Source: an uncultured Erysipelotrichaceae bacterium (GTDB taxonomy: Bacteria; Bacillota_I; Bacilli_A; Erysipelotrichales; Erysipelotrichaceae). From it: DNA of 64,000 nt. The translations under genes were made by a program, and so were the position numbers. A model generated the notes under the pieces. It saw only the letters and a list, made by a program, of their open reading frames with translations. It did no database searches and was not told the DNA's origin. The stretch lies in contig CACXCB010000081.1 of NCBI GenBank assembly GCA_902766005.1, forward strand, positions 1-64,000, in the 5' to 3' direction. How positions within the stretch are numbered: position 1 is the stretch's first letter; every line of letters begins with the position of its first letter. Positions 1 to 64,000 of this stretch are shown here, in pieces.

Positions 1-99
1 ACTTTTGATGTGCTTCCTGCTCGGTTTTTCAAAGATCTCCCGCCGCCGCCCCTCCGGCGACAGCTCAAATATACTACCACCTTTCCCTTCCCCTTGCAA
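1..99 (-). promoter_or_regulatory. probable rRNA operon promoter and leader
   Basis: On the minus strand a -35 TTGCAA (94-99) lies 17 bp from a -10 TAGTAT (71-76). It is followed by a GC-rich hairpin and then AGATCTTTGAAAA (about 22-34), which resembles the leader preceding 16S rRNA in many Bacillota. No rRNA is in the window; it would lie just beyond the left edge, transcribed leftward. The promoter is visible; the rRNA assignment is inference from the leader resemblance. Confidence 0.5.
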
Positions 100-143
100 T
101 ACCTTTTTTATCTTTTTTTTGCTTTTTTTTACTAAATTTATAA

Positions 144-166
144 AAGGTACCGTATTTCAGTACCTT
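144..166 (-). terminator. terminator of the pseudouridine operon
   Basis: AAGGTAC (144-150) pairs with GTACCTT (160-166) over a 9-nt loop, about 50 nt past the stop of the DUF402 gene. On the minus strand it runs into an AT-rich stretch. The stem is modest, so efficiency is uncertain. Confidence 0.5.
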
Positions 167-218
167 CTTTATGTATTTTTCTTTATATTTTGGTAATTTT
201 ACGATATCTGATTTATAA

Positions 219-755
219 TCAATAGTAATTTTCTTTTATATTTTTATATTTTCTTTCATATTCTTTAATACAAGCATCATTAAATGGATCTTCAGCTATT
301 TCCATCTTTGCCAACAGCACTTCCATTTCTTGTTCGACTATATTCATAATTCTTTCATCATAATGGTAAAACTCAGCATGTTCCAGATATTCTTTTCCGT
401 CAAGAATCTGGTAAGAACGATCCGGATACATTTTAATATCCAGATCATAATCAATATTTTTAATCGCTTCACCATCATAAATGCTGGGTGAAGCAAGATT
501 ACAGTAATAGTAAATGCCGCTGCTTCTTAACATACAAATAATGTTGTACCACTTTTCAGTATAAAAGAAGCAAATTGCAGGCTCTCTTGTCACCCATTTT
601 CTGCCATCGGCTTCTATAACCCACGCTTTTTCGGTAACCGCTACGATTTTTTCTTTATCAGCTTCTATAACCAAAGCCTTGCTCCATGTCCGATGAATGC
701 TTCCATTATGCTTGTAACTTTGTATATATACTTCCGAACCAACTCCCGGTATCAT
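219..755 (-). CDS. DUF402 nucleoside tri-/diphosphate phosphatase (Ntdp/YgaC family)
   Basis: The 178-residue protein has the full-length Ntdp/YgaC layout. Near the N-terminus it has YIQSYKHNGSIHRTW, then WVTREPAICFF, then the family signature around YYYCNLASPSIYDGEA and IDYDLDIKMYPD, whose acidic residues bind divalent metal. Characterised relatives hydrolyse nucleoside tri- and diphosphates. The start ATG at 755 follows an AGAG-type ribosome site. It is the last gene of a co-directional set (kinase, glycosidase, acetyltransferase), 21 nt after the acetyltransferase stop, so it may be co-transcribed with nucleoside salvage. Family assignment is strong; the physiological substrate here is unknown. 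Confidence 0.85.
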   Translation of the reverse strand: MIPGVGSEVYIQSYKHNGSIHRTWSKALVIEADKEKIVAVTEKAWVIEADGRKWVTREPAICFFYTEKWYNIICMLRSSGIYYYCNLASPSIYDGEAIKNIDYDLDIKMYPDRSYQILDGKEYLEHAEFYHYDERIMNIVEQEMEVLLAKMEIAEDPFNDACIKEYERKYKNIKENYY

Positions 756-776
756 TTTGAACTCTTTTCTAATATA

Positions 777-1595
777 TCACCTATATAAGTCATAAACGAC
801 GGTCTTTTCAAAATACTTTGTCGCTTCATCTATTGCCTGAGATCCGGAAAAATACTGTATTTTGCAATTTCCTAATGTTGTTTCGCGGATCATGTTTTTT
901 CTGGCCATGATTGCCTTTACCTTCATAAATGCCGAATTGTCAGTTGAAAGATCGAGATATTTTTTCCAAACTTCCGAACCGTCCTCTTCAATACAAGCTC
1001 CGTCAATGGCAATCGGCCTGCAATCACAACGATATTCCGCTAGATGCATGCAGGTACATTTATCAAAATCCACGCCAAGAAGCAACACTTTACCTTTCAG
1101 CTCATAAAGCCTTGCGCAAGGCGATTCTTCAGCAAGAGGAAAATGTAAAGATTGTCTGTTGCACAGCAGTTTTGCATATCTTCCCCATGCAGCATACGAT
1201 AAGGAAGGATGAGCAGAAATACATACACCTTCACGATGCCTGAAATTTTCAGCAATAGCCCCCATGGAATGTATATCACATGTCTGCTGATGGTAAGCAG
1301 GAATTGAATTTCTGACTTCCTTATATTTCGAAGGCAGGATCGATGGATTTTTCCATTTGCTCGGTTCACTGTTTTCTGTAGACTGTATAGGCATCAGAAT
1401 CGTGCCGCCGTTTTTCGCGATTTCCATCAATGCATCGACAACCGTTTCCGCACCGCCTACCACATACCCGAAAGCTGACAAGCTTGCATGAACCTCAATA
1501 ATTTGTCCGCCTGATACGCCCAGTCTTTTCAAAGTATCGATCAGTTGTTGTTTTGTGACGGGTTCAGCAACCATTTTATTCATCTCATTTTCCAT
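777..1595 (-). CDS. AAC(3)-family N-acetyltransferase
   Basis: The 272-residue protein is a member of the antibiotic N-acetyltransferase (AAC(3)) family: LGVSGGQIIEVHASLSAFG near residue 30, the GGTILMPIQS strand, HPSLSYAAWG, and the SPCARLYELKGKVLLLGVD block. Classical members acetylate the 3-amino group of aminoglycosides, but many chromosomal relatives have no known resistance role. It overlaps the end of psuG by 11 nt and is translationally coupled to it; an alternative start is the ATG at 1583. Its place in a pseudouridine operon argues for a metabolic or salvage role here, which is inference; resistance cannot be read from the sequence. Confidence 0.8.
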   Translation of the reverse strand: MENEMNKMVAEPVTKQQLIDTLKRLGVSGGQIIEVHASLSAFGYVVGGAETVVDALMEIAKNGGTILMPIQSTENSEPSKWKNPSILPSKYKEVRNSIPAYHQQTCDIHSMGAIAENFRHREGVCISAHPSLSYAAWGRYAKLLCNRQSLHFPLAEESPCARLYELKGKVLLLGVDFDKCTCMHLAEYRCDCRPIAIDGACIEEDGSEVWKKYLDLSTDNSAFMKVKAIMARKNMIRETTLGNCKIQYFSGSQAIDEATKYFEKTVVYDLYR

Positions 1596-2493
1596 AATAC
1601 TCTTTAGCTATTTCAGTTCCTACTTTTGCATTATTCAATACCAGTTTTATGTTGGCATTCAATGACTTTCCTTCTGTTATTTCCGCAATTTTTGCCAACA
1701 GGAAAGGCGTGCATTCTTTGCCGTGAATATGTCTTTCATCCATTTCAACCAGTGCTTCCTCAATCACTTTGTTGATTTCGGTTTCATCCATTGCATACTC
1801 TTCGGGAATCGGATTGGTGATTAAGACACCCCCATCCAGGCCGAAATTTCTCTTCGCCCTGACAATTTCCGCCGCTTCTGCTGCATCCTTGATTTTGTAA
1901 TCCACTTTCAAACCTGAAGAGCGGCTGTAGAATGCAGGAAGTTCTTCTGTCTGAAAACCAAGAACCGGTACGCCTTTTGTTTCAAGAACTTCCAGCGTTT
2001 TCGGAAGGTCAAGAATTGCTTTTGCTCCGGCACAAATGACCGTCACATTCGTCCTTCCCAATTCTTCCAGATCTGCCGAAACATCGAATGTAGTTTCCGC
2101 GCCTCTATGAACTCCGCCTATTCCACCTGTCACAAAGAACTCGATGCCGGCTTTTGCGGCAAGGATCATCGTTGTTGCAACAGTTGTTGCACCCCAAGAC
2201 TTGCTTGCAAAAATATACGGAAGATCACGTCTGGAAACTTTAGGGATTGTCTGTCCCCTTTTGCCGAATTCCTCTATCTCTTCCGGACTCATGCCGGCAA
2301 CACCCACACCATCTATAATGCCGATCGTTGCGGGAATACCGCCGTGATCACGAATGCCCTTTTCAACTGCCAAAGCAGTCTCCACATTTTGCGGATAAGG
2401 CATTCCATGTGATATTATGGTTGATTCCAATGCGACAACCGGTTTGCCTTCGCGGATTGCTTCTTCTACTTCTAAACTCATTCTTAAATTCAT
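1585..2493 (-). CDS. psuG: pseudouridine-5'-phosphate glycosidase
   Basis: PsuG cleaves the C-C glycosidic bond of pseudouridine 5'-phosphate to uracil and ribose 5-phosphate. The 302-residue length is typical. Family signatures are EGKPVVALESTIISHGMPYP near the N-terminus, KVSRRDLPY, GATTVATTMILAA with conserved Lys/Thr around the active site, FFVTGGIGGVHRGAE, and VICAGAKAILDLPKTLE. The start ATG overlaps the kinase stop by 4 nt (ATGA type), so kinase and glycosidase are translationally coupled, matching the two-step pathway of pseudouridine phosphorylation then cleavage. Confidence 0.95.
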   Translation of the reverse strand: MNLRMSLEVEEAIREGKPVVALESTIISHGMPYPQNVETALAVEKGIRDHGGIPATIGIIDGVGVAGMSPEEIEEFGKRGQTIPKVSRRDLPYIFASKSWGATTVATTMILAAKAGIEFFVTGGIGGVHRGAETTFDVSADLEELGRTNVTVICAGAKAILDLPKTLEVLETKGVPVLGFQTEELPAFYSRSSGLKVDYKIKDAAEAAEIVRAKRNFGLDGGVLITNPIPEEYAMDETEINKVIEEALVEMDERHIHGKECTPFLLAKIAEITEGKSLNANIKLVLNNAKVGTEIAKEYYGK

Positions 2494-3941
2494 AATACAT
2501 GCTCCTCGATTCTTATTTTTTCTAAAATATTTCTGACTCTTGCCTCGGTTATATTCTCTCTTTCATCCTTGTTGCTTCCAATGACAGCAATTGCAGTACA
2601 AATTGCAAATCGTATCGCTTCATTTGCAATTTTCCCCTGCAGCCTGCAGTGTAAATATCCGCTCATGAACGAATCACCCCCACCGGTCGCATTTATAACA
2701 GTAACTTCAGGATGAGTATAATACCACTTTCCCTGACTGTTGCCAAACAATACACCGTTTTTTCCTAATGTTATGGCAATTTCTTTAATGCCTCTCTGTA
2801 AAAACCAGTCCAGGCTCATTATGCCTGTCAAAGTATCCTCAATTTTGATTCCGGTCATTTTTTCACTTTCAATCTGATTTGCCTTGAAAAAACTGATTTT
2901 CTGCAGATATGGCATGAACTGTGATACTTTAGCTGCACTGACAGGATCAGCAGCAACAATGCATTTTGCATTGTCAAAAACCGCATGAAGACATGCCTCA
3001 TTCAGATTTGCATCGACAACAAGGATGTCATCCTCATGCATTTGATGCAGAATATCGGCATAGTATTGAGGATCCATATCCTCCATCAGCTTCATGTCAT
3101 TGACAGCAACATGCATATCGCCCAAATGATCCAATACCGCAAGATAATAGGAAGAATGCCTGTCTGAATCCACGGAAAGTGAACAATCAATGCCTTTTTC
3201 CTCACAGTCTTTCAGCATCATTCTGCCAAACAGGTCTTTCGAAAAACAGCTGACAAATCTGGGTGTTTCGCCCATAGAAGCCAGAAACTGTGCAATGTTT
3301 CTGCCTACACCGCCAAAGGTTATCGAAGTTTCGCCGATATTGGAATCGTGCAGGACAATCGGATGATCCGATCTGCCGCATATATCAATATTTGCCGCAC
3401 CGAAAACATACACATTGCGCTGATAAACAGCTTTCCTAAGATACTGGATCCAAGAATCCAGCTGCATGCTGTCTGCTTCATTCTTCTGCAAAGCAGTATA
3501 AGCAGCTACCATCACCTCCTGTACCTCTTTCGGCACCTCATTTGCAGGCTTTTGTGCAATGGCACGGATATATGACATAACTTCTGTGGATTTCACAAAG
3601 ATCTTATGCTCTTCCTCTGTTTCCTTCATGATGCGGCACAACTGCCATTTTCGGTTTGTTTCCGTATAAGAGACAAGGATAAAAGGATCATTCTGTTCTA
3701 TTTTTAATATTTCATTTACATTACGGACATCTGCATCTGAAAGACCATACATAAATACATAGGTATTCTGATACAACTTACCGCATTCAGAATCATGAAA
3801 TTCAAGCTGAAAAGCTTCTTCCAGTGTCAAATCCAGTGACCGATCATCAATAAACAGGATATGAATACCCAATGTTTCCAGTTTTTCAGCCAACAAATCT
3901 CTATTTATGAGAGATTTGTGATAAATCAGCATTTTCTTCAT
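2490..3941 (-). CDS. psuK: PfkB-family kinase, probable pseudouridine kinase, with N-terminal DUF3783-like domain
   Basis: The C-terminal ~300 residues are a ribokinase/PfkB fold: VYVFGAANIDICG opens the domain, FGGVGRNIAQFLASMG is the substrate-side motif, and NATGGGDSFMSGYL holds the catalytic Asp. Adjacency to psuG makes pseudouridine the likely substrate. The first ~130 residues are extra: MKKMLIYHKSL, then VFMYGLSDADV, then YTETNRKWQLCRIM and EEEH, a pattern like DUF3783. The start at 3941 is chosen because GGAG sits 6 nt upstream of that ATG; ATGs at 3944 and 3953 are alternatives, while a longer reading has no ribosome site. The kinase call is firm; the extra domain is a probable assignment and its role is unknown. 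Confidence 0.85.
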   Translation of the reverse strand: MKKMLIYHKSLINRDLLAEKLETLGIHILFIDDRSLDLTLEEAFQLEFHDSECGKLYQNTYVFMYGLSDADVRNVNEILKIEQNDPFILVSYTETNRKWQLCRIMKETEEEHKIFVKSTEVMSYIRAIAQKPANEVPKEVQEVMVAAYTALQKNEADSMQLDSWIQYLRKAVYQRNVYVFGAANIDICGRSDHPIVLHDSNIGETSITFGGVGRNIAQFLASMGETPRFVSCFSKDLFGRMMLKDCEEKGIDCSLSVDSDRHSSYYLAVLDHLGDMHVAVNDMKLMEDMDPQYYADILHQMHEDDILVVDANLNEACLHAVFDNAKCIVAADPVSAAKVSQFMPYLQKISFFKANQIESEKMTGIKIEDTLTGIMSLDWFLQRGIKEIAITLGKNGVLFGNSQGKWYYTHPEVTVINATGGGDSFMSGYLHCRLQGKIANEAIRFAICTAIAVIGSNKDERENITEARVRNILEKIRIEEHVL

Positions 3942-3997
3942 CATATTCTCCATTCCTATTTTACTATGATCACGGATTTTTATAAATGCGGAAGACT

Positions 3998-4015
3998 TTA
4001 TTTTTATAAAAATAA
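3998..4015. promoter_or_regulatory. perfect 18-bp palindrome in divergent promoter region
   Basis: TTATTTTTATAAAAATAA is its own reverse complement. It overlaps the -35/spacer of a candidate promoter for the DtxR-like gene (TTTATT 3997-4002, 17 bp, TACAAT 4020-4025) and lies just upstream of a weaker promoter for psuK. The 10-mer TTTTTATAAA recurs at 3977-3986. Position and symmetry suggest an operator, most simply for the adjacent DtxR-like regulator. Confidence 0.5.
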
Positions 4016-4052
4016 CCCTTACAATAATAGCAGAAAAAGGAGATTTACTTTC

Positions 4053-4430
4053 ATGCAAATATACGAATCCGCAGAAGATTATCTGGAATCTATTCTGATT
4101 ATCCAGGAAAAAAAAGGCAGTGTCCATTCTATAGACATTGCCGAAGAAAAGCATTTTTCAAAAGCAAGTGTATCCGTCGCTATGAAAAAACTTCGTGAAA
4201 ACGGTTATATATCCATGGAAAAAAACGGGGAGCTGACCTTATTGCCCCCCGGAAGAGCAATCGCTGAAAAAATATATGAAAGGCATAAGGTTTTGACCGC
4301 TTTTTTCCGCAGCATAGGTGTCGATGATGAGACAGCCGCAAAAGATGCCTGCAAGGTCGAGCACGATTTGTCTGAAGTAACTTTTGAAAAGCTGAAAAAC
4401 TACATTTCTAATACGGAATATAGTTTATAG
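4053..4430 (+). CDS. DtxR/MntR-family metal-dependent transcriptional regulator
   Basis: The 125-residue protein has the DtxR winged helix (residues 1-65, with SIDIAEEKHFSKASVSVAMK as recognition helix region) and the short dimerisation domain. It lacks the SH3-like domain, as in MntR. Metal-ligand positions visible by family alignment are Asp9 and Glu12 (SAEDYLES), the His of YERHKVL, and DACKVEH. The Cys in DACKVEH matches the Fe-type DtxR arrangement more than the Glu of Bacillus MntR, so iron or manganese sensing is possible. The start ATG has AAAAAGGAGA 9 nt upstream. It is divergent from psuK and overlaps the converging gene at 4408 by 23 nt. Confidence 0.88.
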   Translation: MQIYESAEDYLESILIIQEKKGSVHSIDIAEEKHFSKASVSVAMKKLRENGYISMEKNGELTLLPPGRAIAEKIYERHKVLTAFFRSIGVDDETAAKDACKVEHDLSEVTFEKLKNYISNTEYSL

Positions 4431-5019
4431 GCACCTCTTTGGAATAGATTGCAATCGGAACCAGTTTATTGTGATCCTCCAGATCGTGACTGCAAACAAG
4501 CATATGACCATCTTTGTTTTTCGACCCATCCTCAAACCGGAATAATATGACATTATCCTTGTCATGATACACCCTAGCCTTGAGGAAAGAACTATTTCCA
4601 TCAATACGGAGGCCTATCAGATTATTTTTATAATGCTTCTGTATGCGATACGGTATTTTTAATGCCGGCGTATGATATTTATATATAGTAAAGTTTTTTT
4701 CAACCCAGATGGAATAGCTATTTACGACTTCTTCAAAAAAGTTATCGTCATTGATCAGTTTACACATATTGTCTTTCAAAAAATCATAGGGAAGAATATG
4801 AAGATTTTTTTCATCTTCCCTGATAAAGTGCAACGTTTTGTAATTGACCCATCCAAGTGGAACAAATACAAGCCCCTGATCCGGTGTAAGGCATGTCGCA
4901 ATCATTGCCCCATCCATATCCGGGGTTTTTTTCACGCAGAGCATCTTTTCGATTCTTTCATCATTCACAACGAAAAAACGTGACAGCAGTGCATGATATA
5001 AAGCTTTTTTTACAATCAT
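4408..5019 (-). CDS. hypothetical protein
   Basis: I do not recognise this 203-residue protein. It has no signal peptide, membrane segment or obvious catalytic motif; it is rich in Lys, Asp and aromatic residues and looks cytoplasmic, with blocks such as TPDQGLVFVPLGWVNYKTL and NNLIGLRIDGNSSFLKARV. The start at 5019 is supported by GAAGGAG 6 nt upstream. It converges on the DtxR-like gene with a 23-nt tail-to-tail overlap, an arrangement that could generate antisense interference. Confidence 0.6.
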   Translation of the reverse strand: MIVKKALYHALLSRFFVVNDERIEKMLCVKKTPDMDGAMIATCLTPDQGLVFVPLGWVNYKTLHFIREDEKNLHILPYDFLKDNMCKLINDDNFFEEVVNSYSIWVEKNFTIYKYHTPALKIPYRIQKHYKNNLIGLRIDGNSSFLKARVYHDKDNVILFRFEDGSKNKDGHMLVCSHDLEDHNKLVPIAIYSKEVPINYIPY

Positions 5020-5223
5020 ATCGTTCTCCTTCAAATGATCTTCCTGTTTAGTTCACACCTAATATTATGAACGCTGTTTTCCCGGAAGTACATACAAAAA
5101 AACAATTTCCAAACGAAACCGCAGATTTTTGAATCCTGTTGGTTTTCAGCCACCGGTTTTGTCGTCGGCAATATAAAATTCTGGCATTTTTACATAACCT
5201 TGTGTATAATACTAACGATATAT

Positions 5224-5297
5224 GTCCTCGTAGCTCAGCAGGATAGAGCGTCCGCCTCCTAAGCGGAAGGTCGTGGGTTCGAATCCCGCCGAGGACG
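5224..5297 (+). tRNA. tRNA-Arg (CCT)
   Basis: The acceptor GTCCTCG pairs with CGAGGAC. The anticodon stem TCCGC/GCGGA (5251-5255/5263-5267) encloses loop CTCCTAA with anticodon CCT at 5258-5260, and the T-loop has GGTTCGAATCC. CCA is not encoded. An extended -10 (TGTGTATAAT, 5201-5210) lies upstream, and tRNA-Pro follows after 12 nt, so the pair is probably co-transcribed. Confidence 0.95.
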
Positions 5298-5309
5298 TGT
5301 GAATATTTA

Positions 5310-5383
5310 CGGGATGTAGCGCAGTTTGGTAGCGCACTTCAATGGGGTTGAAGGGGTCGCAAGTTCAAATCTTGTCATCCCGA
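5310..5383 (+). tRNA. tRNA-Pro (GGG)
   Basis: The acceptor CGGGATG pairs with CATCCCG. The anticodon stem CTTCA/TGAAG (5337-5341/5349-5353) frames loop ATGGGGT with anticodon GGG at 5344-5346. CCA is not encoded. It shares a transcript with the preceding tRNA-Arg and ends at a terminator at 5388-5421. Confidence 0.95.
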
Positions 5384-5387
5384 CGAA

Positions 5388-5425
5388 AAAACCGCGCAAC
5401 CGTTTGTTCTTGTGCGGTTTTATTT
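5388..5425 (+). terminator. terminator after tRNA-Arg/tRNA-Pro
   Basis: AAAACCGCGCAA (5388-5399) pairs with TTGTGCGGTTTT (5410-5421) with one G-U pair, followed by a T-rich run. It also precedes the small ORF at 5447, so part of the tRNA transcription may read through into the sortase pair. Confidence 0.75.
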
Positions 5426-5446
5426 TTATCAGGAGAATTCAGAAAA

Positions 5447-5605
5447 ATGAAAAAATACGTTTATGCACTGGTTGTATTAGCTGCCATGATTATTACTGCA
5501 ACAAATCCGGCTCTGAACATTCTGACCAAAATCATTGTTGCTGCAGCATGTATCTTCACCATATTTGTCCTTTTAACGGAAAACCGCTATTCAGATGGAA
5601 AATAG
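5447..5605 (+). CDS. small membrane protein upstream of sortase
   Basis: This is a 52-residue ORF with two hydrophobic segments (VYALVVLAAMIITA and TKIIVAAACIFTIFVLL) and a short polar tail, so a two-helix membrane microprotein is predicted. AGGAGA lies 10 nt before the ATG. It stops 2 nt before the sortase start, implying translational coupling. No family is recognised; a role with the sortase is inferred only from position. Confidence 0.6.
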   Translation: MKKYVYALVVLAAMIITATNPALNILTKIIVAAACIFTIFVLLTENRYSDGK

Positions 5606-5607
5606 AA

Positions 5608-6465
5608 ATGAAAAAGAGAAAACTGAAAAAAAGTGTTAAAATTGTCTTCACCTTTCTGTTTCTCGTGATTGCATTATCTGTTTTCTTTTTCCTGCGGCAT
5701 TTGGACCTGCAGCCTGATCAGCCGGAAGTCCCGGAAACTGCAGAAACTCCGGTTCCAAGAAAAATGTCGGAGAAAGCGAGCCTGGTCAAATTTGAATTTG
5801 TTCCGGAGGAAGATCCACCGGAATACTACTTCGATGAAGAGCGAATTCAAACACTCCGTAATACATTTGCGGAAGACCATTCGATAAACAACGACGTAAA
5901 AGCCATTCTTGTTTTTCAAAGCGGCCTTGTTGAACAGCCTGTACTTCGTGGGACTGACAACGATCACTATCTGTATTGTGACTGGACAAACCATCAATAT
6001 CGCTCATGGGGATCCATTATGATGGAATGCGAGGATGTTTTTCCTGAGGAAGAACAAAACACTTCCATTTACGGTCATTATGTATATCCCATACGTACCC
6101 CTGACAGAACCGTTATGTTTACCCCTCTTGCGCTCCTGATGAAACAGGAAAATTATGAGGAAAACAAATATCTTGCAATGGTGACTGATGAAGAGATACG
6201 TTATTATGAAATTGCAAGTGTTGTCAATATTGCCCTTGTCGATCACGACTATCTGCCATCTGACATGGAATATTCCATCAGCAATTTTGATGAAGACTAT
6301 TTTGAAAACTACATGAAGCGTGTCGAAGAACGTGAATACTATGACACAGGCATAGACATCTCCTATGAGGATCATATGCTGACTTTGCAGACATGTATAG
6401 AAAACTATCCTGAGAACAGAGAACTTGTATTATGCAGGGAACTGGAACGTATTCAGTTTGAATAA
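5608..6465 (+). CDS. class B sortase
   Basis: Sortases are extracytoplasmic Cys transpeptidases that attach surface proteins to peptidoglycan. The 285-residue protein has an uncleaved N-terminal anchor (residues 9-29), a Pro-rich linker, and the catalytic fold. TSIYGHYV carries the catalytic His157, LTLQTC carries Cys263, and Arg271 or Arg277 follows in ENRELVLCREL. Spacing of the Cys strand fits class B. No LPXTG/NPXTN substrate or pilin gene is near, so it is an orphan in this window. It is coupled to the 52-residue membrane protein upstream. Confidence 0.88.
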   Translation: MKKRKLKKSVKIVFTFLFLVIALSVFFFLRHLDLQPDQPEVPETAETPVPRKMSEKASLVKFEFVPEEDPPEYYFDEERIQTLRNTFAEDHSINNDVKAILVFQSGLVEQPVLRGTDNDHYLYCDWTNHQYRSWGSIMMECEDVFPEEEQNTSIYGHYVYPIRTPDRTVMFTPLALLMKQENYEENKYLAMVTDEEIRYYEIASVVNIALVDHDYLPSDMEYSISNFDEDYFENYMKRVEEREYYDTGIDISYEDHMLTLQTCIENYPENRELVLCRELERIQFE

Positions 6466-6474
6466 AAATATAAA

Positions 6475-6503
6475 TTGAATATTCCACCGATTTCCCTTAT
6501 AAT
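6475..6503 (+). promoter_or_regulatory. promoter of tRNA-Thr
   Basis: TTGAAT (6475-6480), a 17-bp spacer and a consensus TATAAT (6498-6503) sit 16 bp ahead of the tRNA. Confidence 0.8.
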
Positions 6504-6519
6504 AAGAAAGCTTTCAAAA

Positions 6520-6592
6520 GCCGACATAGCTCAGCTGGCAGAGCAACTCATTCGTAATGAGTAGGTCGTTGGTTCGAATCCGATTGTCGGCA
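6520..6592 (+). tRNA. tRNA-Thr (CGT)
   Basis: The acceptor GCCGACA pairs with TGTCGGC. The anticodon stem ACTCA/TGAGT frames loop TTCGTAA with anticodon CGT, and the T-arm has GGTTCGAATCC. CCA is not encoded. It is a monocistronic gene with its own promoter and terminator. Confidence 0.95.
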
Positions 6593-6600
6593 TAACAAAA

Positions 6601-6638
6601 AAGGTTCAAAAGTAACAGTAACTTTTGAGCCTTTTTTT
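6601..6638 (+). terminator. terminator after tRNA-Thr
   Basis: AAGGTTCAAAAGT (6601-6613) pairs with ACTTTTGAGCCTT (6621-6633, one wobble) and is followed by a run of T. It faces the end of the PAP2 gene at 6689 and may act in both directions. Confidence 0.85.
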
Positions 6639-6688
6639 AAATCCGAAATAATCCTTTTTCCGCAAATCATCGTTCTCATTCTTCATCT

Positions 6689-7603
6689 TTATTCAGAATG
6701 AGAATCGGAAGAAATCCTATTTTCTGATTTAAACAGCCTGACAAATATAAACGGTACCAGGGCCATGACTGTCAATGCGATAAGATAATACCGGACAAAA
6801 CAAAAACCCTCTGCTTCCAGCCAGCCTGTACACAAATAGATACAGCCAGTCACAAGAATGCCACAAAATAACCTGCAGAATAATGCACGATAATGACCTG
6901 CATTCTTCAGATTTATATACTTTCTTTCAATGATCATTCCGCTGAAGAATCCCAAAAACAGACCTGTTCCCTGCATCATTTCGTCATTTTTGAGTAAAGG
7001 CAGATTCATCTGTCCGTTTATTTCAAGGATCACCATCAGAAAAACCAGAGCCGACAATCCCAGTGTCATCAGGAAGATTTTATCCCCTCGATCTTTATCC
7101 TCCAAATATCGGTTGGCCTTTTTCAATACCAGATAGATGCCGAAAGATTCCAGAATACCACAACATACATCCTGTGGCGTGTGTACCCCAAGGAACATTC
7201 TCGAAAAACCGATACTCAAAACAAGAAGAAAACAAATCCATCTGTATCGCTTGTATTCCATTCCCATTGTACCGAAGATCGAACCCGATACCTCCGAATG
7301 GCCGCTGGGAAATGAATATCCTGTAGCACCTGTTTTGGCTTTGGGATTGGGAACGATACGCTCATCCCTGACCCAGGGTCTTTGGATTTGGAAAATATTC
7401 TTCAGGCAGTTATTGCACATATTGCCTGTAACAGCATTCATCAAAATAAAACAGCCCTCCTGTTTGTCAATTCCCCAATACAGAATAACAGAAATGACAA
7501 CACCAATCCCAAGGCTGTAAGATGTCAGCAGGACAAAGAAATTTTCAATCCAGCTCAATGCATAACGGATATTTTGCAGCCACAGCAAAATCAGAATATC
7601 CAT
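6689..7603 (-). CDS. PAP2-family membrane phosphatase
   Basis: The 304-residue polytopic protein carries all three PAP2 motifs: KNIFQIQRP (KX6RP), SFPSGHS, and SRMFLGVHTPQDV (SRX5HX3D). Members dephosphorylate lipid phosphates such as undecaprenyl diphosphate or phosphatidate at the membrane. About ten hydrophobic segments are visible, with a C-terminal extension of extra helices beyond the catalytic core. It begins 5 nt after the HU stop, so it is likely translated from the HU transcript. The substrate cannot be told from sequence. Confidence 0.85.
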   Translation of the reverse strand: MDILILLWLQNIRYALSWIENFFVLLTSYSLGIGVVISVILYWGIDKQEGCFILMNAVTGNMCNNCLKNIFQIQRPWVRDERIVPNPKAKTGATGYSFPSGHSEVSGSIFGTMGMEYKRYRWICFLLVLSIGFSRMFLGVHTPQDVCCGILESFGIYLVLKKANRYLEDKDRGDKIFLMTLGLSALVFLMVILEINGQMNLPLLKNDEMMQGTGLFLGFFSGMIIERKYINLKNAGHYRALFCRLFCGILVTGCIYLCTGWLEAEGFCFVRYYLIALTVMALVPFIFVRLFKSENRISSDSHSE

Positions 7604-7608
7604 AATAA

Positions 7609-7908
7609 CTATCCGTTTTTAACTGCATCCTTTAATGTTTTTCCGGATCTGAATTTAGGTGTTCTTGTTGCAGGAACAGTCACTTTCTCACCTTTTGCAG
7701 GATTATAGGCAACACGTTCTTCCTTTTCAACAACTTCAAATTTACCGAAACCGACGATGTTAATTTCTCCCCCGTCAACAAGTGTCTGAGAAATCTCGTC
7801 AAATACCGCATTTACCGCAGAAATAGCATCTTTTCTTGCAATATTGGTTTCATTTACAACGCGATCTACAAGATCTTTTTTTGTCTTTACTAGAATTGTC
7901 TTTTTCAT
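7609..7908 (-). CDS. hup: HU-family DNA-binding protein
   Basis: The 99-residue histone-like protein has the conserved core INIVGFGKFEVVEKEERVAYNP and the PAFRAGK-like KFRSGKTLKDAV at the C-terminus, with the arm AYNPAKGEKVTVPATRTP that intercalates in the minor groove. It has a slightly extended basic N-terminus (MKKTILVKTKKDL) compared with the usual MNK start. TTAGGAGA lies 7 nt before the ATG. It is transcribed divergently from ftsH, with the PAP2 gene downstream in the same direction. Confidence 0.95.
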   Translation of the reverse strand: MKKTILVKTKKDLVDRVVNETNIARKDAISAVNAVFDEISQTLVDGGEINIVGFGKFEVVEKEERVAYNPAKGEKVTVPATRTPKFRSGKTLKDAVKNG

Positions 7909-7984
7909 AATCTTCTCCTAAGCATGTGTATTTTATAGAACTATTTCTCCAAATGCAATAGAAAAGCAAAAAATAGTCACTTTG

Positions 7985-8014
7985 TTAGCACTCTTGCCCT
8001 TTATGTGCTAAAAT
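7985..8014 (+). promoter_or_regulatory. CIRCE-like HrcA operator over the ftsH promoter
   Basis: TTAGCACTC (7985-7993), 9 nt, then ATGTGCTAA (8003-8011) matches the CIRCE inverted repeat TTAGCACTC-N9-GAGTGCTAA at 16 of 18 positions. A -35 TTAGCA (7985-7990) and -10 TAAAAT (8009-8014) with an 18-bp spacer sit inside the arms, so a bound HrcA would block RNA polymerase. Confidence 0.8.
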
Positions 8015-8091
8015 CATTACAGAAAGGATGGTGATGACCTATCAAACCAGATAAAAAAGAAAGAAAACCGATTATATACTATTACGCAATT

Positions 8092-9870
8092 GTGATGCTG
8101 TTACTGGTATTAATGAACCTGTTTATGCTGCCGGAAATCCGCAAAGCACAGGTGCAGGAAACATCTTATACAGAATTCATCCAAAAAACAGAAGCCGGTG
8201 AAATACAGGAAGTAGAAGTCCAGACAAACCAGATTCTTTATATGCTGAAAGACGATGAAACGATATACAAAACCGGTATTATGAATGATCCGGAACTGGT
8301 AAATCGTCTCTATGAGGCTGATGTTGAGTTCTCACAAGACATTGTTGAACAGACATCATCATTAGCCAACATCGTTGTAGGCTGGCTCTTCCCTGTCATC
8401 TTTGCAACATTCCTTCTGCAGATGTACATGGGCCGGGCACAGAAAAACGGTTCTTCCGGATTCTCTTTGTTCAATATGGGAAAGTCCAATGCAAGAGTTT
8501 ACAATAAAACAGATGAAGCAATCCACTTCAGCGACATTGCCGGAGAAGACGAGGCAAAGGAAAGCCTCCAGGAGATTGTGACCTATCTCCATGACCCTGA
8601 CAAATACAAGACCATCGGAGCAACGATGCCGAAAGGCATTCTGCTTGTCGGTCCTCCCGGAACCGGAAAGACGATGCTTGCCAAAGCTGTAGCGGGAGAA
8701 TCAAATGTTCCGTTTATTTCCATGTCCGGATCCGAATTTGTCGAAATGTTCGTCGGTATGGGTGCATCCAAAGTTCGTGACCTATTCAAACAGGCAAAGG
8801 AAAAAGCCCCATGTATTGTCTTCATTGATGAAATCGACGCAATAGGCGGAAAACGTGCCAACGGAAATATCGGCGGCAACGATGAACGTGAACAGACATT
8901 AAACCAGCTTCTGACAGAGATGGATGGCTTTGAAGGAAATAACGGTGTTATAATCCTTGCTGCCACAAACCGTCCGGATTCACTGGATCCGGCACTTCTC
9001 AGACCCGGAAGATTTGACCGCAGAATTCCTGTTGAACTGCCCGATTTGCAGGGAAGAGAGGAAATTCTCAAAGTTCACGCCAAAAAAGTAAAAACCGAAC
9101 CGGGTATTGACTATAACGTCATTGCCAGGATGGCTTCCGGTGCTTCCGGTGCAGAACTGGCGAACATCATCAACGAAGCAGCACTGCGTGCAGTCAGGGA
9201 AAACAGGTCTGTCGTATCACAAAAGGACCTTGAAGAAAGCATTGAGGTAGTGTTTGCGGGATACCAGAAGAAAAATGCAATTCTTACCGACAAGGAAAAG
9301 CTGACAGTTTCCTATCATGAAGTCGGTCATGCTCTGGTTGCCGCATTACAGACACACAGTGCGCCTGTACAGAAAATCACTATTATTCCACGTACATCCG
9401 GTGCACTCGGTTATACCATGCAGATCGAGGAAGGAAACCACTATTTGTATTCAAAACAGGAGCTTGAAAACCGTATTGCCACATTGACAGGCGGCAGAGC
9501 CGCGGAAGAAATTGTCTTCAACGAAGTTTCCACCGGTGCCTCCAATGACATCGAACAAGCCACAAAAATTGCCCGAGCAATGATTACACGCTATGGAATG
9601 AGCGATGACTTTGACATGGTAGCCATGGAAACCGTAAACAACCGCTATCTCGGTGGCGACACCTCACTCTCCTGTTCCGATGATACCTCTTCAAGAATCG
9701 ATGAAAAAGTGATTGAGATTGTCAGAACACAACACGAGAAAGCCAAAGCATTGCTGCGGGAACACCGTGAAGATCTTGACAGAATCGCAAATTACCTCTA
9801 TACAAAAGAAACGATAACCGGTGAGGAATTCATGAATATTCTTGAAAATAAAGAAGAAACACTTTCTTAA
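8092..9870 (+). CDS. ftsH: ATP-dependent zinc metalloprotease FtsH
   Basis: This membrane AAA+ protease degrades misfolded membrane proteins and regulators. Numbered from GTG 8092, Walker A GPPGTGKT is at 187-194, Walker B CIVFIDEIDA at about 241-250, the second region of homology has RPGRFDR, and the zinc site HEVGH is at 409-413. Two transmembrane helices flank a small extracytoplasmic domain. The start is unresolved: GTG 8092 lies inside the first helix and has no ribosome site. The in-frame sequence 8041-8091 encodes a typical FtsH tail (KPDKKERKPIIYYYAIV), but its only usable start would be ATC at 8041. A CIRCE operator precedes the gene, so heat-shock control is expected. Confidence 0.95.
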   Translation: MMLLLVLMNLFMLPEIRKAQVQETSYTEFIQKTEAGEIQEVEVQTNQILYMLKDDETIYKTGIMNDPELVNRLYEADVEFSQDIVEQTSSLANIVVGWLFPVIFATFLLQMYMGRAQKNGSSGFSLFNMGKSNARVYNKTDEAIHFSDIAGEDEAKESLQEIVTYLHDPDKYKTIGATMPKGILLVGPPGTGKTMLAKAVAGESNVPFISMSGSEFVEMFVGMGASKVRDLFKQAKEKAPCIVFIDEIDAIGGKRANGNIGGNDEREQTLNQLLTEMDGFEGNNGVIILAATNRPDSLDPALLRPGRFDRRIPVELPDLQGREEILKVHAKKVKTEPGIDYNVIARMASGASGAELANIINEAALRAVRENRSVVSQKDLEESIEVVFAGYQKKNAILTDKEKLTVSYHEVGHALVAALQTHSAPVQKITIIPRTSGALGYTMQIEEGNHYLYSKQELENRIATLTGGRAAEEIVFNEVSTGASNDIEQATKIARAMITRYGMSDDFDMVAMETVNNRYLGGDTSLSCSDDTSSRIDEKVIEIVRTQHEKAKALLREHREDLDRIANYLYTKETITGEEFMNILENKEETLS

Positions 9871-9942
9871 TATTGTCTAAAAAAAACGATTTTCACACTA
9901 TTCTCACAACACAACTTTTATAATAGATATGGGAGGGAGATT

Positions 9943-10788
9943 ATGACATCTATACCTATTATCCAATTACATAACAGGGTGAATATTCCCGAACTGGGTT
10001 ATCGCATCGATAAAGATCACCCTGGAAAAATCTACGATTCCATTCTCATCGCCCTTGATGCAGGTTTCCGCCATTTTGATCTTCCATGTGATGCACATTC
10101 AGAGGAACTGGCCGGAAAAGCTTTCCGCGATTCGGGTATCCCCCGGTACGAACTGTTTCTCACAATGAAACTCGGAAACAAGGATCACGGTTATAAAAAC
10201 ACACTCCATGCCCTGGATCGTTCCTTAAAACGAACAGGAACAGACTATGCAGATCTGTTTCTAATTAACTGGCCCAATCCCCTTCAGTATCGCGACGAAT
10301 ATGAAACGATCAGTATTGAAACATGGCGCGGACTGGAAACTTCCTACAAAAACGGAAAAGCACATGCGATCGGTCTTGCAAACTATGAATCCAGACATAT
10401 TGAACATATTCTCGATCATGCGGAAATTGCGCCGATGCTCAACCAAGCAAGAATTTATCCGGGATTTCCCTTCACGGATAATCTGTCCTGTGCCAATCTT
10501 CACAATATAAAAACGGAAGGATTTCTTCCTCCCGACCATGATGCAATACTGCAATGTGAAGAGTTGCGCATTTTTGCGAATAAATACAATACAACAACGC
10601 GTAATATATGCATCCGGTATCTGCTCGAAAAGAAGTGTATTGCCCTGTTACAGGGTAACACTCTTGAAGACTTCCGCAATGCTACACAGGCATATGATTT
10701 CCGGCTTAGCGATAAGGATATGAAATATCTTGATGCCATGAAAAATTACGGTCTGGAAAATATCAATCCCGATACATGCGATTTCTAA
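9943..10788 (+). CDS. aldo/keto reductase family protein with degenerate active site
   Basis: The 281-residue protein follows the AKR TIM-barrel layout: NIPELGYR, GFRHFDLP, RYELFLTMKL, SLKRTGTDYADLFLINWP, and AIGLANYES. Two of the four catalytic residues are replaced. The Asp (HFD) and Lys (TMKL) remain, but the Tyr of DTAxxYGNE is Ala in the aligned DLPCDAHSEE, and the His of LIHWP is Asn in LINWP. Reductase activity is therefore doubtful; a binding or altered-chemistry role is possible. GGGAGG lies upstream of ATG 9943. It is a single-gene unit with its own terminator. Confidence 0.8.
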   Translation: MTSIPIIQLHNRVNIPELGYRIDKDHPGKIYDSILIALDAGFRHFDLPCDAHSEELAGKAFRDSGIPRYELFLTMKLGNKDHGYKNTLHALDRSLKRTGTDYADLFLINWPNPLQYRDEYETISIETWRGLETSYKNGKAHAIGLANYESRHIEHILDHAEIAPMLNQARIYPGFPFTDNLSCANLHNIKTEGFLPPDHDAILQCEELRIFANKYNTTTRNICIRYLLEKKCIALLQGNTLEDFRNATQAYDFRLSDKDMKYLDAMKNYGLENINPDTCDF

Positions 10789-10789
10789 T

Positions 10790-10820
10790 AAACAGCTGCC
10801 AAATTGACAGCTGTTTTAAT
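10790..10820 (+). terminator. terminator of the AKR-like gene
   Basis: AAACAGCTG (10790-10798) pairs with CAGCTGTTT (10808-10816), followed by a T-rich stretch, a few bases after the stop codon. Confidence 0.75.
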
Positions 10821-10899
10821 TTGTTTTTTATTTTATGGCTGAGTCCATTCGGTTTATGGGAATACCTTCATTTATCATTTTCCTCAGCCGCTCACGACA

Positions 10900-11535
10900 C
10901 TATGAAATTTTCTTATAAATATAGTTGCCTAAAGATTGTACAATCTGTACAAAAACGATCAGGATCAGGGAGCAGATTGCCAATACATCAAATCTGTATT
11001 TCTGATATCCGTAGCGGATCGCTACATCACCGATTACCCCGCCGCCGACAGCACCTGCCATCGCAGAATAGCCAATCAGGCTGATAATCAGTAATACTAC
11101 TCCGTTCAGCATTCTCGGTATGGATTCCTTAATATACACACGGAATAAAATCTGCCAATCCGATGCACCGAAGGATCTTGCTGCTTCAATAATTCCCGGA
11201 TCCGTCTCCCTCATGCTTGTTTCAAATACCCTGGCAATAAAAGGAATTGCAGATACGGTAAGGGGAACGATCGCCGCTGTAGTACCGATTGAAGTTCCGA
11301 CAATCATTCTTGTCAACGGAATGACAATCACCATTAAGATAATAAAAGGAAAGCTGCGGAATACATTGATCAGAAAACTCAGTACTTCATATACCTTTGC
11401 GTTTGGTCTTAAGCCATCCGGTGCACAAAGTACCAGCACGACTGCAGGAATAAATCCGAGCAATACGGAAAATACTGTCGCTGTCAGTACCATGTAAAGG
11501 GTTTCCCATGTTGCCTGTAAAATAATATCTGTCAT
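10900..11535 (-). CDS. metI: methionine ABC transporter permease MetI
   Basis: This 211-residue inner-membrane permease of the MetNIQ importer has five hydrophobic segments and the EAA loop MRETDPGIIEAARSFGAS that docks on MetN. The ATG at 11535 overlaps the metN stop (ATGA) and has GGAGGTG 8 nt upstream; the longer reading from 11553 would start within the ribosome site. It is the last gene of metQ-metN-metI, controlled by the upstream methionine T-box. Confidence 0.95.
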   Translation of the reverse strand: MTDIILQATWETLYMVLTATVFSVLLGFIPAVVLVLCAPDGLRPNAKVYEVLSFLINVFRSFPFIILMVIVIPLTRMIVGTSIGTTAAIVPLTVSAIPFIARVFETSMRETDPGIIEAARSFGASDWQILFRVYIKESIPRMLNGVVLLIISLIGYSAMAGAVGGGVIGDVAIRYGYQKYRFDVLAICSLILIVFVQIVQSLGNYIYKKIS

Positions 11536-12500
11536 GCGTTGAGCACCTCCCATGTTACACTTTGATGATCAAGATACTTTGTCACTGCTTCCTTATCCTC
11601 TTCTTTGACATTGATCACAAGACTGCCGAAGACATTTGAGCGGAAATCCTCCAACTTCCCCCAGCAGATACTAAAATCAATATTCAGTTCTCTTGCCATC
11701 ATGGTAATGACCGGATCACTGCTCTTATCCGTAAAGAACAATTGAATATTCACGCCTTTGTCCGGCAATAAACCGCTTTCCTCCTGCAGGAAGACCTTGA
11801 TGTCTTTTGTAGGACGGACAAACAGCTCTTCCGGCTTTCCTTCAGCCAGAACAGATCCGCCTTTGATAAAGGCTACTTTTTCACAGATCTGCTTAACAAC
11901 TTCCATCTGATGCGTTACCACGATTATGGTAATACCTTTTTCTTTGTTGATTTTTTGCAAAAGTGAAAGAATTTCCTTTGTGATCCCGGGATCAAGAGCA
12001 GATGTAGCTTCATCACATAAAAGGATTTCCGGATCCAGTACCAGTGCCCTGGCAATGGCTACCCTTTGTTTCTGGCCTCCTGAAAGCTCTCTTGGATTGG
12101 CATGGATTTTATCTTCCAGGCCAACCAGTTCGATCAGATCATGGATCTTTTTTTCTGCTTCCGGTGTTTTGGTTTTGATGCCCCAGAACTTCATCGGCAA
12201 AGCCACGTTATCATAAACATCCAATCTGCTAAGCAGATTAAAGTTCTGAAAAATCATACCCATGTTTTTCTGAATCAGACGAAGCTGCTGCTTATTCTTC
12301 TGATCTACTATTGTGCCGTTGATTTCAATCTTTCCGGACTGATAATCCTCCAGCCCGTTGATGCAGCGAAGAAGTGTAGATTTTCCGGCACCGCTCTGTC
12401 CGATGATCCCATAGATTTCATGATCTTGTATGGTAATGGAGATATCTTTCAGAACTTCCAGATCACCAAAACTCTTTCTGACATTTTGTAAAACGATCAT
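11532..12500 (-). CDS. metN: methionine ABC transporter ATP-binding protein MetN
   Basis: The 322-residue ATPase has Walker A GQSGAGKST, the signature LSGGQKQRVAIARAL, Walker B ILLCDEATSALDP and the H-loop VVTHQ. The C-terminal ~90 residues form the NIL domain that binds methionine and exerts trans-inhibition. ATG 12500 (MIVLQNVRKSF) with AAAGGA 7 nt upstream is preferred over an upstream in-frame Met. Confidence 0.96.
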   Translation of the reverse strand: MIVLQNVRKSFGDLEVLKDISITIQDHEIYGIIGQSGAGKSTLLRCINGLEDYQSGKIEINGTIVDQKNKQQLRLIQKNMGMIFQNFNLLSRLDVYDNVALPMKFWGIKTKTPEAEKKIHDLIELVGLEDKIHANPRELSGGQKQRVAIARALVLDPEILLCDEATSALDPGITKEILSLLQKINKEKGITIIVVTHQMEVVKQICEKVAFIKGGSVLAEGKPEELFVRPTKDIKVFLQEESGLLPDKGVNIQLFFTDKSSDPVITMMARELNIDFSICWGKLEDFRSNVFGSLVINVKEEDKEAVTKYLDHQSVTWEVLNA

Positions 12501-12574
12501 TGTTGATTCCTTTCCATCAAAATGTTCAGAGGCCAGACGGCCTCCGAACATTCATGTACATTATTTTATGATTT

Positions 12575-13417
12575 TCAGTTTGCAGGGTCAATAAAAGACG
12601 GAATAACTGCTCCTTTATATGTTTCGTTAATGTAGTTTTCTACATCAGAAGAAGCAATTGCCTCAATAAGAGCTTGAATCTTCTCACTGTTTTCACTGCC
12701 TTCTTTGACAACGATAAAGTTTGTACGCCTGATTGCTGTTTCATCATCAAACTCCTCAATAACAAGAGCAGGATGACTGGATGGCAAGTCTGCTTCAAGA
12801 GCGTAGTTTCCGTTGATAACGGATGCATCAACATCATCAAGGCGGATCGGCAGCTGGCCTGCTTCCAACGGCTTGATTTCATAGTTATGAGGATTCGTAT
12901 CAGCATTTCCGTTGAACTGGTCACAACTGTATTCTTCTGTGCCCGGATCGACAAGCAGACCGTTAGCAATCAGCAATGCCAGTCCTCTGGATTCATTATC
13001 CGTATCATTCGGAACAGAGATTGTTGCCCCATCTGCCAATTCATCCAGACTTGCAATCTTTGAAGAATAGATTCCCATCGGTTCAATATGGACCCCTTTC
13101 GCTGCAACAAGATGCAGCCCTCTTTCTTCATTCTGCCCGTTCATATAGCCTAATGTCTGAAAATAGTTGGCATCGAGCTCTCCCTCTTCCAGGGAAGTGT
13201 TTGGCTGTACATAGTCGCTGAATTCTACAACTTCCAGCGTATAACCTTTTTCCTGCAGTTTTTCTTTCACAATGCCATTTAAGATTTCAGCATGCGGTAC
13301 CAGGGTTGCCCCGACTTTGATTGTTTTGTCATCCTCTTTTGCGGCAGAACTTCCTCCACATCCTGCAAGCAGTAATGCCAATACACCGGCTGTCAATGAT
13401 CTGATTGTCTTTTTCAT
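12575..13417 (-). CDS. metQ: methionine-binding lipoprotein MetQ (NlpA family)
   Basis: The 280-residue substrate-binding lipoprotein has signal peptide MKKTIRSLTAGVLALLLAGC with lipobox LLAG|C. NlpA features include VGATLVPHAEILN, DYVQPNTSLEEGELDANYFQ and IPNDTDN-like VPNDTDNESRGLALL. GGAGGAAAC precedes the ATG. It is the first gene of the operon, 50 nt after the T-box terminator. Confidence 0.95.
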   Translation of the reverse strand: MKKTIRSLTAGVLALLLAGCGGSSAAKEDDKTIKVGATLVPHAEILNGIVKEKLQEKGYTLEVVEFSDYVQPNTSLEEGELDANYFQTLGYMNGQNEERGLHLVAAKGVHIEPMGIYSSKIASLDELADGATISVPNDTDNESRGLALLIANGLLVDPGTEEYSCDQFNGNADTNPHNYEIKPLEAGQLPIRLDDVDASVINGNYALEADLPSSHPALVIEEFDDETAIRRTNFIVVKEGSENSEKIQALIEAIASSDVENYINETYKGAVIPSFIDPAN

Positions 13418-13466
13418 TTTGTTTCCTCCTTTTCATGCTGCCTTGGAAAGGAATCATTGAAGCAAA

Positions 13467-13724
13467 AAAGGCCACGCCCTATAAGGGTGCGGCCTGCACG
13501 TTACCACCTTACTTCAAAATGACTTCACAGTCATTTCCTCTTCAAGTACGCTGTATTAAATCAGATATACTCTATTGCGATAACGGACACATCCGGCAAA
13601 GACTACATATCGCCTTTGCAGCTCCAAGACCATTTTCACCAATCTTTCCTTTATCCCCTTTCAGCTCACAGGGACTCTCTTTGAAATTCCGGACAGGCTA
13701 CTCTTCTCTTCTTAGCTTTTATGC
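13467..13724 (-). promoter_or_regulatory. T-box riboswitch (methionine specifier) controlling metQNI
   Basis: The minus-strand leader has AGAGAGTCC and GCTGAAAGG in stem I, a candidate specifier ATG in GTGAAAATGGTCTTGGAGC (about 13623-13641), and the T-box bulge AAGGTGGTAACGTG (about 13497-13510). The terminator is GGCCGCACCC-TTATA-GGGCGTGGCC followed by six T (13465-13494). The promoter is TTGACA (13752-13757), 16 bp, TAAAAT (13730-13735). Uncharged tRNA-Met should stabilise the antiterminator and switch on methionine uptake. The ATG specifier agrees with the downstream genes. Confidence 0.9.
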
Positions 13725-13791
13725 CTATAATTTTACATCGATTTGCAATCTTGTCAACAAATGTTTTCAGAAACAATTTTCAAAATTGTCA

Positions 13792-14559
13792 CTACTGCAC
13801 TTTTCTAAATTCTTCAAGAAACTCGATGATGTATGCACTGACACCCTTAAGCAATTGTTCACCCCATTCCCTTGAAGAATACTTCGGATGATCATTTCCA
13901 AACCATCCATTTTCACTGATATCCGGTGAATAGCGCGGTACGGGAATATCCACACCTTTAAAAGAAACTGTTTTCATCCCGGTTGCCTGAAATGGGCCGA
14001 TATCCTTCATAGGTGCATCCTGAATTTCCTTAAAATCCACCAATGATTCATCGATATACAGAATTGCGGATGTCTCTTCCGCACCACCATGTCCGCCATG
14101 CCATGGCATATTCCCTTCATAATCCGGTACGATATTCCAGACCATCTGCCACCAGTTCAGCTGGGCAAGCATGCATCCTTTTTTCTGCAGGTCAAGTGCA
14201 ACTCTGTCGAGAACAGGAATATTGCCTCCATGTCCGTTCAAAATGACAAACTTTCTTGCCCCGTGTACATACAGGCTTTCACAAATCCTTGTCATAACGA
14301 GATACAGCACATCGTGTCCAAGATTGATTGTTCCCGGAAAAGGAGCAAGATAATCCGTACACCCGTATGGCATCACCGGTGCAATCAGAACATCCGTCTT
14401 CTCCTCCAACAGTGAAAGAATCTTTTCGGGTATCAGCGTATCTGTTCCTAAAGGCATATGCCTGCCATGGCACTCTGTCGATCCAAGAGGAATCAATACA
14501 ATATCATTGTTTTTAAAATACTTTTCAGCCTGCGGCCAAGTCATGTTTTCCAGTCTCAT
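13792..14559 (-). CDS. creatininase-family amidohydrolase
   Basis: The 255-residue protein has the creatininase family metal-binding pattern: LIPLGSTECHGRHMPLGTDT supplies Glu, His and Asp ligands, FVILNGHGGN supplies His, and HGGHGGAEETSAIL supplies Glu. Family members include creatininase, mycofactocin peptidase MftE and cyclic amide hydrolases in flavin or pterin metabolism, so the substrate is open. ATG 14559 has CAGAGGT 7 nt upstream. It stands alone between the Met T-box promoter and nrdD. Confidence 0.85.
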   Translation of the reverse strand: MRLENMTWPQAEKYFKNNDIVLIPLGSTECHGRHMPLGTDTLIPEKILSLLEEKTDVLIAPVMPYGCTDYLAPFPGTINLGHDVLYLVMTRICESLYVHGARKFVILNGHGGNIPVLDRVALDLQKKGCMLAQLNWWQMVWNIVPDYEGNMPWHGGHGGAEETSAILYIDESLVDFKEIQDAPMKDIGPFQATGMKTVSFKGVDIPVPRYSPDISENGWFGNDHPKYSSREWGEQLLKGVSAYIIEFLEEFRKVQ

Positions 14560-14631
14560 ATAGTTTACCTCTGTTTTCAATTGTAATGCATGGACAATCC
14601 ATATGCAAAAAGAAACGGCAATGCCGCTTCT

Positions 14632-17010
14632 TTACGCTCTTGTTTTCTCATTGACGAACCGGATGATATTTGATGCATTCGGATATAATTCCGCACCGTT
14701 ATCATTGACCGCAACCAGGGTTGGTGCCTGCATAATATCATACTTCTTCGTCAGGGAAATATTTTCTTCCGCATCAACCACTTCATACGGTACAGCCTTC
14801 TTATCCAGAAGATCCTTGATCATTTTGCAGTTCGGGCATGTTTTTGTGGTAAACAGCAGATACTGTGTCGGGAGGTCATTTTCCTTCACTTTTACAGGAT
14901 TGTTTTCCTCTTCCTTGAAATCAGACAGAGGCCTTGATCCGATTCCCTGTACATTGTATGTCAGACGGTCTTTGAACTCCTGAGATTTTCCGGCATTCCA
15001 GTTCTTTACCGGACGATAGTAACCTGTGATACGCGAATAAACTTCTGTTTCGCCTCCGCATTTTGGACACTTCCATACTTCACCGCTGATGTAGCCATCC
15101 TTCTGGCAGACGGAATACGTAGGACTCATCGTGTAATACGGCAACTTGTAATTCTCTGCGATTTTTCTGACCAGCAATGCAGCGGATTTCCAATCGCTCA
15201 GCCTTTCGCCAAGGAAGGCATGGAATACGGTACCGGAAGTATACAGTGTCTGCAGCTGATCTTGTACATCGAGTGCACTGAAGATGTCATCGGTGTACCC
15301 TACCGGTAAATGTGAACTGTTGGTATAATACGGTGTTCCGTTCATGTTGGCAGTAATGATGTCCGGATATTTTTCCTTGTCATGCTTTGCCAAACGGTAA
15401 GCAGTACTTTCAGCCGGCGTAGCTTCCAGGTTGTAGAGATCTCCGTATTTTTCCTGATAATCGGACAATCTTGTACGCATATGATTCAATACATCCACTG
15501 CGAACTTCTGTGTCTTTTCAGATGTCAGGTCAGCTTTTAACCAGGATGCATTTAATCCTGCCTCATTCATGCCTACCAGTCCGATTGTGGAGAAATGGTT
15601 ATTGAAGGTGCCGAGATATCTGTATGTGTAAGGATATAATCCTGCTTCCAGAAGTTTTGTAACGACGGTTCTCTTTGTCTTCAAGCTCCTTGCCGACAGA
15701 TCCATGATCTTGTCCAGCCTCTGATAAAATTCATCCTCATTCTTTGAAAGGTATGCAATACGCGGAAGATTGATTGTAACAACACCGATCGAACCGGTGC
15801 TTTCACCGGATCCGAAGAACCCACCGCTCTTTTTTCTGAGCTCTCTGAGATCAAGACGCAGGCGGCAGCACATGGAACGGACATCGCTCGGCTCCATATC
15901 GCTGTTGATATAGTTGGAGAAATACGGTGTTCCGTATTTGGCAGTCATCTCAAACAACAGCTTATTGTTTTCTGTTTCAGACCAGTCAAAATCTCTTGTA
16001 ATGGAATATGTCGGAATCGGATACTGGAAACCCCTTCCGTTTGCATCACCTTCGATCATCGTCTCAATGAATGCCTTGTTGATCATATCCATTTCCGCTT
16101 TGCAGTCCTTGTATTTGAAATCCATCTCTTTGCCGCCGACAATTGCAGGAAGCTCTGCAAGATCGTTCGGGACAGTCCAGTCAAGGGTGACATTGGTAAA
16201 AGGTGCCTGCGTGCCCCATCTGGAAGGTGTATTTACACCATAAATAAATGACTGAATATCCTGCTTTACTTGTTTATAGGACAGGTTGTCCGCTTTGACA
16301 AACGGTGCAAGATAGGTATCAAAACTGGAAAATGCCTGTGCTCCTGCCCATTCGTTCTGCATGATGCCGAGGAAGTTTACCATCTGATTGCATAATGTGC
16401 TTAAGTGCTTTGCCGGTGCACTGGTGATTTTGCCCGGAATACCGCCAAGACCTTCCTGAATCAGCTGTTTTAATGACCAGCCGGCACAATATCCTGTCAG
16501 CATGCTCAAGTCATGAATATGAATGTCACCGGAACGGTGTGCATTTGCAATTTCATCATCATATGCTTCGGAAAGCCAGTAATTGGCAGTGATAGCGCCG
16601 CTGTTGGAAAGAATCAGTCCACCGACAGAATAGGTAACTGTGCTGTTTTCCTTCACGCGCCAGTCGAGAGCTTTCAGATAGTTATCCACCAGCATTTTAT
16701 AGTCCAGGGTTGTATTTGTAATATTTCTGACATTTTCCCTTCTTTTACGATAGAGGATATATGCCTTGGAAACATCCCAGTACCCGGATTCACTCAGAAC
16801 TTTCTCCGCACTGTCCTGAATGTCTTCAACATCAATCAAACCGTCTTTGATTTTCGGCTCGAAATCACTGGTAACCCTAAGTGAAATAAAATCAATTACA
16901 TTGTCATTGTAATTTCTGTTGCAGGCATCAAAAGCCTTGCGAATAGCATCCGAAATTTTACGAATGTCAAACTCTGTGATTTTTCCATCCCTTTTTCTGA
17001 CTCTGTACAT
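14632..17010 (-). CDS. nrdD: anaerobic (class III) ribonucleoside-triphosphate reductase with C-terminal glutaredoxin domain
   Basis: NrdD reduces NTPs to dNTPs without oxygen using a glycyl radical. The 792-residue protein has an N-terminal ATP cone (VRKRDGKITEFDIRKI, residues 1-95), the catalytic barrel with GYCAGWSL, a zinc site ending in CPKC (648-651), and the glycyl radical loop RITGYYRP (Gly663). Unusually, residues ~714-792 form a fused glutaredoxin/thioredoxin-like domain with redox motif CPNC (725-728) and the cis-Pro region QAPTL. This domain may deliver electrons directly, replacing a separate NrdH-type donor; that is inference. The activase gene lies 4 nt upstream in the same operon. 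Confidence 0.96.
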   Translation of the reverse strand: MYRVRKRDGKITEFDIRKISDAIRKAFDACNRNYNDNVIDFISLRVTSDFEPKIKDGLIDVEDIQDSAEKVLSESGYWDVSKAYILYRKRRENVRNITNTTLDYKMLVDNYLKALDWRVKENSTVTYSVGGLILSNSGAITANYWLSEAYDDEIANAHRSGDIHIHDLSMLTGYCAGWSLKQLIQEGLGGIPGKITSAPAKHLSTLCNQMVNFLGIMQNEWAGAQAFSSFDTYLAPFVKADNLSYKQVKQDIQSFIYGVNTPSRWGTQAPFTNVTLDWTVPNDLAELPAIVGGKEMDFKYKDCKAEMDMINKAFIETMIEGDANGRGFQYPIPTYSITRDFDWSETENNKLLFEMTAKYGTPYFSNYINSDMEPSDVRSMCCRLRLDLRELRKKSGGFFGSGESTGSIGVVTINLPRIAYLSKNEDEFYQRLDKIMDLSARSLKTKRTVVTKLLEAGLYPYTYRYLGTFNNHFSTIGLVGMNEAGLNASWLKADLTSEKTQKFAVDVLNHMRTRLSDYQEKYGDLYNLEATPAESTAYRLAKHDKEKYPDIITANMNGTPYYTNSSHLPVGYTDDIFSALDVQDQLQTLYTSGTVFHAFLGERLSDWKSAALLVRKIAENYKLPYYTMSPTYSVCQKDGYISGEVWKCPKCGGETEVYSRITGYYRPVKNWNAGKSQEFKDRLTYNVQGIGSRPLSDFKEEENNPVKVKENDLPTQYLLFTTKTCPNCKMIKDLLDKKAVPYEVVDAEENISLTKKYDIMQAPTLVAVNDNGAELYPNASNIIRFVNEKTRA

Positions 17011-17014
17011 AAAC

Positions 17015-18160
17015 CTACTCCTTTATACCCCTTAATTGTGCCGAAGGGACAAATTCCCTTACCGTTTTTAATATTTGTTCCATTTCATTCTTATCATATG
17101 CATGGAAACCTTGTTGGATCACATTGATAGATTCCATGTATTGCTGAAGATAATAGTGTTTTGCATTCTGTATTTTCTTTGCAATTCTCTGCAGATCTTC
17201 TTCTGTATGGAATTCTCTGACCACTGTTGTACGGAATTCATAATCCACATTCCCCTGCAGAAGATAATCGATGGACTTTTCGATTTTGGAAGTGTCAAAT
17301 GAATTTTTTTCCATGCCGACAGTTTCCGCATATTTCTCTTTCACGTTCTTAATATCCATCGCAACATAGTCAACCAGTCCTGAATCAACAATTTCCACCA
17401 GCTGTTCGGGATAACTTCCGTTTGTGTCAAGCTTGACCAGATATCCAAGATCCTTGATCCTTTTTACAAAGGACTGCAGCTCTCCCTGAATTAACGGTTC
17501 CCCACCGCTGATGCATACCCCATCCAGCAGGTTTTTTCTCTTTTCAAGATATGACATGATATCCTTTGGATTAAAATACTGATAATTCTCGGGAATAAAC
17601 ACCAAATCCCTGTTATGGCAATACGGACATTTGAAATTGCATCCCGCAGTGAAGACGGTACATGCCACATGCTCCGGATAATCCAGCAATGTCATCTTCT
17701 GGATACCGCCGATTTTTATATCAGCATACAGTGCTTCCGGAAGCAGTGATTCTCTTGCATTTTCACAGGCTTTTTCCAGCATGGATTCAAATGTGGCAAA
17801 ATCCATATCCTTCGCCAGAAGCGATCGGCATTGGTTTCTTACTTCGTAAATATCCCTGATAATTCCTGCAGCCTTTGCAGTTGTATGCATGCGTTTGATA
17901 CGATGATCTTTTTCATCCACAAGTGCCTGAACATATCCCTGTTCCATGAGTTTCTGCACACTTTTTGTAGTAGTTCCCTTGTCCACCTCACTGATCCGGG
18001 TTACTTCCTGCATTGTAATGCCTTCATTTTCATTGATAATCAGCAAAAATAACAACTGTCCCGATCCGATATCATACTTCGCCAGCATTTTGTCAAAATA
18101 CTTCTGGGTATTGCGATACAGGATGGAAAGGTTTAACATAAAGTTGCTTTGATCAGCCAT
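17015..18160 (-). CDS. nrdG: MarR-type regulator fused to radical SAM activase of anaerobic ribonucleotide reductase
   Basis: The 381-residue protein has two parts. Residues 1-~145 form a MarR winged-helix domain (GITMQEVTRISEVDKGTTTK, then wing DEKDHRIKRMH). Residues ~148-381 form an NrdG2-type radical SAM activase (IGGIQKMTLLDYP) with cluster cysteines 174, 178 and 181 (CNFKCPYC) and SAM motif CISGGEPL. The activase installs the glycyl radical on NrdD, encoded next in the operon. The fused MarR domain could make the enzyme its own redox- or cluster-responsive repressor. A palindrome just downstream of the promoter (18179-18198) is a fitting operator. Domain calls are firm; autoregulation is inference. 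Confidence 0.93.
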   Translation of the reverse strand: MADQSNFMLNLSILYRNTQKYFDKMLAKYDIGSGQLLFLLIINENEGITMQEVTRISEVDKGTTTKSVQKLMEQGYVQALVDEKDHRIKRMHTTAKAAGIIRDIYEVRNQCRSLLAKDMDFATFESMLEKACENARESLLPEALYADIKIGGIQKMTLLDYPEHVACTVFTAGCNFKCPYCHNRDLVFIPENYQYFNPKDIMSYLEKRKNLLDGVCISGGEPLIQGELQSFVKRIKDLGYLVKLDTNGSYPEQLVEIVDSGLVDYVAMDIKNVKEKYAETVGMEKNSFDTSKIEKSIDYLLQGNVDYEFRTTVVREFHTEEDLQRIAKKIQNAKHYYLQQYMESINVIQQGFHAYDKNEMEQILKTVREFVPSAQLRGIKE

Positions 18161-18178
18161 ATTTGTCCCCTTTACAAA

Positions 18179-18241
18179 TTAGTTGGAAATCCAACCAATA
18201 ATTGCCGAATACTATTTTACTCTTCTTACGATCTCTGTCAA
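18179..18241 (-). promoter_or_regulatory. promoter and probable MarR operator of nrdG-nrdD
   Basis: -35 TTGACA (18236-18241), a 16-bp spacer and -10 TAAAAT (18214-18219) put the start near 18207. Immediately downstream is TTAGTTGGAAATCCAACCAA (18179-18198), an inverted repeat with 7 of 8 matching arm positions, in the 5' UTR 19 nt before the ATG. The size and symmetry suit a MarR dimer. Confidence 0.7.
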
Positions 18242-18339
18242 TCAAAACACCTCCACTTTTCTTTCTTTTCCACCTCCGCAAATATCATACCCTATGAAAA
18301 GAAAATCACTGTACACAATCATGTACAGTGATATATTTT

Positions 18340-19041
18340 TTAATACAGCATTTTCACTTTGAAGCACGGTTTGTCCTTCTGCATCTGGAAATAGACACGG
18401 TCCTGCTCCTCAACCCAGGAAAGCGTAATCTTCTGCTGATAAACAGCTTCACTGGAATAGACCGCATGAATCTCGCTACAGATCTTTTCCGGTTTTTCAA
18501 GATGGTCCATAAGAATATCAAAATACCTCGTATTATTCATATGCCCGTTCAAATCACAGAAGCTGTAAGGAACGATGAAATCATCTTCATGCTCTGTTTC
18601 CTCTTTTTTAAACAGCCTCGGCAGAGGAATGTCATATTCTGTCTGGGTTTCGGGAATAATCACTCCGTGCTTTTCCGGAAATGCCACTTTTCTGTCTTTG
18701 GCATCCACAAGCGTCCACATCATGCTGCCCTCCGCCATTACCTCTTTCTTTTCATTCACAATGCGGTAAAAGCGCGGAAACAGCATATGCTGCATCTTTC
18801 CCGGCCAGGATTCAATCATGACAGCATCATCATATTCCGGCATTTTGAAAATGTGAAAATACATCTGCAGAATTACCCAAAGATACCCTTTATCCAGTGT
18901 GGACTGTCTCGGGAATCCCAGTTCCTCTGTATGGGCAATAGAAGCTTCCTGCAGAAGTTCAAGAAGGGCGGAAAGTTTCAGCTTTCGAAACATATCCACG
19001 TCTTTTGTCTTAATGCGGTATTCCTTCTGCCAGATGCTCAT
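18340..19041 (-). CDS. acyl-ACP thioesterase
   Basis: The 233-residue protein has the double hot-dog fold of bacterial acyl-ACP thioesterases: YRIKTKDVDMFRKLKLSALL at the start, LQEASIAHTEELG, LWVILQMYFHI, WTLVDAKDRK, and the active-site loop DLNGHMNNTRYFD with its Asn/His pair. It hydrolyses acyl-ACP to free fatty acid. Its start overlaps the end of the carrier protein gene by 4 nt. Together with the ligase and carrier upstream it forms a closed acyl activation/release module. Confidence 0.9.
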   Translation of the reverse strand: MSIWQKEYRIKTKDVDMFRKLKLSALLELLQEASIAHTEELGFPRQSTLDKGYLWVILQMYFHIFKMPEYDDAVMIESWPGKMQHMLFPRFYRIVNEKKEVMAEGSMMWTLVDAKDRKVAFPEKHGVIIPETQTEYDIPLPRLFKKEETEHEDDFIVPYSFCDLNGHMNNTRYFDILMDHLEKPEKICSEIHAVYSSEAVYQQKITLSWVEEQDRVYFQMQKDKPCFKVKMLY

Positions 19042-19298
19042 GCCTCTTCCTTAGGCAGATACTTCATGATCGCATCCGCCATTTCCCCCAGTGTACGGAT
19101 CTGATCCCATTCCTCATCCGGGATTTTGGCATTAAACTCGCCTTCCAGTTTTGTGATCACCAGTATGAACCCCATGGAATCCACATTTTCCTGTTCATTC
19201 AGGCGTGTATCTTCCTGTAAATCTTCGCCGAACATTTCAGGCACATTGTCCTTGATTATTTTTTTTGCCGTTTCAATTACCTGTTCTCTTGTAACCAT
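19038..19298 (-). CDS. acyl carrier protein
   Basis: This 86-residue acidic four-helix carrier has the phosphopantetheine attachment Ser41 in NVDSMGF; DSM replaces the usual DSL. The start of helix II and the acidic stretch KLEGEFNAKIPDEEW are typical. It is dedicated to the flanking ligase and thioesterase (1-nt gap upstream, 4-nt overlap downstream), rather than placed in a fatty acid synthesis cluster, so it is probably a specialised carrier and not the housekeeping AcpP. Confidence 0.92.
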   Translation of the reverse strand: MVTREQVIETAKKIIKDNVPEMFGEDLQEDTRLNEQENVDSMGFILVITKLEGEFNAKIPDEEWDQIRTLGEMADAIMKYLPKEEA

Positions 19299-19299
19299 G

Positions 19300-20622
19300 C
19301 TAAATCTCCTTTTCTATTTCCCATCTTTTCACTTTTCCGTTTGTCGTTTTCGGCAATTCATGCCCGAGCACTAAGATATCATGTATCCTGTGTCCTCTCG
19401 GGATACCCGGAATATCATTCAGCAGATCCATGATTTTCTGTTTCTCGGTTTCCAGCTTTTCAAGCACCAGCACGGGTTTATCATTCTTTTTGCATACCGC
19501 AAAAGGATCGTCACCAAGGACATTTGCGATCATCTCCTCATATTCCGGGAGGAATATTTTTGTCCCATTCGAGAAAACAAGAATATCTTTTTTTCTGCCA
19601 AGGATATATAGTTTTCCTTCTTCATCCATTCTGCCCAGATCACCTGTATATAATCTTCCGTCTCTTAATACATCTTCTGTTGCATCGGGGTCTTTGTAAT
19701 AACCCTGCATCATGCACGTGTCACAGCGTATGGATATTTCTCCATCCTCTTCAATGCGAATGTCGTCATCAATGCACGGTTCCATGGCTCTCGGGTTTCC
19801 GCTTGTGCTGATGGCCACACCGGAACTTGTTTCAGTTAAGCCATAGCCGAAACATACCCTTCTGCCCGAAGAAGCCGCCGCTTCCAACAATGCATCCGAG
19901 CAATCTCCGGCACCGATCAAAATCAATTTCAGTTCATCATTCAGCAAATGATATTTTACAAGGAAACTCAACAGCATTGGCACAACACTGATAGCGGTAG
20001 GCTTATAGAATGCACAATCATCCATATAGTGACGCTGTCCCCTTCCCAAAGCTACATGCGCACCGGAAGAAAGTCCCCATAACAGCCCGCATACAAATCC
20101 GAAAACATGTGAAAGAGGAAGAATGCATAACAATGTATCCTCTTTGTCCAGCGGAAGTTTCTCATAACCGTTATAAGCGCTGTTCATCAATGATTGATCT
20201 GTTAAAACCACAGCTTTGGAACTGGATGTCGTACCGCTGGTGAAAAACAATATCCGGCCTTTACCTCCTTTAACCCCCTGTCCGAGACAATCTTTCAAAT
20301 TATCCGATTCCGGATACAGTATGTCCACGTCACCATACGGCAGCATCTTCTGAAGCGTATCCTGCAAAAGATTTTTTTCAAGCATTACCAGCTGCATGCC
20401 TGCCAGATTACACGCAAAAATTTCAACCACGCAATCGATGGTGGTTTCACAGATGATACCCATGCAGGTTTTCCCTGCTTCAACCAGTTCATCTCTTCTG
20501 CTTGCAACTTTATTATAGAGCTGGCGATAGCTGATTGCGGTCTCTTCTTCAATCAGTGCGACATGATCTCCCAACGATTCTGCCTGTCTTTTCAGCAAAT
20601 CTTCAAACCCGTTATATCTCAT
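19300..20622 (-). CDS. AMP-forming acyl ligase (acyl-ACP synthetase candidate)
   Basis: The 440-residue ANL-superfamily enzyme has the P-loop-like FFTSGTTSSSKAVVLT, ALPLSH-like ILPLSHVFG, adenylate site GYGLTETSSG, hinge YTGDLGRMDEEGKLYILGRKKD, and the C-terminal catalytic Lys in PKTTNGKVKR. It is somewhat shorter than typical fatty-acyl ligases. Being followed directly by a carrier protein, it probably loads a carboxylic acid onto that ACP. No Shine-Dalgarno is visible. A -10 TATACT ends 7 nt before the ATG, so the mRNA looks leaderless. Confidence 0.9.
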   Translation of the reverse strand: MRYNGFEDLLKRQAESLGDHVALIEEETAISYRQLYNKVASRRDELVEAGKTCMGIICETTIDCVVEIFACNLAGMQLVMLEKNLLQDTLQKMLPYGDVDILYPESDNLKDCLGQGVKGGKGRILFFTSGTTSSSKAVVLTDQSLMNSAYNGYEKLPLDKEDTLLCILPLSHVFGFVCGLLWGLSSGAHVALGRGQRHYMDDCAFYKPTAISVVPMLLSFLVKYHLLNDELKLILIGAGDCSDALLEAAASSGRRVCFGYGLTETSSGVAISTSGNPRAMEPCIDDDIRIEEDGEISIRCDTCMMQGYYKDPDATEDVLRDGRLYTGDLGRMDEEGKLYILGRKKDILVFSNGTKIFLPEYEEMIANVLGDDPFAVCKKNDKPVLVLEKLETEKQKIMDLLNDIPGIPRGHRIHDILVLGHELPKTTNGKVKRWEIEKEI

Positions 20623-20628
20623 ATAAAA

Positions 20629-20658
20629 AGTATAACATGGTCGTGCAATTATTCACAA
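20629..20658 (-). promoter_or_regulatory. promoter of the acyl ligase operon (near-leaderless)
   Basis: TTGTGA (20653-20658), an 18-bp spacer and TATACT (20629-20634) place transcription start at or within a base or two of the ligase ATG (20622). Confidence 0.6.
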
Positions 20659-20671
20659 AGTGTTTTATAAT
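20643..20671 (+). promoter_or_regulatory. promoter of the fatty acid isomerase gene
   Basis: GTGCAA (20643-20648), a 17-bp spacer and consensus TATAAT (20666-20671). It overlaps the divergent ligase promoter, so the two units probably share control. Confidence 0.6.
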
Positions 20672-20698
20672 GTTTCTAGCAATTATGGAGGAAATCAT

Positions 20699-22054
20699 AT
20701 GAATAAAGATACAAAAATATGTATCATCGGCGGAGGACCGGCCGGTCTTTCAGCTGGCATGTATCTGGAACAGAAAGGATACGATAATTACACTATTCTG
20801 GAAAGAAATGATCATGTAGGAGGAAAATGCCATAGCCCGCATTACAACGGAAGAAGATATGAAATGGGCGCTATCATGGGTGTACCTTCCTACTATGCCG
20901 TTCATGATGTCGAAGAATTCTGCGGCATTACGCACGACGGGCCAAAACTCAACAGAAACTACAAGGACAAGACCGGAAAGGTCATCGAACCGTTTAATCC
21001 GAAGAAAAACGTCCTGAAAATTCCACATCTGATGGAAATGAGAAAACAGGTTAAAAAACTCGGCGAAATCCTGGAAACAAAATACAAGGGATATGATGTC
21101 AACGGCCACAGAGGCGTAGCCGAAGGCAGATATGACGGCTTCGCAGTAACACCGGGACGTGAGCCTGTTTCCGGCACAAACGCAAACCTCAAGGATCTCG
21201 CATTGCCTTTCAAGGAATTCTGCGAATTAAACGGTGTTGAACTGACACAGGAAATCTGGATCGGTCCGTTCACATCCTTCGGTTATGGTTACTTTGATGA
21301 AATCCCTGCAGCATATGTTCTGAAATATCTCGATTTCCAAACATGCATGAACTTCGTCAACATCAACCTCTGGACATGGCAAAACGGTACACAGTTCATC
21401 TGGGAATCCCTGAACGACAAGCTTAAGAACCACGCAAGACTCAACAGCAATATCACGAATATCGAAAGAAAAGACGGAAAGGTATATGTCACAGTCAACG
21501 GAGAAGTTGAGGAATACGACAAGCTCATCGTCACCGCACCACTGCAGTACTTCCCGGATTATGCTGATGCAAGAGAAGATGAAAAAGAATTCTTCTCCAA
21601 GATCGAATACGAAAGATATGATGTTCTGGCAGTGGAAACAAAACCTGAAGATCATCCGGATATTTCCTACTACGTATTTGACAACATGACACCGGAACGT
21701 CTCGGCCATCTGATGGTTTACTACAGAAGATGGAGAGATACCAAGGATCAGGTTATCACAACTTATGCTTTGAGAAAGCACAAGGATCAGGCTGAAATTC
21801 CATATGAAGTCTGCAAGAAAACCGTTCTCGATGACCTCAAGACCATGAAGAACCCAGCTTCCAATGTTGTTAACGAGCAGAGCTGGTATTACTTCCCGCA
21901 CGTCTTCACAGAAGACTACGCTGCCGGATGGTATGACAAAGTCGAAGCAATGCAGGGCAAGTATGACACATACTATGCAGGCGAAATCATGAGCTTTGGC
22001 GATATGGACGAAACCGCTGAATATAGCCGCGAGCTTGTTGAAAGATTCTTCTAA
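20699..22054 (+). CDS. FAD-dependent polyenoic fatty acid isomerase homologue
   Basis: The 451-residue flavoprotein begins with the Rossmann motif ICIIGGGPAGLSAGMYLEQ. From memory it matches the Propionibacterium acnes polyenoic fatty acid isomerase (PAI) throughout: YTILERNDHVGGKCHSP, GRRYEMGAIMGVPSY, YVLKYLDF, RPERLGH-like TPERLGHLMVYY, EQSWYYFPHV and FYAGEIMSFG-like YYAGEIMSFGD. PAI moves a cis double bond of linoleate to give conjugated t10,c12 linoleic acid using FAD with no net redox. Start ATG 20699 has GGAGG 7 nt upstream. It is divergent from the acyl ligase-ACP-thioesterase operon. The family call is strong; the exact substrate and product are inferred. Confidence 0.85.
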   Translation: MNKDTKICIIGGGPAGLSAGMYLEQKGYDNYTILERNDHVGGKCHSPHYNGRRYEMGAIMGVPSYYAVHDVEEFCGITHDGPKLNRNYKDKTGKVIEPFNPKKNVLKIPHLMEMRKQVKKLGEILETKYKGYDVNGHRGVAEGRYDGFAVTPGREPVSGTNANLKDLALPFKEFCELNGVELTQEIWIGPFTSFGYGYFDEIPAAYVLKYLDFQTCMNFVNINLWTWQNGTQFIWESLNDKLKNHARLNSNITNIERKDGKVYVTVNGEVEEYDKLIVTAPLQYFPDYADAREDEKEFFSKIEYERYDVLAVETKPEDHPDISYYVFDNMTPERLGHLMVYYRRWRDTKDQVITTYALRKHKDQAEIPYEVCKKTVLDDLKTMKNPASNVVNEQSWYYFPHVFTEDYAAGWYDKVEAMQGKYDTYYAGEIMSFGDMDETAEYSRELVERFF

Positions 22055-22065
22055 AACCCAAAAGA

Positions 22066-22097
22066 AAAGGCGAAACTAATAAACTTCGCCTTTTTTT
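22066..22097. terminator. bidirectional terminator between isomerase and aspartokinase genes
   Basis: AAAGGCGAA (22066-22074) pairs with TTCGCCTTT (22085-22093), with T runs on the plus strand and A-rich sequence on the other side. It serves two converging genes. Confidence 0.85.
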
Positions 22098-22102
22098 CTG
22101 CA

Positions 22103-23422
22103 TCAGAAATATTCATATAAGCGGTCATACAGAGCTCTGATCGCCTTTTCATAATCCGCATCTTCTACACCGACAATGATATTCAGCTCGCTGCAGCCGG
22201 CATCAATCATGCGGATATTGACTTTGGCATCCGCAAAGCACTGAATGACTTTGGCTGCAATACCTACGTTTTTGCTGATACCTTCACCGACAATGGCGAT
22301 CAAGGCAATGCCGTCTTCCAGGAAAATACGGTCCGGATGAAATGCTTCATCAATTTCCATGATAACCTTGTTCCTGGTTTTATCGAAATAACGTGTTTCC
22401 GCTATGATGGACATGATATCAATGGAAGTCGGCGTATGCTCATAAGAGATGCCGTTATTGGCAATGATTTGAAGAACCTTTGCACCAAAACCAATCTGAC
22501 TGTTCATCATCGCCATTTCAATCTGCAGGTTGGAAAAGCCCTTCTTTCCGGCTATGCCGGTAACTGCATGCGTATGCATGTTGAAAGGATATCGTGAGAC
22601 AATCGTCGTTCCTTTCGCCTTAGGATTCATTGTATTCTTAATCAAAATCGGAATCCCCGTATTCCGTAGTGGAAAAATGGAATCTTCATGCAAAACAGAG
22701 GCACCCATATATGATAACTCACGCAGCTCTCTGTAGCTGATAATATCAATCTGTTTTGGGTCGGAGATAATCCGCGGATCAGCACTCATAAATCCGTTAA
22801 CATCCGTCCAGTTTTCATATACATCCGCTTTGACAGCCCTGGCAACGATTGCCCCTGTAATATCAGAGCCGCCTCTGGAAAAAGTTGTAATCAGGCCGTT
22901 ATTGCCGGCACCGTAGAATCCCGGAATAATCGCTCTGTCATACTGTTCAAGCATTCTCTCTGCAAAAGCATATGTGATGGATTCATTCAGTGTTTTATTC
23001 TGATGAAACCGGATCAGATCGCATGCATCTACAAACGGCCATCCCATATATGCCGCAAAGATCTTTGCATTCAGATACTCTCCCCTGCTGGCAAGATAAT
23101 CCAGTGACGGTTCTTCATGCATATGTATGCGGATTGTTTCGATTTCCCTGCTGACATCGAAATCAATACCGAGTCCGTCCACGATGGACTGAAAGCGTTC
23201 TTCGATCTTATTGAAAGTTTCTGTTGTATCCAGTCCCTGCTCCCTTTGTTCATGAGCCGCTATTAACAGGTCTGTAACTTTATCATCCTCTTTAAAGCGT
23301 TTTCCGGGTGCGGAAAGAACCACATATCTTCTTTCCTCATCCTCTCTGATTATGGAAGCAACCTGCTGTATCACTTCTGCACCGGCGAGAGATGTCCCTC
23401 CGAATTTTACAACTTTTACCAT
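22103..23422 (-). CDS. lysC: aspartate kinase
   Basis: The 439-residue aspartokinase phosphorylates aspartate, the first step to lysine/DAP, threonine and methionine. KFGGTSLA at the N-terminus binds ATP, GFYGAGNNGLITTFSRGGSDITGA is the active-site segment, and two C-terminal ACT domains follow (IEMAMMNSQIGFGAKV and IALIAIVGEGISKNVGIAAKV). It has its own promoter and no lysine riboswitch. Confidence 0.95.
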   Translation of the reverse strand: MVKVVKFGGTSLAGAEVIQQVASIIREDEERRYVVLSAPGKRFKEDDKVTDLLIAAHEQREQGLDTTETFNKIEERFQSIVDGLGIDFDVSREIETIRIHMHEEPSLDYLASRGEYLNAKIFAAYMGWPFVDACDLIRFHQNKTLNESITYAFAERMLEQYDRAIIPGFYGAGNNGLITTFSRGGSDITGAIVARAVKADVYENWTDVNGFMSADPRIISDPKQIDIISYRELRELSYMGASVLHEDSIFPLRNTGIPILIKNTMNPKAKGTTIVSRYPFNMHTHAVTGIAGKKGFSNLQIEMAMMNSQIGFGAKVLQIIANNGISYEHTPTSIDIMSIIAETRYFDKTRNKVIMEIDEAFHPDRIFLEDGIALIAIVGEGISKNVGIAAKVIQCFADAKVNIRMIDAGCSELNIIVGVEDADYEKAIRALYDRLYEYF

Positions 23423-23449
23423 TCTTCTATCCCCGTTTCAATCCCGACA

Positions 23450-23478
23450 ATCATACCATTGCAGAAATAGTGCGTCAA
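23450..23478 (-). promoter_or_regulatory. promoter of lysC
   Basis: TTGACG (23473-23478), a 17-bp spacer and TATGAT (23450-23455), giving a short leader of about 20 nt. Confidence 0.7.
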
Positions 23479-23489
23479 TTTTTCTTTTA

Positions 23490-24503
23490 TCAGATATCTT
23501 CTTTTTGTATCATTTCCCCGCGTATGTCTCTTTCCATATTGAACTTGATCCGGTCTATATCATCATAGACGCTGAATAAATAATACAGTTTCGTAACAGC
23601 CGCCTCGCTTGTCATATCCCTGCCTGATACAGCCCCTGCTTTGCGCAATATGCTGCCGGCTTCATATGTACTCATGTCCACAGTACTTTGCGGACATTGC
23701 GAACATACGGTTATGACCACGTTGTTCCTCCTCGCTTTTTGAAGAATCGGTAAAAGCCCCTTTTCAGGGATATTGCCCGATCCGAATGCCTCGATGACAA
23801 TTCCTTTCATCTTTTCCGATATTAATGCATCAAACAGTTCAAAAGGTATGCCGGGAAAAACTTTGATGACACCGATCGGCACATCCTCAAACAGCCTGCA
23901 TTCAAAATGGTCTGCCCTGTGTTTTAAAAAAGCATTTTCGTTATACTGGATGGAAATGCCAGCAGTAGCAAGAGGCGGATAATTTGGGGAAACAAAAGCC
24001 TGCATGCCATCGGCAGAATACTTCATTGTCCTGTTTCCCCGTAATAGCAACCCGCCAAAATAGATGCATACCTCTTTGACTTTTTGTGTACCGGCAATGA
24101 TCATTGAGGTGATCAGGTTGTCCCTGCCGTCACTTCGCGTTTCACAAAGCGGTATCTGTGAGCCGGTCAGAATCACCGGCTTGTTCAAGCCCTTCAACAT
24201 AAAAGACAAAGCAGATGCAGTATATGCCATTGTATCAGTGCCGTGCAGGATGACAAAACCATCGTAAATATGGTAGTTTTCTGCAATCAGGGATCCGATC
24301 GCATTCCATTCAGAAACAGAAATCTGACTCGAATCCAGCAGTGGATCTGTTTCCATAAAATCCCATTCAGGCATTCCCAAAGCCTTCAATGAATCCATAT
24401 GAAAGACAGCTTTTTTAAAATATGCTCCATCCGGCTTATATCCGTCTGCTGTCTTTGTCATGCCGATTGTACCACCGGTATGCATGATTAATATTTTGCT
24501 CAT
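23490..24503 (-). CDS. ansA: type I L-asparaginase
   Basis: The 337-residue cytoplasmic asparaginase hydrolyses Asn to Asp and ammonia. Both catalytic Thr motifs are present: MHTGGTIGMT at the N-terminus and ILHGTDTMAYTASAL. TGSQIPLCETRSDGRDNL is characteristic of AnsA. There is no signal peptide. The start at 24503 follows GGAGGTGG; the upstream in-frame Met has no ribosome site. It lies directly upstream of lysC, so the aspartate formed could feed aspartokinase. Confidence 0.93.
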   Translation of the reverse strand: MSKILIMHTGGTIGMTKTADGYKPDGAYFKKAVFHMDSLKALGMPEWDFMETDPLLDSSQISVSEWNAIGSLIAENYHIYDGFVILHGTDTMAYTASALSFMLKGLNKPVILTGSQIPLCETRSDGRDNLITSMIIAGTQKVKEVCIYFGGLLLRGNRTMKYSADGMQAFVSPNYPPLATAGISIQYNENAFLKHRADHFECRLFEDVPIGVIKVFPGIPFELFDALISEKMKGIVIEAFGSGNIPEKGLLPILQKARRNNVVITVCSQCPQSTVDMSTYEAGSILRKAGAVSGRDMTSEAAVTKLYYLFSVYDDIDRIKFNMERDIRGEMIQKEDI

Positions 24504-24528
24504 CGGACCACCTCCGTATTCTGTCAAA

Positions 24529-24555
24529 AAAGACAAAGCTTTCGGCTTTGTCTTT
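24529..24555 (-). terminator. terminator of tdh-kbl
   Basis: AAAGACAAAGC (24529-24539) pairs with GCTTTGTCTTT (24545-24555) over a 5-nt loop. The arm reaches into the kbl stop codon, so it is tightly placed. Confidence 0.8.
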
Positions 24556-25756
24556 ACATGCCTTCTTTTTCCATTTCGTCTCTGACTTCAACAAAACATT
24601 TTACCGCAAAATCGAGATCTTCTTTTGTATGGGAAGCACAAACCTGCGTACGGATTCTGGCTTTGCCTTTTGGAACGACCGGATAGGAGAAAGCAACAAC
24701 ATAAACGCCCTTTTCTACCATTCTTCTGGCAAATTCAGCTGTTTTCACTTCGTCATACAGCATGACCGGCACACAAGGATGCGTTCCCGGAATCACATCA
24801 AATCCATTATCGACAAGTGCTTTTCGATAGCCGACCGTAATCTCTTCCAGATGGTCTCTGAGCTCCGTGCTTTCTTCCAGCATGTCCAGCAGTTCAATAG
24901 AAGCACCGGCAATGGCAGGAGCAAGAGAATTCGAGAATAAATACGGTCTGCTTCTTTGTCTCAATAAGTCAATAATCTCTTTTCTTCCCGAAGTATAGCC
25001 GCCGCTGGCTCCACCCAAGGCCTTTCCCAGTGTTCCGGTAATGATATCGACTCTTCCCTCTACACCATTATATTCCGGTGTTCCGCGTCCTTTTTTGCCG
25101 ACAAACCCAACCGCATGGGAATCATCAACCATGACCAGGGCATTATACCGATCCGCCAAATCACAAATGCCTTTCAGATTGCAGATAATGCCATCCATGG
25201 AGAAAACACCATCTGTTGCGATCAATTTGATCCTTGCCCCTTCTTCATCCGCCTGTTTCAGTTTTTCTTCAAGATCTGCCATGTCATTGTTCTTGTATCT
25301 GTATCTCTTTGCCTTGCAAAGACGTATGCCGTCAATGATGGAAGCATGATTCAGCTCATCACTGATCACTGCATCCTCTTTGCCAAGCAGTGTTTCAAAC
25401 AGGCCGCCGTTAGCGTCAAAGCATGATGAATAGAGAATCGTATCATCCGTTTTAAGGAAGGCGGAAATCTTCTGCTCCAGCTTCTTATGAATATCCTGTG
25501 TTCCGCAGATAAAGCGCACGGAAGCTACACCGTATCCTCTTTCATCATATGTTCTTTTTGCGGCTTCAATCAATCTTGGATTATCACCCAGGCCAAGATA
25601 GTTGTTTGCACACATGCATAGCATGTCTCTTCCGTCTGCAAGTTTTACATGTGCCCCTTGTGCAGAGACAATCGGCAATTCACCCTTAAACAAACCTGCT
25701 TCCTTGATCGATGCAACTTCCTGTGCATAATTCTGTAGTATTTCCTTCTTGTTCAT
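24554..25756 (-). CDS. kbl: glycine C-acetyltransferase (2-amino-3-ketobutyrate CoA ligase)
   Basis: This 400-residue PLP enzyme of the alpha-oxoamine synthase family converts 2-amino-3-ketobutyrate and CoA to glycine and acetyl-CoA. The PLP lysine lies in [35 protein letters not shown] and the N-terminal [10 protein letters not shown] are diagnostic. It starts 2 nt after tdh stops, forming the classical threonine degradation pair. The order here is tdh then kbl. Confidence 0.96.
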
Positions 25757-25758
25757 CT

Positions 25759-26826
25759 TTATTTCTCCTCATATAAATGCTGCCAATCGAGAATCACCTT
25801 CCCGGACTGCCCGGAAATCATCGCTGCAAAACCCTTTTCATAATCTCTTGCATCAAAGTGATGGGTGATAATCTCAGAGATGTCCAGTCCTGCCTGCAAC
25901 ATCGTAGTCATCTTGTACCATGTATCCCATACTTTTCTTCCATATATGCCTTTCAGATTCAAGCCGTTAAAGATGACAGTCTCAAGATCTACCGTAGCAT
26001 CTGTATCCTGCAATCCAAGCAAAGCGATATTACCTCCATGCTTCATCAGATGAATCATGTCATTCAGGGCTGTCTGTGATCCCGACATTTCCAAACCTAC
26101 ATCAAAACCTTCGCGCATGCCTATTGACGTCATGACATCTGCAAGTTTTTCATGGTTTAAATCAACGACGGTTGTTGCACCGAGTTTTTTAGCCATCTTG
26201 AGACGGTATGGGTTAAAGTCTGTCACAACAACGTTTCTTGCACCTGCAAAGCGCACAATTGCTGCAGCCATGCATCCGATCGGCCCTGCTCCGGCAATTA
26301 ATACATCCTCACCGAGGACATCGAAAGACAGTGCTGTATGGGTTGCATTTCCATACGGATCAAAAATGGCATACATCTCTTCGGGAATATCCGGTGAACA
26401 CGGCCATACGTTGACCCAGGGAATCACAAGATATTCCGCAAAAGCGCCATTGCGGTTCACACCGACACCTTTGGCATTCTTGCAGTTTTCCTTATGCCCT
26501 TCCAAGCAGTTGCGGCATTTGCCACAGGTGATGTGGCCTTCTCCGGAAACCAGATCGCCGACCTTAAAACCTCTTACGCCTGCACCTACCTCAACAATTT
26601 CTCCCACATATTCATGTCCGATGGTTGTCCCGATTTTAATCGTGTTTTGTGCCCATCTGTTCCACTGGTAAATGTGGACATCTGTGCCGCAGATCGCGGT
26701 CTTGTGAATTTTAATTTTTACATCGTTTGTACCGAGTTCGGGAATTGGCACTCTTTTCATCCAAAGACCTTCTTCCGCCTTCTCTTTCACAAGAGCCCAC
26801 ATCATTCCGTCCTGTTGTTGAATCAT
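25759..26826 (-). CDS. tdh: L-threonine 3-dehydrogenase
   Basis: The 355-residue zinc MDR dehydrogenase oxidises threonine to 2-amino-3-ketobutyrate with NAD. The catalytic zinc site is [12 protein letters not shown] and GHEYVGEI, the structural zinc site is [15 protein letters not shown], and the NAD Rossmann motif is [27 protein letters not shown] is typical of Tdh. GGAGG lies 10 nt before the ATG. Its product is used by Kbl encoded next. Confidence 0.96.
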
Positions 26827-26900
26827 GTTAAAAAAACCTCCGTAAAATTATATTGTTTTAACAAAATCTCTCTACCAATATATTATAGGACATTCACATA

Positions 26901-26933
26901 AAAAAAGCTTTCCTTTTTTCAGGAAAGCTCTTT
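26901..26933 (-). terminator. terminator of the purine permease gene
   Basis: AGCTTTCC (26906-26913) pairs with GGAAAGCT (26922-26929); on the minus strand the stem is followed by a T run. Confidence 0.8.
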
Positions 26934-28299
26934 ACAGCAATGTGTATTTTAAGATAAACAAGAGTGCAAGGATATACATCAGCCATGACATATCCTTAGT
27001 CTTGCCTGTAAGCACATGCAGAAGCACGTAGAAGATGATACCGAAGGAAATACCTTCCGAAATGGAATAAGCAAATCCCATCATTGCAATACAGATGAAG
27101 CATGGGATAGCTTCTGTCAAATCAGACCAGTCGATATTGACTACCTGCTGCATCATCAGGAATCCTACGACAATCAATGCTGGTGCTGTTGCAAAGGACG
27201 GAATCGTCAGGAACAAAGGTGCAAAAATCAAAGAAGCCAGGAACATGACACCTGTGACTACAGAAACAAGACCTGTTCTTCCGCCTTCGGCGATACCGGA
27301 AGAAGATTCTACGAATGTTGTGATCGTAGAGGTTCCAAGCAATGCACCGCATGTTGTACCGACAGCATCTGCAAGCAAGACACCGCGGATACCCGGCAAT
27401 TTGCCATCTTCATCAAGCATGTCTGCTTTAGCAGCACAGCCGATAACTGTTCCCAATGTATCAAATACATCGACAAACAGGAAAGCAAATACGATAACAA
27501 TGAAATCCAGAATACCTGCGCCGAAATCCAGCTGTCCGATCATATTGACGGATAAATCCGGCAAAGCCACAATGCCTGTCGGCAAAACAGAATAGAAACC
27601 AAGTTCAGGATTGGGCACATACAAGCCGGTAAGCTGGCAGATCATGCCAAGAGCCCAGGTTCCCAGAATACCGAACAGCATATATCCTTTGACGCCTCTG
27701 ATCAGCAGATAAGCAGTGAGGACAACGCCGATCAGTGTCAGCAATACCGTGATACCCTCAGTAAAGAATGTACCGTTGGTTACTGCACCTTTGAAGTTAT
27801 ACAAACCTACAAGTGTAGATGCATCGACAATAATATGTGCATTCTGCAAACCGATAAAAGTAATAAAGAAGCCGATACCTACAGATACTGCTGTCTTTAA
27901 CTGCTTCGGAATGGCATTGAAAATAGCTTCCCTGATATTTGTCAAAGACATGATAATAAAGATGACACCTTCCACAAATACGGCGGTCAATGCAACTTTC
28001 CAGGAATATCCCATCGATCCGCAAACCGTATAGGCAAAGTAGGCATTCAATCCAAGACCTGCAGATAATGCAAACGGTTTATTGGCAAAAGCAGCCATAC
28101 AGAAGCAGGCAATCGCCGAAGCCACGGCAGTTGCAAACAAAACAGATCCCCCTGCATTTTCCAGACCGGGAGCAGCACATAAAATGGCCGGATTCAGAGC
28201 GAGAATGTAGACCATCGTCATAAACGTAGTCAATCCTGCCACTAATTCAGTCTGCAGGTTTGTGCCATTCTCTTTAAACTTAAAAAGTCTTTCTAACAT
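26932..28299 (-). CDS. NCS2-family purine permease (AzgA-like)
   Basis: The 455-residue permease has about 13 membrane spans and the AzgA subfamily features: TELVAGLTTFMTMVYILALNP at the start, GLGLNAYFAYTV, the substrate loop FVDVFDTLGTVIG, and GTSTITTFVESSSGIAEGGRTGL. It probably takes up adenine, guanine or hypoxanthine by proton symport. A clean promoter is adjacent and the leader is too short for a purine riboswitch. Confidence 0.93.
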   Translation of the reverse strand: MLERLFKFKENGTNLQTELVAGLTTFMTMVYILALNPAILCAAPGLENAGGSVLFATAVASAIACFCMAAFANKPFALSAGLGLNAYFAYTVCGSMGYSWKVALTAVFVEGVIFIIMSLTNIREAIFNAIPKQLKTAVSVGIGFFITFIGLQNAHIIVDASTLVGLYNFKGAVTNGTFFTEGITVLLTLIGVVLTAYLLIRGVKGYMLFGILGTWALGMICQLTGLYVPNPELGFYSVLPTGIVALPDLSVNMIGQLDFGAGILDFIVIVFAFLFVDVFDTLGTVIGCAAKADMLDEDGKLPGIRGVLLADAVGTTCGALLGTSTITTFVESSSGIAEGGRTGLVSVVTGVMFLASLIFAPLFLTIPSFATAPALIVVGFLMMQQVVNIDWSDLTEAIPCFICIAMMGFAYSISEGISFGIIFYVLLHVLTGKTKDMSWLMYILALLFILKYTLL

Positions 28300-28322
28300 A
28301 ATTCCCCCTATTAGACGGAGAA

Positions 28323-28351
28323 ATTATAGTCTCTTCATCGGAATTAATCAA
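28323..28351 (-). promoter_or_regulatory. promoter of the purine permease gene
   Basis: TTGATT (28346-28351), a 17-bp spacer and consensus TATAAT (28323-28328), about 16 nt before the expected start of the short leader. Confidence 0.8.
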
Positions 28352-28372
28352 TCATTATCAAAATATAAGCGC

Positions 28373-29281
28373 TTACTTCTTCAAAAATGCAAGAAAGGTC
28401 TTTTTTTGCTCTTTTTCCTGATCGGACTGGATTTTCAGCACCGCATTCATCGCTGATAACAGATCTCTGTCTGCCTCGAAGATGATTTCTTTGTCTATCA
28501 TTCTGATGCTTTCATCCTCTGAAGGTTTCAGACCGATGGATAAAACAATACGATTCCGATACAAAGAGAAAGTATCTGTCACCAGTTTTCCGAGGCTGTC
28601 AGCCATCAGAATATCGGTATTCTGAATGACTTTGATATGCGTCATGGTCTGAAAGGGAATTGTCCTGCTGAGGGTCAGATCATACAGTTTCTTTTCAAAG
28701 CGGTCCATCGCCTCTTTTGCCTCATTTACCGCAATCGTATCTTCCAGAAAACCATTCTTTTCTGCTCTATGACACAGTTCCTGATATTCCTTCTCTTTAA
28801 AAGACTGCAGCCTGCTTTTACCGGCATAAATGTACATGTCAAATTCACGTATGTTTTTGAGGCATTCATCAATGAATGTATCCAGCCTCTTCTCGTGCCT
28901 CAGCAATGAATTTCGACAGATTTCCAGTCTTCTGGCAGCTTCCGTCAGCTTAGCAGAAAAACGGCTGTAGATCATTTTAAATTTGTCATAGGTAAGAGGA
29001 TTTTCATTTCCGAGCAGTTGTTCAAATTCCTTCAGCCCGGAAATCAGTCCCTTCAGAATTCCCTCTGTTTCCTTGATATCGATCGAAGGCACCTGCAGTA
29101 ATGAAGACTCGGAAAAATGAATCATCTTTTTTTGCGCTGCCTGTCCATATTGCATGACCATCATGGTATTGGTGATATCAATCTGTTCAGAGAACTCCTG
29201 CGCCTGTCTCAGATCAGCCTGGCTGAGATTATTTTTCCTTTCCCCCTTATTTTCCAGTTGCAGCTGAATCGTATCTGTCAT
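28373..29281 (-). CDS. TelA/KlaA-family protein (toxic anion resistance family)
   Basis: The 302-residue predicted coiled-coil protein has the TelA pattern of long charged helices, a KLTEAARRLEICRNSLLRHEKRLD middle section, LSRTIPFQTMTHIKVIQNTDI, and a C-terminal ILKIQ motif. It is shorter than typical TelA. Relatives have been linked to tellurite resistance and cell envelope stress, but the biochemistry is unclear. The ATG at 29281 overlaps the stop of the upstream amidotransferase gene (ATGA), so the two are translationally coupled. Confidence 0.7.
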   Translation of the reverse strand: MTDTIQLQLENKGERKNNLSQADLRQAQEFSEQIDITNTMMVMQYGQAAQKKMIHFSESSLLQVPSIDIKETEGILKGLISGLKEFEQLLGNENPLTYDKFKMIYSRFSAKLTEAARRLEICRNSLLRHEKRLDTFIDECLKNIREFDMYIYAGKSRLQSFKEKEYQELCHRAEKNGFLEDTIAVNEAKEAMDRFEKKLYDLTLSRTIPFQTMTHIKVIQNTDILMADSLGKLVTDTFSLYRNRIVLSIGLKPSEDESIRMIDKEIIFEADRDLLSAMNAVLKIQSDQEKEQKKTFLAFLKK

Positions 29282-29997
29282 TTCCCGCAAGCCTCAACAA
29301 AGGATTCAAACAGCTTCAGCATGGGCTTCTCAGGCAGAACAATAAAGTTTTCGGGATGCCATTGAACAGCTACCATGTAAGGATAATCCTTTCCTTCTAC
29401 CGCTTCTATCGTTCCATCCGGTGCCTTGGCAACAACCTGCAAACCCTCTCCGACATCCTTTAAAGCCTGATGGTGGAAGCTGTTGACATATAGTTCTTTA
29501 CCGAATATCTGATGAAGCAATGAATTCTCCTCTATTTCCACTTTATGAGATATGCCGGGTCTTCCCTGTTCCTTCTGCACATGTTTGAATGTATTTTCAG
29601 ACTGCAGGGAAAGATCCTGCCAAAGACTTCCGCCCATGGCAACATTCAGGATCTGCAAACCTCTGCAGATTCCCAATACAGGTTTCTTCTGTTCTCTGAT
29701 CAGACGAATCATCTCCAGCTCAAACCGGTCAAACGGTAAATTGGTATCCCCGATCAACGGATGGGGATTCTCATTAAAACAGATCGGATTGACATCAATT
29801 CCTCCCGGAATCAGAAAGCCATCGCATTCATCTGTGTATTCTTTTAGTAATTCCTTGTCATTTGTGACAGGTATGATGACAGGCAACCCTCCTGCATCAA
29901 TCAGGGACTGGATATAATCCCCGCCGATGGAATGGGTCAGAAGAAGTGCATGGTCATTAACGGCCGGATGGGCCAGTACGCCTATTTTTGGTCTCAT
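29278..29997 (-). CDS. peptidase C26 / gamma-glutamyl-GABA hydrolase-like amidotransferase
   Basis: This 239-residue class I glutamine amidotransferase-like hydrolase has nucleophile Cys in VLGICRGLQILNVAMGG, oxyanion region GFLIPGGIDVNP, and the His/Glu dyad in AVQWHPENF. Relatives (PuuD) cleave gamma-glutamyl-GABA or other gamma-glutamyl amides. ATG 29997 is chosen because AGGAG lies 8 nt upstream. No putrescine pathway genes are nearby, so the substrate is open. Confidence 0.85.
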   Translation of the reverse strand: MRPKIGVLAHPAVNDHALLLTHSIGGDYIQSLIDAGGLPVIIPVTNDKELLKEYTDECDGFLIPGGIDVNPICFNENPHPLIGDTNLPFDRFELEMIRLIREQKKPVLGICRGLQILNVAMGGSLWQDLSLQSENTFKHVQKEQGRPGISHKVEIEENSLLHQIFGKELYVNSFHHQALKDVGEGLQVVAKAPDGTIEAVEGKDYPYMVAVQWHPENFIVLPEKPMLKLFESFVEACGK

Positions 29998-30075
29998 TTT
30001 TTTACTCCTGCTATGCATATTATTATACGCTAAACCAAAGACAATGGTATGATTATGATGTGAGGGAAAAAGAAC

Positions 30076-30939
30076 ATGTTAAAAAAATACCGCTATGACG
30101 GAAGTGAAAAATTCCATAGTAAAAAAACTTCCACAAAGGAAACATCCCTGTGCAAAGACAGGAAAAAAGCAGAGAAGAAAATGGCTGAAAACAATGCGGA
30201 AATCGATCTGCTCCAACAGAAGCTCTATGCCGAAAAGAAAGAGGGACTGATCGTCCTATTCCAGGCAATGGATGCTGCAGGAAAAGACGGAACCATTACC
30301 CATGTACTGCAGTGCCTGTCTCCGCATGGCGTATATGAGGCAGCATTCAAAGTACCAAGTGCAACCGAACTTGCCCATGATTATCTCTGGCGCATCCATG
30401 AAAAAGTTCCTGCAAAAGGTGAAATTGCCATCTTTAACCGTTCCCAGTATGAAGATGTTCTGATCGGCAAAGTCAAGGAACTCTATAAAGGACAGGCACA
30501 CAGTGACAGAATCGATCTCGACAAGGTGATTGATTACCGCTATGAAGACATCCGCTATTTTGAGGAATACTTATACAGAAACAATATTCGGACAATCAAG
30601 ATCTTCCTGAATGTGTCCAAAAAGGAGCAGGCAAAGCGTTTCCTCTCCCGCATTGAAGAGCCGGAAAAGAACTGGAAATTTTCCGCATCCGATGTTGAAG
30701 AAAGAGAATACTGGGATGCCTATCAGGATGCTTTTGAAGATGCGATCAATCACACTGCCACAAAGCATTCCCCATGGTATGTCGTTCCTGCCGACCACAA
30801 ATGGTACATGCGCTATGTTGTTTCGGAAATCATCCTGGATACATTAAAAGACATGGACCCGAAATACCCTGTTGTTACTGAAGAAAGAATGGCACAGTTT
30901 CATTCCCTGAAAGAACAGCTTCAGGAAGAGAGCAAATAA
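30076..30939 (+). CDS. ppk2: polyphosphate kinase 2 family protein
   Basis: The 287-residue PPK2 has Walker A-like FQAMDAAGKDGTI, lid/arginine regions FNRSQYEDVLIGKV and FLNVSKKEQAKRFLSRIEEPEKNWKFS, and SPWYVVPADHKWYMRY. The family transfers phosphate between polyphosphate and nucleotides (NMP or NDP). It is followed after 1 nt by a NUDIX gene, forming a small nucleotide-phosphate operon. Confidence 0.92.
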   Translation: MLKKYRYDGSEKFHSKKTSTKETSLCKDRKKAEKKMAENNAEIDLLQQKLYAEKKEGLIVLFQAMDAAGKDGTITHVLQCLSPHGVYEAAFKVPSATELAHDYLWRIHEKVPAKGEIAIFNRSQYEDVLIGKVKELYKGQAHSDRIDLDKVIDYRYEDIRYFEEYLYRNNIRTIKIFLNVSKKEQAKRFLSRIEEPEKNWKFSASDVEEREYWDAYQDAFEDAINHTATKHSPWYVVPADHKWYMRYVVSEIILDTLKDMDPKYPVVTEERMAQFHSLKEQLQEESK

Positions 30940-30940
30940 T

Positions 30941-31471
30941 ATGCAGATGAATTACTGCATGCATTGCGGGACAAAACTGATTTTAAAATATCTTGAAAGC
31001 GAAGAAAAGGATATTCCTTTCTGCCCTTCCTGCAATGATTTCCGCTTTCCGGTTTTCAATACCGCCGTCTCCACCATCATCCATAATGCCGATGATTCCC
31101 GTTATCTTTTAATCAAGCAATATGGCGGTGACGAATATATCCTTTGTGCGGGTTATGTCAACAAAGGCGAAGATGCCGAGGATGCGGTGAAAAGGGAGAT
31201 CAAAGAGGAACTTGGACTTGATGCAGAAAGCATCACCTTCAACCGCAGTCATTATTTTGCACCTTCCAATACATTGATGTTAAATTTTACCGCAACAGTG
31301 ACAGAAGAAAAGGCCCATCCTAACGAGGAAATCGATTCATGGAAATGGTTTGTCAAAGAGGACGTACATAACTACATCCGCAAAAACTCACTTGCCGAAG
31401 CTTTCCTGAAAGGCTATTTCACAAAACAATATATCTTTCCTGTATATCCCGCAAAACCGTATAAACAATAA
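30941..31471 (+). CDS. NUDIX hydrolase with N-terminal zinc ribbon
   Basis: The 176-residue protein starts with a zinc ribbon (CMHCGTKL...CPSCNDF), followed by the NUDIX box GYVNKGEDAEDAVKREIKEE (G-x5-E-x7-REUxEE). The layout resembles NudC-type NADH pyrophosphatases but is shorter and lacks the NudC SQPWPFPxS tail. Hydrolysis of a nucleoside diphosphate derivative is expected. It is coupled to the PPK2 gene. Confidence 0.88.
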   Translation: MQMNYCMHCGTKLILKYLESEEKDIPFCPSCNDFRFPVFNTAVSTIIHNADDSRYLLIKQYGGDEYILCAGYVNKGEDAEDAVKREIKEELGLDAESITFNRSHYFAPSNTLMLNFTATVTEEKAHPNEEIDSWKWFVKEDVHNYIRKNSLAEAFLKGYFTKQYIFPVYPAKPYKQ

Positions 31472-31498
31472 AGAGAAGCTCACGCTTCTCTTTATTCA
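31467..31498. terminator. bidirectional terminator
   Basis: AATAAAGAGAAGC (31467-31479) and GCTTCTCTTTATT (31484-31496) are perfectly complementary around a TCAC loop, between the converging NUDIX and malic enzyme genes. Confidence 0.9.
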
Positions 31499-31499
31499 G

Positions 31500-32651
31500 T
31501 TATTGTTTAGCTATATCCATGACAGCTTTTGCGACAGCCTTAGCAGCTTTCGGATGGAAAACACTCGGAATGACATATTCCTCATTGAGTTCTTCATCAG
31601 AAACAAGCGCAGCTATCGCCCTAGCTGCAGCAATCATCATCTCATCCGTAATTCTGACAACCCTTGCATCAAGTGCACCTCTGAAGATGCCCGGGAAGAC
31701 AAGAACGTTGTTGATCTGGTTCGGAAAATCGCTTCTTCCTGTTCCGATGATTCTTGCTCCGCCTTTTTTAGCAAGATCGGGCATGATTTCCGGTGTCGGA
31801 TTAGCCATCGGGAATACGATGGCATCACTTGCCATGGAACGTACCATTTCCTCATCCACAAGACCCGGACCGGATACGCCGATGAATACATCTGCACCCT
31901 TCATTGCATCACGCAATGTGCCTTTGACATGGTTTGGATTTGTAATGGAAGCCAGTTCTTTTTTCGCTGCATTGGAGGCTGTCTCTGGGTCAAGGATCCC
32001 CTTTCTGTCACACACGATAATATCCTTAATACCATATTCCATTAACAGAATGGCAATGGCAGAACCTGCTGCACCTGCACCGCAGATCACCGCACGTACA
32101 TCTTCCGGATCCTTTTTCACAATCTTCAAAGAGTTGATCAAAGCAGCAAGAAGAACAATCGCCGTTCCGTGCTGATCATCATGGAAGACCGGAATATTCA
32201 GTCTTTCCTGCAACTTCTTCTCGATTTCAAAGCATGCAGGTGCAGCGATGTCCTCGAGGTTGATGCCGCCGAATACCGGTGCGATTCTGACAACCGTTTC
32301 AATGATTTCATCGGTATCCTTTGTATCCAGGCAGATCGGAAATGCATCAATGTTCGCAAATGTTTTAAACAGTACGGCTTTTCCTTCCATGACCGGGAGT
32401 CCTGCCAGAGGGCCGATGTCTCCCAAACCAAGAACAGCTGTACCGTTTGTGACGACACCTACGGTATTACCCTTCATCGTATATTTGTAGGCATCTTCCG
32501 GATTTTCGGCAATTTTGCGGCATGGCTCAGCCACACCCGGAGTGTAAGCGGTACTGAGGTCGTCTTTGTTTTCAACCTTCACCTTGGAGGAAACTTCCAG
32601 TTTGCCCTTGTGCTCCTCATGCATTTGTAAAGCCAAAGCGTTGTAATCCAT
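31500..32651 (-). CDS. malic enzyme (oxaloacetate-decarboxylating malate dehydrogenase)
   Basis: The 383-residue short-form malic enzyme converts malate to pyruvate and CO2 with NAD(P). It has STAYTPGVAEPCR at the N-terminus, VGVVTNGTAVLGLGDIGP, metal site NLEDIAAPACFEIE and PVFHDDQHGTAIV, and the Rossmann motif CGAGAAGSAIA. It lies 2 nt after mupG and is probably co-transcribed with it, an unusual pairing. Confidence 0.93.
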   Translation of the reverse strand: MDYNALALQMHEEHKGKLEVSSKVKVENKDDLSTAYTPGVAEPCRKIAENPEDAYKYTMKGNTVGVVTNGTAVLGLGDIGPLAGLPVMEGKAVLFKTFANIDAFPICLDTKDTDEIIETVVRIAPVFGGINLEDIAAPACFEIEKKLQERLNIPVFHDDQHGTAIVLLAALINSLKIVKKDPEDVRAVICGAGAAGSAIAILLMEYGIKDIIVCDRKGILDPETASNAAKKELASITNPNHVKGTLRDAMKGADVFIGVSGPGLVDEEMVRSMASDAIVFPMANPTPEIMPDLAKKGGARIIGTGRSDFPNQINNVLVFPGIFRGALDARVVRITDEMMIAAARAIAALVSDEELNEEYVIPSVFHPKAAKAVAKAVMDIAKQ

Positions 32652-32653
32652 AT

Positions 32654-33832
32654 TTATTCTCCTTCTTCAAATATGATAATATCGCCATCCTTGACACATT
32701 CAAGGATCATCTGTTCTTTTTCACGGATATGGCCGATGAGATTTCTTAAACCGTCATTTTTCAAAGGCATCAATGCAATATGAATCTCTCCTGCATAATG
32801 CTTATAGTTATCGTTCATGACAAGTACATCGCCAACTTCAAAATACTCCTTGTCAGATTTTCTCGGTACAAATGTTTTATCTTTATAAAGCATTCTCGGC
32901 CCACGTGAGCGCCAAATCCATTCCGAGCTGTCGCCCACATCCACATGTGGAAAGAAACGGAAGAGATCCTCTCTTTCCAGATCCGTGATCTTCTCATCCG
33001 GTACGACTTTGATCTTCTTTTGTGAAAAATCGTCAAAGGATTTTCCCATAGCACTTAACAGTTTCGCAAACGGATTATCCTGTTGTACATCTTTTTTTCT
33101 TACGGCTTCCTGAATTGCTTTGAATTCATTTTCTGAAGCAAAGGCATTACCGATGAAGATATCCGTCACGTTGTCTGTCGCCAACATAATTCTGACCTGC
33201 AAATCAATCGGAAGGTCTCTCAACCTTTCCACTGTCGGTAATCCGTATACCGCATCCCATACCCCATGGCTGTTATCTGCATGTGAAGAGATAAATGCCC
33301 CGATCCGGCATCCTGTCTTAGCAAGCATCTGATTCATATCCAGAAACTTCTGCCATTGAAATCCGGAATACGGCAAAGGATAAAAATTATGACAGAACAA
33401 CAGGCGATCTCTTTGTACGCCATGATCCAGAAGCTTTTGTGCATAATCAAAGGAAATCATGGAAGCATTGAACTCGATTTTAATGCCATATGGATTCAAC
33501 AGAAGTTTTGCGTCTCCTTCCAACCCGAACGATAAATCCATACGGATGATGTCACATCCGATATCATGGAATACTGACAGATCATCTGTCGAAGCACCCA
33601 TGCGCTTAAAACAATCCGGATTGACATCCAGAGATACCTGCATATTACAGGTGTGGGCAGCATGGATAAAATCCCTGAAATAGGCAAGCACCTCTTCTTT
33701 TGTTCCTTCCACAGAAAACATGCTTGAAAAAACCCTTGTAAATCCATATTTTGAAGCCAGCTGCAAGTAGCTTGTAATATCCTCAAGAGAATCTATGTCC
33801 GGATAAACCGATACGCCCAATACAGGATCCAT
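32654..33832 (-). CDS. mupG: MupG-family 6-phospho-N-acetylmuramidase (DUF871)
   Basis: The 392-residue cytoplasmic protein has the two-domain DUF871 architecture. The N-terminal TIM barrel contains LGVSVYPD, FTRVFSSMFSVEG, DVNPDCF, IRMDLSFG, IEFNAS and CHNFYPLPYSG. The C-terminal cyclophilin-like domain contains GDSSEWIWRSRGPR and DVLVMNDNYKHYAGE. MupG cleaves MurNAc-6-phosphate-GlcNAc during cell wall recycling. No MurNAc PTS or etherase is in the window. It is the first gene of a pair with malic enzyme. Confidence 0.9.
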   Translation of the reverse strand: MDPVLGVSVYPDIDSLEDITSYLQLASKYGFTRVFSSMFSVEGTKEEVLAYFRDFIHAAHTCNMQVSLDVNPDCFKRMGASTDDLSVFHDIGCDIIRMDLSFGLEGDAKLLLNPYGIKIEFNASMISFDYAQKLLDHGVQRDRLLFCHNFYPLPYSGFQWQKFLDMNQMLAKTGCRIGAFISSHADNSHGVWDAVYGLPTVERLRDLPIDLQVRIMLATDNVTDIFIGNAFASENEFKAIQEAVRKKDVQQDNPFAKLLSAMGKSFDDFSQKKIKVVPDEKITDLEREDLFRFFPHVDVGDSSEWIWRSRGPRMLYKDKTFVPRKSDKEYFEVGDVLVMNDNYKHYAGEIHIALMPLKNDGLRNLIGHIREKEQMILECVKDGDIIIFEEGE

Positions 33833-33890
33833 TTTTCACCTTCCTTAATTCCTCAAAAATGATAAATGGTAAACCGAAAAGTTTCAATAA

Positions 33891-33914
33891 AAAACTCCTT
33901 TAATGAAGGAGTTT
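33891..33914 (-). terminator. terminator of the Aur1-like PAP2 gene
   Basis: AAAACTCCTT (33891-33900) pairs with GAAGGAGTTT (33905-33914). One arm covers the last codons of the gene. Confidence 0.75.
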
Positions 33915-34568
33915 TCTTGCATATTCGTAATTTGGCACACGTTCTCTTGTATAGAAGTATGTAACAATGGCATCTGCTGCATAGCCAAACAATACACCGG
34001 CAACCACATCGATAAAGCTGTGCTGCTTCATAAACATTGTGGAGATGATAATCATGAAGTTCATGAAGGATAATGCATATCTTCCTTTCCTGCTCTCGAT
34101 ATTTCTCATCCATGAATAATTCATGATCACGCATCCGACAACGTGAATCGACGGACACACATTCTTGTTGTCATCAATTGTATACAGGAATCTTGTCGCT
34201 ATTGCGAAAATATCATTCCCCTCTACAACTGAAGGTCTCAGATTTACAGCGTTCGGCAAGAACAGGAATACCGCCAATGCCGCCCAGAGTCCGACTAATA
34301 TCGCAGCCAATGTACGCCAGTATTCTTTCATATCCTTCTTGATGAAAAACAGATACGCCAGAACCAGGGCGAACTGGATATGCCACATACAATACGGCAC
34401 TATCATATACTTACAAAACGGGATCACATCATCCAGCGGGTGATGAAGCCATACCACCGGTTTTAAATCCAGCTTTTGTTCCCAGAAGAAGGCTACGATA
34501 TAAATCAGGAATAGAACAACTGTAGACAATATAGGTTTTTTCTTAAACGAATCTCTTATTTTTTCCAT
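33900..34568 (-). CDS. PAP2-superfamily membrane protein, Aur1/SMS-like
   Basis: The 222-residue protein has about six membrane spans. The PAP2 core is recognisable but variant: CPSIHV replaces PSGH, and MKQHSFIDVVAG provides the final His/Asp motif. A canonical KX6RP motif is not seen. This CPSxH...KQHSxxDV pattern resembles the lipid phosphotransferase branch (inositol phosphorylceramide or sphingomyelin synthase-like) more than simple phosphatases. Function is undetermined; it may transfer a phospho-headgroup between lipids. Confidence 0.75.
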   Translation of the reverse strand: MEKIRDSFKKKPILSTVVLFLIYIVAFFWEQKLDLKPVVWLHHPLDDVIPFCKYMIVPYCMWHIQFALVLAYLFFIKKDMKEYWRTLAAILVGLWAALAVFLFLPNAVNLRPSVVEGNDIFAIATRFLYTIDDNKNVCPSIHVVGCVIMNYSWMRNIESRKGRYALSFMNFMIIISTMFMKQHSFIDVVAGVLFGYAADAIVTYFYTRERVPNYEYARKLLH

Positions 34569-34663
34569 AGCTGTAATATCTTATACCTCATCAAATTAAA
34601 TGTCACGCTTTTCAACTCAAAATTAAACATTTCTTCAAAATTGTAAAAATGACAACGTTTTCA

Positions 34664-36325
34664 TCAAGCGACGACTTCATCATCCGATAAATCGCTGGTC
34701 AATCCGGTAACAGCAGATTTAGCAGCATTGCAGCAATGGTCCCCCATACGCTCAATCGTACCTAAAATATCAGAATATACAGATGCTGCAACATTCGAGC
34801 CACATTCTCCATTTGCCATTCTCTTGAAATGATGTGCTCTGTTATGTATTTCCATATCATCCAGCTGATGCTCCATCTGCAGGAGCTGTTCATACTGCTG
34901 ATAATCTTTTGTCATGAAGATTTCCGCAGTCTGATCAAACATCTGAATATACAAATCCAGCATATCATTCATTTCTTTTACAGCCGCATCACTGAATTCT
35001 CCGTCTTTAAAGACCATGTTAAAGAATTCGGAAAGGTTTACCGCAAGATCGCCGATACGCTCAAAATTCTTTACCGCATCCAGGGAGGCACGCACTTCAT
35101 TGATATCATCCAATGTCAGATTCGGTTTGACGGATAAACGGATCAGATAATCAGTAATCTTCTGATCAAAGCGGTTGGTAATGGCTTCTTTCTTATCCAG
35201 CTCTTCCTTGGCTTGGTCATCACCTTTTTCATTCAGGAAACGCACCGTCTCCGTAGTGTGAAAGCGCACCACATCGATCATCTTCAGAATTGCCTGTTTA
35301 GCGGCATTAACAGCTGCAGACGGAAGGATATTGGCGATTTCCTCGTCCATCTCTTCCACATCCACTTCAATTTCAGAAGGTTCTTCACCTGGAACAATCT
35401 TTCTGACAAAGGCAACAAGCTGTTTCGTAAATGGTAAAAACAGGAATGTTGTAACAAGTTTGAATACAATATTTGCCATTGCTATCTGCATCATCGGATT
35501 CAGATTTCCGAAAAGCGACTGAATGAGAGCTGCATAAGGCTTAAGCAATAACATACCGATAATTGTCGAAATTACATTCAATGTCGTATGCAAAGCGGCA
35601 GTTCTTTTTCCGGCTGTTGTTCCTCCGATAGCGGCGAGAATACCTGTCATCGTCGTACCGATGTTGGCGCCGAACATAAACGGCAAAGAAGCTGAGAATG
35701 TCAATGCACCAGCCTGATACAGTTTCTGAACAACACCGATGGTTGCTGCAGACGACTGTACGGCTGCCGTCAAGAGAATGCCTGTAATCAATGCCAGGAA
35801 TGGATTCTGACTCATTTTTAAGGCAATTGCTTCAAACTGAGGCAGTTCTTTTAATGCAGCTAAGGAATCACCCATGGCAGCCATACCGAAGAAGATCAAG
35901 CCGAATCCCAGAATGACGCTTCCTCCCTGGTTCAGTTTCTGTTTCTTGGCAAAACATATGAACATGGCGCCTAGGAAAATGATAAACATCGCATATTTGT
36001 CAATATTTACGGAAATCAGAAATGAAGTAGCCGTTGTACCGACAGTAGCACCGAGGATGATGCCTGCCGCCTGCTCCAGTGTCATCAGGCTGGCTCTTAC
36101 CAAGCTGATGGTAATCGCAGATGTCGCCGAAGAAGACTGCATGATAATTGTAATAATGATACCTATGCCGAATGCAGATAACGGATTTGAGGTATATTTA
36201 TTGATATAATCTCTTAACTTATCACCGGCTACGGCTTTCAAGCCGTCTCCCATGAATTTGATGCCGAACATGAATAAGCCGAAACCGCCCAGTATCATGC
36301 CCCAGTCCAAAGCTGCAAGTGTCAT
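34664..36325 (-). CDS. Na/Pi cotransporter family protein with C-terminal PhoU domain
   Basis: The 553-residue protein has two inverted Na/Pi repeats with signature MQSSSATSAITISLV and AAVQSSAATIGVV, eight or more membrane spans, and a C-terminal cytoplasmic PhoU-like helical domain (residues ~340-553, with RIGDLAVNLSEFF and IERMGDHCCNAA). Relatives (NptA/YjbB) move phosphate. The leader contains a yybP-ykoY-type riboswitch with terminator, unusual for this family and suggestive of metal-linked control. Confidence 0.9.
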   Translation of the reverse strand: MTLAALDWGMILGGFGLFMFGIKFMGDGLKAVAGDKLRDYINKYTSNPLSAFGIGIIITIIMQSSSATSAITISLVRASLMTLEQAAGIILGATVGTTATSFLISVNIDKYAMFIIFLGAMFICFAKKQKLNQGGSVILGFGLIFFGMAAMGDSLAALKELPQFEAIALKMSQNPFLALITGILLTAAVQSSAATIGVVQKLYQAGALTFSASLPFMFGANIGTTMTGILAAIGGTTAGKRTAALHTTLNVISTIIGMLLLKPYAALIQSLFGNLNPMMQIAMANIVFKLVTTFLFLPFTKQLVAFVRKIVPGEEPSEIEVDVEEMDEEIANILPSAAVNAAKQAILKMIDVVRFHTTETVRFLNEKGDDQAKEELDKKEAITNRFDQKITDYLIRLSVKPNLTLDDINEVRASLDAVKNFERIGDLAVNLSEFFNMVFKDGEFSDAAVKEMNDMLDLYIQMFDQTAEIFMTKDYQQYEQLLQMEHQLDDMEIHNRAHHFKRMANGECGSNVAASVYSDILGTIERMGDHCCNAAKSAVTGLTSDLSDDEVVA

Positions 36326-36340
36326 ATTTCCTCCCTTTGC

Positions 36341-36501
36341 AAAATAAAAACACAGCGTTGCTGTATCGAGTTAAAATATATCTTCACCCATATACAGCCC
36401 AAAAAAATGTTGTATATGAGTCTCACAATTGAAAGCTTGCCGAGCAGTAACTGCTGTGATGACGACTTTGCTACGTAGATATACGCCTGTTACTCCCTCA
36501 T
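36341..36501 (-). promoter_or_regulatory. yybP-ykoY (Mn2+) riboswitch-like leader with terminator
   Basis: On the minus strand P1 pairs ATGAG (about 36497-36501) with CTCAT (36416-36420). The conserved segments GGGAGTA, GTCGTCA (36460-36466) and GAGAC are in the order seen in yybP-ykoY aptamers. Downstream an expression platform is visible: CTGTAT can pair with ATACAG as antiterminator, or ACAGC-AAC-GCTGT (36352-36364) followed by GTTTTTATTTT terminates before the ribosome site. Recognition is by motif order from memory; a covariance search would settle it. Confidence 0.75.
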
Positions 36502-36600
36502 CGGCATCATTTTAACACATTACTTTTTATTATGGAATAATAATTTTGGTTTATGTTCAAACTGTCTGCATCAGGAATGATCACCTCCTCAATAGCGATC

Positions 36601-36641
36601 AGAAAAAGAACAGGCGGTGCTTCTTTCAACACCTCCCGTTC
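36601..36641 (-). terminator. terminator after gltD
   Basis: GAACAGGCGGTG (36608-36619) pairs with CACCTCCCGTTC (36630-36641) with one wobble and one mismatch; minus-strand T run follows. Confidence 0.8.
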
Positions 36642-36674
36642 AATCAGAAAGCAATATAGTTAAGTCCATTTTAC

Positions 36675-38126
36675 TTATAAAAGATTTGTATAGCCCATCA
36701 GCCACTCATCCACTTCCTTGGCACATTGAAGACCTTCCGCGATTGCCCATACAACGAGTGACTGTCCCCTGTGCATGTCACCAGCAGTGAAAATACCTTC
36801 TTTTGAAGTGGCGAATTTTCCCTGATCTGTCTTTACCGTGTTCCGTGCAGATAATTCTATGCCATTTGAAGAAACAAGTTCTTTTTCACAACCCGTAAAA
36901 CCTGCCGCAATAATCAACAGATCACAAGATATCACTTCCCTTTCTTCAGACGGAACAAGCCTTCCTTCTATAAAATGTACTTCTGCTGTTTCCGCTTCGA
37001 CAACTTTGTTATCCTCTTTGATCAGCCTTGTGATTGTATGGGAAAAAACACGCGGATCTTTTCCGAATACATGAACAGCCTCCTCCTGTCCATAATCCGT
37101 CTTCAGCACTTTCGGCCATTGTGGCCAGGGGTTATTCTCTGCTCTTTCTTTCGGAGGCATAGGCATCATTTCAATCTGTATGACGGAGCAGCATCCCTGA
37201 CGTATGCATGTTCCTACACAGTCATTGCCGGTATCTCCGCCTCCGAGAATGATCACATTTTTACCCTGTGCATTTACCTTCGGCAAATCCGGCAGGCATT
37301 TTGTTGCTGCTGTCAGAAAATCCACTGCCATGATCACACCGTCCGTACCTTCCATATTTTCAATTTCAGGAACTCTTGCCTGCTTGGCACCGCATGCAAG
37401 GATGACTGCATCAAACTGCTCGTAAATCTCTTTCAGACTGACATCCTTTCCCACATTGGTATTGGTCAAAAATTGTATTCCCGACTTTTCCATGAGCCTG
37501 CGCCGTCTTCTGATAACTTCCTTATCAAGTTTCATATTCGGAATGCCGTACATCAAAAGTCCGCCGATTTCATCCTCACGCTCAAATACGGTTACCGCAT
37601 GGCCGCGGTAGTTTAACCTTTGTGCTGCACTCATGCCTGCCGGTCCGCTTCCGATGACTGCGATTTTTTTATCCGACCGCTTCTTCGGTATCTGTGCCGT
37701 GATCAAATGATGATCAAAGCCGTATTCCGCAAGATACAGCTCGTTATCCCGTATTGTTACAGGGTTGTCATCCAATCCGTTAATACATGCTTTTTCACAC
37801 AATGCAGGGCATACCCTGCCGGTAAATTCCGGAAAGGGGTTTGTTTTGATCAGACGTCCGAGTGCATGTGCATCATTTTTACGATAAATGTGATCATTCC
37901 ATTCCGGTATCAGATTGTGAAGCGGACATCCTGTCACCATTCCGGCAAGACGCATTCCCGATTGGCACATAGGAACACCGCAATTCATGCATCTGGCTGC
38001 CTGTTCCCTGCGGTTTTCTTCTTTGCTGCCAAGACGTATTTCCTTAAAATCCAGAATTCTTTCTTCCGGGCTGCGCTCTTTATTTTCAAGACGGCTGTAT
38101 AACAGGAATCCATCTGCCTTTCCCAT
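36675..38126 (-). CDS. gltD: glutamate synthase small subunit
   Basis: The 483-residue flavoprotein subunit supplies electrons from NAD(P)H to GltB. Two N-terminal [4Fe-4S] cysteine sets are seen (RCMNCGVPMCQ...GCPLHN and CPALCEKACI), then the FAD site AVIGSGPAGMSAAQRL and the NAD(P) site IILGGGDTGNDCVG. Its ATG shares a base with the gltB stop (TGATG), so synthesis is coupled. Confidence 0.96.
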   Translation of the reverse strand: MGKADGFLLYSRLENKERSPEERILDFKEIRLGSKEENRREQAARCMNCGVPMCQSGMRLAGMVTGCPLHNLIPEWNDHIYRKNDAHALGRLIKTNPFPEFTGRVCPALCEKACINGLDDNPVTIRDNELYLAEYGFDHHLITAQIPKKRSDKKIAVIGSGPAGMSAAQRLNYRGHAVTVFEREDEIGGLLMYGIPNMKLDKEVIRRRRRLMEKSGIQFLTNTNVGKDVSLKEIYEQFDAVILACGAKQARVPEIENMEGTDGVIMAVDFLTAATKCLPDLPKVNAQGKNVIILGGGDTGNDCVGTCIRQGCCSVIQIEMMPMPPKERAENNPWPQWPKVLKTDYGQEEAVHVFGKDPRVFSHTITRLIKEDNKVVEAETAEVHFIEGRLVPSEEREVISCDLLIIAAGFTGCEKELVSSNGIELSARNTVKTDQGKFATSKEGIFTAGDMHRGQSLVVWAIAEGLQCAKEVDEWLMGYTNLL

Positions 38127-41100
38127 CAGTATTCCCTCCTTTCGAGTACCAGGTCATGAAATGCTTCCATTTCAGCGTCATCACTCTGCATTCCCTGTTC
38201 TTCGTAATGTGTTATTTTTTCAATCATTGCTTGATATGCGTCCGGCACAATCTTCTTGAAACGGGGAATCCATTCATCTGGTGCGGATAGTATCTTTTTT
38301 GCAAGAGGCGATCCCGTCTCCCTGACATAATCTTCCAGAATCTCAACCAGCTTGTGTGCATCATATTTTTCATTCAGCTCTTTGATTGACGGTTCACCCC
38401 GGGAAATATTCCTGTACAAAGTATGATGTTCATCCAGCACATACGCAATTCCCCCGCTCATTCCTGCCGCAAAGTTCTTTCCTGTCTCGCCGAGAATTAC
38501 CGCAATTCCTCCGGTCATATATTCCAGGGCATGGTCACCACACCCCTCGCATACAGCTTTAGCCCCGCTGTTTCGTACACAGAACCTCTCTCCTGCCTTT
38601 CCCGCAAAATATGCCGTGCCGGAAGTTGCACCATACAGGGCGACATTTCCGATGATGATGTTCTCTTTCCAGACATATATCGCTTTAGCATCGGGAGCAA
38701 TGATGATCCTTCCTCCTGAAAGTCCTTTTCCGACATAATCATTTGCGTCGCCATGAAGTCGAAGCGTCAACCCCTTGGGAATAAATGCCCCGAAAGACTG
38801 TCCTGCACTGCCCGTGCATTCAACCGTGTATGTATCGTCTGAAAGTTTCTCTTGATGCTCACGGACAATCCTTGAACCAAGAAGAGTTCCCACAGTTCTG
38901 TCTGATGCACGTAAAGATACGGTAATATGATGTGTTTTCGACTGATTTTTTTCTGCTTCAAACCACGGAATCAGCTTTTGCATATCGATTGTTTTTTCCA
39001 GTGCAAAATCAAAATTTTTTCCCGCAATATGATGTCCTTCCATATGTTCGCTCAAACGGAATGCATCCGCATATTCACTTTTGACTTCCAGAAGATCTGT
39101 CCGTCCGATCAGTTCATCGATCGTTCGGATTCCTAACGAAGCCATGATCTGCCTTACATCTTCCGCAATCAAATTCATGTAATTCATCACGTATTCCGGT
39201 TTTCCCCTGAACCGCTTGCGCAGCTCTTCATTTTGGGTAGCTATACCGACAGGACACGTATCTTTGGAACAGACCCGCATCATGAGACAGCCTAACGAAA
39301 CCAACGCTCCTGTAGCAAATCCGAATTCCTCCGCACCGAAAAGTGCTGCGATGACAACATCGCGTCCGCACATCAGCTTTCCGTCTGTCTGCAAAATCAC
39401 CCTGTCCCTGAGATTATTGTTAATGAGTTCACGATGTGCTTCCATGATGCCGAGTTCCCATGGAAGTCCGGCGTGATGAATGGAACTATATGGAGCAGCA
39501 CCTGTTCCTCCGTCATGCCCCGATATCAGAATGACCTGGGCACCAGCTTTTGCTACACCGCATGCAATTGTACCGATTCCCTTTTCACTGACAAGCTTGA
39601 CGGATATCCGTGCATCTGTATTTGCATTTTTCAGATCATAGATCAGTTGTGCCAGATCTTCAATCGAATAAATGTCATGATGAGGCGGTGGTGAAATCAG
39701 TGATACTCCGGGTGTGGAATATCTTGTTTTGGCTACCCATGGATACACTTTGTTTCCGGGCAGATGCCCTCCTTCGCCGGGCTTGGCCCCCTGTGCCATC
39801 TTAATCTGAATTTCTTTGGCACTGTTAAGATACTCGGCAGTTACGCCGAATCGTCCGGAGGCAATCTGTTTGACTTTGGAATTATAAATCGTGTTAAATC
39901 TGGCAGGATCTTCCCCTCCTTCACCTGTATTGGAACGTGCTTGCAGGCGGTTCATTGCTTCTGCCAATGCCATATGTGCTTCTTTTGAAATCGACCCGAA
40001 GGACATTGCTCCTGTATTGAAACGTTTGACAATCTCACTTGCCGATTCAACCTCCTCAATCGCAATCGGTTCACAATCCGTGCGGAAAGATACCGTATCA
40101 CGCAGATGATGCGGTTTCATTTTCTCAAGCAATGCCGTATATTCCTGATAGTCTTTATATTCCCCCGTTCTTGCTGCTTTCTGCAAAGCGATGATGACTT
40201 CCGGTGAATAAAGATGTTCATTTGCACCTTCATGACTGCGCAAGCCATGCACTCCGATGCTGTCGAGTGTTGTATCAACCGAAAATCCAAGCGGGTCAAA
40301 TGCATGCTCATGACGATACAGAATATCCGCTTCAATATCCTTCAACGACACATTTCCTGCATCGGAAACCGTCCCGGTAAAATAAGTATCAATTACCTCC
40401 TGACACAATCCCAACGATTCAAATATCTTGGCAGACTGATAGGACTGGATTGTGGATACTCCCATCTTGGCAGCGATTTTTGTAATCCCGTCACGAACAG
40501 CAGCATTATAGTCGTCAATTGCCGTATGATAATCTTTATCCAGAATACCAAGATCAATCAGTTCCACGATGCATTCCTGTGCAAGATAAGGATGGATTGC
40601 CTTTGCCCCGAATCCAAGAAGAGCCGCACAATGGTGTACCGTCAAAGGATCACCGCTTTCAACAATCAGCGAAAGTTGTGTGCATTTCTTGGTCAGGACC
40701 ATATGATGTTCCACTGCCGATACAGCCAGAAGACTGGGAATCGGAAGATGATTTTCATCCACTCCGCGATCACTCAAGACAAGGATGTTCGCACCGTTTG
40801 TATAAGCTCTGTCACAACTGAAGCAGAGCTGTTCAACCGCTTTCTTCAATGAGGTATTCCGATAATACAACATGCTGATAACAGCACACTTCAGATTGGG
40901 ACTGTTTAATGCCTTGATCTTCATCATATCTGTCCCGGTAAGAATCGGATTGGTGATTTCAAGAACAGCACAGTTTTCCCCTGTCTCTTTGAGAAGATTG
41001 CCTTGCGAGCCAAGATATACAGTCGTATCCGTAACGACCTTTTCACGAATCGAATCGATCGGCGGATTTGTTACCTGGGCAAACCGCTGATAAAAGTAAT

Positions 41101-42613
41101 GGAACAATTTTTCACAATGTCCTGTAAACAGGGCAAGAGGAATATCCCGTCCCATAGATCCTGTCGGTTCTGCACCCGATTCTGCCATACTGTAAAGAAT
41201 ATCCTTCACATCTTCATACGTATATCCGAAAACTTTATACAATTTGTCTCTCATTTCCTGCGTATGTGAAGGAAGCTTATGGTTGGGAATCGGCAGATCT
41301 GCCAAATGTTTCAGATGCATGCTCAGCCATTCCCCGTAAGGATGTGAAGAGATGTACATGTTCTTGTACTCATCATCATCTATGATTTTTTTCTGGATTG
41401 TATCAACCAGCAGAATTTTTCCCGGCATAAGCCTGGATTTTTTTACAATATGCGCTTCATCAAATTGCAGGACACCTACTTCCGAAGACAGAATCAGACG
41501 CTGATCATCCGTCACATAATAGCGTGCCGGCCGAAGGCCGTTCCTGTCCAGACATGCACCTACTCTTTCACCATCTGTAAAAATGATTGCAGCAGGACCG
41601 TCCCAAGGTTCCATCATCGTTGCATAATAATGATAAAAATCCCTCTTATCCTGGGTTATGGAGTCGTTGTTTTTCCATGGTTCCGGGATCATGATCATCA
41701 ATGCCAGGGGCAGATCAATCCCGCTCATGTACATAAACTCTAATGTATTGTCAACCATCGCCGAGTCTGATCCCTCATCATTAATGACGGGATATATGCG
41801 ATCGATATACGGTTCAAGATATTCGGAGTACATCGTCTCTTCACGTGCAAGCATGCGGTCATGATTGCCGGAGATGGTATTGATTTCACCATTATGAGCA
41901 ATCATCCTGTAAGGATGTGCACGGTTCCAGCTCGGATTGGTATTCGTGGAAAAACGTGAATGGACAATGGCAATCGCCGTTTCATAATCAGGATCCTGAA
42001 GATCGAGATAAAACGACCGCAGCTGATCCACCAGAAACATGCCCTTATAGACAATCGTCCTGGAGGAAAGAGAGACAATATACGTACTGTCATTTCCCTG
42101 TTCAAATTCCCTTCTTGTCACATAAAGCAAACGGTCAAATTCCAATCCGGGATGTATTTCCGAAGGTCTTTCCACAAATACCTGTCGTATAAAAGGCATA
42201 CTGTCATACGCTTTTTTTCCAAGTATATCTTTGTTTACAGGCACGGTTCTCCATCCCAGTATTTTCATCCCGTATTTTTCTGCGATGACTTCAAACATCC
42301 TTTCGGAGATCACGCGTGAAACCCTATCTTTCCGGAAGAAGAACATGCCGATGCCGTAATCTTTTTCATCCGGAAGCGAAAACCCTTCCTCTTTCGCTGT
42401 TTTGGAAAAAAAGCGATGTGAAATCTGTAAAAGAATGCCAACACCGTCTCCGACTTCTCCGCTTGCATCTTTTCCTGCGCGATGACCGAGGTTTTCAACA
42501 ATACACAACGCATCATTCAATGCGGCATTTGTCTTTCGGCCGTCAATATTGACAACCGCCCCGATGCCGCAGGAATCATGATCCATCATTTTTATTCTGT
42601 TTCTCTGATCCAT
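38126..42613 (-). CDS. gltB: glutamate synthase large subunit
   Basis: The 1495-residue enzyme makes two glutamates from glutamine and 2-oxoglutarate. A short propeptide precedes the nucleophile Cys in MMDHDSCGIGAVV. The glutamine amidotransferase domain, central domain, FMN-binding synthase domain (SGHDGGTGAAPYSSIHHAG, [3Fe-4S] cysteines in CSKDTCPVGIA) and C-terminal GXGXG beta-helix (GDANDYVGKGLSGG) are all present at full length. GGGAGG lies just upstream of the ATG. It is co-directional with the ANTAR gene and glnA. Confidence 0.97.
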   Translation of the reverse strand: MDQRNRIKMMDHDSCGIGAVVNIDGRKTNAALNDALCIVENLGHRAGKDASGEVGDGVGILLQISHRFFSKTAKEEGFSLPDEKDYGIGMFFFRKDRVSRVISERMFEVIAEKYGMKILGWRTVPVNKDILGKKAYDSMPFIRQVFVERPSEIHPGLEFDRLLYVTRREFEQGNDSTYIVSLSSRTIVYKGMFLVDQLRSFYLDLQDPDYETAIAIVHSRFSTNTNPSWNRAHPYRMIAHNGEINTISGNHDRMLAREETMYSEYLEPYIDRIYPVINDEGSDSAMVDNTLEFMYMSGIDLPLALMIMIPEPWKNNDSITQDKRDFYHYYATMMEPWDGPAAIIFTDGERVGACLDRNGLRPARYYVTDDQRLILSSEVGVLQFDEAHIVKKSRLMPGKILLVDTIQKKIIDDDEYKNMYISSHPYGEWLSMHLKHLADLPIPNHKLPSHTQEMRDKLYKVFGYTYEDVKDILYSMAESGAEPTGSMGRDIPLALFTGHCEKLFHYFYQRFAQVTNPPIDSIREKVVTDTTVYLGSQGNLLKETGENCAVLEITNPILTGTDMMKIKALNSPNLKCAVISMLYYRNTSLKKAVEQLCFSCDRAYTNGANILVLSDRGVDENHLPIPSLLAVSAVEHHMVLTKKCTQLSLIVESGDPLTVHHCAALLGFGAKAIHPYLAQECIVELIDLGILDKDYHTAIDDYNAAVRDGITKIAAKMGVSTIQSYQSAKIFESLGLCQEVIDTYFTGTVSDAGNVSLKDIEADILYRHEHAFDPLGFSVDTTLDSIGVHGLRSHEGANEHLYSPEVIIALQKAARTGEYKDYQEYTALLEKMKPHHLRDTVSFRTDCEPIAIEEVESASEIVKRFNTGAMSFGSISKEAHMALAEAMNRLQARSNTGEGGEDPARFNTIYNSKVKQIASGRFGVTAEYLNSAKEIQIKMAQGAKPGEGGHLPGNKVYPWVAKTRYSTPGVSLISPPPHHDIYSIEDLAQLIYDLKNANTDARISVKLVSEKGIGTIACGVAKAGAQVILISGHDGGTGAAPYSSIHHAGLPWELGIMEAHRELINNNLRDRVILQTDGKLMCGRDVVIAALFGAEEFGFATGALVSLGCLMMRVCSKDTCPVGIATQNEELRKRFRGKPEYVMNYMNLIAEDVRQIMASLGIRTIDELIGRTDLLEVKSEYADAFRLSEHMEGHHIAGKNFDFALEKTIDMQKLIPWFEAEKNQSKTHHITVSLRASDRTVGTLLGSRIVREHQEKLSDDTYTVECTGSAGQSFGAFIPKGLTLRLHGDANDYVGKGLSGGRIIIAPDAKAIYVWKENIIIGNVALYGATSGTAYFAGKAGERFCVRNSGAKAVCEGCGDHALEYMTGGIAVILGETGKNFAAGMSGGIAYVLDEHHTLYRNISRGEPSIKELNEKYDAHKLVEILEDYVRETGSPLAKKILSAPDEWIPRFKKIVPDAYQAMIEKITHYEEQGMQSDDAEMEAFHDLVLERREY

Positions 42614-42646
42614 TTCATACCTCCCTGGACAAGTTGTTAAAAGACA

Positions 42647-42674
42647 AATTCCGGGATCACATGATCCCGGAATT
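42647..42674 (-). terminator. strong hairpin between ANTAR gene and gltB (terminator or attenuator)
   Basis: AATTCCGGGATCA (42647-42659) is perfectly complementary to TGATCCCGGAATT (42662-42674). The minus strand continues with TTTGTCTTTTAAC. It begins one base after the ANTAR stop codon and lies 34 nt before gltB, so it could limit read-through from glnA-ANTAR into gltBD or be a regulated attenuator. Confidence 0.65.
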
Positions 42675-42675
42675 C

Positions 42676-43209
42676 CTACTCCAAAAAATGCTCGTGCCGT
42701 ATGACAATTTCTGCCACCTTTGCCATTCTGAGACCCGTTTTCATACTGAGGTTCTGCAGAAAGCGATGTGCCACGGGTTCACTCATGTTTTTTTCTTCCA
42801 TCAGCTGTCTTTTTGCATGCTGAATCTGTATTTTCTCATCTGTGCTTCGCTGAGGTATCTTCTGATAATGCAGCTGTGACATCATATCCGCCCAGGCATC
42901 CAGCTTTGTGCGTGTGATTGGAAACTGCATGCGGAAGATCCGGTTTGATTCAATCTTTGCGATGTTTTCCGTTTTAGCCAGACACAATATTTCCACATTC
43001 CCATCGATATCTTCAATCACCTGATCGATAAACCTGTCTTTCAGCCTGTATCCGGAAATCAATATTCCATCCTGTCCGCTTTTAAAGATTCTTTTTACTT
43101 CATCGCCTGAAGTACAAACCCGTATCACATCATAACCGCTTTCAATAAGCAGAGAGGCTATTTTCGCGGCAGTATCACGGTCACGAAACGCCACCACAAA
43201 CTTTGCCAT
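42676..43209 (-). CDS. ANTAR-domain antitermination regulator with degenerate receiver (NitR-like)
   Basis: The 177-residue protein has an N-terminal response-regulator-like fold (1-~115) and a C-terminal ANTAR RNA-binding domain (HAKRQLMEEKNMSEPVAHRF, then NLSMKTGLRMAKVAEIVI). ANTAR proteins prevent termination by binding leader hairpins. The receiver has lost key residues: the phosphoacceptor Asp position is Ser52 (GILISGYRL) and the conserved Lys-Pro is FPI. Phosphorylation control is therefore unlikely, and a ligand or protein partner may signal. It starts 7 nt after glnA stops. Related ANTAR proteins sit beside glnA in clostridia. Confidence 0.88.
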   Translation of the reverse strand: MAKFVVAFRDRDTAAKIASLLIESGYDVIRVCTSGDEVKRIFKSGQDGILISGYRLKDRFIDQVIEDIDGNVEILCLAKTENIAKIESNRIFRMQFPITRTKLDAWADMMSQLHYQKIPQRSTDEKIQIQHAKRQLMEEKNMSEPVAHRFLQNLSMKTGLRMAKVAEIVIRHEHFLE

Positions 43210-43216
43210 ATTTTTA

Positions 43217-44545
43217 TCAGTACATCATCAGATACTGCTTGATTTCCCATTCGGAAACAGCGGTTCTGTATGCGTCCCATTCCGCATACTTGCCGGTACT
43301 GTATTGGGAGATGATATGCGATCCAAGTGTTCTGCAGATCAGCTCATCCTCCCTCATCAGATCAACTGCTTCCTTCAATGTACCCGGCAGACTCTCAATC
43401 CCTTTTTCGATGCGTTCGATTTCATCCATTGCAAAGATGTTCTCAAGCACTTCCTCCGGCGGTGTCAATCCCTTCTCAATTCCGTCCAAGCCTGCTGCCA
43501 GACATACCGCAAGTTCAAGATACGGATTACATGAAGGATCGGGACAGCGCAACTCCACACGGGTTGACTGTCCTCTTGCTGCGGGGATACGGATAAGAGC
43601 GGATCTGTTGGAAGCAGACCAGGAAACATAACAAGGTGCTTCATAACCCGGTACCAGCCTCTTATAGCTGTTGACCAGAGGATTTGTAATTGCAGTCATC
43701 GATTTTATATGTGTGAGAATACCGGCAATAAATGCATATGCTTCTTTTGAAAGACCGCGTGGATCGGATGGATCCGCAAATACATTTTTTCCGTCTTTAA
43801 ACAAAGACATGTTGGTATGCATACCGCTGCCGTTGATACCGAAGATCGGTTTCGGCATAAAAGTAGCATGCAGGCCGTTTTTCTGGGCGATGGTCTTCAC
43901 TGCAAGTTTGAAAGTCATGATGTTATCTGCAGACTGCAGCGCATCGCTGTATTTAAAATCAATTTCATGCTGGCCCGGAGCTACCTCATGATGACTGGCT
44001 TCTACTTCATATCCCATTTTTTCCAGCATCATGCAGATCTCACGTCTGGTCGATCCCCCATGATCCAATGGATCAAGATCAAAATATCCTGCATTGTCAT
44101 TGGTCTTTGTGGTAGGCTGGCCTTCTTCATCTGTTTCAAACAGGAAGAATTCACATTCGGGTCCGACATTGAATGAATATCCCTTTTCTGCAGCAGATGC
44201 CAGCGCTTTCTTCAATATACTGCGCGGATCACCGGCAAACGATGTGCCGTCAGGCATATATACATCACAGATCAGCCTTGCCACTTTGCCATGCTGGGGT
44301 CTCCACGGAAGAACGGCATACGAGTCCAGGTCAGGATGAAGATACATATCCGATTCATTGATACGGACAAAACCTTCAATCGAACTTCCGTCAATCATGA
44401 TTTCATTGTTTACTGCTTTTTGAATCTGTGAAGCGGTGATAGCGACGTTTTTCAGTCTTCCGAAAATATCGGTAAACTGCATGCGGATAAATTCCACATC
44501 CCCTTCTTCAACCATTTTGATGATGTCTTCTTTTGTGTAGCTCAT
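43217..44545 (-). CDS. glnA: glutamine synthetase type I
   Basis: The 442-residue GSI-alpha type enzyme makes glutamine from glutamate and ammonia. It has [18 protein letters not shown], the metal-binding [11 protein letters not shown], the ATP-site [13 protein letters not shown], and [20 protein letters not shown]. The length fits the feedback-inhibited, non-adenylylated class. The leader contains a promoter-proximal terminator hairpin, and the ANTAR regulator gene follows directly. Confidence 0.97.
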
Positions 44546-44561
44546 ATACCCTCCTTAAAAC

Positions 44562-44643
44562 AATAAAAGAGCAAAGGAAACCCAATTGTCGGGCACCTTT
44601 GCTCTAACGAGAATTATTTTATCACCAATGTAAATTAAGTCAA
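44562..44643 (-). promoter_or_regulatory. glnA promoter and leader terminator hairpin
   Basis: -35 TTGACT (44638-44643), a 16-bp spacer and -10 TAAAAT (44616-44621). About 5 nt after the expected start comes AGAGCAAAGG (44596-44605), pairing with CCTTTGCTCT (44568-44577), followed by TTTTATTG, before the glnA ribosome site. The 5' arm contains GCAAAGGTG, matching GCAAGGGTG in the amt leader. This fits an attenuator controlled by the ANTAR protein, though a separate upstream hairpin is not evident. Confidence 0.7.
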
Positions 44644-44677
44644 TAATTTTCTGAAACATTTTCTATCCTGTTGAAAA

Positions 44678-45859
44678 TTATTTCAACTCCATCTGTATGA
44701 TTCGACTGCCCGCCTCTTCAATATCTTTTGCATCTGCAAACATGGAGAAGCGGATATACCCTTCTCCTGCCGGACCGAAACCGCTTCCCGGTGTGCCGAC
44801 AATCTGCGCCTTTTCCAGCAGAAAATCAAAATAGTCCCAGCTGCTCATGCCGTTTGGACACCTGACCCAGATATACGGTGCATTTCTTCCGCCGATGTAC
44901 CAAAGTCCGGCTTCATCCAGTGCTCTCATGAAGATCTTTGCATTATGACGATATATGCCAATCAGATTCTTCACTTCTTTCTGCCCTTTTTCACTGAATA
45001 CCGCCTCTGCTCCTTTTTGCAGAATATAGGAAACACCATTTGTACGGGTTGTCCTGTTGCGAATCCACATGGTATTCAAATTCATTCCTTCTCTTGTTAG
45101 TTTTTCAGGTATCACCGTATAACCGCATCTTGTTCCTGTAAAACCTGCTGTTTTGGAAAGAGAGCAGATTTCAATGGCACAGTCTTTCGCCCCGCGAAGT
45201 TCAAAAATACTGTGGGGAATATCTTCATCTGCGATATATGCTTCATAAGCAGCATCAAACAAAATAATCGAATCCGTGCGTATGGCGTAATCCACCCATG
45301 CCTGAAGAAGTTCTTTTTCATAAACCGCACCGGTAGGATTATTAGGAGAACAGATATAAATCAAACTTGTCATTTCTTCTTTGGGAGGGAATACCCTGAA
45401 GCCATTTCCCTCTTCTGCCCAAAGATAAATGATTTTTCTTCCATCCATAATATTTGCATCTGCGTATGCAGGATATGCGGGTTGGCTTAAAAGCACAGGT
45501 ATGCTGCGGTCAAAAAGATGCAGTATATCCCCGAGTTCATCGCTGGCACCGCTTGAGACAAATACTTCCTGCTCGCCGATATTGCACCCCTTCTTCCGGT
45601 AATATGCAGCGATTGTTTTTCTGAGATCCTCACTGCCGCATTCCGGCATATATCCGTGAAAGGTCTTTTTTACAGCCTGGTCATCTACAGCTTCGTGGAG
45701 CGCCTGAATGACACTTTCTGTCAACGGTTGTGAAACATCGCCAATTCCAAGTCGCAGTATTCTCTGTTGAGGATGGGCTGCAGAATACCTCCTGATCCTA
45801 TCGGCAATTCCCGCAAAAAGATAGGATTCTTCCAGTTCCTCATAATGATGATTCATCAT
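44678..45859 (-). CDS. dapL: LL-diaminopimelate aminotransferase
   Basis: The 393-residue PLP aminotransferase forms LL-diaminopimelate directly from tetrahydrodipicolinate, bypassing succinylated or acetylated intermediates. Features are LRLGIGDVSQPL, GYMPECGSEDLRKTIAAYY, ICSPNNPTGAVY, FDAAYEAYI and the PLP lysine in CSLSKTAGFTGTRCGY. It overlaps the dapF end by 20 nt. The start at 45859 has AGGA 7 nt upstream. It is the last gene of asnB-dapF-dapL. Confidence 0.95.
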   Translation of the reverse strand: MMNHHYEELEESYLFAGIADRIRRYSAAHPQQRILRLGIGDVSQPLTESVIQALHEAVDDQAVKKTFHGYMPECGSEDLRKTIAAYYRKKGCNIGEQEVFVSSGASDELGDILHLFDRSIPVLLSQPAYPAYADANIMDGRKIIYLWAEEGNGFRVFPPKEEMTSLIYICSPNNPTGAVYEKELLQAWVDYAIRTDSIILFDAAYEAYIADEDIPHSIFELRGAKDCAIEICSLSKTAGFTGTRCGYTVIPEKLTREGMNLNTMWIRNRTTRTNGVSYILQKGAEAVFSEKGQKEVKNLIGIYRHNAKIFMRALDEAGLWYIGGRNAPYIWVRCPNGMSSWDYFDFLLEKAQIVGTPGSGFGPAGEGYIRFSMFADAKDIEEAGSRIIQMELK

Positions 45860-46661
45860 ACACATTTCCTATAATCCTCACTTCCGCTTCATAGGCAAAC
45901 TCAGCCGGTCCGCTCATCTGAACGTTCCCGTCTGTATCGATTGCAATCTCTAATTCACCGCCATCGAGTTCAACCGATACCGTCTCTCCATATGCACAAT
46001 ATCCGCAAGCAGCAGAAGCAGCAACAGACGCACATGCCCCTGTCCCGCATGCCATTGTCACACCGCTTCCCCGCTCCCATACCCGCATGCATATCTTTGA
46101 AGAAGAAAGAATATGCACAAATTCCACATTGACTCCATCCGGGAAAAGAGGATGATGCTCAATGAATGAACCGATCTTTTCGGGTAGTGCCAGTCCCTCT
46201 TCATCCGTGAATATCACAACGTGGGGATTGCCGACGGATACCGGAAATACGGCATATGTTCTCCCCTCTATTTCCAGTGCAAGCTCTTTTCCGACAGCGG
46301 CCTTTCCCATATCCACACTTACCGTTTTCACTTTGCCATCCTCAATATGCAAGTGCAACGTTTTGATGCCGGACTCCGTTTCGATCTGCAGCACCTTTTT
46401 CTCTGTCATCCCTTTGTCATACACATATTTTCCGACACAGCGAATGCCGTTTCCGCACATCTTTGCCTCACTGCCATCGGCATTAAAGATCCGCATCCTG
46501 AAATCCGCACATTCCGAGCGGCAGATATAGATCAGTCCGTCAGAACCCAGAGATCTGTGACGGTCAGAAAGCAATACTGCCAGCTTTTCGACATTGACAG
46601 GCGGTTCTTCATTGAAGTAAAAATAATCATTACCTATTCCGTGCATTTTGGTCACTTTCAT
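45840..46661 (-). CDS. dapF: diaminopimelate epimerase
   Basis: The 272-residue PLP-independent racemase converts LL-DAP to meso-DAP for peptidoglycan and lysine. Both catalytic cysteines are visible: AKMCGNGIRCVG and MACGTGACASV. KMHGIGNDYFYF opens the protein, so ATG 46661 is chosen over longer readings that run into asnB. It sits between asnB (13 nt upstream) and dapL. Confidence 0.95.
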   Translation of the reverse strand: MKVTKMHGIGNDYFYFNEEPPVNVEKLAVLLSDRHRSLGSDGLIYICRSECADFRMRIFNADGSEAKMCGNGIRCVGKYVYDKGMTEKKVLQIETESGIKTLHLHIEDGKVKTVSVDMGKAAVGKELALEIEGRTYAVFPVSVGNPHVVIFTDEEGLALPEKIGSFIEHHPLFPDGVNVEFVHILSSSKICMRVWERGSGVTMACGTGACASVAASAACGYCAYGETVSVELDGGELEIAIDTDGNVQMSGPAEFAYEAEVRIIGNVYDESSL

Positions 46662-46674
46662 TCCTTTTTCCCTC

Positions 46675-48258
46675 TCATTCTCCGCTGGCTCCATAGTTTG
46701 CCAGCACTCTTGCAGACGGGTCATTGACATCACAACCCTCCCAGTTGCGGTTAGGCATCCAGAAGCCGGAGATCATCTCACTGTTTCCCGGATAGTATTT
46801 CTCAAATAACTCCCGATAAAGAAGGCTTTCTTTTGTAAACGGAGTGCAGTATGCATATTTTTTACAAAGTGTTTCATATTCTTCCTGCGTATACAATTCC
46901 GATGCATATGCTTTAATATCTTCAACCATGGAATGGCCTACTGCATCGGAGAAAGCTGCTTTTTGTCTCCATAAAATTGTATCCGGCAGAATATGATCTT
47001 CGGCAAATGCCTTCCGTAACAGGTATTTTCCGATACCGTTACGGTTCATTTTCAAAACCGGATCAATACTCATCGCATAACGGACAAACTTGAGATCCCC
47101 GAAAGGCACTCTTGCCTCAAGCGAATTATAGGAGATACAGCGGTCCGCCCTAAGCACATCATACATATGAAGCTCCCGGATTCTTTTTTCAGATTCTTTC
47201 TGGAATGCCTCTGCATCAGGTGCATAATCCGTATATTTATAGCCAAACAATTCATCGGATATTTCTCCGGTAAGAAGCACACGTATATCCGTATTCTCAT
47301 GGATATATTTACAAAGCAGATACATGCCGACAGAAGCGCGCACAGTTGTGATATCCCACGTGCCCAGAAGATGTACAACATCTTCCAAGGCATCTATGAC
47401 ATCGTCTCTTGTAATGATGACTTCCGTATGGATGCTGCCGATATAATCCGCAACCATGCGAGCGTATTTCAAATCAATCGCATCCTGATCCATGCCGATC
47501 GCAAATGTACGAATCGGATGACCTGTCTTTTTCTGTGCAATGGCGCATACCAGTGAAGAATCCAATCCCCCGGAAAGAAGGAAACCGACAGTGGCATCGG
47601 CATCCAGTCTTTTTTCAACCCCGTCAATTAGCAATCTGCGCAGTTTTGCACATACAGAATCCTCATCCTTCATTGTGAACTGTGTCACTGCAGAAGGATC
47701 ATCATAGGAGACAAAGCCTGTTTCCTTTGTCCAGTAATGCCCCGGCGGAAACGGAGTGATCTTCCGACAAAGACCCGTCAGGTTTTTCGGCTCACTGGCA
47801 AATGCCATATTCCCATCATTCAGATATCCGTAATACAAAGGACGAATACCGATCGGATCCCTTGCCGCAATAACCATATCCTTCCGGTGATCATAGAGAA
47901 TCATAGCAAACTCAGCATCCAGTGTCTTGAACAGTTCAAGACCGTACTCGTAATACAGGGGAAGAAGAATTTCGCAATCCGATCCGCTGATCATCGGATA
48001 TTTTTCCATCAATCTTTCACGAATCGGCCTAAAGCCGTATAATTCTCCGTTGCACACAACATAGTCACCGTTTCTTTCAAACGGCTGCATTCCCTTTTCA
48101 TCCAATCCCATGATTGCCAGTCTGTGAAATCCCATCCAGCCAAAGGGCAGTTTTACCAACCGGCTCATGTCAGGACCTCTGGAAACCGTCTCTTCAAAAC
48201 ACTGTTGTAGTTTCTCACGAGGAACACTCTCAGATAAAACCGTAAAAATCGAACACAT
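46675..48258 (-). CDS. asnB: asparagine synthase (glutamine-hydrolysing)
   Basis: The 527-residue enzyme makes Asn from Asp and glutamine. Cys2 (MCSIFTV) is the glutaminase nucleophile once Met is removed, which fixes the start at 48258 with GGAGGTG upstream. The synthetase domain has the PP-loop LLSGGLDSSLVCAI and LTGEISDELFGYKY. It is preceded by an asparagine T-box and followed by dapF and dapL. Confidence 0.95.
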   Translation of the reverse strand: MCSIFTVLSESVPREKLQQCFEETVSRGPDMSRLVKLPFGWMGFHRLAIMGLDEKGMQPFERNGDYVVCNGELYGFRPIRERLMEKYPMISGSDCEILLPLYYEYGLELFKTLDAEFAMILYDHRKDMVIAARDPIGIRPLYYGYLNDGNMAFASEPKNLTGLCRKITPFPPGHYWTKETGFVSYDDPSAVTQFTMKDEDSVCAKLRRLLIDGVEKRLDADATVGFLLSGGLDSSLVCAIAQKKTGHPIRTFAIGMDQDAIDLKYARMVADYIGSIHTEVIITRDDVIDALEDVVHLLGTWDITTVRASVGMYLLCKYIHENTDIRVLLTGEISDELFGYKYTDYAPDAEAFQKESEKRIRELHMYDVLRADRCISYNSLEARVPFGDLKFVRYAMSIDPVLKMNRNGIGKYLLRKAFAEDHILPDTILWRQKAAFSDAVGHSMVEDIKAYASELYTQEEYETLCKKYAYCTPFTKESLLYRELFEKYYPGNSEMISGFWMPNRNWEGCDVNDPSARVLANYGASGE

Positions 48259-48261
48259 AAA

Positions 48262-48530
48262 AAGCACCTCCGTATGCAGCGACAATCATCCTGATGATTC
48301 AGGACGAAGGCCGCCTCTCCGTGGTGCCACCTGACTTGCTTCTTTGCGGGTTCCATCAAACCCCTGCAGTTATAACGTGCTGCATTCACGCTTCCCCTAC
48401 TGGACACCCTTGTCGTTCAGTTCAGACTTGGAAGTGTTTTTCCTTACCGTGCACCATACAGGCTTCCACCATACCCTGCTCTCTTTCATGCCTGCATCGG
48501 CAGTACTCCTCTTCCGCTCCGTTTTACACT
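48262..48530 (-). promoter_or_regulatory. T-box riboswitch (asparagine specifier) controlling asnB-dapF-dapL
   Basis: The minus-strand leader has GAAGAGGAGTA and AGAGAGC of stem I, GGTGGAAGCC, a candidate specifier AAC in GGAAAAACACTTCC (about 48430-48443), and the T-box bulge CAGGTGGCACCACGG (about 48319-48333). No clear T-tailed terminator is seen before the gene. GCACC of the T-box region can pair with GGTGC that overlaps the ribosome site, so translational control is possible. Confidence 0.85.
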
Positions 48531-48707
48531 ATGAATATGCATTTATTCTACCGGTTCCCAAAAAGCATGTCAAATATTTTTTCAATCATTTTCGGAAAAT
48601 ATTTCCAGTATTATGAAAATATTTTGTTTTCTTACAAGCACTATGCTGATCAATAAATACCGATTACCGGATGGGATTTCGCCATCTTTGCATACATGCA
48701 AAAATGA

Positions 48708-48797
48708 TTGACAAAAACAAAGCTGTGGTGTATAAATTCCGTCATAAAGGCAAGGGTGGCTTTAGAGTTCATGCGAAAGACACCCTGGCTTTTTTCT
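48708..48797 (+). promoter_or_regulatory. amt promoter and leader terminator hairpin
   Basis: Consensus TTGACA (48708-48713), a 17-bp spacer and TATAAA (48731-48736). The leader soon forms GCAAGGGTG (48750-48758) with CACCCTGGC (48781-48789), followed by a T run. A competing hairpin AAAG/CTTT around GGCAAGGGTGG (48747-48763) could disrupt it. Further hairpins follow at about 48811-48824 and 48840-48856, then the ribosome site. It resembles the glnA leader. Confidence 0.7.
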
Positions 48798-48889
48798 TTT
48801 AGAAACAGCAGATATGCATCTGTCAGGGACTTTCCTTACACCGGATCATCCGGTGGTCAATGATTCAATGTCAAAAAGGAGGAATCGTT

Positions 48890-50614
48890 ATGACTGTTGA
48901 ATTTTGGTTTTTAATCGGTGCAGCTCTTGTTTTCTGGATGCAGGCTGGATTTGCGATGGTGGAAACAGGTTTTACCAGAGCAAAAAACGCCGGCAACATC
49001 ATCATGAAAAATCTGATGGACTTCTGTATCGGCACGGTAGTATTTTCCCTTCTCGGATATTCCCTGATGATGGGAGAGGATGCTTTCTTCGGATTGATCG
49101 GCAAGCCGAATTTCGATTTGTTTCTGCACTTCAAAGAATTTATCGCTTCACCCTCAGAAGGCTTCACGGATGCAAGCTACTTTGTTTTCAACCTTGTCTT
49201 CTGTGCGACCACGGCAACCATTGTTTCCGGTGCCATGGCGGAAAGGACGAAGTTCTCCTCATATTGTGTTTATTCCGCTTTCATCAGCCTGCTGATCTAT
49301 CCGATCGAAGCACACTGGATCTGGGGAGGCGGATGGTTATCCCAAATCGGTTTTCATGATTATGCAGGATCGTGTGCAATTCATATGACAGGAGGCATTG
49401 CCGCTTTGATCGGTGCTGCCCTGCTTGGCCCGAGAATCGGCAAATACATTTACGACAAAGACGGCGCTGTTACAAAAGTCAATGCAATTCCCGGTCATTC
49501 CATACCTCTCGGAGCGCTCGGTGTTTTTATCCTGTGGCTTGGCTGGTATGGGTTTAACGGTGCTGCTGCCATGACGCCTTCTGAACTGTCTTCCATATTT
49601 CTGACGACGACAATCGCCCCTTCTGTTGCCACCTGCACAACAATGATCTACACCTGGATCAAAAACGGGAAACCGGATGTTTCCATGTGTCTGAATGCAT
49701 CATTGGCAGGTCTTGTTGCGGTAACTGCCGGTTGTGATGCATTTGACGCAATAGGTTCTGCGTTAGTAGGCATTGTTGCCGGGATTCTGGTAGTGGCTGT
49801 TGTAGAAGTTCTTGATCTGAAACTTCATATCGACGATCCGGTCGGAGCCGTAGGCGTGCATTGTGCAAATGGCATCTGGGGTACAATCGCAGTAGGACTG
49901 CTTGCCAATCCCGATGCACCTGCAGGTCTTCGAGGGCTTCTCTATACAGGCGACTTCAGGCAGTTTGGCATCCAGCTGATCGGTTTTCTCAGTGTTGCAG
50001 CATGGGCTTCCCTGACGATGTATCTATTTTTCAAATTGCTGAAAAAAATGGACTTCCTGCGTGCAGAAGCAGCAGATGAATTAACCGGTCTAGATATCAG
50101 TGAACATGGCCTGCCCAGTGCTTATGCCGATTTCATGCCGGCAGTTGACAAATATGCCGGGTTTGAAAATATTGCAAATGTCATCGCCGTAAGCGGAACA
50201 ACACCGCCTGCTGAAGCAATTCCCGTAAAACGCGAGCCTTCCTTCGACACAAACGGACATAAGTTTACAAAAGTGGAAATTGTCTTCCGTGAAGAAAAGC
50301 TGTATGCCCTGAAAGAAGCGATGTCCAAACTCGGCATTACCGGAATGACAGTATCTCATGTCATGGGATACGGCATGCAGAAAGGTCATACGGAATTCTA
50401 TCGCGGCGTAGCAGTGGAAACAGACCTCCGTCCGAAAGTACAGATGGATATTGTCGTATCCGCTGTACCGGTAAGGGATGTCATTGAAACAGCCAAAAAA
50501 GTGCTTTACACAGGCCATATCGGAGATGGAAAGATTTTTGTATACGATGTGGAGAATGTCGTTAAAGTCCGTACCGGAGAAGAAGGTTTCGAAGCCCTTC
50601 AGGATGTTGAATAA
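48890..50614 (+). CDS. amt: ammonium transporter fused to a C-terminal PII signalling domain
   Basis: The 574-residue protein carries an Amt channel of about 11 spans (FWMQAGFAMVETGFTRAKN, AHWIWGGGWL, GHSIPLGALGVFILWLGWYGFNG) and, after a linker of ~60 residues, a GlnB/PII domain of about 115 residues. The PII part has the T-loop MGYGMQKGHTEFYRGV (with the uridylylation-position Tyr), the ATP/2-oxoglutarate loop TGHIGDGKIFVYDV and VRTGEEG. PII normally plugs Amt as a separate trimer; here it is tethered. AAGGAGG precedes ATG 48890. Confidence 0.94.
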   Translation: MTVEFWFLIGAALVFWMQAGFAMVETGFTRAKNAGNIIMKNLMDFCIGTVVFSLLGYSLMMGEDAFFGLIGKPNFDLFLHFKEFIASPSEGFTDASYFVFNLVFCATTATIVSGAMAERTKFSSYCVYSAFISLLIYPIEAHWIWGGGWLSQIGFHDYAGSCAIHMTGGIAALIGAALLGPRIGKYIYDKDGAVTKVNAIPGHSIPLGALGVFILWLGWYGFNGAAAMTPSELSSIFLTTTIAPSVATCTTMIYTWIKNGKPDVSMCLNASLAGLVAVTAGCDAFDAIGSALVGIVAGILVVAVVEVLDLKLHIDDPVGAVGVHCANGIWGTIAVGLLANPDAPAGLRGLLYTGDFRQFGIQLIGFLSVAAWASLTMYLFFKLLKKMDFLRAEAADELTGLDISEHGLPSAYADFMPAVDKYAGFENIANVIAVSGTTPPAEAIPVKREPSFDTNGHKFTKVEIVFREEKLYALKEAMSKLGITGMTVSHVMGYGMQKGHTEFYRGVAVETDLRPKVQMDIVVSAVPVRDVIETAKKVLYTGHIGDGKIFVYDVENVVKVRTGEEGFEALQDVE

Positions 50615-50643
50615 AACGGAGCATTCCCGATCGGAGTTCAATG

Positions 50644-52059
50644 ATGAGTATTCATGAAGAATGCGGCGTATTCGGTATATTCTCCGATAAACCGGTAAAT
50701 GCTGCAAAGATTGCCTGTCAGGGTTTATATGCCTTGCAGCATCGCGGTCAGGAAAGCTGCGGCATCGTTGTATGCAAAGACAGAATATTCACTTCCCACA
50801 AAGACACAGGTTTGGTTAAAGAGGTATTCACACCTTCTGTTTTATCCTATTTTCCCGAAGCTTCCATGGCAGTTGCACATACCCGTTACAGTACAACCGG
50901 ATCTGCAAGCAGAAACAATTGCCAGCCTTTGGAAGTAAACCACCAAAAAGGCAGAATGGCTCTTGCACATAACGGTAATCTTTCCAATGCCTCAAAGCTT
51001 CGTTCACAACTGGAGCTTTCAGGAGCTATTTTTCATACATCCAGCGATACGGAAATCATCGCCTATATGATTACCCGCGAACGTCTCCATACAGACTCCA
51101 TTGAAAATGCCCTCAGCAAGGCAATGGAAAAGCTGGATGGCGCATATTCATTGATACTGATGTCACCGCAAAAAATCATTTGTGCACGCGATCCCCATGG
51201 ATTCAGGCCGCTTTGTTACGGCAGGACAAAAGACGGTACATATATTATTGCTTCCGAAACCTGCGCCTTGACTGCTGCAGGTGCCGAACCGGTCCGTGAT
51301 ATTGAGCCTGGCGAAATACTGATTTTTTCCGGAAACGGAATTGTTTCCCGAAGAGAACACTGTGGCAAAAAAACGGCAAGAACATGTATTTTTGAATACA
51401 TTTACTTTGCCAGAGCAGATTCAGTCATAGACGGCATTTCCGTCCACGATGCACGAATACGTGCAGGCCAGATACTTGCCGAAGTCCATCCGGTGAATGC
51501 TGATGCAGTCATAGGCGTGCCGGATTCCGGTCTGTATGCCACCTTAGGCTACAGCCAGAAATCCAAAATCCCCTATGAAATGGGATTGATCAAAAATGAA
51601 TACATCGGCAGAACTTTTATTGAACCTGCAAACCGCACGGACCGTGTCAGACTCAAATTATCTGCAGTCAAAGAAGTTGTCAAAGACAAAAGAATCGTCC
51701 TGGTCGATGATTCGATCGTCAGAGGAACAACCGTAAAAAGAATCATCGATATTCTGCGCGAGGCAGGTGCATCGGAAATTCATATGCGGGTTTCTTCCCC
51801 GCCGTTTCTGCATCCGTGTTATTACGGCACCGATATAGATTCCGATGACCACCTGATTGCCGCTCATCATACAATACAGGAAATACAAACAATGATCGGT
51901 GCAGATTCCTTAGGATACCTTCCGTCTGAAAGGCTTAGTGATCTGAGGTGCAGCAGTCAATACTGCAGTGCATGTTTCACATCCGAATATCCTACCGAAA
52001 TTCCTAATGAGACATATCGCAACAGGTTTGAAAATCCTTTTCCTTTGATTCAGAAATAA
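50644..52059 (+). CDS. purF: amidophosphoribosyltransferase
   Basis: PurF catalyses the committed step of purine synthesis from PRPP and glutamine. A short propeptide precedes the nucleophile Cys in HEECGVFGIF. The glutaminase domain has LAHNGNLSN, and the PRPP site is IVLVDDSIVRGTT. Cysteines in RTCIFEYIYF, LHPCYYG and RCSSQYCSAC match the Bacillus-type [4Fe-4S] enzyme. GGAG lies 7 nt from ATG 50644 (4 nt from ATG 50641). It is not in a purine operon but 29 nt downstream of amt. Confidence 0.95.
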   Translation: MSIHEECGVFGIFSDKPVNAAKIACQGLYALQHRGQESCGIVVCKDRIFTSHKDTGLVKEVFTPSVLSYFPEASMAVAHTRYSTTGSASRNNCQPLEVNHQKGRMALAHNGNLSNASKLRSQLELSGAIFHTSSDTEIIAYMITRERLHTDSIENALSKAMEKLDGAYSLILMSPQKIICARDPHGFRPLCYGRTKDGTYIIASETCALTAAGAEPVRDIEPGEILIFSGNGIVSRREHCGKKTARTCIFEYIYFARADSVIDGISVHDARIRAGQILAEVHPVNADAVIGVPDSGLYATLGYSQKSKIPYEMGLIKNEYIGRTFIEPANRTDRVRLKLSAVKEVVKDKRIVLVDDSIVRGTTVKRIIDILREAGASEIHMRVSSPPFLHPCYYGTDIDSDDHLIAAHHTIQEIQTMIGADSLGYLPSERLSDLRCSSQYCSACFTSEYPTEIPNETYRNRFENPFPLIQK

Positions 52060-52089
52060 CATCCAGCTGACAGAAAATCATTCCGTAAA

Positions 52090-52115
52090 AAAAGGGATAT
52101 GCACTATCCCTTTTC
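52090..52115. terminator. bidirectional terminator between purF and the DMT transporter gene
   Basis: AAAAGGGATA (52090-52099) pairs with TATCCCTTTT (52105-52114) over TGCAC; the transporter stop codon lies in the stem. Confidence 0.85.
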
Positions 52116-52967
52116 TGTTGATGTCATTGCTTCCTTAACATTATAGTAAAGGATGCCGCATATAACGATCACTGCTCCGACCAAAGACAATCGTCCTAAT
52201 CTTTCTCCATAGAATATGGCCACCAGGACCGGATTTAAGATTGGTTCCAAGGCATTGATTATGGATGCGGTCAAAGGATCCATGATCTTTGTTCCTGTCG
52301 TAAAGAATATATAGGCAAGACCAACCTGTACTGCCCCGAGAAAGAATACGGATAGTAAAACAGGGGTTGAAAAATCTGCTTCATATCTCATTAGAGGAGA
52401 CAGGACAATCCCGCAGATCAGCTGTCCCAAGAATACGGAAGATAATGCATCACCCTTTTCAAAGCTGTTCAGCATAAATACACCTGCATAGAAAACACCT
52501 GAAAGAAGTGCTACAAGATCACCCAGCCATTTGCCTGTGGATAATCCTTCGAAAAAGAAACACAAGATTCCCGCAAAGACAATCAGGATGGATATAATAC
52601 CTGTCCGGTTTGGCCTCTTATGAAAAAACAGGTACATCATGACCATGATCCATATCGGTGCGGTATATTGCAGGATAATGGTATTTCCCGCAGTTGTCAG
52701 CTTGTTGGCAATCGCATACATCGTTGTAACCCCTGCCAGTGAAACAGCCCCCAGCAATACCGTCGGATTGATCTTTAACTTATGTCTTGTCACAAGAAGG
52801 TAGATCCCGATAACAACGCATGCGATCAGGTTTCTTGCACCATTAATCGCTAAAGGATTCCAGGGAATCATCTTCATGAACAATCCTCCGGTCGCAAAGC
52901 AGATGGATGCCATCAGCATCATCACCATGCCAAAACGCCGTATTTCTTTTTCATTTTTCGCATTCAT
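52104..52967 (-). CDS. EamA/DMT-family transporter
   Basis: This 287-residue protein has ten predicted spans in two EamA repeats; the repeat endings include YTAPIWIMVMMYLFF and NALEPILNPVLVAIFYGERLG. The family exports or imports amino acids and metabolites; the substrate is unknown. No Shine-Dalgarno is visible before ATG 52967, and an internal Met (M14) just ahead of the first helix is an alternative start. Confidence 0.85.
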   Translation of the reverse strand: MNAKNEKEIRRFGMVMMLMASICFATGGLFMKMIPWNPLAINGARNLIACVVIGIYLLVTRHKLKINPTVLLGAVSLAGVTTMYAIANKLTTAGNTIILQYTAPIWIMVMMYLFFHKRPNRTGIISILIVFAGILCFFFEGLSTGKWLGDLVALLSGVFYAGVFMLNSFEKGDALSSVFLGQLICGIVLSPLMRYEADFSTPVLLSVFFLGAVQVGLAYIFFTTGTKIMDPLTASIINALEPILNPVLVAIFYGERLGRLSLVGAVIVICGILYYNVKEAMTSTEKG

Positions 52968-53032
52968 AATGCTAATACTTTACTACACTTTAACGGTATT
53001 CACCAGAAAAATGATGAACTTATACGGTACTA

Positions 53033-53061
53033 TTGAAGATTGAAGTCCGAATTCTTATAAT
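53033..53061 (+). promoter_or_regulatory. promoter of the GH43 gene
   Basis: TTGAAG (53033-53038), a 17-bp spacer and consensus TATAAT (53056-53061); AAAGGAG follows before ATG 53096. Confidence 0.75.
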
Positions 53062-53095
53062 AAAACTAACATAATAAAGGAGATTCCGAAGCATC

Positions 53096-54550
53096 ATGAA
53101 AACACAATCTTTTAACCCTTACCTTCCCTCTTGGGAATATGTACCGGATGGTGAGCCGCATGTCTTCGGTGACCGTGTATACCTTTTCGGCAGCCATGAC
53201 CGCTTTAACGGCAACACCTATTGCCTGAACGATTACGTATGCTGGAGTGCGCCTATAGATGATCTTTCCGACTGGAAGTATGAAGGTGTCATTTACCGCG
53301 GAAATCAGGATCCGAATTTTACCATTTATCCAAAACCGGACTTCATGGAGAAGCATACCCTCTATGCACCGGATGTTACCAAAGGTCCCGATGGGAGATA
53401 CTACCTATATTATGCTTTTGATTTTATCGGCATCATCTCTGTTGCTGTTGCAGATAAACCGGAAGGTCCATATGAATTCTATGGCGATGTGCATTATAAG
53501 GATGGAGACCTGTACGGCAAGAAACCGGAAGATGATTTTGCGTTTGATCCTGGTGTATTGACAGATGAGGATGGCAGCGTCTGGCTATATTCCGGATTTG
53601 GCTCGGAAGAGATCATGCGGATGAGCGGCAATCATACATCCGAAACCGGTTGTGACTGTATCGAACTCGAATCAGACATGGTTACCATTAAGACAAACCC
53701 ATGTAAAATCATTCCCGGTCGTGCCAACAGCAAAGGTACACCATTTGAGGGACATGAGTTCTATGAAGCAAGTTCCATCCGCAAGTTTGACGGTGTATAC
53801 TACTTTATCTACTCTTCCATCCTCTCCCATGAGCTTGCCTATGCCTACAGTACAGAAGGTCCGAATAAAGGGTTTGTTTATGGGGGTTCTTTACACTCCA
53901 ACGGCAATATCGGATATAAAGGCAATACAAAAGCTTTGATGTATTGGGGAAACAATCATGGTTCCATTGAAAGAATCAATGGCAAATTTTATATTTTCGG
54001 CCACAGGCAGACCAACTACCATGAATTCTCAAGGCAAGGCATAGCTGAAGAAATTCACATGAATGAAAACAGGCAATTCGAAATGGCAGAGATGACAAGT
54101 TGCGGTCTGAATGGCAAACCTTTAAAAGGAAAAGGCACATACGGCGCAAACATCGCCTGTGTCCTTTACGCAAAAGAAGGCGCATGCAAGATTACGGAAA
54201 TCAAAGATAAAACAAAGCACCCCTGCTTCACACAGACCGGTGAAGACAGAATGTGTGATCCGGATCAGTATATTCACAATCTGAACGATGGCACTGTAGC
54301 AGGATTCAAATACTTTGATTTCGATCAACCCTCAAAGCTGACTGTCTGCATGAAAGCAGAGGCAGAAGGCACCATGGAAGTATATACGGATCTCAATGAA
54401 AATCCTGTCTGCATTATTTCTGTTCTTCCTTCAGAAAACAGAAAGGAATTTACGGCAGAAATAAAACCGGTTCAGGGAACACATGCCCTGTACTTTATCT
54501 GGCGCTCTAAAGGAACAACTGATTTCTTCTCATTTACCATTGCATCATGA
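53096..54550 (+). CDS. glycoside hydrolase family 43 protein (cytoplasmic)
   Basis: The 484-residue protein has a five-blade beta-propeller of GH43 type: NPYLPSWEYVPDGEPHVFGD with the catalytic Asp region, LYAPDVTKGPDGRYYLYYA, and DDFAFDPGVLTDEDGSVWLYSG, then GHEFYEASSIRKFDGVYYFIYS with the likely acid Glu. The last ~120 residues form a separate beta-rich domain. No signal peptide is present, so it acts on imported oligosaccharides, probably xylo- or arabino-configured. It is convergent with the PTS operon, which may supply its substrate (inference). Confidence 0.88.
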   Translation: MKTQSFNPYLPSWEYVPDGEPHVFGDRVYLFGSHDRFNGNTYCLNDYVCWSAPIDDLSDWKYEGVIYRGNQDPNFTIYPKPDFMEKHTLYAPDVTKGPDGRYYLYYAFDFIGIISVAVADKPEGPYEFYGDVHYKDGDLYGKKPEDDFAFDPGVLTDEDGSVWLYSGFGSEEIMRMSGNHTSETGCDCIELESDMVTIKTNPCKIIPGRANSKGTPFEGHEFYEASSIRKFDGVYYFIYSSILSHELAYAYSTEGPNKGFVYGGSLHSNGNIGYKGNTKALMYWGNNHGSIERINGKFYIFGHRQTNYHEFSRQGIAEEIHMNENRQFEMAEMTSCGLNGKPLKGKGTYGANIACVLYAKEGACKITEIKDKTKHPCFTQTGEDRMCDPDQYIHNLNDGTVAGFKYFDFDQPSKLTVCMKAEAEGTMEVYTDLNENPVCIISVLPSENRKEFTAEIKPVQGTHALYFIWRSKGTTDFFSFTIAS

Positions 54551-54551
54551 A

Positions 54552-54577
54552 AAAAGGTCTCAAAACGAGACCTTTTA
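54552..54577. terminator. bidirectional terminator after GH43
   Basis: AAAAGGTCTC (54552-54561) pairs with GAGACCTTTT (54567-54576). Confidence 0.85.
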
Positions 54578-54598
54578 AGAAGCCTGAAGCAGTTTTAA

Positions 54599-54877
54599 TC
54601 ACTCCTTCTCAGCTGCATCCAGTATTTTATTCACATTTGCTGTTCCGTTCTGGATTCCGATATGACATACGGCAGATGCCAGAAGGAACACGATTGCTAT
54701 CAATACGCCGAAAAAGGCAATGAGGCGATTGGGTTTAATACTGAATCCATACCAGGCAATAACAATGCCCAAAGCTGACAGAAGAACCGAAAAATTACGC
54801 CACAGCGCTATGCGCATCAAAGCCATATTCTGCATGCCGGCTTCACGAATCAACATTTCTTTTCGTTCTTTACTCAT
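54599..54877 (-). CDS. small two-helix membrane protein
   Basis: This 92-residue protein has a charged N-terminus and two hydrophobic segments (NFSVLLSALGIVIAWYGFSI and LIAFFGVLIAIVFLLASAV) plus a polar amphipathic tail. AGGA lies 5-9 nt before ATG 54877. It follows the PTS IID gene beyond a terminator hairpin, so expression would rest on read-through or an unseen promoter. No family recognised. Confidence 0.6.
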   Translation of the reverse strand: MSKERKEMLIREAGMQNMALMRIALWRNFSVLLSALGIVIAWYGFSIKPNRLIAFFGVLIAIVFLLASAVCHIGIQNGTANVNKILDAAEKE

Positions 54878-54899
54878 AACTGTCCTGATAAAAAATTTG

Positions 54900-54929
54900 A
54901 AAGGCTGTAGTACACCCGCTACAGCCTTT
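54900..54929 (-). terminator. terminator after the PTS operon
   Basis: AAAGGCTGTAG (54900-54910) pairs with CTACAGCCTTT (54919-54929); a run of six T follows on the minus strand, before the 92-residue ORF. Confidence 0.85.
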
Positions 54930-54971
54930 TCAATTGGAAGAAACAGAAAAGGGAGTTTCTTTTCTTGGATC

Positions 54972-55814
54972 TTAATACGTAAGATTCGGATCAAAGAATC
55001 CAAGCAATACACCCACGAATGCCACCGCAACGAGTAACAGCATTACCTTCAGCGGAGACAAACGCTTCTTAGCCATTAACCACCAGCAGATGATTACGAC
55101 AATCGCTGTCAGAAGACCCGGGAATACGCTGTCCAGTTTTTCCTGAAGAATCATGTATGCTTCACCGGAACTGTTGACCAGCTGGAAGCTTGTCTTAACA
55201 GATACCCATGTTGCAGAAACGGCACCGATGACGATGCCACCGAGTGTAGTAACGGATTCACGGATTGCTTCACCGATATCACCAATTAGGAATTCAACTG
55301 CTTTTGTACCAAGCTCATACCCTTTATAGTACAGAAGCTTCATTCCAAAGTAAGCAAACAGGTTCCATACAATGATATAGAAAATAGCACCAAGCGGAGA
55401 TCCGCCGGCAGACATGCCCATGGCAATACCCAGAAGAATCGGAATGACTGTACCTACAACAAGGGAGTCACCGAGACCGGCGATCGGTCCCATCAAACCG
55501 GCACGCAAGCCGTTGATGGTTTCATCATCGACATCTTCCTGTCCGTTTGCACGAGCTTCTTCGAGACCGGCTGTAATACCGACTACGACAGCACCAAACT
55601 GCGGCTCGGTATTGAAGAATGCGGTATATGTATTCATTGCCTTCGCTTTACGCTCTTCATCACCGGCATAAAGTTCCTCTACCAGAGGCAGCATGGAAAC
55701 CAGGTAACCGAATGTCTGCATGTGCTCCTGAGAGAAGCATGTCAGGTTGCCGTAATACCAGTTATGGAAGCTCTTCGACAACGCTTTCTTTGATAGTTTC
55801 TTTACTTCAGTCAT
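54972..55814 (-). CDS. mannose-family PTS component IID
   Basis: The 280-residue IID subunit has SKKALSKSFHNWYYGNLTCFSQEHMQTFGYLVSMLPL at its start (given in part), GLMGPIAGLGDSLVVGTVIPIL, and C-terminal membrane spans. It forms the membrane sugar channel with IIC. ATG 55814 (1 nt after the IIC stop, with GGAGG upstream) is preferred. Confidence 0.95.
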   Translation of the reverse strand: MTEVKKLSKKALSKSFHNWYYGNLTCFSQEHMQTFGYLVSMLPLVEELYAGDEERKAKAMNTYTAFFNTEPQFGAVVVGITAGLEEARANGQEDVDDETINGLRAGLMGPIAGLGDSLVVGTVIPILLGIAMGMSAGGSPLGAIFYIIVWNLFAYFGMKLLYYKGYELGTKAVEFLIGDIGEAIRESVTTLGGIVIGAVSATWVSVKTSFQLVNSSGEAYMILQEKLDSVFPGLLTAIVVIICWWLMAKKRLSPLKVMLLLVAVAFVGVLLGFFDPNLTY

Positions 55815-55815
55815 C

Positions 55816-56661
55816 TTAGATATCCTCCTCGTCATCATCAAAATCGGCAGCCCCTGCCGCAGCTGGTTTCCTCAGCTGGAGCAGTTTCAGTTTATAGATA
55901 ATGATTGCGAACATGCCGGCAACAACTGTTGCAGATACAAGGTTGATTCCCATGGAAGCTGCCAGTGTAAATCCGAACAGATAAGGGATAAAATCCGTAA
56001 CATTTCTGACAATCTGCTTCAACAGGATTGCAATACCTACACAAGGCAGAAGTGAACCGACTGTAAACAATGTCTTCATGGCCATGCCGTCCATCGGCAA
56101 AGCAACTTTGATTGCTTCAACAACGCTTGCACCGAGCTTACACATGATGACTGTAGGAATCAGTGAGAATACGATATGAGAAATCCACGGCAAACCCATA
56201 TCAACAAGATACAGCTTGTTGTAATCTCTCTTTTCAACTGCTGCCCAGCCAACATGCTGCCATAAGAGGTTCATTGTAGCTGTGCCGTAGAATAAGACAG
56301 TACCGACTGTACCAACCATGGTTCCGAAAGAAGTAGCCAATGCTGCACCGTCAGCAGAAGATGCTTCAAGGCCATAGCTCTTCAGAGCAACCATTGCTAA
56401 CGGAATACCGATATAAGAAACTGCACGCACGTCAGCGGATACGGTTCCGCCCGGAGTAACCAATGCAATATACACAACCTGCATTGCCGTACCAACCATG
56501 ATGCCGGTCGGAATATCACCGAGAATAATACCGCAGACAAGTCCGCCGATCAGCGGTCTTCCCAAAGTATAGTTACCGATGGAAGTGCCGCCGAGACCAG
56601 GCATACTTGAAAGGGATGCAAACAAGCCAAGCAGGATTGCTTGGAACCAGCTTATTGTCAT
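55816..56661 (-). CDS. mannose-family PTS component IIC
   Basis: The 281-residue polytopic permease subunit has GRPLIGGLVCGIILGDIPTG and MVGTAMQVVYIALVTPGG, typical of the Man/fructose/sorbose class, with an acidic C-terminal tail (DFDDDEEDI). It lies between IIB and IID in the usual A-B-C-D order. Confidence 0.95.
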   Translation of the reverse strand: MTISWFQAILLGLFASLSSMPGLGGTSIGNYTLGRPLIGGLVCGIILGDIPTGIMVGTAMQVVYIALVTPGGTVSADVRAVSYIGIPLAMVALKSYGLEASSADGAALATSFGTMVGTVGTVLFYGTATMNLLWQHVGWAAVEKRDYNKLYLVDMGLPWISHIVFSLIPTVIMCKLGASVVEAIKVALPMDGMAMKTLFTVGSLLPCVGIAILLKQIVRNVTDFIPYLFGFTLAASMGINLVSATVVAGMFAIIIYKLKLLQLRKPAAAGAADFDDDEEDI

Positions 56662-56689
56662 AATTTTCTATCTCCTCTTTTTATAAAAA

Positions 56690-57190
56690 TCAGTCATTAA
56701 ATCCGAAACGGGAACGGAATTTTGTCCAGTTACCGATTGCCTCTTCTTTCAGAAGGGCAAATTCAACTTCATAGCCAGCCTTCATAATCTTTTCCAAAGC
56801 TTCAGCTTCTTCCTGGGTGATGGACTGGTTATTTCCGAGTTTTGTAGCACCCGGTCTGTCATTGCAAGGACCGATGATGACAGTCTTTACATCACTTGGC
56901 TGGAAACCCTGTTCAACAAGAATCTTTTCCATGTCAATCGGATTCTTTGTGATCAGGAAGTAATTATCTTTGGAAGCGAGCACTTTTGCACTCTTTTCCT
57001 TAAACTCATCGAGCGACCAGACAAATGTCTTTTTGCCGGATGCGCTCTTATATGCGGACTTGAGGACAGGGTTCTTGGCAGCTGCATTATTTACAGCGAT
57101 CAATCCGTCACATGGATATTCAAGAGCCCATCTTGTACATGTCTGACCGTGAATCATGCGGTCATCAACTCTTACAAATGATACTGACAT
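56690..57190 (-). CDS. mannose-family PTS component IIB
   Basis: The 166-residue cytoplasmic phosphocarrier has the phosphorylated His in FVRVDDRMIHGQTCTRW and the interaction region KTVIIGPCNDRPGATKL. It receives phosphate from IIA and passes it to the sugar entering through IIC/IID. Confidence 0.95.
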   Translation of the reverse strand: MSVSFVRVDDRMIHGQTCTRWALEYPCDGLIAVNNAAAKNPVLKSAYKSASGKKTFVWSLDEFKEKSAKVLASKDNYFLITKNPIDMEKILVEQGFQPSDVKTVIIGPCNDRPGATKLGNNQSITQEEAEALEKIMKAGYEVEFALLKEEAIGNWTKFRSRFGFND

Positions 57191-57209
57191 TATTTTTCTC
57201 CTTCATCTT

Positions 57210-57644
57210 TTAAATATCGTCGCTCTCTTCATTATCAGCGACTGTAAATTCCTGAATCATTTCCTTTGCCTCAGGCAGCATGGTGTTTCTGACATGTTCT
57301 GCAAGATTATCTGCAAAATCCTTTGTCAGAATTGTACTCAGTACAAGCGGAAGATTCATTCCGCCTGCCATGACTGTCCTGTCAAGAAAACCCATTTCAG
57401 CAATTACATTGGCAGCTGTTGTAAGCGGTGATCCGCCGACAATGTCACCAAACAAAACAATCTCGTCATCATCCTTGACATTTGCCAGGACTTCTTTGAC
57501 ATTTTCCGCAAATTCATCCGCTCCCATGCCGTTCTTCAGGCTTGTGGAGAAGACATCTTCACGGGCAGATCCGGCCAGCATTTCGATGGCTTTGTGCAAG
57601 CCCGGTGCAAATTCACCATGGCTGACAAGTAGTACATACCTCAT
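57210..57644 (-). CDS. mannose-family PTS component IIA
   Basis: The 144-residue EIIA of the Man family has the active His in LLVSHGEFAPGL and LFGDIVGGSPLTTAANV. It is the first gene of the PTS operon. A sigma-A promoter lies directly upstream, and no sigma-54 element or LevR-type activator gene is seen. Confidence 0.95.
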   Translation of the reverse strand: MRYVLLVSHGEFAPGLHKAIEMLAGSAREDVFSTSLKNGMGADEFAENVKEVLANVKDDDEIVLFGDIVGGSPLTTAANVIAEMGFLDRTVMAGGMNLPLVLSTILTKDFADNLAEHVRNTMLPEAKEMIQEFTVADNEESDDI

Positions 57645-57674
57645 TAAAATTCCCCTTTCTTTTCTGTTGGTTTC

Positions 57675-57703
57675 ATCATATTAAAGCGTGAAAGTGGTTA
57701 CAA
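57675..57703 (-). promoter_or_regulatory. promoter of the PTS operon
   Basis: TTGTAA (57698-57703), a 17-bp spacer and TATGAT (57675-57680). Farther upstream, TGTCATGTCGATTGATG (57737-57753, minus) shares TGTCATGT with the inverted repeat ahead of the sensory operon. Confidence 0.7.
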
Positions 57704-57749
57704 GTGTCCCTCATCATCCCTGTTTATTACAAAAAACATCAATCGACAT

Positions 57750-57781
57750 GACAAAAATAACTGCACGGAATGTGCAGTTAT
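57750..57781 (-). terminator. terminator of the sensory operon
   Basis: ATAACTGCAC (57757-57766) pairs with GTGCAGTTAT (57772-57781); the minus strand continues with TTTTTG. Confidence 0.85.
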
Positions 57782-57791
57782 CAGATCTTAT

Positions 57792-59093
57792 TTATTTCTT
57801 CAGATATTGATTGATTTCCCTTTGTACGCTGATTAAATCCTCTATGTTGAATGTGTCCGTGTTAATCATTTCCGATACGGCAGTATCCGCCATATTCATC
57901 GCATGTTCATAGCCTGAGAAATACGGAGTCACAACCGCTGATGACATAATGTCATGAATCATGTCCCTGTCAAAAACTATGCCTCCCGGAATTTTATCTT
58001 TCATCAGGGCAACAATTTCCGGATCTTCCGCCACCGAAATCAAAGGAGATATGCCGGATGAAAACACACTCAGGCTTTTCTGGATTTCTTTATCACTGCT
58101 TAACAGTTTTGTAAACTCCCACGCAGCTTCCTTATTCCGTGTTCTGGAACTGATTCCCAGCAGCATTGTATGGAGCTCGGAGGAATTGCCTCCGGCCTTC
58201 CCTGAAGGCATTGTAGTACCGTCCCAGTCAAAGCCGGAATAAACTTTCACTCTCCAGGGATACGGCTGGTATGCCCTGTACTCGGAATACAGAAACGGCC
58301 GAAACGCTACATTTCCGATGTCAAAATCTCTTGCGGTAACCATGTATCCTTCGTTTAAATCATTGATTTTTTTGGCGAACTGAATAGCATCTGCCACTTC
58401 GGGACTTGTCAGAAGGCACTGGCTTTTATCCCCCGAAAACAACGATGTACCGTTTGCGTATAATGCATTCAGCCATGTGTAATCATAAGCACCGTATCGA
58501 TGGTTATCAACATCTGTCACTTCTTTGCAGATATCGTAAAAATCATCCCACGTCCAGTCGCTCTTTGGAAAAGCAATCCCGTTTTCCTCCAGAATTGTCT
58601 TATTGACAAACATAATTGTCGGAACATTTTCCTGAGGCAATGCATACTGGATATCATTATATTCGCCGGCTTTCAGACACGGCTCATAGTAATCCGTCCT
58701 GTCAAATGTACCGTCTACCCGGATCATCTCATCGAGATCAGCCAATGCCCCGCTCGAAGCCAGCAGACTGAAATCCTCCGGAAGAACAAAATATAGATCC
58801 GGTTCCTGTCCGAGCATAATCTGTTCGATCAGCCATTCACTGTAATCATCCGAACTGATTCCGCTTGTATACTCCACTTTTATATTCGGATGCATTTCTT
58901 CAAATCTTTCAATAGCCATATCCAGAATATGATAGCAGTCCGCATTAGGCGTATCCCAATAACTGCCGGAATACACACCGACTTTCAGCACATAGGACTC
59001 ATTGCTCTGATTCAGCCAGTATGATCCTGCTATCATGATGAAAACAACACCTATCAGAATCAGTCTTGAAAAGATCTTCTCCCATCTCTTCAT
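57792..59093 (-). CDS. membrane-tethered extracellular solute-binding protein (family 1-like)
   Basis: The 433-residue protein resembles sugar-binding proteins of ABC importers (MHPNIKVEYTSGISSDDYSEW, LMLGQEPDLYF-like IMLGQEPDLYF, KSDWTWDDFYDICKEV, AAWEFTKLLSS). It has an uncleaved N-terminal helix (residues ~10-28) and no lipobox, so it is anchored rather than released. There is no ABC permease or ATPase nearby. It starts 3 nt after the response regulator stop, so it probably takes part in sensing, not transport (inference). Confidence 0.82.
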   Translation of the reverse strand: MKRWEKIFSRLILIGVVFIMIAGSYWLNQSNESYVLKVGVYSGSYWDTPNADCYHILDMAIERFEEMHPNIKVEYTSGISSDDYSEWLIEQIMLGQEPDLYFVLPEDFSLLASSGALADLDEMIRVDGTFDRTDYYEPCLKAGEYNDIQYALPQENVPTIMFVNKTILEENGIAFPKSDWTWDDFYDICKEVTDVDNHRYGAYDYTWLNALYANGTSLFSGDKSQCLLTSPEVADAIQFAKKINDLNEGYMVTARDFDIGNVAFRPFLYSEYRAYQPYPWRVKVYSGFDWDGTTMPSGKAGGNSSELHTMLLGISSRTRNKEAAWEFTKLLSSDKEIQKSLSVFSSGISPLISVAEDPEIVALMKDKIPGGIVFDRDMIHDIMSSAVVTPYFSGYEHAMNMADTAVSEMINTDTFNIEDLISVQREINQYLKK

Positions 59094-59096
59094 AAC

Positions 59097-59750
59097 TCAG
59101 CCCAGCATGCCTTTTTGTACTGCCCAGATTGCCAGTTGTGTACGATCGTGAAGATTGAGTTTTGCCAGGGATGAACTGATGTAATTTCTGACGGTACCGG
59201 GCGACAGAAACAAAGATTCACTGATTTCTTTATTTGTCATGCCTCTTCCCACAGCTTGTATGACCCTGATTTCTCCTTCGCTCAGCCGGTCAATCAGCTC
59301 GTCATCACGAATAATATTGACACGACTGGCCATTTCGGAAAATTGTTTGATCACTTTTGTGGCTATTTCCGGATTGATCATCGCACCACCGTTGACGGCC
59401 AGTTTAATCGCTTCATTCAGCTCTGACTTTGAACATCCCTTTAGCAGATAACCGCTGGCACCGTACTTCAATGCTCCATACACATAGGCGTCATCATTAA
59501 ACGTTGTCAAAACGATCACCTTGATTTCAGGATAGCTGTTTTTGATCAGCCTTGTGCCCTCCACCCCGTCTTTGTCAGGCATGCGTATATCCATGAGTAC
59601 AACATCCGGTTTATTCTTTTTGATGCTTTCAAATGCTTCATCCACACTCTTTACGGCTTCGGTCACTTCAACCGAGGGAAAAGATTTTACGATGATAAAA
59701 AGAGATTCACATATCAATTCCTGATCATCCACAATCAACACTTTAATCAT
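59097..59750 (-). CDS. NarL/LuxR-type response regulator
   Basis: The 217-residue regulator has an intact receiver (VLIVDDQELI acidic pair, phosphoacceptor Asp in DVVLMDIRMPDKDG, TTFND switch Thr, GCSKSEL Lys) and a C-terminal LuxR helix-turn-helix (LSEGEIRVIQAVGRGMTNKE, FLSPGTVRNYISSSLAKL). The start at 59750 with AGGAGG upstream lies inside the kinase gene end. It is the cognate partner of the upstream kinase. Confidence 0.95.
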   Translation of the reverse strand: MIKVLIVDDQELICESLFIIVKSFPSVEVTEAVKSVDEAFESIKKNKPDVVLMDIRMPDKDGVEGTRLIKNSYPEIKVIVLTTFNDDAYVYGALKYGASGYLLKGCSKSELNEAIKLAVNGGAMINPEIATKVIKQFSEMASRVNIIRDDELIDRLSEGEIRVIQAVGRGMTNKEISESLFLSPGTVRNYISSSLAKLNLHDRTQLAIWAVQKGMLG

Positions 59751-61083
59751 ATGATTCCTCCTGATTTCTCTTGCGCACCGGCAATGATGCAATCACATAA
59801 AACCCCTGATTGCCATCCTGCGGATCATCCATGCGATTCCCGTATGTCAATGAACCGCTCAAAAGCTCCAGCCTTTCCTGCATATGCCTTAGTCCGAATC
59901 CTTCATTCACTTTTTCACATCCGCTGCCGTCATCACGAATATCCAAGGTAAGAACATCCTCATGGCGGCGGATCATAATACGGATTAAACCGGCATGGCC
60001 ATGCCTGACGGAATTTGTCATGCATTCCTGAATAATCCTGTACAACGTGTCCTCTTCATCCAATGCAAATTCCAGTTTTCCTGCCAGCTGCTCATAGATA
60101 ATCACCGCAGAAGTGGTTTTCTGAAATTTGGCAATCATTTCCCTCAAAGTCAGATCCAGTCCATGTTCTTTTAAAGAATCAGGCCGCAACGCCTCTATGG
60201 AAGCGCGTATATCATCCAGCCCCTCTCGTGCGGACTGGGTGACCGCTTCCAGTTTTATTTTCGATGCTGCCGGATCCTCATCAAACAGCATCAATGAAGC
60301 TTCCGATCCCAGGACAATCTTTGTCAACGTATGTCCAAGCGTATCATGAATTTCCCTGGCAAGCCTGTTTCTTTCACGGATTTCAGCCATTCGTTCAAGT
60401 TCCAGGGCGAAATCACGCAATTTCAGATTTGCCTGCTTCAGTTGTTTATTCAGTCCACTGATTCTTTCATTTTCCGCTTTCTGGGATGTAAACAGCTGAA
60501 CCATATAATAAATAAACAGGACGACATTCTCGGATATGAGTATGTTTTCGGAAACTAGAAGCCAGACACGGACCGGTTTTGCATAATAATTAATCCATGA
60601 TGCAAAAGGTATTCTTGTGGATGAAAACGGAAGAATGCCGTAAGTGCCAAGAACAAACACAAATGCGAGCACCACCATCAGAATCGCCCTTCGCCAGTTG
60701 CCCTTAACGTAGTTAACCAGATCCGCCAGGACAACTAATGCAATTCCCGAATAGTAGTAATTCAAGCCTTCAATAATCAAAGCACAAAGAATCATTTCAA
60801 TGATGCAAAAGCTTAAACGGATACCGGGATTGGAATTGACAAAGTGATTTTTTTCCACACTGACATACAGTAAAACAAAATACAGCAGCAATGTCATGAC
60901 AGGCATTCGCCAGGGATTCTGTGGCATGATGCCTATGCCGTCAAAAAACGAATATGCCTGAAAATGGGACACAATCCTGTATGCAGTCACAACTGATATC
61001 AGATTATAGAAGATAATGATGATCAGATTGAGAAAATACATTTCCCGTATGATTCTGTGAAGATCGGCATTGCTCAGCATCAT
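59743..61083 (-). CDS. NarL-group sensor histidine kinase
   Basis: The 446-residue kinase has about six N-terminal membrane spans without a sizeable extracellular domain, a coiled coil, the HisKA_3 motif EIHDTLGHTLTKIV with the phospho-His, and an HATPase domain (ECMTNSVRHG, DDGSGC, GFGLRHMQERLELLSG). Lacking its own sensor domain, it likely reads the tethered binding proteins encoded on both sides. The start at 61083 overlaps the upstream gene (ATGA). Confidence 0.93.
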   Translation of the reverse strand: MMLSNADLHRIIREMYFLNLIIIIFYNLISVVTAYRIVSHFQAYSFFDGIGIMPQNPWRMPVMTLLLYFVLLYVSVEKNHFVNSNPGIRLSFCIIEMILCALIIEGLNYYYSGIALVVLADLVNYVKGNWRRAILMVVLAFVFVLGTYGILPFSSTRIPFASWINYYAKPVRVWLLVSENILISENVVLFIYYMVQLFTSQKAENERISGLNKQLKQANLKLRDFALELERMAEIRERNRLAREIHDTLGHTLTKIVLGSEASLMLFDEDPAASKIKLEAVTQSAREGLDDIRASIEALRPDSLKEHGLDLTLREMIAKFQKTTSAVIIYEQLAGKLEFALDEEDTLYRIIQECMTNSVRHGHAGLIRIMIRRHEDVLTLDIRDDGSGCEKVNEGFGLRHMQERLELLSGSLTYGNRMDDPQDGNQGFYVIASLPVRKRNQEESYD

Positions 61084-62060
61084 TGCCACCCTGAAACGTT
61101 ATATTGATCAACGTTTTCCGAGGAAATCAGTTCAACCGGTATAATAATCTCTTTTTCGCATTCCTGCCCATTTACGGTCTGATAAGCAACCTCCGTTGCC
61201 CGGGCAGCTATCATGGACGGAAACTGTGTAACGGTTGCAGTCATGAGATGATCGGCAATCATTGTTCTGGCTTCGGGTGAGCCGTCAACACCGTAAACAA
61301 GAAACTCTCCGGACAGCCCTGCACCTTCAATGGCAGCCATTGCCCCGAAAGCACTCGGATCATTTAAAGCCATAACGACATTCGCCTCCGGATGTTCTTT
61401 CAAAAGGATCTCCATGACAGGCATTGCATTTTCGATCTGTCCGTCTGATTCACCCGAACCGACAATTCTGAAAGCAGGATGATCTTTTATCGTATCTGTA
61501 AACCCCATGATACGCATTCTTCCGGAAATGGATGTGATATGTTCCAGTAAAAGAATATTCGCACTGTCCCGGTTAGCCAGCAGATGCTCTGCACAAAGCT
61601 CTCCTGCATGGTAATTGTCCGAAACCACCGAACAGGTAACCAGGTCTTTGTTTCGGACATCTGTATCGATCGCAATAACAGGCACCCCTGCATCCTGTGC
61701 ATACTGAATGCCTTCTTCGACTTTGTCCCAATCCACACAGGCAATAAAAATCAGTTCAACACCGGATTTGATCAGTTCCCTGATTTCCTCATTCTGACGC
61801 TCCTGGCTCATTGCACTGTCTCTGCTGATCAGAACATCTCCCTCATTTTCTATGATCGTATGCATCTTATTATCAAGGACTTTGAAATAAGGATTATTCA
61901 TTGTCATGTATACAGCACCGAAAACATGACATTCCTCTGTCTGCGTGCGTGATACATCCGCCTGAAAAAAAAGCAGATTGATCGTCAGAAGCAGAACAAA
62001 AACAGGTGTCAGTAATATTAGTATTGCACATGATTTCTGCCAAATATTTCTGTTAAGCAT
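61080..62060 (-). CDS. membrane-tethered periplasmic-binding protein (ribose/galactose type)
   Basis: The 326-residue protein is a Peripla_BP_4 fold: FGAVYMTMNNPYFKVL, GVELIFIACVDWDKV, AGVPVIAIDTDVRN, HAGELCAEHLL, ANVVMALNDPSAFGAMAAIEGAG and VYGVDGSPEA. An N-terminal hydrophobic anchor (residues ~11-33) lacks a lipobox. It is the first gene of the sensory operon. No sugar ABC transporter genes accompany it, so it is probably the input receptor for the kinase. Confidence 0.9.
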   Translation of the reverse strand: MLNRNIWQKSCAILILLTPVFVLLLTINLLFFQADVSRTQTEECHVFGAVYMTMNNPYFKVLDNKMHTIIENEGDVLISRDSAMSQERQNEEIRELIKSGVELIFIACVDWDKVEEGIQYAQDAGVPVIAIDTDVRNKDLVTCSVVSDNYHAGELCAEHLLANRDSANILLLEHITSISGRMRIMGFTDTIKDHPAFRIVGSGESDGQIENAMPVMEILLKEHPEANVVMALNDPSAFGAMAAIEGAGLSGEFLVYGVDGSPEARTMIADHLMTATVTQFPSMIAARATEVAYQTVNGQECEKEIIIPVELISSENVDQYNVSGWQ

Positions 62061-62356
62061 AGTAAATATGTTACATCATGCATACATTCCCGTTCAAGGC
62101 AAACACCTTTACCAAAAATGGATTGTGACACCTGTCATTCATGCAACATGACATTTATCCTTACACGTGATGATAATCGTCAAATAAGAAATTTTCTTTC
62201 TTATTTTCACTACAAACATTGGCATCTTTCCTTTGGCCAAACCACCGGAGCAATCGTCGTGCCGATAGACACAGCAGGATCTTTTTCTTCTTTACAAAAT
62301 CACACCTTTCTGTTGTATTATTAGAAGTGTCATGAGAGATCGGCAAGGAGGTAATT
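62061..62356. promoter_or_regulatory. divergent intergenic region with TGACA/TGTCA repeats
   Basis: No gene is seen. At 62126-62153 three half-sites occur: TGACA-CC-TGTCA, then an 11-nt gap and TGACA. The outer pair also forms TGTCAT-N9-ATGACA (62133-62153). This may be the binding site of the response regulator. No convincing -35/-10 pair could be fixed for the leftward operon, and the rightward TfoX gene has TATTAT near 62315. Confidence 0.4.
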
Positions 62357-62689
62357 ATGGCATCATCCAAAGAATATTTAGATTATGTATTGGAACAACT
62401 CAGAGATCTTGATGATATAACATATCGTCCGATGATGTCGGAATATATTCTCTATTATCAGGGAAAAGTATTTGGTGGCATCTATGATGACAGGTTTCTT
62501 GTCAAAAAGACACAATCATCCTTAAAGCTCATGCCCGAAGCACCATTGGAGTTGCCTTATGGAGGGGCAAAAGAAATGCTGTTGGCTGATGTTGATGACA
62601 GGGAATTATTGACCAAGTTGATTCCTGCCATGGCAGAAGAATTGCCCGAAAAAAAGACACGGAAGAAAAGAGAAAACAAAAATGGATGA
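62357..62689 (+). CDS. TfoX N-terminal domain protein
   Basis: The 110-residue protein matches the TfoX N-terminal domain: SSKEYLDYVLEQL, ITYRPMMSEYILYYQGKVFGGIYDD, and FLVKKTQSS. It ends in a basic tail (PEKKTRKKRENK). In gammaproteobacteria TfoX/Sxy regulates competence; stand-alone short forms in Bacillota have no defined role. AAGGAGG precedes the ATG. The next gene overlaps by 8 nt. Confidence 0.88.
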   Translation: MASSKEYLDYVLEQLRDLDDITYRPMMSEYILYYQGKVFGGIYDDRFLVKKTQSSLKLMPEAPLELPYGGAKEMLLADVDDRELLTKLIPAMAEELPEKKTRKKRENKNG

Positions 62690-63446
62690 CTGGTTTGCAA
62701 TCGAACAGATAGATGAACAAACATTTGCGATCAGCGAATACAAGCATTGGGAAGAAACACATTGTTATTTACTATTGGGAAATGAATCTGCCCTTCTGAT
62801 TGATACCGGACTCGGTGTTTCCAATATCCGTAAAGTTGTAGAACAGCTGACAAATCTTCCTGTACTTGTCACCACAACCCATGTGCATTGGGATCATATC
62901 GGGGGGCACAAATGGTTTGAGAAAATCGCTGTATTTGAGAAAGAAAAAGATTGGCTCACTGAAAAGTTTCCTCTTCCCCTTCAGGCTGTTAGAAATCAAT
63001 TGACAAAATATCCATGTGCATTTCCTTCTGACTTCAACATTGATGATTATCAGATTTTTCAGGGAAAACCAGATCGCATATTATTCGATGGAGATTGTAT
63101 CGATCTGGGAGAAAGAAAAGTGTATGTCATTCATACACCGGGTCATTCCCCGGGTCATTGTTGCTACTATGAAGCTCAAAAACAGTATCTCTATTCCGGA
63201 GATCTGATTTACAAAGGCTCTCTGGATGCGTTTTATCCATCCACAGACCCGCAGCTGTTTCTGCAATCGATAAGAAAGGTTCAAGCATATCCTGTAAGCC
63301 GGATTCTTCCGGGACATCATGATTTAAACATTTCTATTTCTCTTATAAACCATATTGAAAAAGCATTTTCCACACTGGAAAAAGAAGGAAAACTGGTACA
63401 GGGAAACGGCATATTTGATTTCGAAGAATTTCAGATACACATATGA
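62682..63446 (+). CDS. metallo-beta-lactamase fold hydrolase
   Basis: The 254-residue MBL-fold protein has the metal motif TTHVHWDHIGG (HxHxDH), VIHTPGHSPGHCCYY, YSGDLIYKG and GHHDLN at expected spacing, so two zinc sites are likely intact. The glyoxalase II-like arrangement suggests thioester or phosphoester hydrolysis. No substrate is evident. It is coupled to the TfoX-domain gene by an 8-nt overlap. Confidence 0.9.
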   Translation: MDDWFAIEQIDEQTFAISEYKHWEETHCYLLLGNESALLIDTGLGVSNIRKVVEQLTNLPVLVTTTHVHWDHIGGHKWFEKIAVFEKEKDWLTEKFPLPLQAVRNQLTKYPCAFPSDFNIDDYQIFQGKPDRILFDGDCIDLGERKVYVIHTPGHSPGHCCYYEAQKQYLYSGDLIYKGSLDAFYPSTDPQLFLQSIRKVQAYPVSRILPGHHDLNISISLINHIEKAFSTLEKEGKLVQGNGIFDFEEFQIHI

Positions 63447-63469
63447 AAAAACCTCAATCTGAGGTTTTT
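63447..63469. terminator. bidirectional terminator
   Basis: AAAAACCTCA (63447-63456) pairs with TGAGGTTTTT (63460-63469) over a 3-nt loop, between the hydrolase gene and the converging partial gene. Confidence 0.8.
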
Positions 63470-63476
63470 AATTTGT

Positions 63477-64000
63477 CTATTGATTTGTTTTGGATGCAAA
63501 CCGCATAACCTTTTCTTCCAGTATCCTTTTGGTATCTTCCAGATCAATATCCGCAAAAGTGACATACCGGGTTTTCTGATCAATCCGATGAAATGTACAT
63601 TTATCTTTCATCGCATTTCGGATCATTTCTTCCTGCACTTCATCCGCAAATCGCACAACATATGCATATTGCAGATTTTCAACAGAAGGATCTGCGGTTC
63701 CAACCGTCAGCATGCCACCGCAGGCAGAAGGATCTTCTTTCTGAAAAGAATAGGGAATATGATTTTCATCCAATACTTTTATCAATTCATCCAGATAGAT
63801 CGAAATCTTATCAACAAGCCGGTAACACCCGCTGAATGCGAATGCTCCAGATGTCGTGATAAAACAGTTGGCAAGCATATGGTTGTTTTGCACAGTCCAC
63901 TTGCGGTTTTTATCTGTATACATGCATACCATATTTCCTTTTAATCTTTCTTTCTGCAAAACAAGCCTGTTCTTTTTGGCATTTTCTTCATCCGTAAATA
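63477..64000 (-). CDS. hypothetical protein, 5' end cut by window edge
   Basis: The reading frame is open from the stop at 63477 to the right edge with no stop, so the N-terminus lies outside; the TTG at 63959 need not be the start. About 174 residues are visible. The sequence is soluble and mixed alpha/beta, with CFITTSGAFAFSGCYRLVD, ACGGMLTVGTADP and YAYVVRFADEVQEEM. I do not recognise the family. Confidence 0.6.
   Translation of the reverse strand, partial: FTDEENAKKNRLVLQKERLKGNMVCMYTDKNRKWTVQNNHMLANCFITTSGAFAFSGCYRLVDKISIYLDELIKVLDENHIPYSFQKEDPSACGGMLTVGTADPSVENLQYAYVVRFADEVQEEMIRNAMKDKCTFHRIDQKTRYVTFADIDLEDTKRILEEKVMRFASKTNQ

Follow-up and report, generated by a model that had tools for sequence, protein, structure and literature searches.

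An uncultured gut bacterium related to Solobacterium carries a gene for a polyenoic fatty acid isomerase (PAI) divergent from a tight operon for an AMP-forming acyl ligase, an acyl carrier protein (ACP) and an acyl-ACP thioesterase. The locus probably supplies the isomerase half, together with the acyl-carrier module, of a pathway that biohydrogenates dietary polyunsaturates in gut bacteria which lack type II fatty-acid synthesis (FASII) and depend on exogenous fatty acids. It poses a puzzle, namely acyl-ACP chemistry plus a thioesterase where no fatty-acid synthase exists. The window, meaning the whole stretch of DNA that was analyzed, comprises 64,000 nucleotides of contig CACXCB010000081.1 (assembly GCA_902766005.1). 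Nearly all genomes compared with it were metagenome-assembled genomes (MAGs).

Genes of the locus

An earlier reading of this DNA, made from its letters alone (the sequence-only reading), had named an isomerase and a ligase-ACP-thioesterase operon, and all four genes are present. The features are listed by position and strand.

18305..18332, minus: terminator-like hairpin after the thioesterase, 12-bp stem, T-rich tail (from sequence)
18340..19041, minus: acyl-ACP thioesterase, 233 aa (Pfam Acyl-ACP_TE N and C domains)
19038..19298, minus: acyl carrier protein, 86 aa (Pfam PP-binding)
19176-19178, minus: codon of Ser41, the phosphopantetheine site of the ACP (DS motif)
19300..20622, minus: AMP-forming acyl ligase of the ANL superfamily, 440 aa, probable acyl-ACP synthetase (Pfam AMP-binding, ANL motifs)
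20623..20698, no strand: divergent promoter region common to the ligase operon and the isomerase, 76 bp, with two overlapping promoter-like sites
20629..20658, minus: promoter-like site of the ligase operon, TTGTGA, 18-nt spacer, TG-extended TATACT (sequence match)
20643..20671, plus: isomerase promoter, GTGCA at 20643-20647, 18-nt spacer, TATAAT at 20666-20671 (conserved element)
20699..22054, plus: PAI-type polyenoic fatty acid isomerase, FAD flavoprotein, 451 aa (homology to 2b9w, Pfam Amino_oxidase)
22065..22094, minus: terminator-like hairpin between the isomerase and a convergent aspartokinase, 13-bp stem (from sequence)

The isomerase is homologous over its full length to P. acnes PAI (2b9w; E = 5e-151), with 57% identity over 416 aligned residues, and the segments GGKCHSP and MGAIMGVPSY have the same letters in both proteins, which bears out the close relationship that had been claimed. 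Its frame is open from a GTG at 20660; the likely start is the ATG at 20699, preceded by GGAGG. The FAD-binding motif is conserved in an alignment of 81 homologues. Conservation of the substrate pocket had been suggested as a check, and nothing in it refutes the assignment: the equivalents of Arg88 and Phe193 of PAI, which we take to be the carboxylate contacts, are R86 and F219 in the window isomerase and are invariant (81/81). While all of these features are common to the two enzymes, the window isomerase has ~25 additional residues ahead of the second conserved block. By homology it would turn linoleate into trans-10,cis-12 conjugated linoleate (CLA), the product that P. acnes PAI forms from free linoleate.

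The effective codon number of the isomerase is the lowest among the 46 genes of the window, and mean identity across loci is 86% for PAI versus 52% for the ligase. Recent transfer of PAI was rejected as the cause of this high conservation. Fourfold-degenerate sites of PAI, too, are near the level expected from composition when the Solobacterium-like window is compared with most of the Clostridia loci, a result that points to strong constraint on the PAI protein.

The three genes of the operon (20622-18340, minus strand) have intact active-site motifs. In the ligase, TSGTT, GYG-TETSSG, GD-G, GRKK and a catalytic-type Lys430 are conserved among 64 homologues, and the predicted structure (pLDDT 91) has the ANL fold. 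Foldseek against the PDB returned general ANL relatives only, the nearest solved being MenE (CoA users, 23% identity). These matches do not decide between CoA and ACP as the acceptor; the constant ACP neighbor suggests ACP. Residues D40-S41 of the ACP are invariant (65/65 homologues), and an AcpS gene comes next after the operon in two genomes of the genus, G022 and G023. Because the bin's two other ACP-like genes are a DltC and a gene inside a surface-polysaccharide-like cluster, the cassette ACP appears to be a dedicated carrier, in agreement with the sequence-only reading. The thioesterase gene overlaps the ACP gene by 4 bp, and D163, N165, H167 and E198 of its product are invariant (62/62 homologues). 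Its solved relatives, the bacterial acyl-ACP thioesterases 4gak and 2own, have the same Pfam domains and D-x-N-x-H...E motif; unlike them, the window type occurs in bacteria that lack the FASII condensing enzyme.

Linkage and co-inheritance in related genomes

The divergent thioesterase-ACP-ligase module stands beside PAI in 59 of 67 related loci, the count being limited to loci with at least 3 kb of upstream flank. Conservation of the neighborhood had been put forward as a further check on the module, and it gives no refutation. The linked loci come from MAGs labelled Erysipelotrichaceae, Lachnospiraceae, Oscillospiraceae, other Clostridia and Sphaerochaetaceae. Eight loci lack the linked module, two of which (L062, L064) carry a ligase elsewhere in the genome.

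Downstream of PAI, relatives carry SAT, a CrtI-type flavoprotein of the CrtI/CrtISO/RetSat group (71/71 loci), and FNR, an NAD(P)H:FAD/2Fe-2S reductase (60/62 loci). The CrtI-type fold extends over the whole length of SAT, both in relatives and in the copy on contig C323 of the window organism's bin (G000), and the best structural match is the carotenoid desaturase 4rep (Z 32.6, 464 residues, rmsd 3.1). FNR falls in the FAD/NAD/2Fe-2S reductase family. Its constancy as a partner suggests that SAT is a saturase reducing a conjugated polyene, and the succession of PAI, SAT and FNR in relatives makes a biohydrogenation pathway the probable function of the locus. An aspartokinase, not SAT, follows the isomerase in the window and in L031, the nearest relative. 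The SAT/FNR copy of bin G000 lies on the separate contig C323 and may belong to a second organism, since the bin is large (4.05 Mb, most of the genus having 1.5-3.3 Mb) and has 6.5% contamination. Neither SAT and FNR after PAI in relatives nor the missing FASII had been noticed in the sequence-only reading.

Within the genus, ligase and thioesterase occur in 11/13 PAI-positive versus 0/11 PAI-negative genomes (p = 3e-5), and SAT and FNR in 12/13 versus 0/11 (p = 5e-6). This co-inheritance holds where the ligase cassette or SAT is on a separate contig (G007, G022 and G023). An independent family of Clostridia has the ligase in 24/24 PAI-positive versus 1/79 PAI-negative genomes (p = 1e-22). In the diverged genome G021 a single operon reads PAI-SAT-FNR-ligase-ACP-thioesterase-NfnB-like. 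Co-retention on separate contigs and the rearranged operon of G021 led us to reject chance neighborhood. As judged from synteny and phylogenetic profile, the isomerase and the ligase-ACP-thioesterase module are functionally linked, as had been supposed. The carrier module may be dispensable, since no ligase or thioesterase was detected in G014, which has PAI, SAT and FNR.

Regulatory elements

The 76-bp divergent gap corresponds to the shared promoter region that the sequence-only reading had described. GTGCA-N18-TANRAT was found in 29 of 77 PAI upstream regions, with a spacer of 18 every time (mean 0.3 and maximum 3 in shuffles). On the other strand, the ligase transcript may be leaderless, its -10 lying only ~7 nt from the ligase ATG. 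No GTGCA element was seen to precede SAT or ligase genes where these are unlinked, and for that reason its interpretation as an operator common to unlinked genes was rejected. One sub-clade has a GntR/FCD regulator, and there palindromes of the form TGGTYWRACCA precede PAI, SAT and the regulator itself; in L033, L050 and L051 one also lies between ligase and PAI. These palindromes suggest regulation by lipids and were counted in favor of biohydrogenation. The same FadR-type palindrome is absent from the window.

Absence of fatty-acid synthesis

None of the 24 genomes of the genus, G000 included, has the FabF domain that marks the FASII condensing enzyme, but 14/16 genomes of the related family do. 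The domain is likewise absent from 32/32 genomes and from all 24 PAI-positive members of the Clostridia family; among the PAI-positive genomes in which it was sought, 63/63 lack it. As PAI-negative relatives also lack FASII (64/79 in the Clostridia family, 11/11 in the genus), the loss is clade-wise, and the link between PAI and FASII loss is weak as an independent association. Without a condensing enzyme there is no fatty-acid synthesis for the thioesterase and ACP to serve, and a module for FASII termination was rejected because the enzyme is missing throughout the genus.

Proposed pathway and alternatives

In the order that we favor, the PAI homologue would convert free linoleate to trans-10,cis-12 CLA, and the ligase would then charge the dedicated ACP with the (conjugated) acid. 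SAT would reduce the conjugated diene to a trans-monoene with electrons from FNR, and often also from an NfnB/GltD-like flavin/iron-sulfur protein, and the thioesterase would free the product as the last step. The substrates, the reductive direction and the ACP-bound step are all putative. Such a pathway could make toxic dietary polyunsaturates fit for the membrane, act as an electron sink, or both. More tentatively, ACP-dependent trans-10 biohydrogenation might be widespread in uncultured ruminant-gut bacteria without fatty-acid synthesis, which would be remodeling linoleate from the diet to suit their membranes. If so, the trans-10 fats tied to milk fat depression in cows, whose producers are unidentified, would have candidate sources in these bacteria.

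The sequence-only reading had placed tethering before isomerization, so that linoleate would be loaded on ACP, PAI would act on acyl-ACP and the thioesterase would free conjugated linoleate as the end product. The promoter region common to PAI and the module, a link tighter in the window than any to SAT, agrees with this order, as do the JamA/B/C triads of acetylenic fatty acids, which modify ACP-bound chains. We nevertheless consider it unlikely, as the residues taken for carboxylate contacts are invariant and P. acnes PAI converts free linoleate to CLA in E. coli and L. lactis with no ligase-ACP-thioesterase module present (PMC2885616). CLA is also an improbable end product in most relatives, where every locus with sufficient flank has SAT after PAI and almost every one has FNR. 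Of the route from capture to conjugated product, the linkage of the module stands; the ending in conjugated linoleate is probably wrong.

That SAT works as a second isomerase or a dehydrogenase rather than a reductase, giving other conjugated or allylic products, seems rather improbable: its nearest solved fold is a carotenoid desaturase, CrtISO-type members among the family matches isomerize, and CrtI-family proteins can also desaturate, but the constant NAD(P)H-type FAD/2Fe-2S electron-transfer partner fits reduction in an anaerobe. There is little to recommend a module that merely captures exogenous fatty acids for phospholipids and lies beside PAI since both respond to fatty acids. Every PAI-positive genome examined lacks FabF, and just one of the bin's three ACP-like genes resembles a fatty-acyl carrier, as capture would predict. 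However, the 11 FabF-less sister genomes lack both ligase and thioesterase, so the module is unnecessary for incorporation and tracks PAI, and the thioesterase would hydrolyze away the acyl-ACP meant for phospholipids.

Relation to known systems

In contrast to P. acnes PAI, the window type is linked to a ligase-ACP-thioesterase module, in relatives also to SAT and FNR, and its bearers have no detectable FASII. The Lactobacillus pathway of hydratase/CLA-HY, DH, DC and ER saturates linoleate via a CLA-type intermediate, and is thus a gut bacterial linoleate saturation like the one proposed here. It differs in its steps: an MCRA-type hydratase and partner enzymes carry out hydration, dehydrogenation and enone reduction, with no PAI-type isomerase, CrtI-like protein or ACP. 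In JamA-JamB-JamC, as in the window module, a ligase charges a dedicated ACP and a flanking enzyme modifies the chain; the modifying enzymes and the biosynthetic context are different, and there is no thioesterase of the window type.

No combined PAI-ligase-ACP-thioesterase cassette was found in the literature searched (few subscription papers and no bioRxiv preprints covered), consistent with the earlier impression that the linked pathway is undescribed. The cassette may give ruminant gut bacteria an undescribed way of processing linoleate from the diet through trans-10 fats. Passages of one study report PAI, detected by BLAST alone, in seven rumen MAGs (Lachnospiraceae, Oscillospiraceae and unclassified), one of which correlated with milk trans-10,cis-12 18:2 (PMC10019597). 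Those passages mention no acyl carrier protein, thioesterase or reductase and, unlike the present work on the cassette, contain no analysis of neighborhoods or FASII. The known producer C. acnes has been considered too rare (PMC7339423), and a near-complete genome of Butyrivibrio fibrisolvens is without a known linoleate isomerase gene (PMC6249431). The locus provides gene sets and named MAGs in which an isomerase is co-inherited with an acyl-carrier system and with two probable hydrogenation enzymes, and the question thereby becomes testable through six genes.

Organization of the locus

All four genes named in the sequence-only reading were found in the window.

18305-18332: terminator-like hairpin downstream of the thioesterase gene
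18340-19041, minus strand: acyl-ACP thioesterase
19038-19298, minus strand: acyl carrier protein (ACP)
19300-20622, minus strand: ligase
20622-20634: stretch holding the ligase -10 (TATACT) and reaching to the ligase start codon
20643-20671: isomerase promoter, with a non-canonical -35 (GTGCA), a fixed 18-nt gap and a -10
20699-22054, plus strand: isomerase
22065-22094: terminator-like hairpin between the isomerase and a convergent aspartokinase gene

The minus-strand genes are separated by 1 and -4 bp, and two overlapping promoter-like sites lie inside the 76-bp gap between ligase and isomerase. These sites and the hairpins indicate that the locus is transcribed as two divergent units from a common promoter region, in agreement with the sequence-only reading. 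The window is contig C81 of the metagenome-assembled genome (MAG) G000. Its closest named relative was a sheep-rumen MAG labelled 'Solobacterium sp.' (isomerase 98% identical, same gene order), and relatives came mainly from the rumen and intestine of sheep, goats, cattle and deer. All functions at the locus were assigned from sequence, and nearly all genomes compared were MAGs.

The sole strong match of the isomerase to a solved structure was the P. acnes polyenoic fatty acid isomerase, PAI (2b9w, E = 5e-151; 57% identity over 416 residues). The equivalents of PAI Arg88 and Phe193, which we take to be its carboxylate contacts, were unchanged in all 81 isomerase homologues collected. The ligase retains the ANL motifs and Lys430, and its predicted structure is a complete ANL enzyme (pLDDT 91) with ~20% identity to every solved relative. 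The ACP retains D40-S41 (65/65) and the thioesterase D163, N165, H167 and E198 (62/62). Codon bias was strongest in the isomerase among the 46 window genes, which suggests strong expression, and exceeded that of the ligase in 63 of 64 loci.

Linkage and co-inheritance

When the related loci were restricted to the 67 with 3 kb or more of sequence before the isomerase, 59 had the divergent thioesterase-ACP-ligase set. Among the eight exceptions are two Lachnospiraceae loci whose ligase lies elsewhere in the genome. Several Solobacterium-type genomes carry the cassette on a separate contig from the isomerase, and in two of them (G022 and G023) a holo-ACP synthase gene follows it. Within the genus (24 Solobacterium-like genomes), 11 of the 13 genomes with the isomerase also had ligase and thioesterase, against none of the 11 without it (Fisher p = 3e-5, ancestry ignored). 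A Clostridia family gave an independent comparison: the ligase occurred in 24/24 isomerase positives versus 1/79 negatives (p = 1e-22, ancestry ignored), and the one ligase among the negatives is a fragment lying at the edge of a contig. Distances of all the proteins correlated across loci. The claimed link between the isomerase and the ligase-ACP-thioesterase module is thus real.

Every related locus with sufficient flanking sequence (71 of 71) has a CrtI-family flavoprotein of 510-530 aa (SAT, a putative saturase) downstream of the isomerase, and 60 of 62 have an FAD/NAD/2Fe-2S reductase (FNR); many loci add an NfnB/GltD-like flavin/iron-sulfur protein of 930-1000 aa. A diverged genus member, G021, has a single co-directional run of isomerase-SAT-FNR-ligase-ACP-thioesterase-NfnB-like. 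In the genus, SAT and FNR accompanied the isomerase in 12/13 positive versus 0/11 negative genomes (p = 5e-6, distant paralogues left aside, ancestry ignored). The best structural match of the SAT model was the gamma-carotenoid desaturase 4rep (Z 32.6, 464 residues). Given its CrtI-type family, its constant NAD(P)H-type partner for electrons and an anaerobic host, SAT most plausibly acts as a reductase, much like retinol saturase.

In the window, the aspartokinase rather than SAT comes next after the isomerase. Homologues of SAT and FNR (77% and 69% identity) lie on another contig of the same bin (G000:C323:51953-54684). That bin is large (4.05 Mb, versus 1.5-3.3 Mb for most of the genus) with 6.46% contamination; it may contain two organisms, and this copy may therefore belong to a different one from the window's.

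L116 6781-9530 (G000:C108), G023:C55 and G015:C195 hold another SAT-FNR pair, which is diverged (identities of about 30% and 43%), has no isomerase linked to it and may act on a different unsaturated substrate. Several Clostridia, and G021, have HypA/HypB-like hydrogenase maturation genes near the cassette or the NfnB-like gene (L055, L059, L071, L094, L095, L128), a hint of hydrogen-linked electron supply.

Absence of type II fatty-acid synthesis

No FabF condensing-enzyme domain was found in the 24 genomes of the genus, whereas 14 of 16 genomes of a related family in the same order have one. The domain was likewise absent from 32/32 isomerase-positive Clostridia, Lachnospiraceae, Oscillospiraceae and Sphaerochaetaceae genomes (mis-binning is possible for the Sphaerochaetaceae loci), and in total from 63 of 63 isomerase-positive genomes. 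In the Clostridia family it was found in 0/24 positives and 15/79 negatives (p = 0.013, ancestry ignored). Because this loss mostly affects whole clades, it forms the background of the isomerase's occurrence and does not count as an independent association. It does rule out the standard textbook function for the acyl-ACP thioesterase. The other two ACP-like genes of the G000 bin are dltC and one within a surface-polysaccharide-like cluster.

Proposed pathway

Exogenous linoleate would enter the cell and be isomerised as the free acid to trans-10,cis-12 conjugated linoleate, as by P. acnes PAI; these steps are modelled on the characterised enzyme. The ligase would then charge the dedicated ACP with the product, SAT/FNR would reduce the conjugated diene on the ACP, and the thioesterase would free the monoene, as gene families and linkage suggest. 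The sequence-only reading had placed ACP loading before isomerisation. We rate that order lower, since the invariant residues are the presumed carboxylate contacts and PAI acts on free acid, needing no partner genes when produced in E. coli or L. lactis (PMC2885616). Capture of fatty acids for phospholipid synthesis alone is also an unlikely role for the module, because sister genomes equally devoid of FabF manage without ligase and thioesterase.

The gene families at the locus are already known, and PMC10019597 notes PAI genes in rumen MAGs, by BLAST. Our literature search, which covered few subscription papers, found no account of the linked isomerase-ligase-ACP-thioesterase module, nor any report connecting it with SAT/FNR or a lack of type II synthesis. 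PMC7339423 describes the bacteria behind trans-10 fats in the rumen as unidentified.

Regulation

Upstream of the isomerase, 29 of 77 loci, the window among them, have GTGCA as the -35, always with 18 nt between it and the -10; shuffled sequences gave a mean of 0.3. The element is conserved across Erysipelotrichaceae and Clostridia. The ligase TATACT lies so near the ATG that the operon mRNA may be leaderless.

A Solobacterium sub-clade encodes a GntR/FCD regulator, and here TGGTYWRACCA palindromes occur upstream of the isomerase, SAT and the regulator gene (L033, L043, L044, L046-L053, L117, L121); in L033, L050 and L051 they lie in the gap separating ligase and isomerase. The palindrome resembles what we take to be the E. 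coli FadR operator, and together with the regulator it likely marks a fatty-acid-responsive regulon. The window has neither the palindrome nor an adjacent GntR/FCD-type regulator.

Elsewhere in the window, a 381-aa protein (17015-18160, minus strand) fuses a MarR-type winged-helix domain to an NrdG2-type radical SAM activase, directly upstream of a class III ribonucleotide reductase gene (14632-17010). This unusual regulator-activase fusion is 94% identical in the related locus L031.
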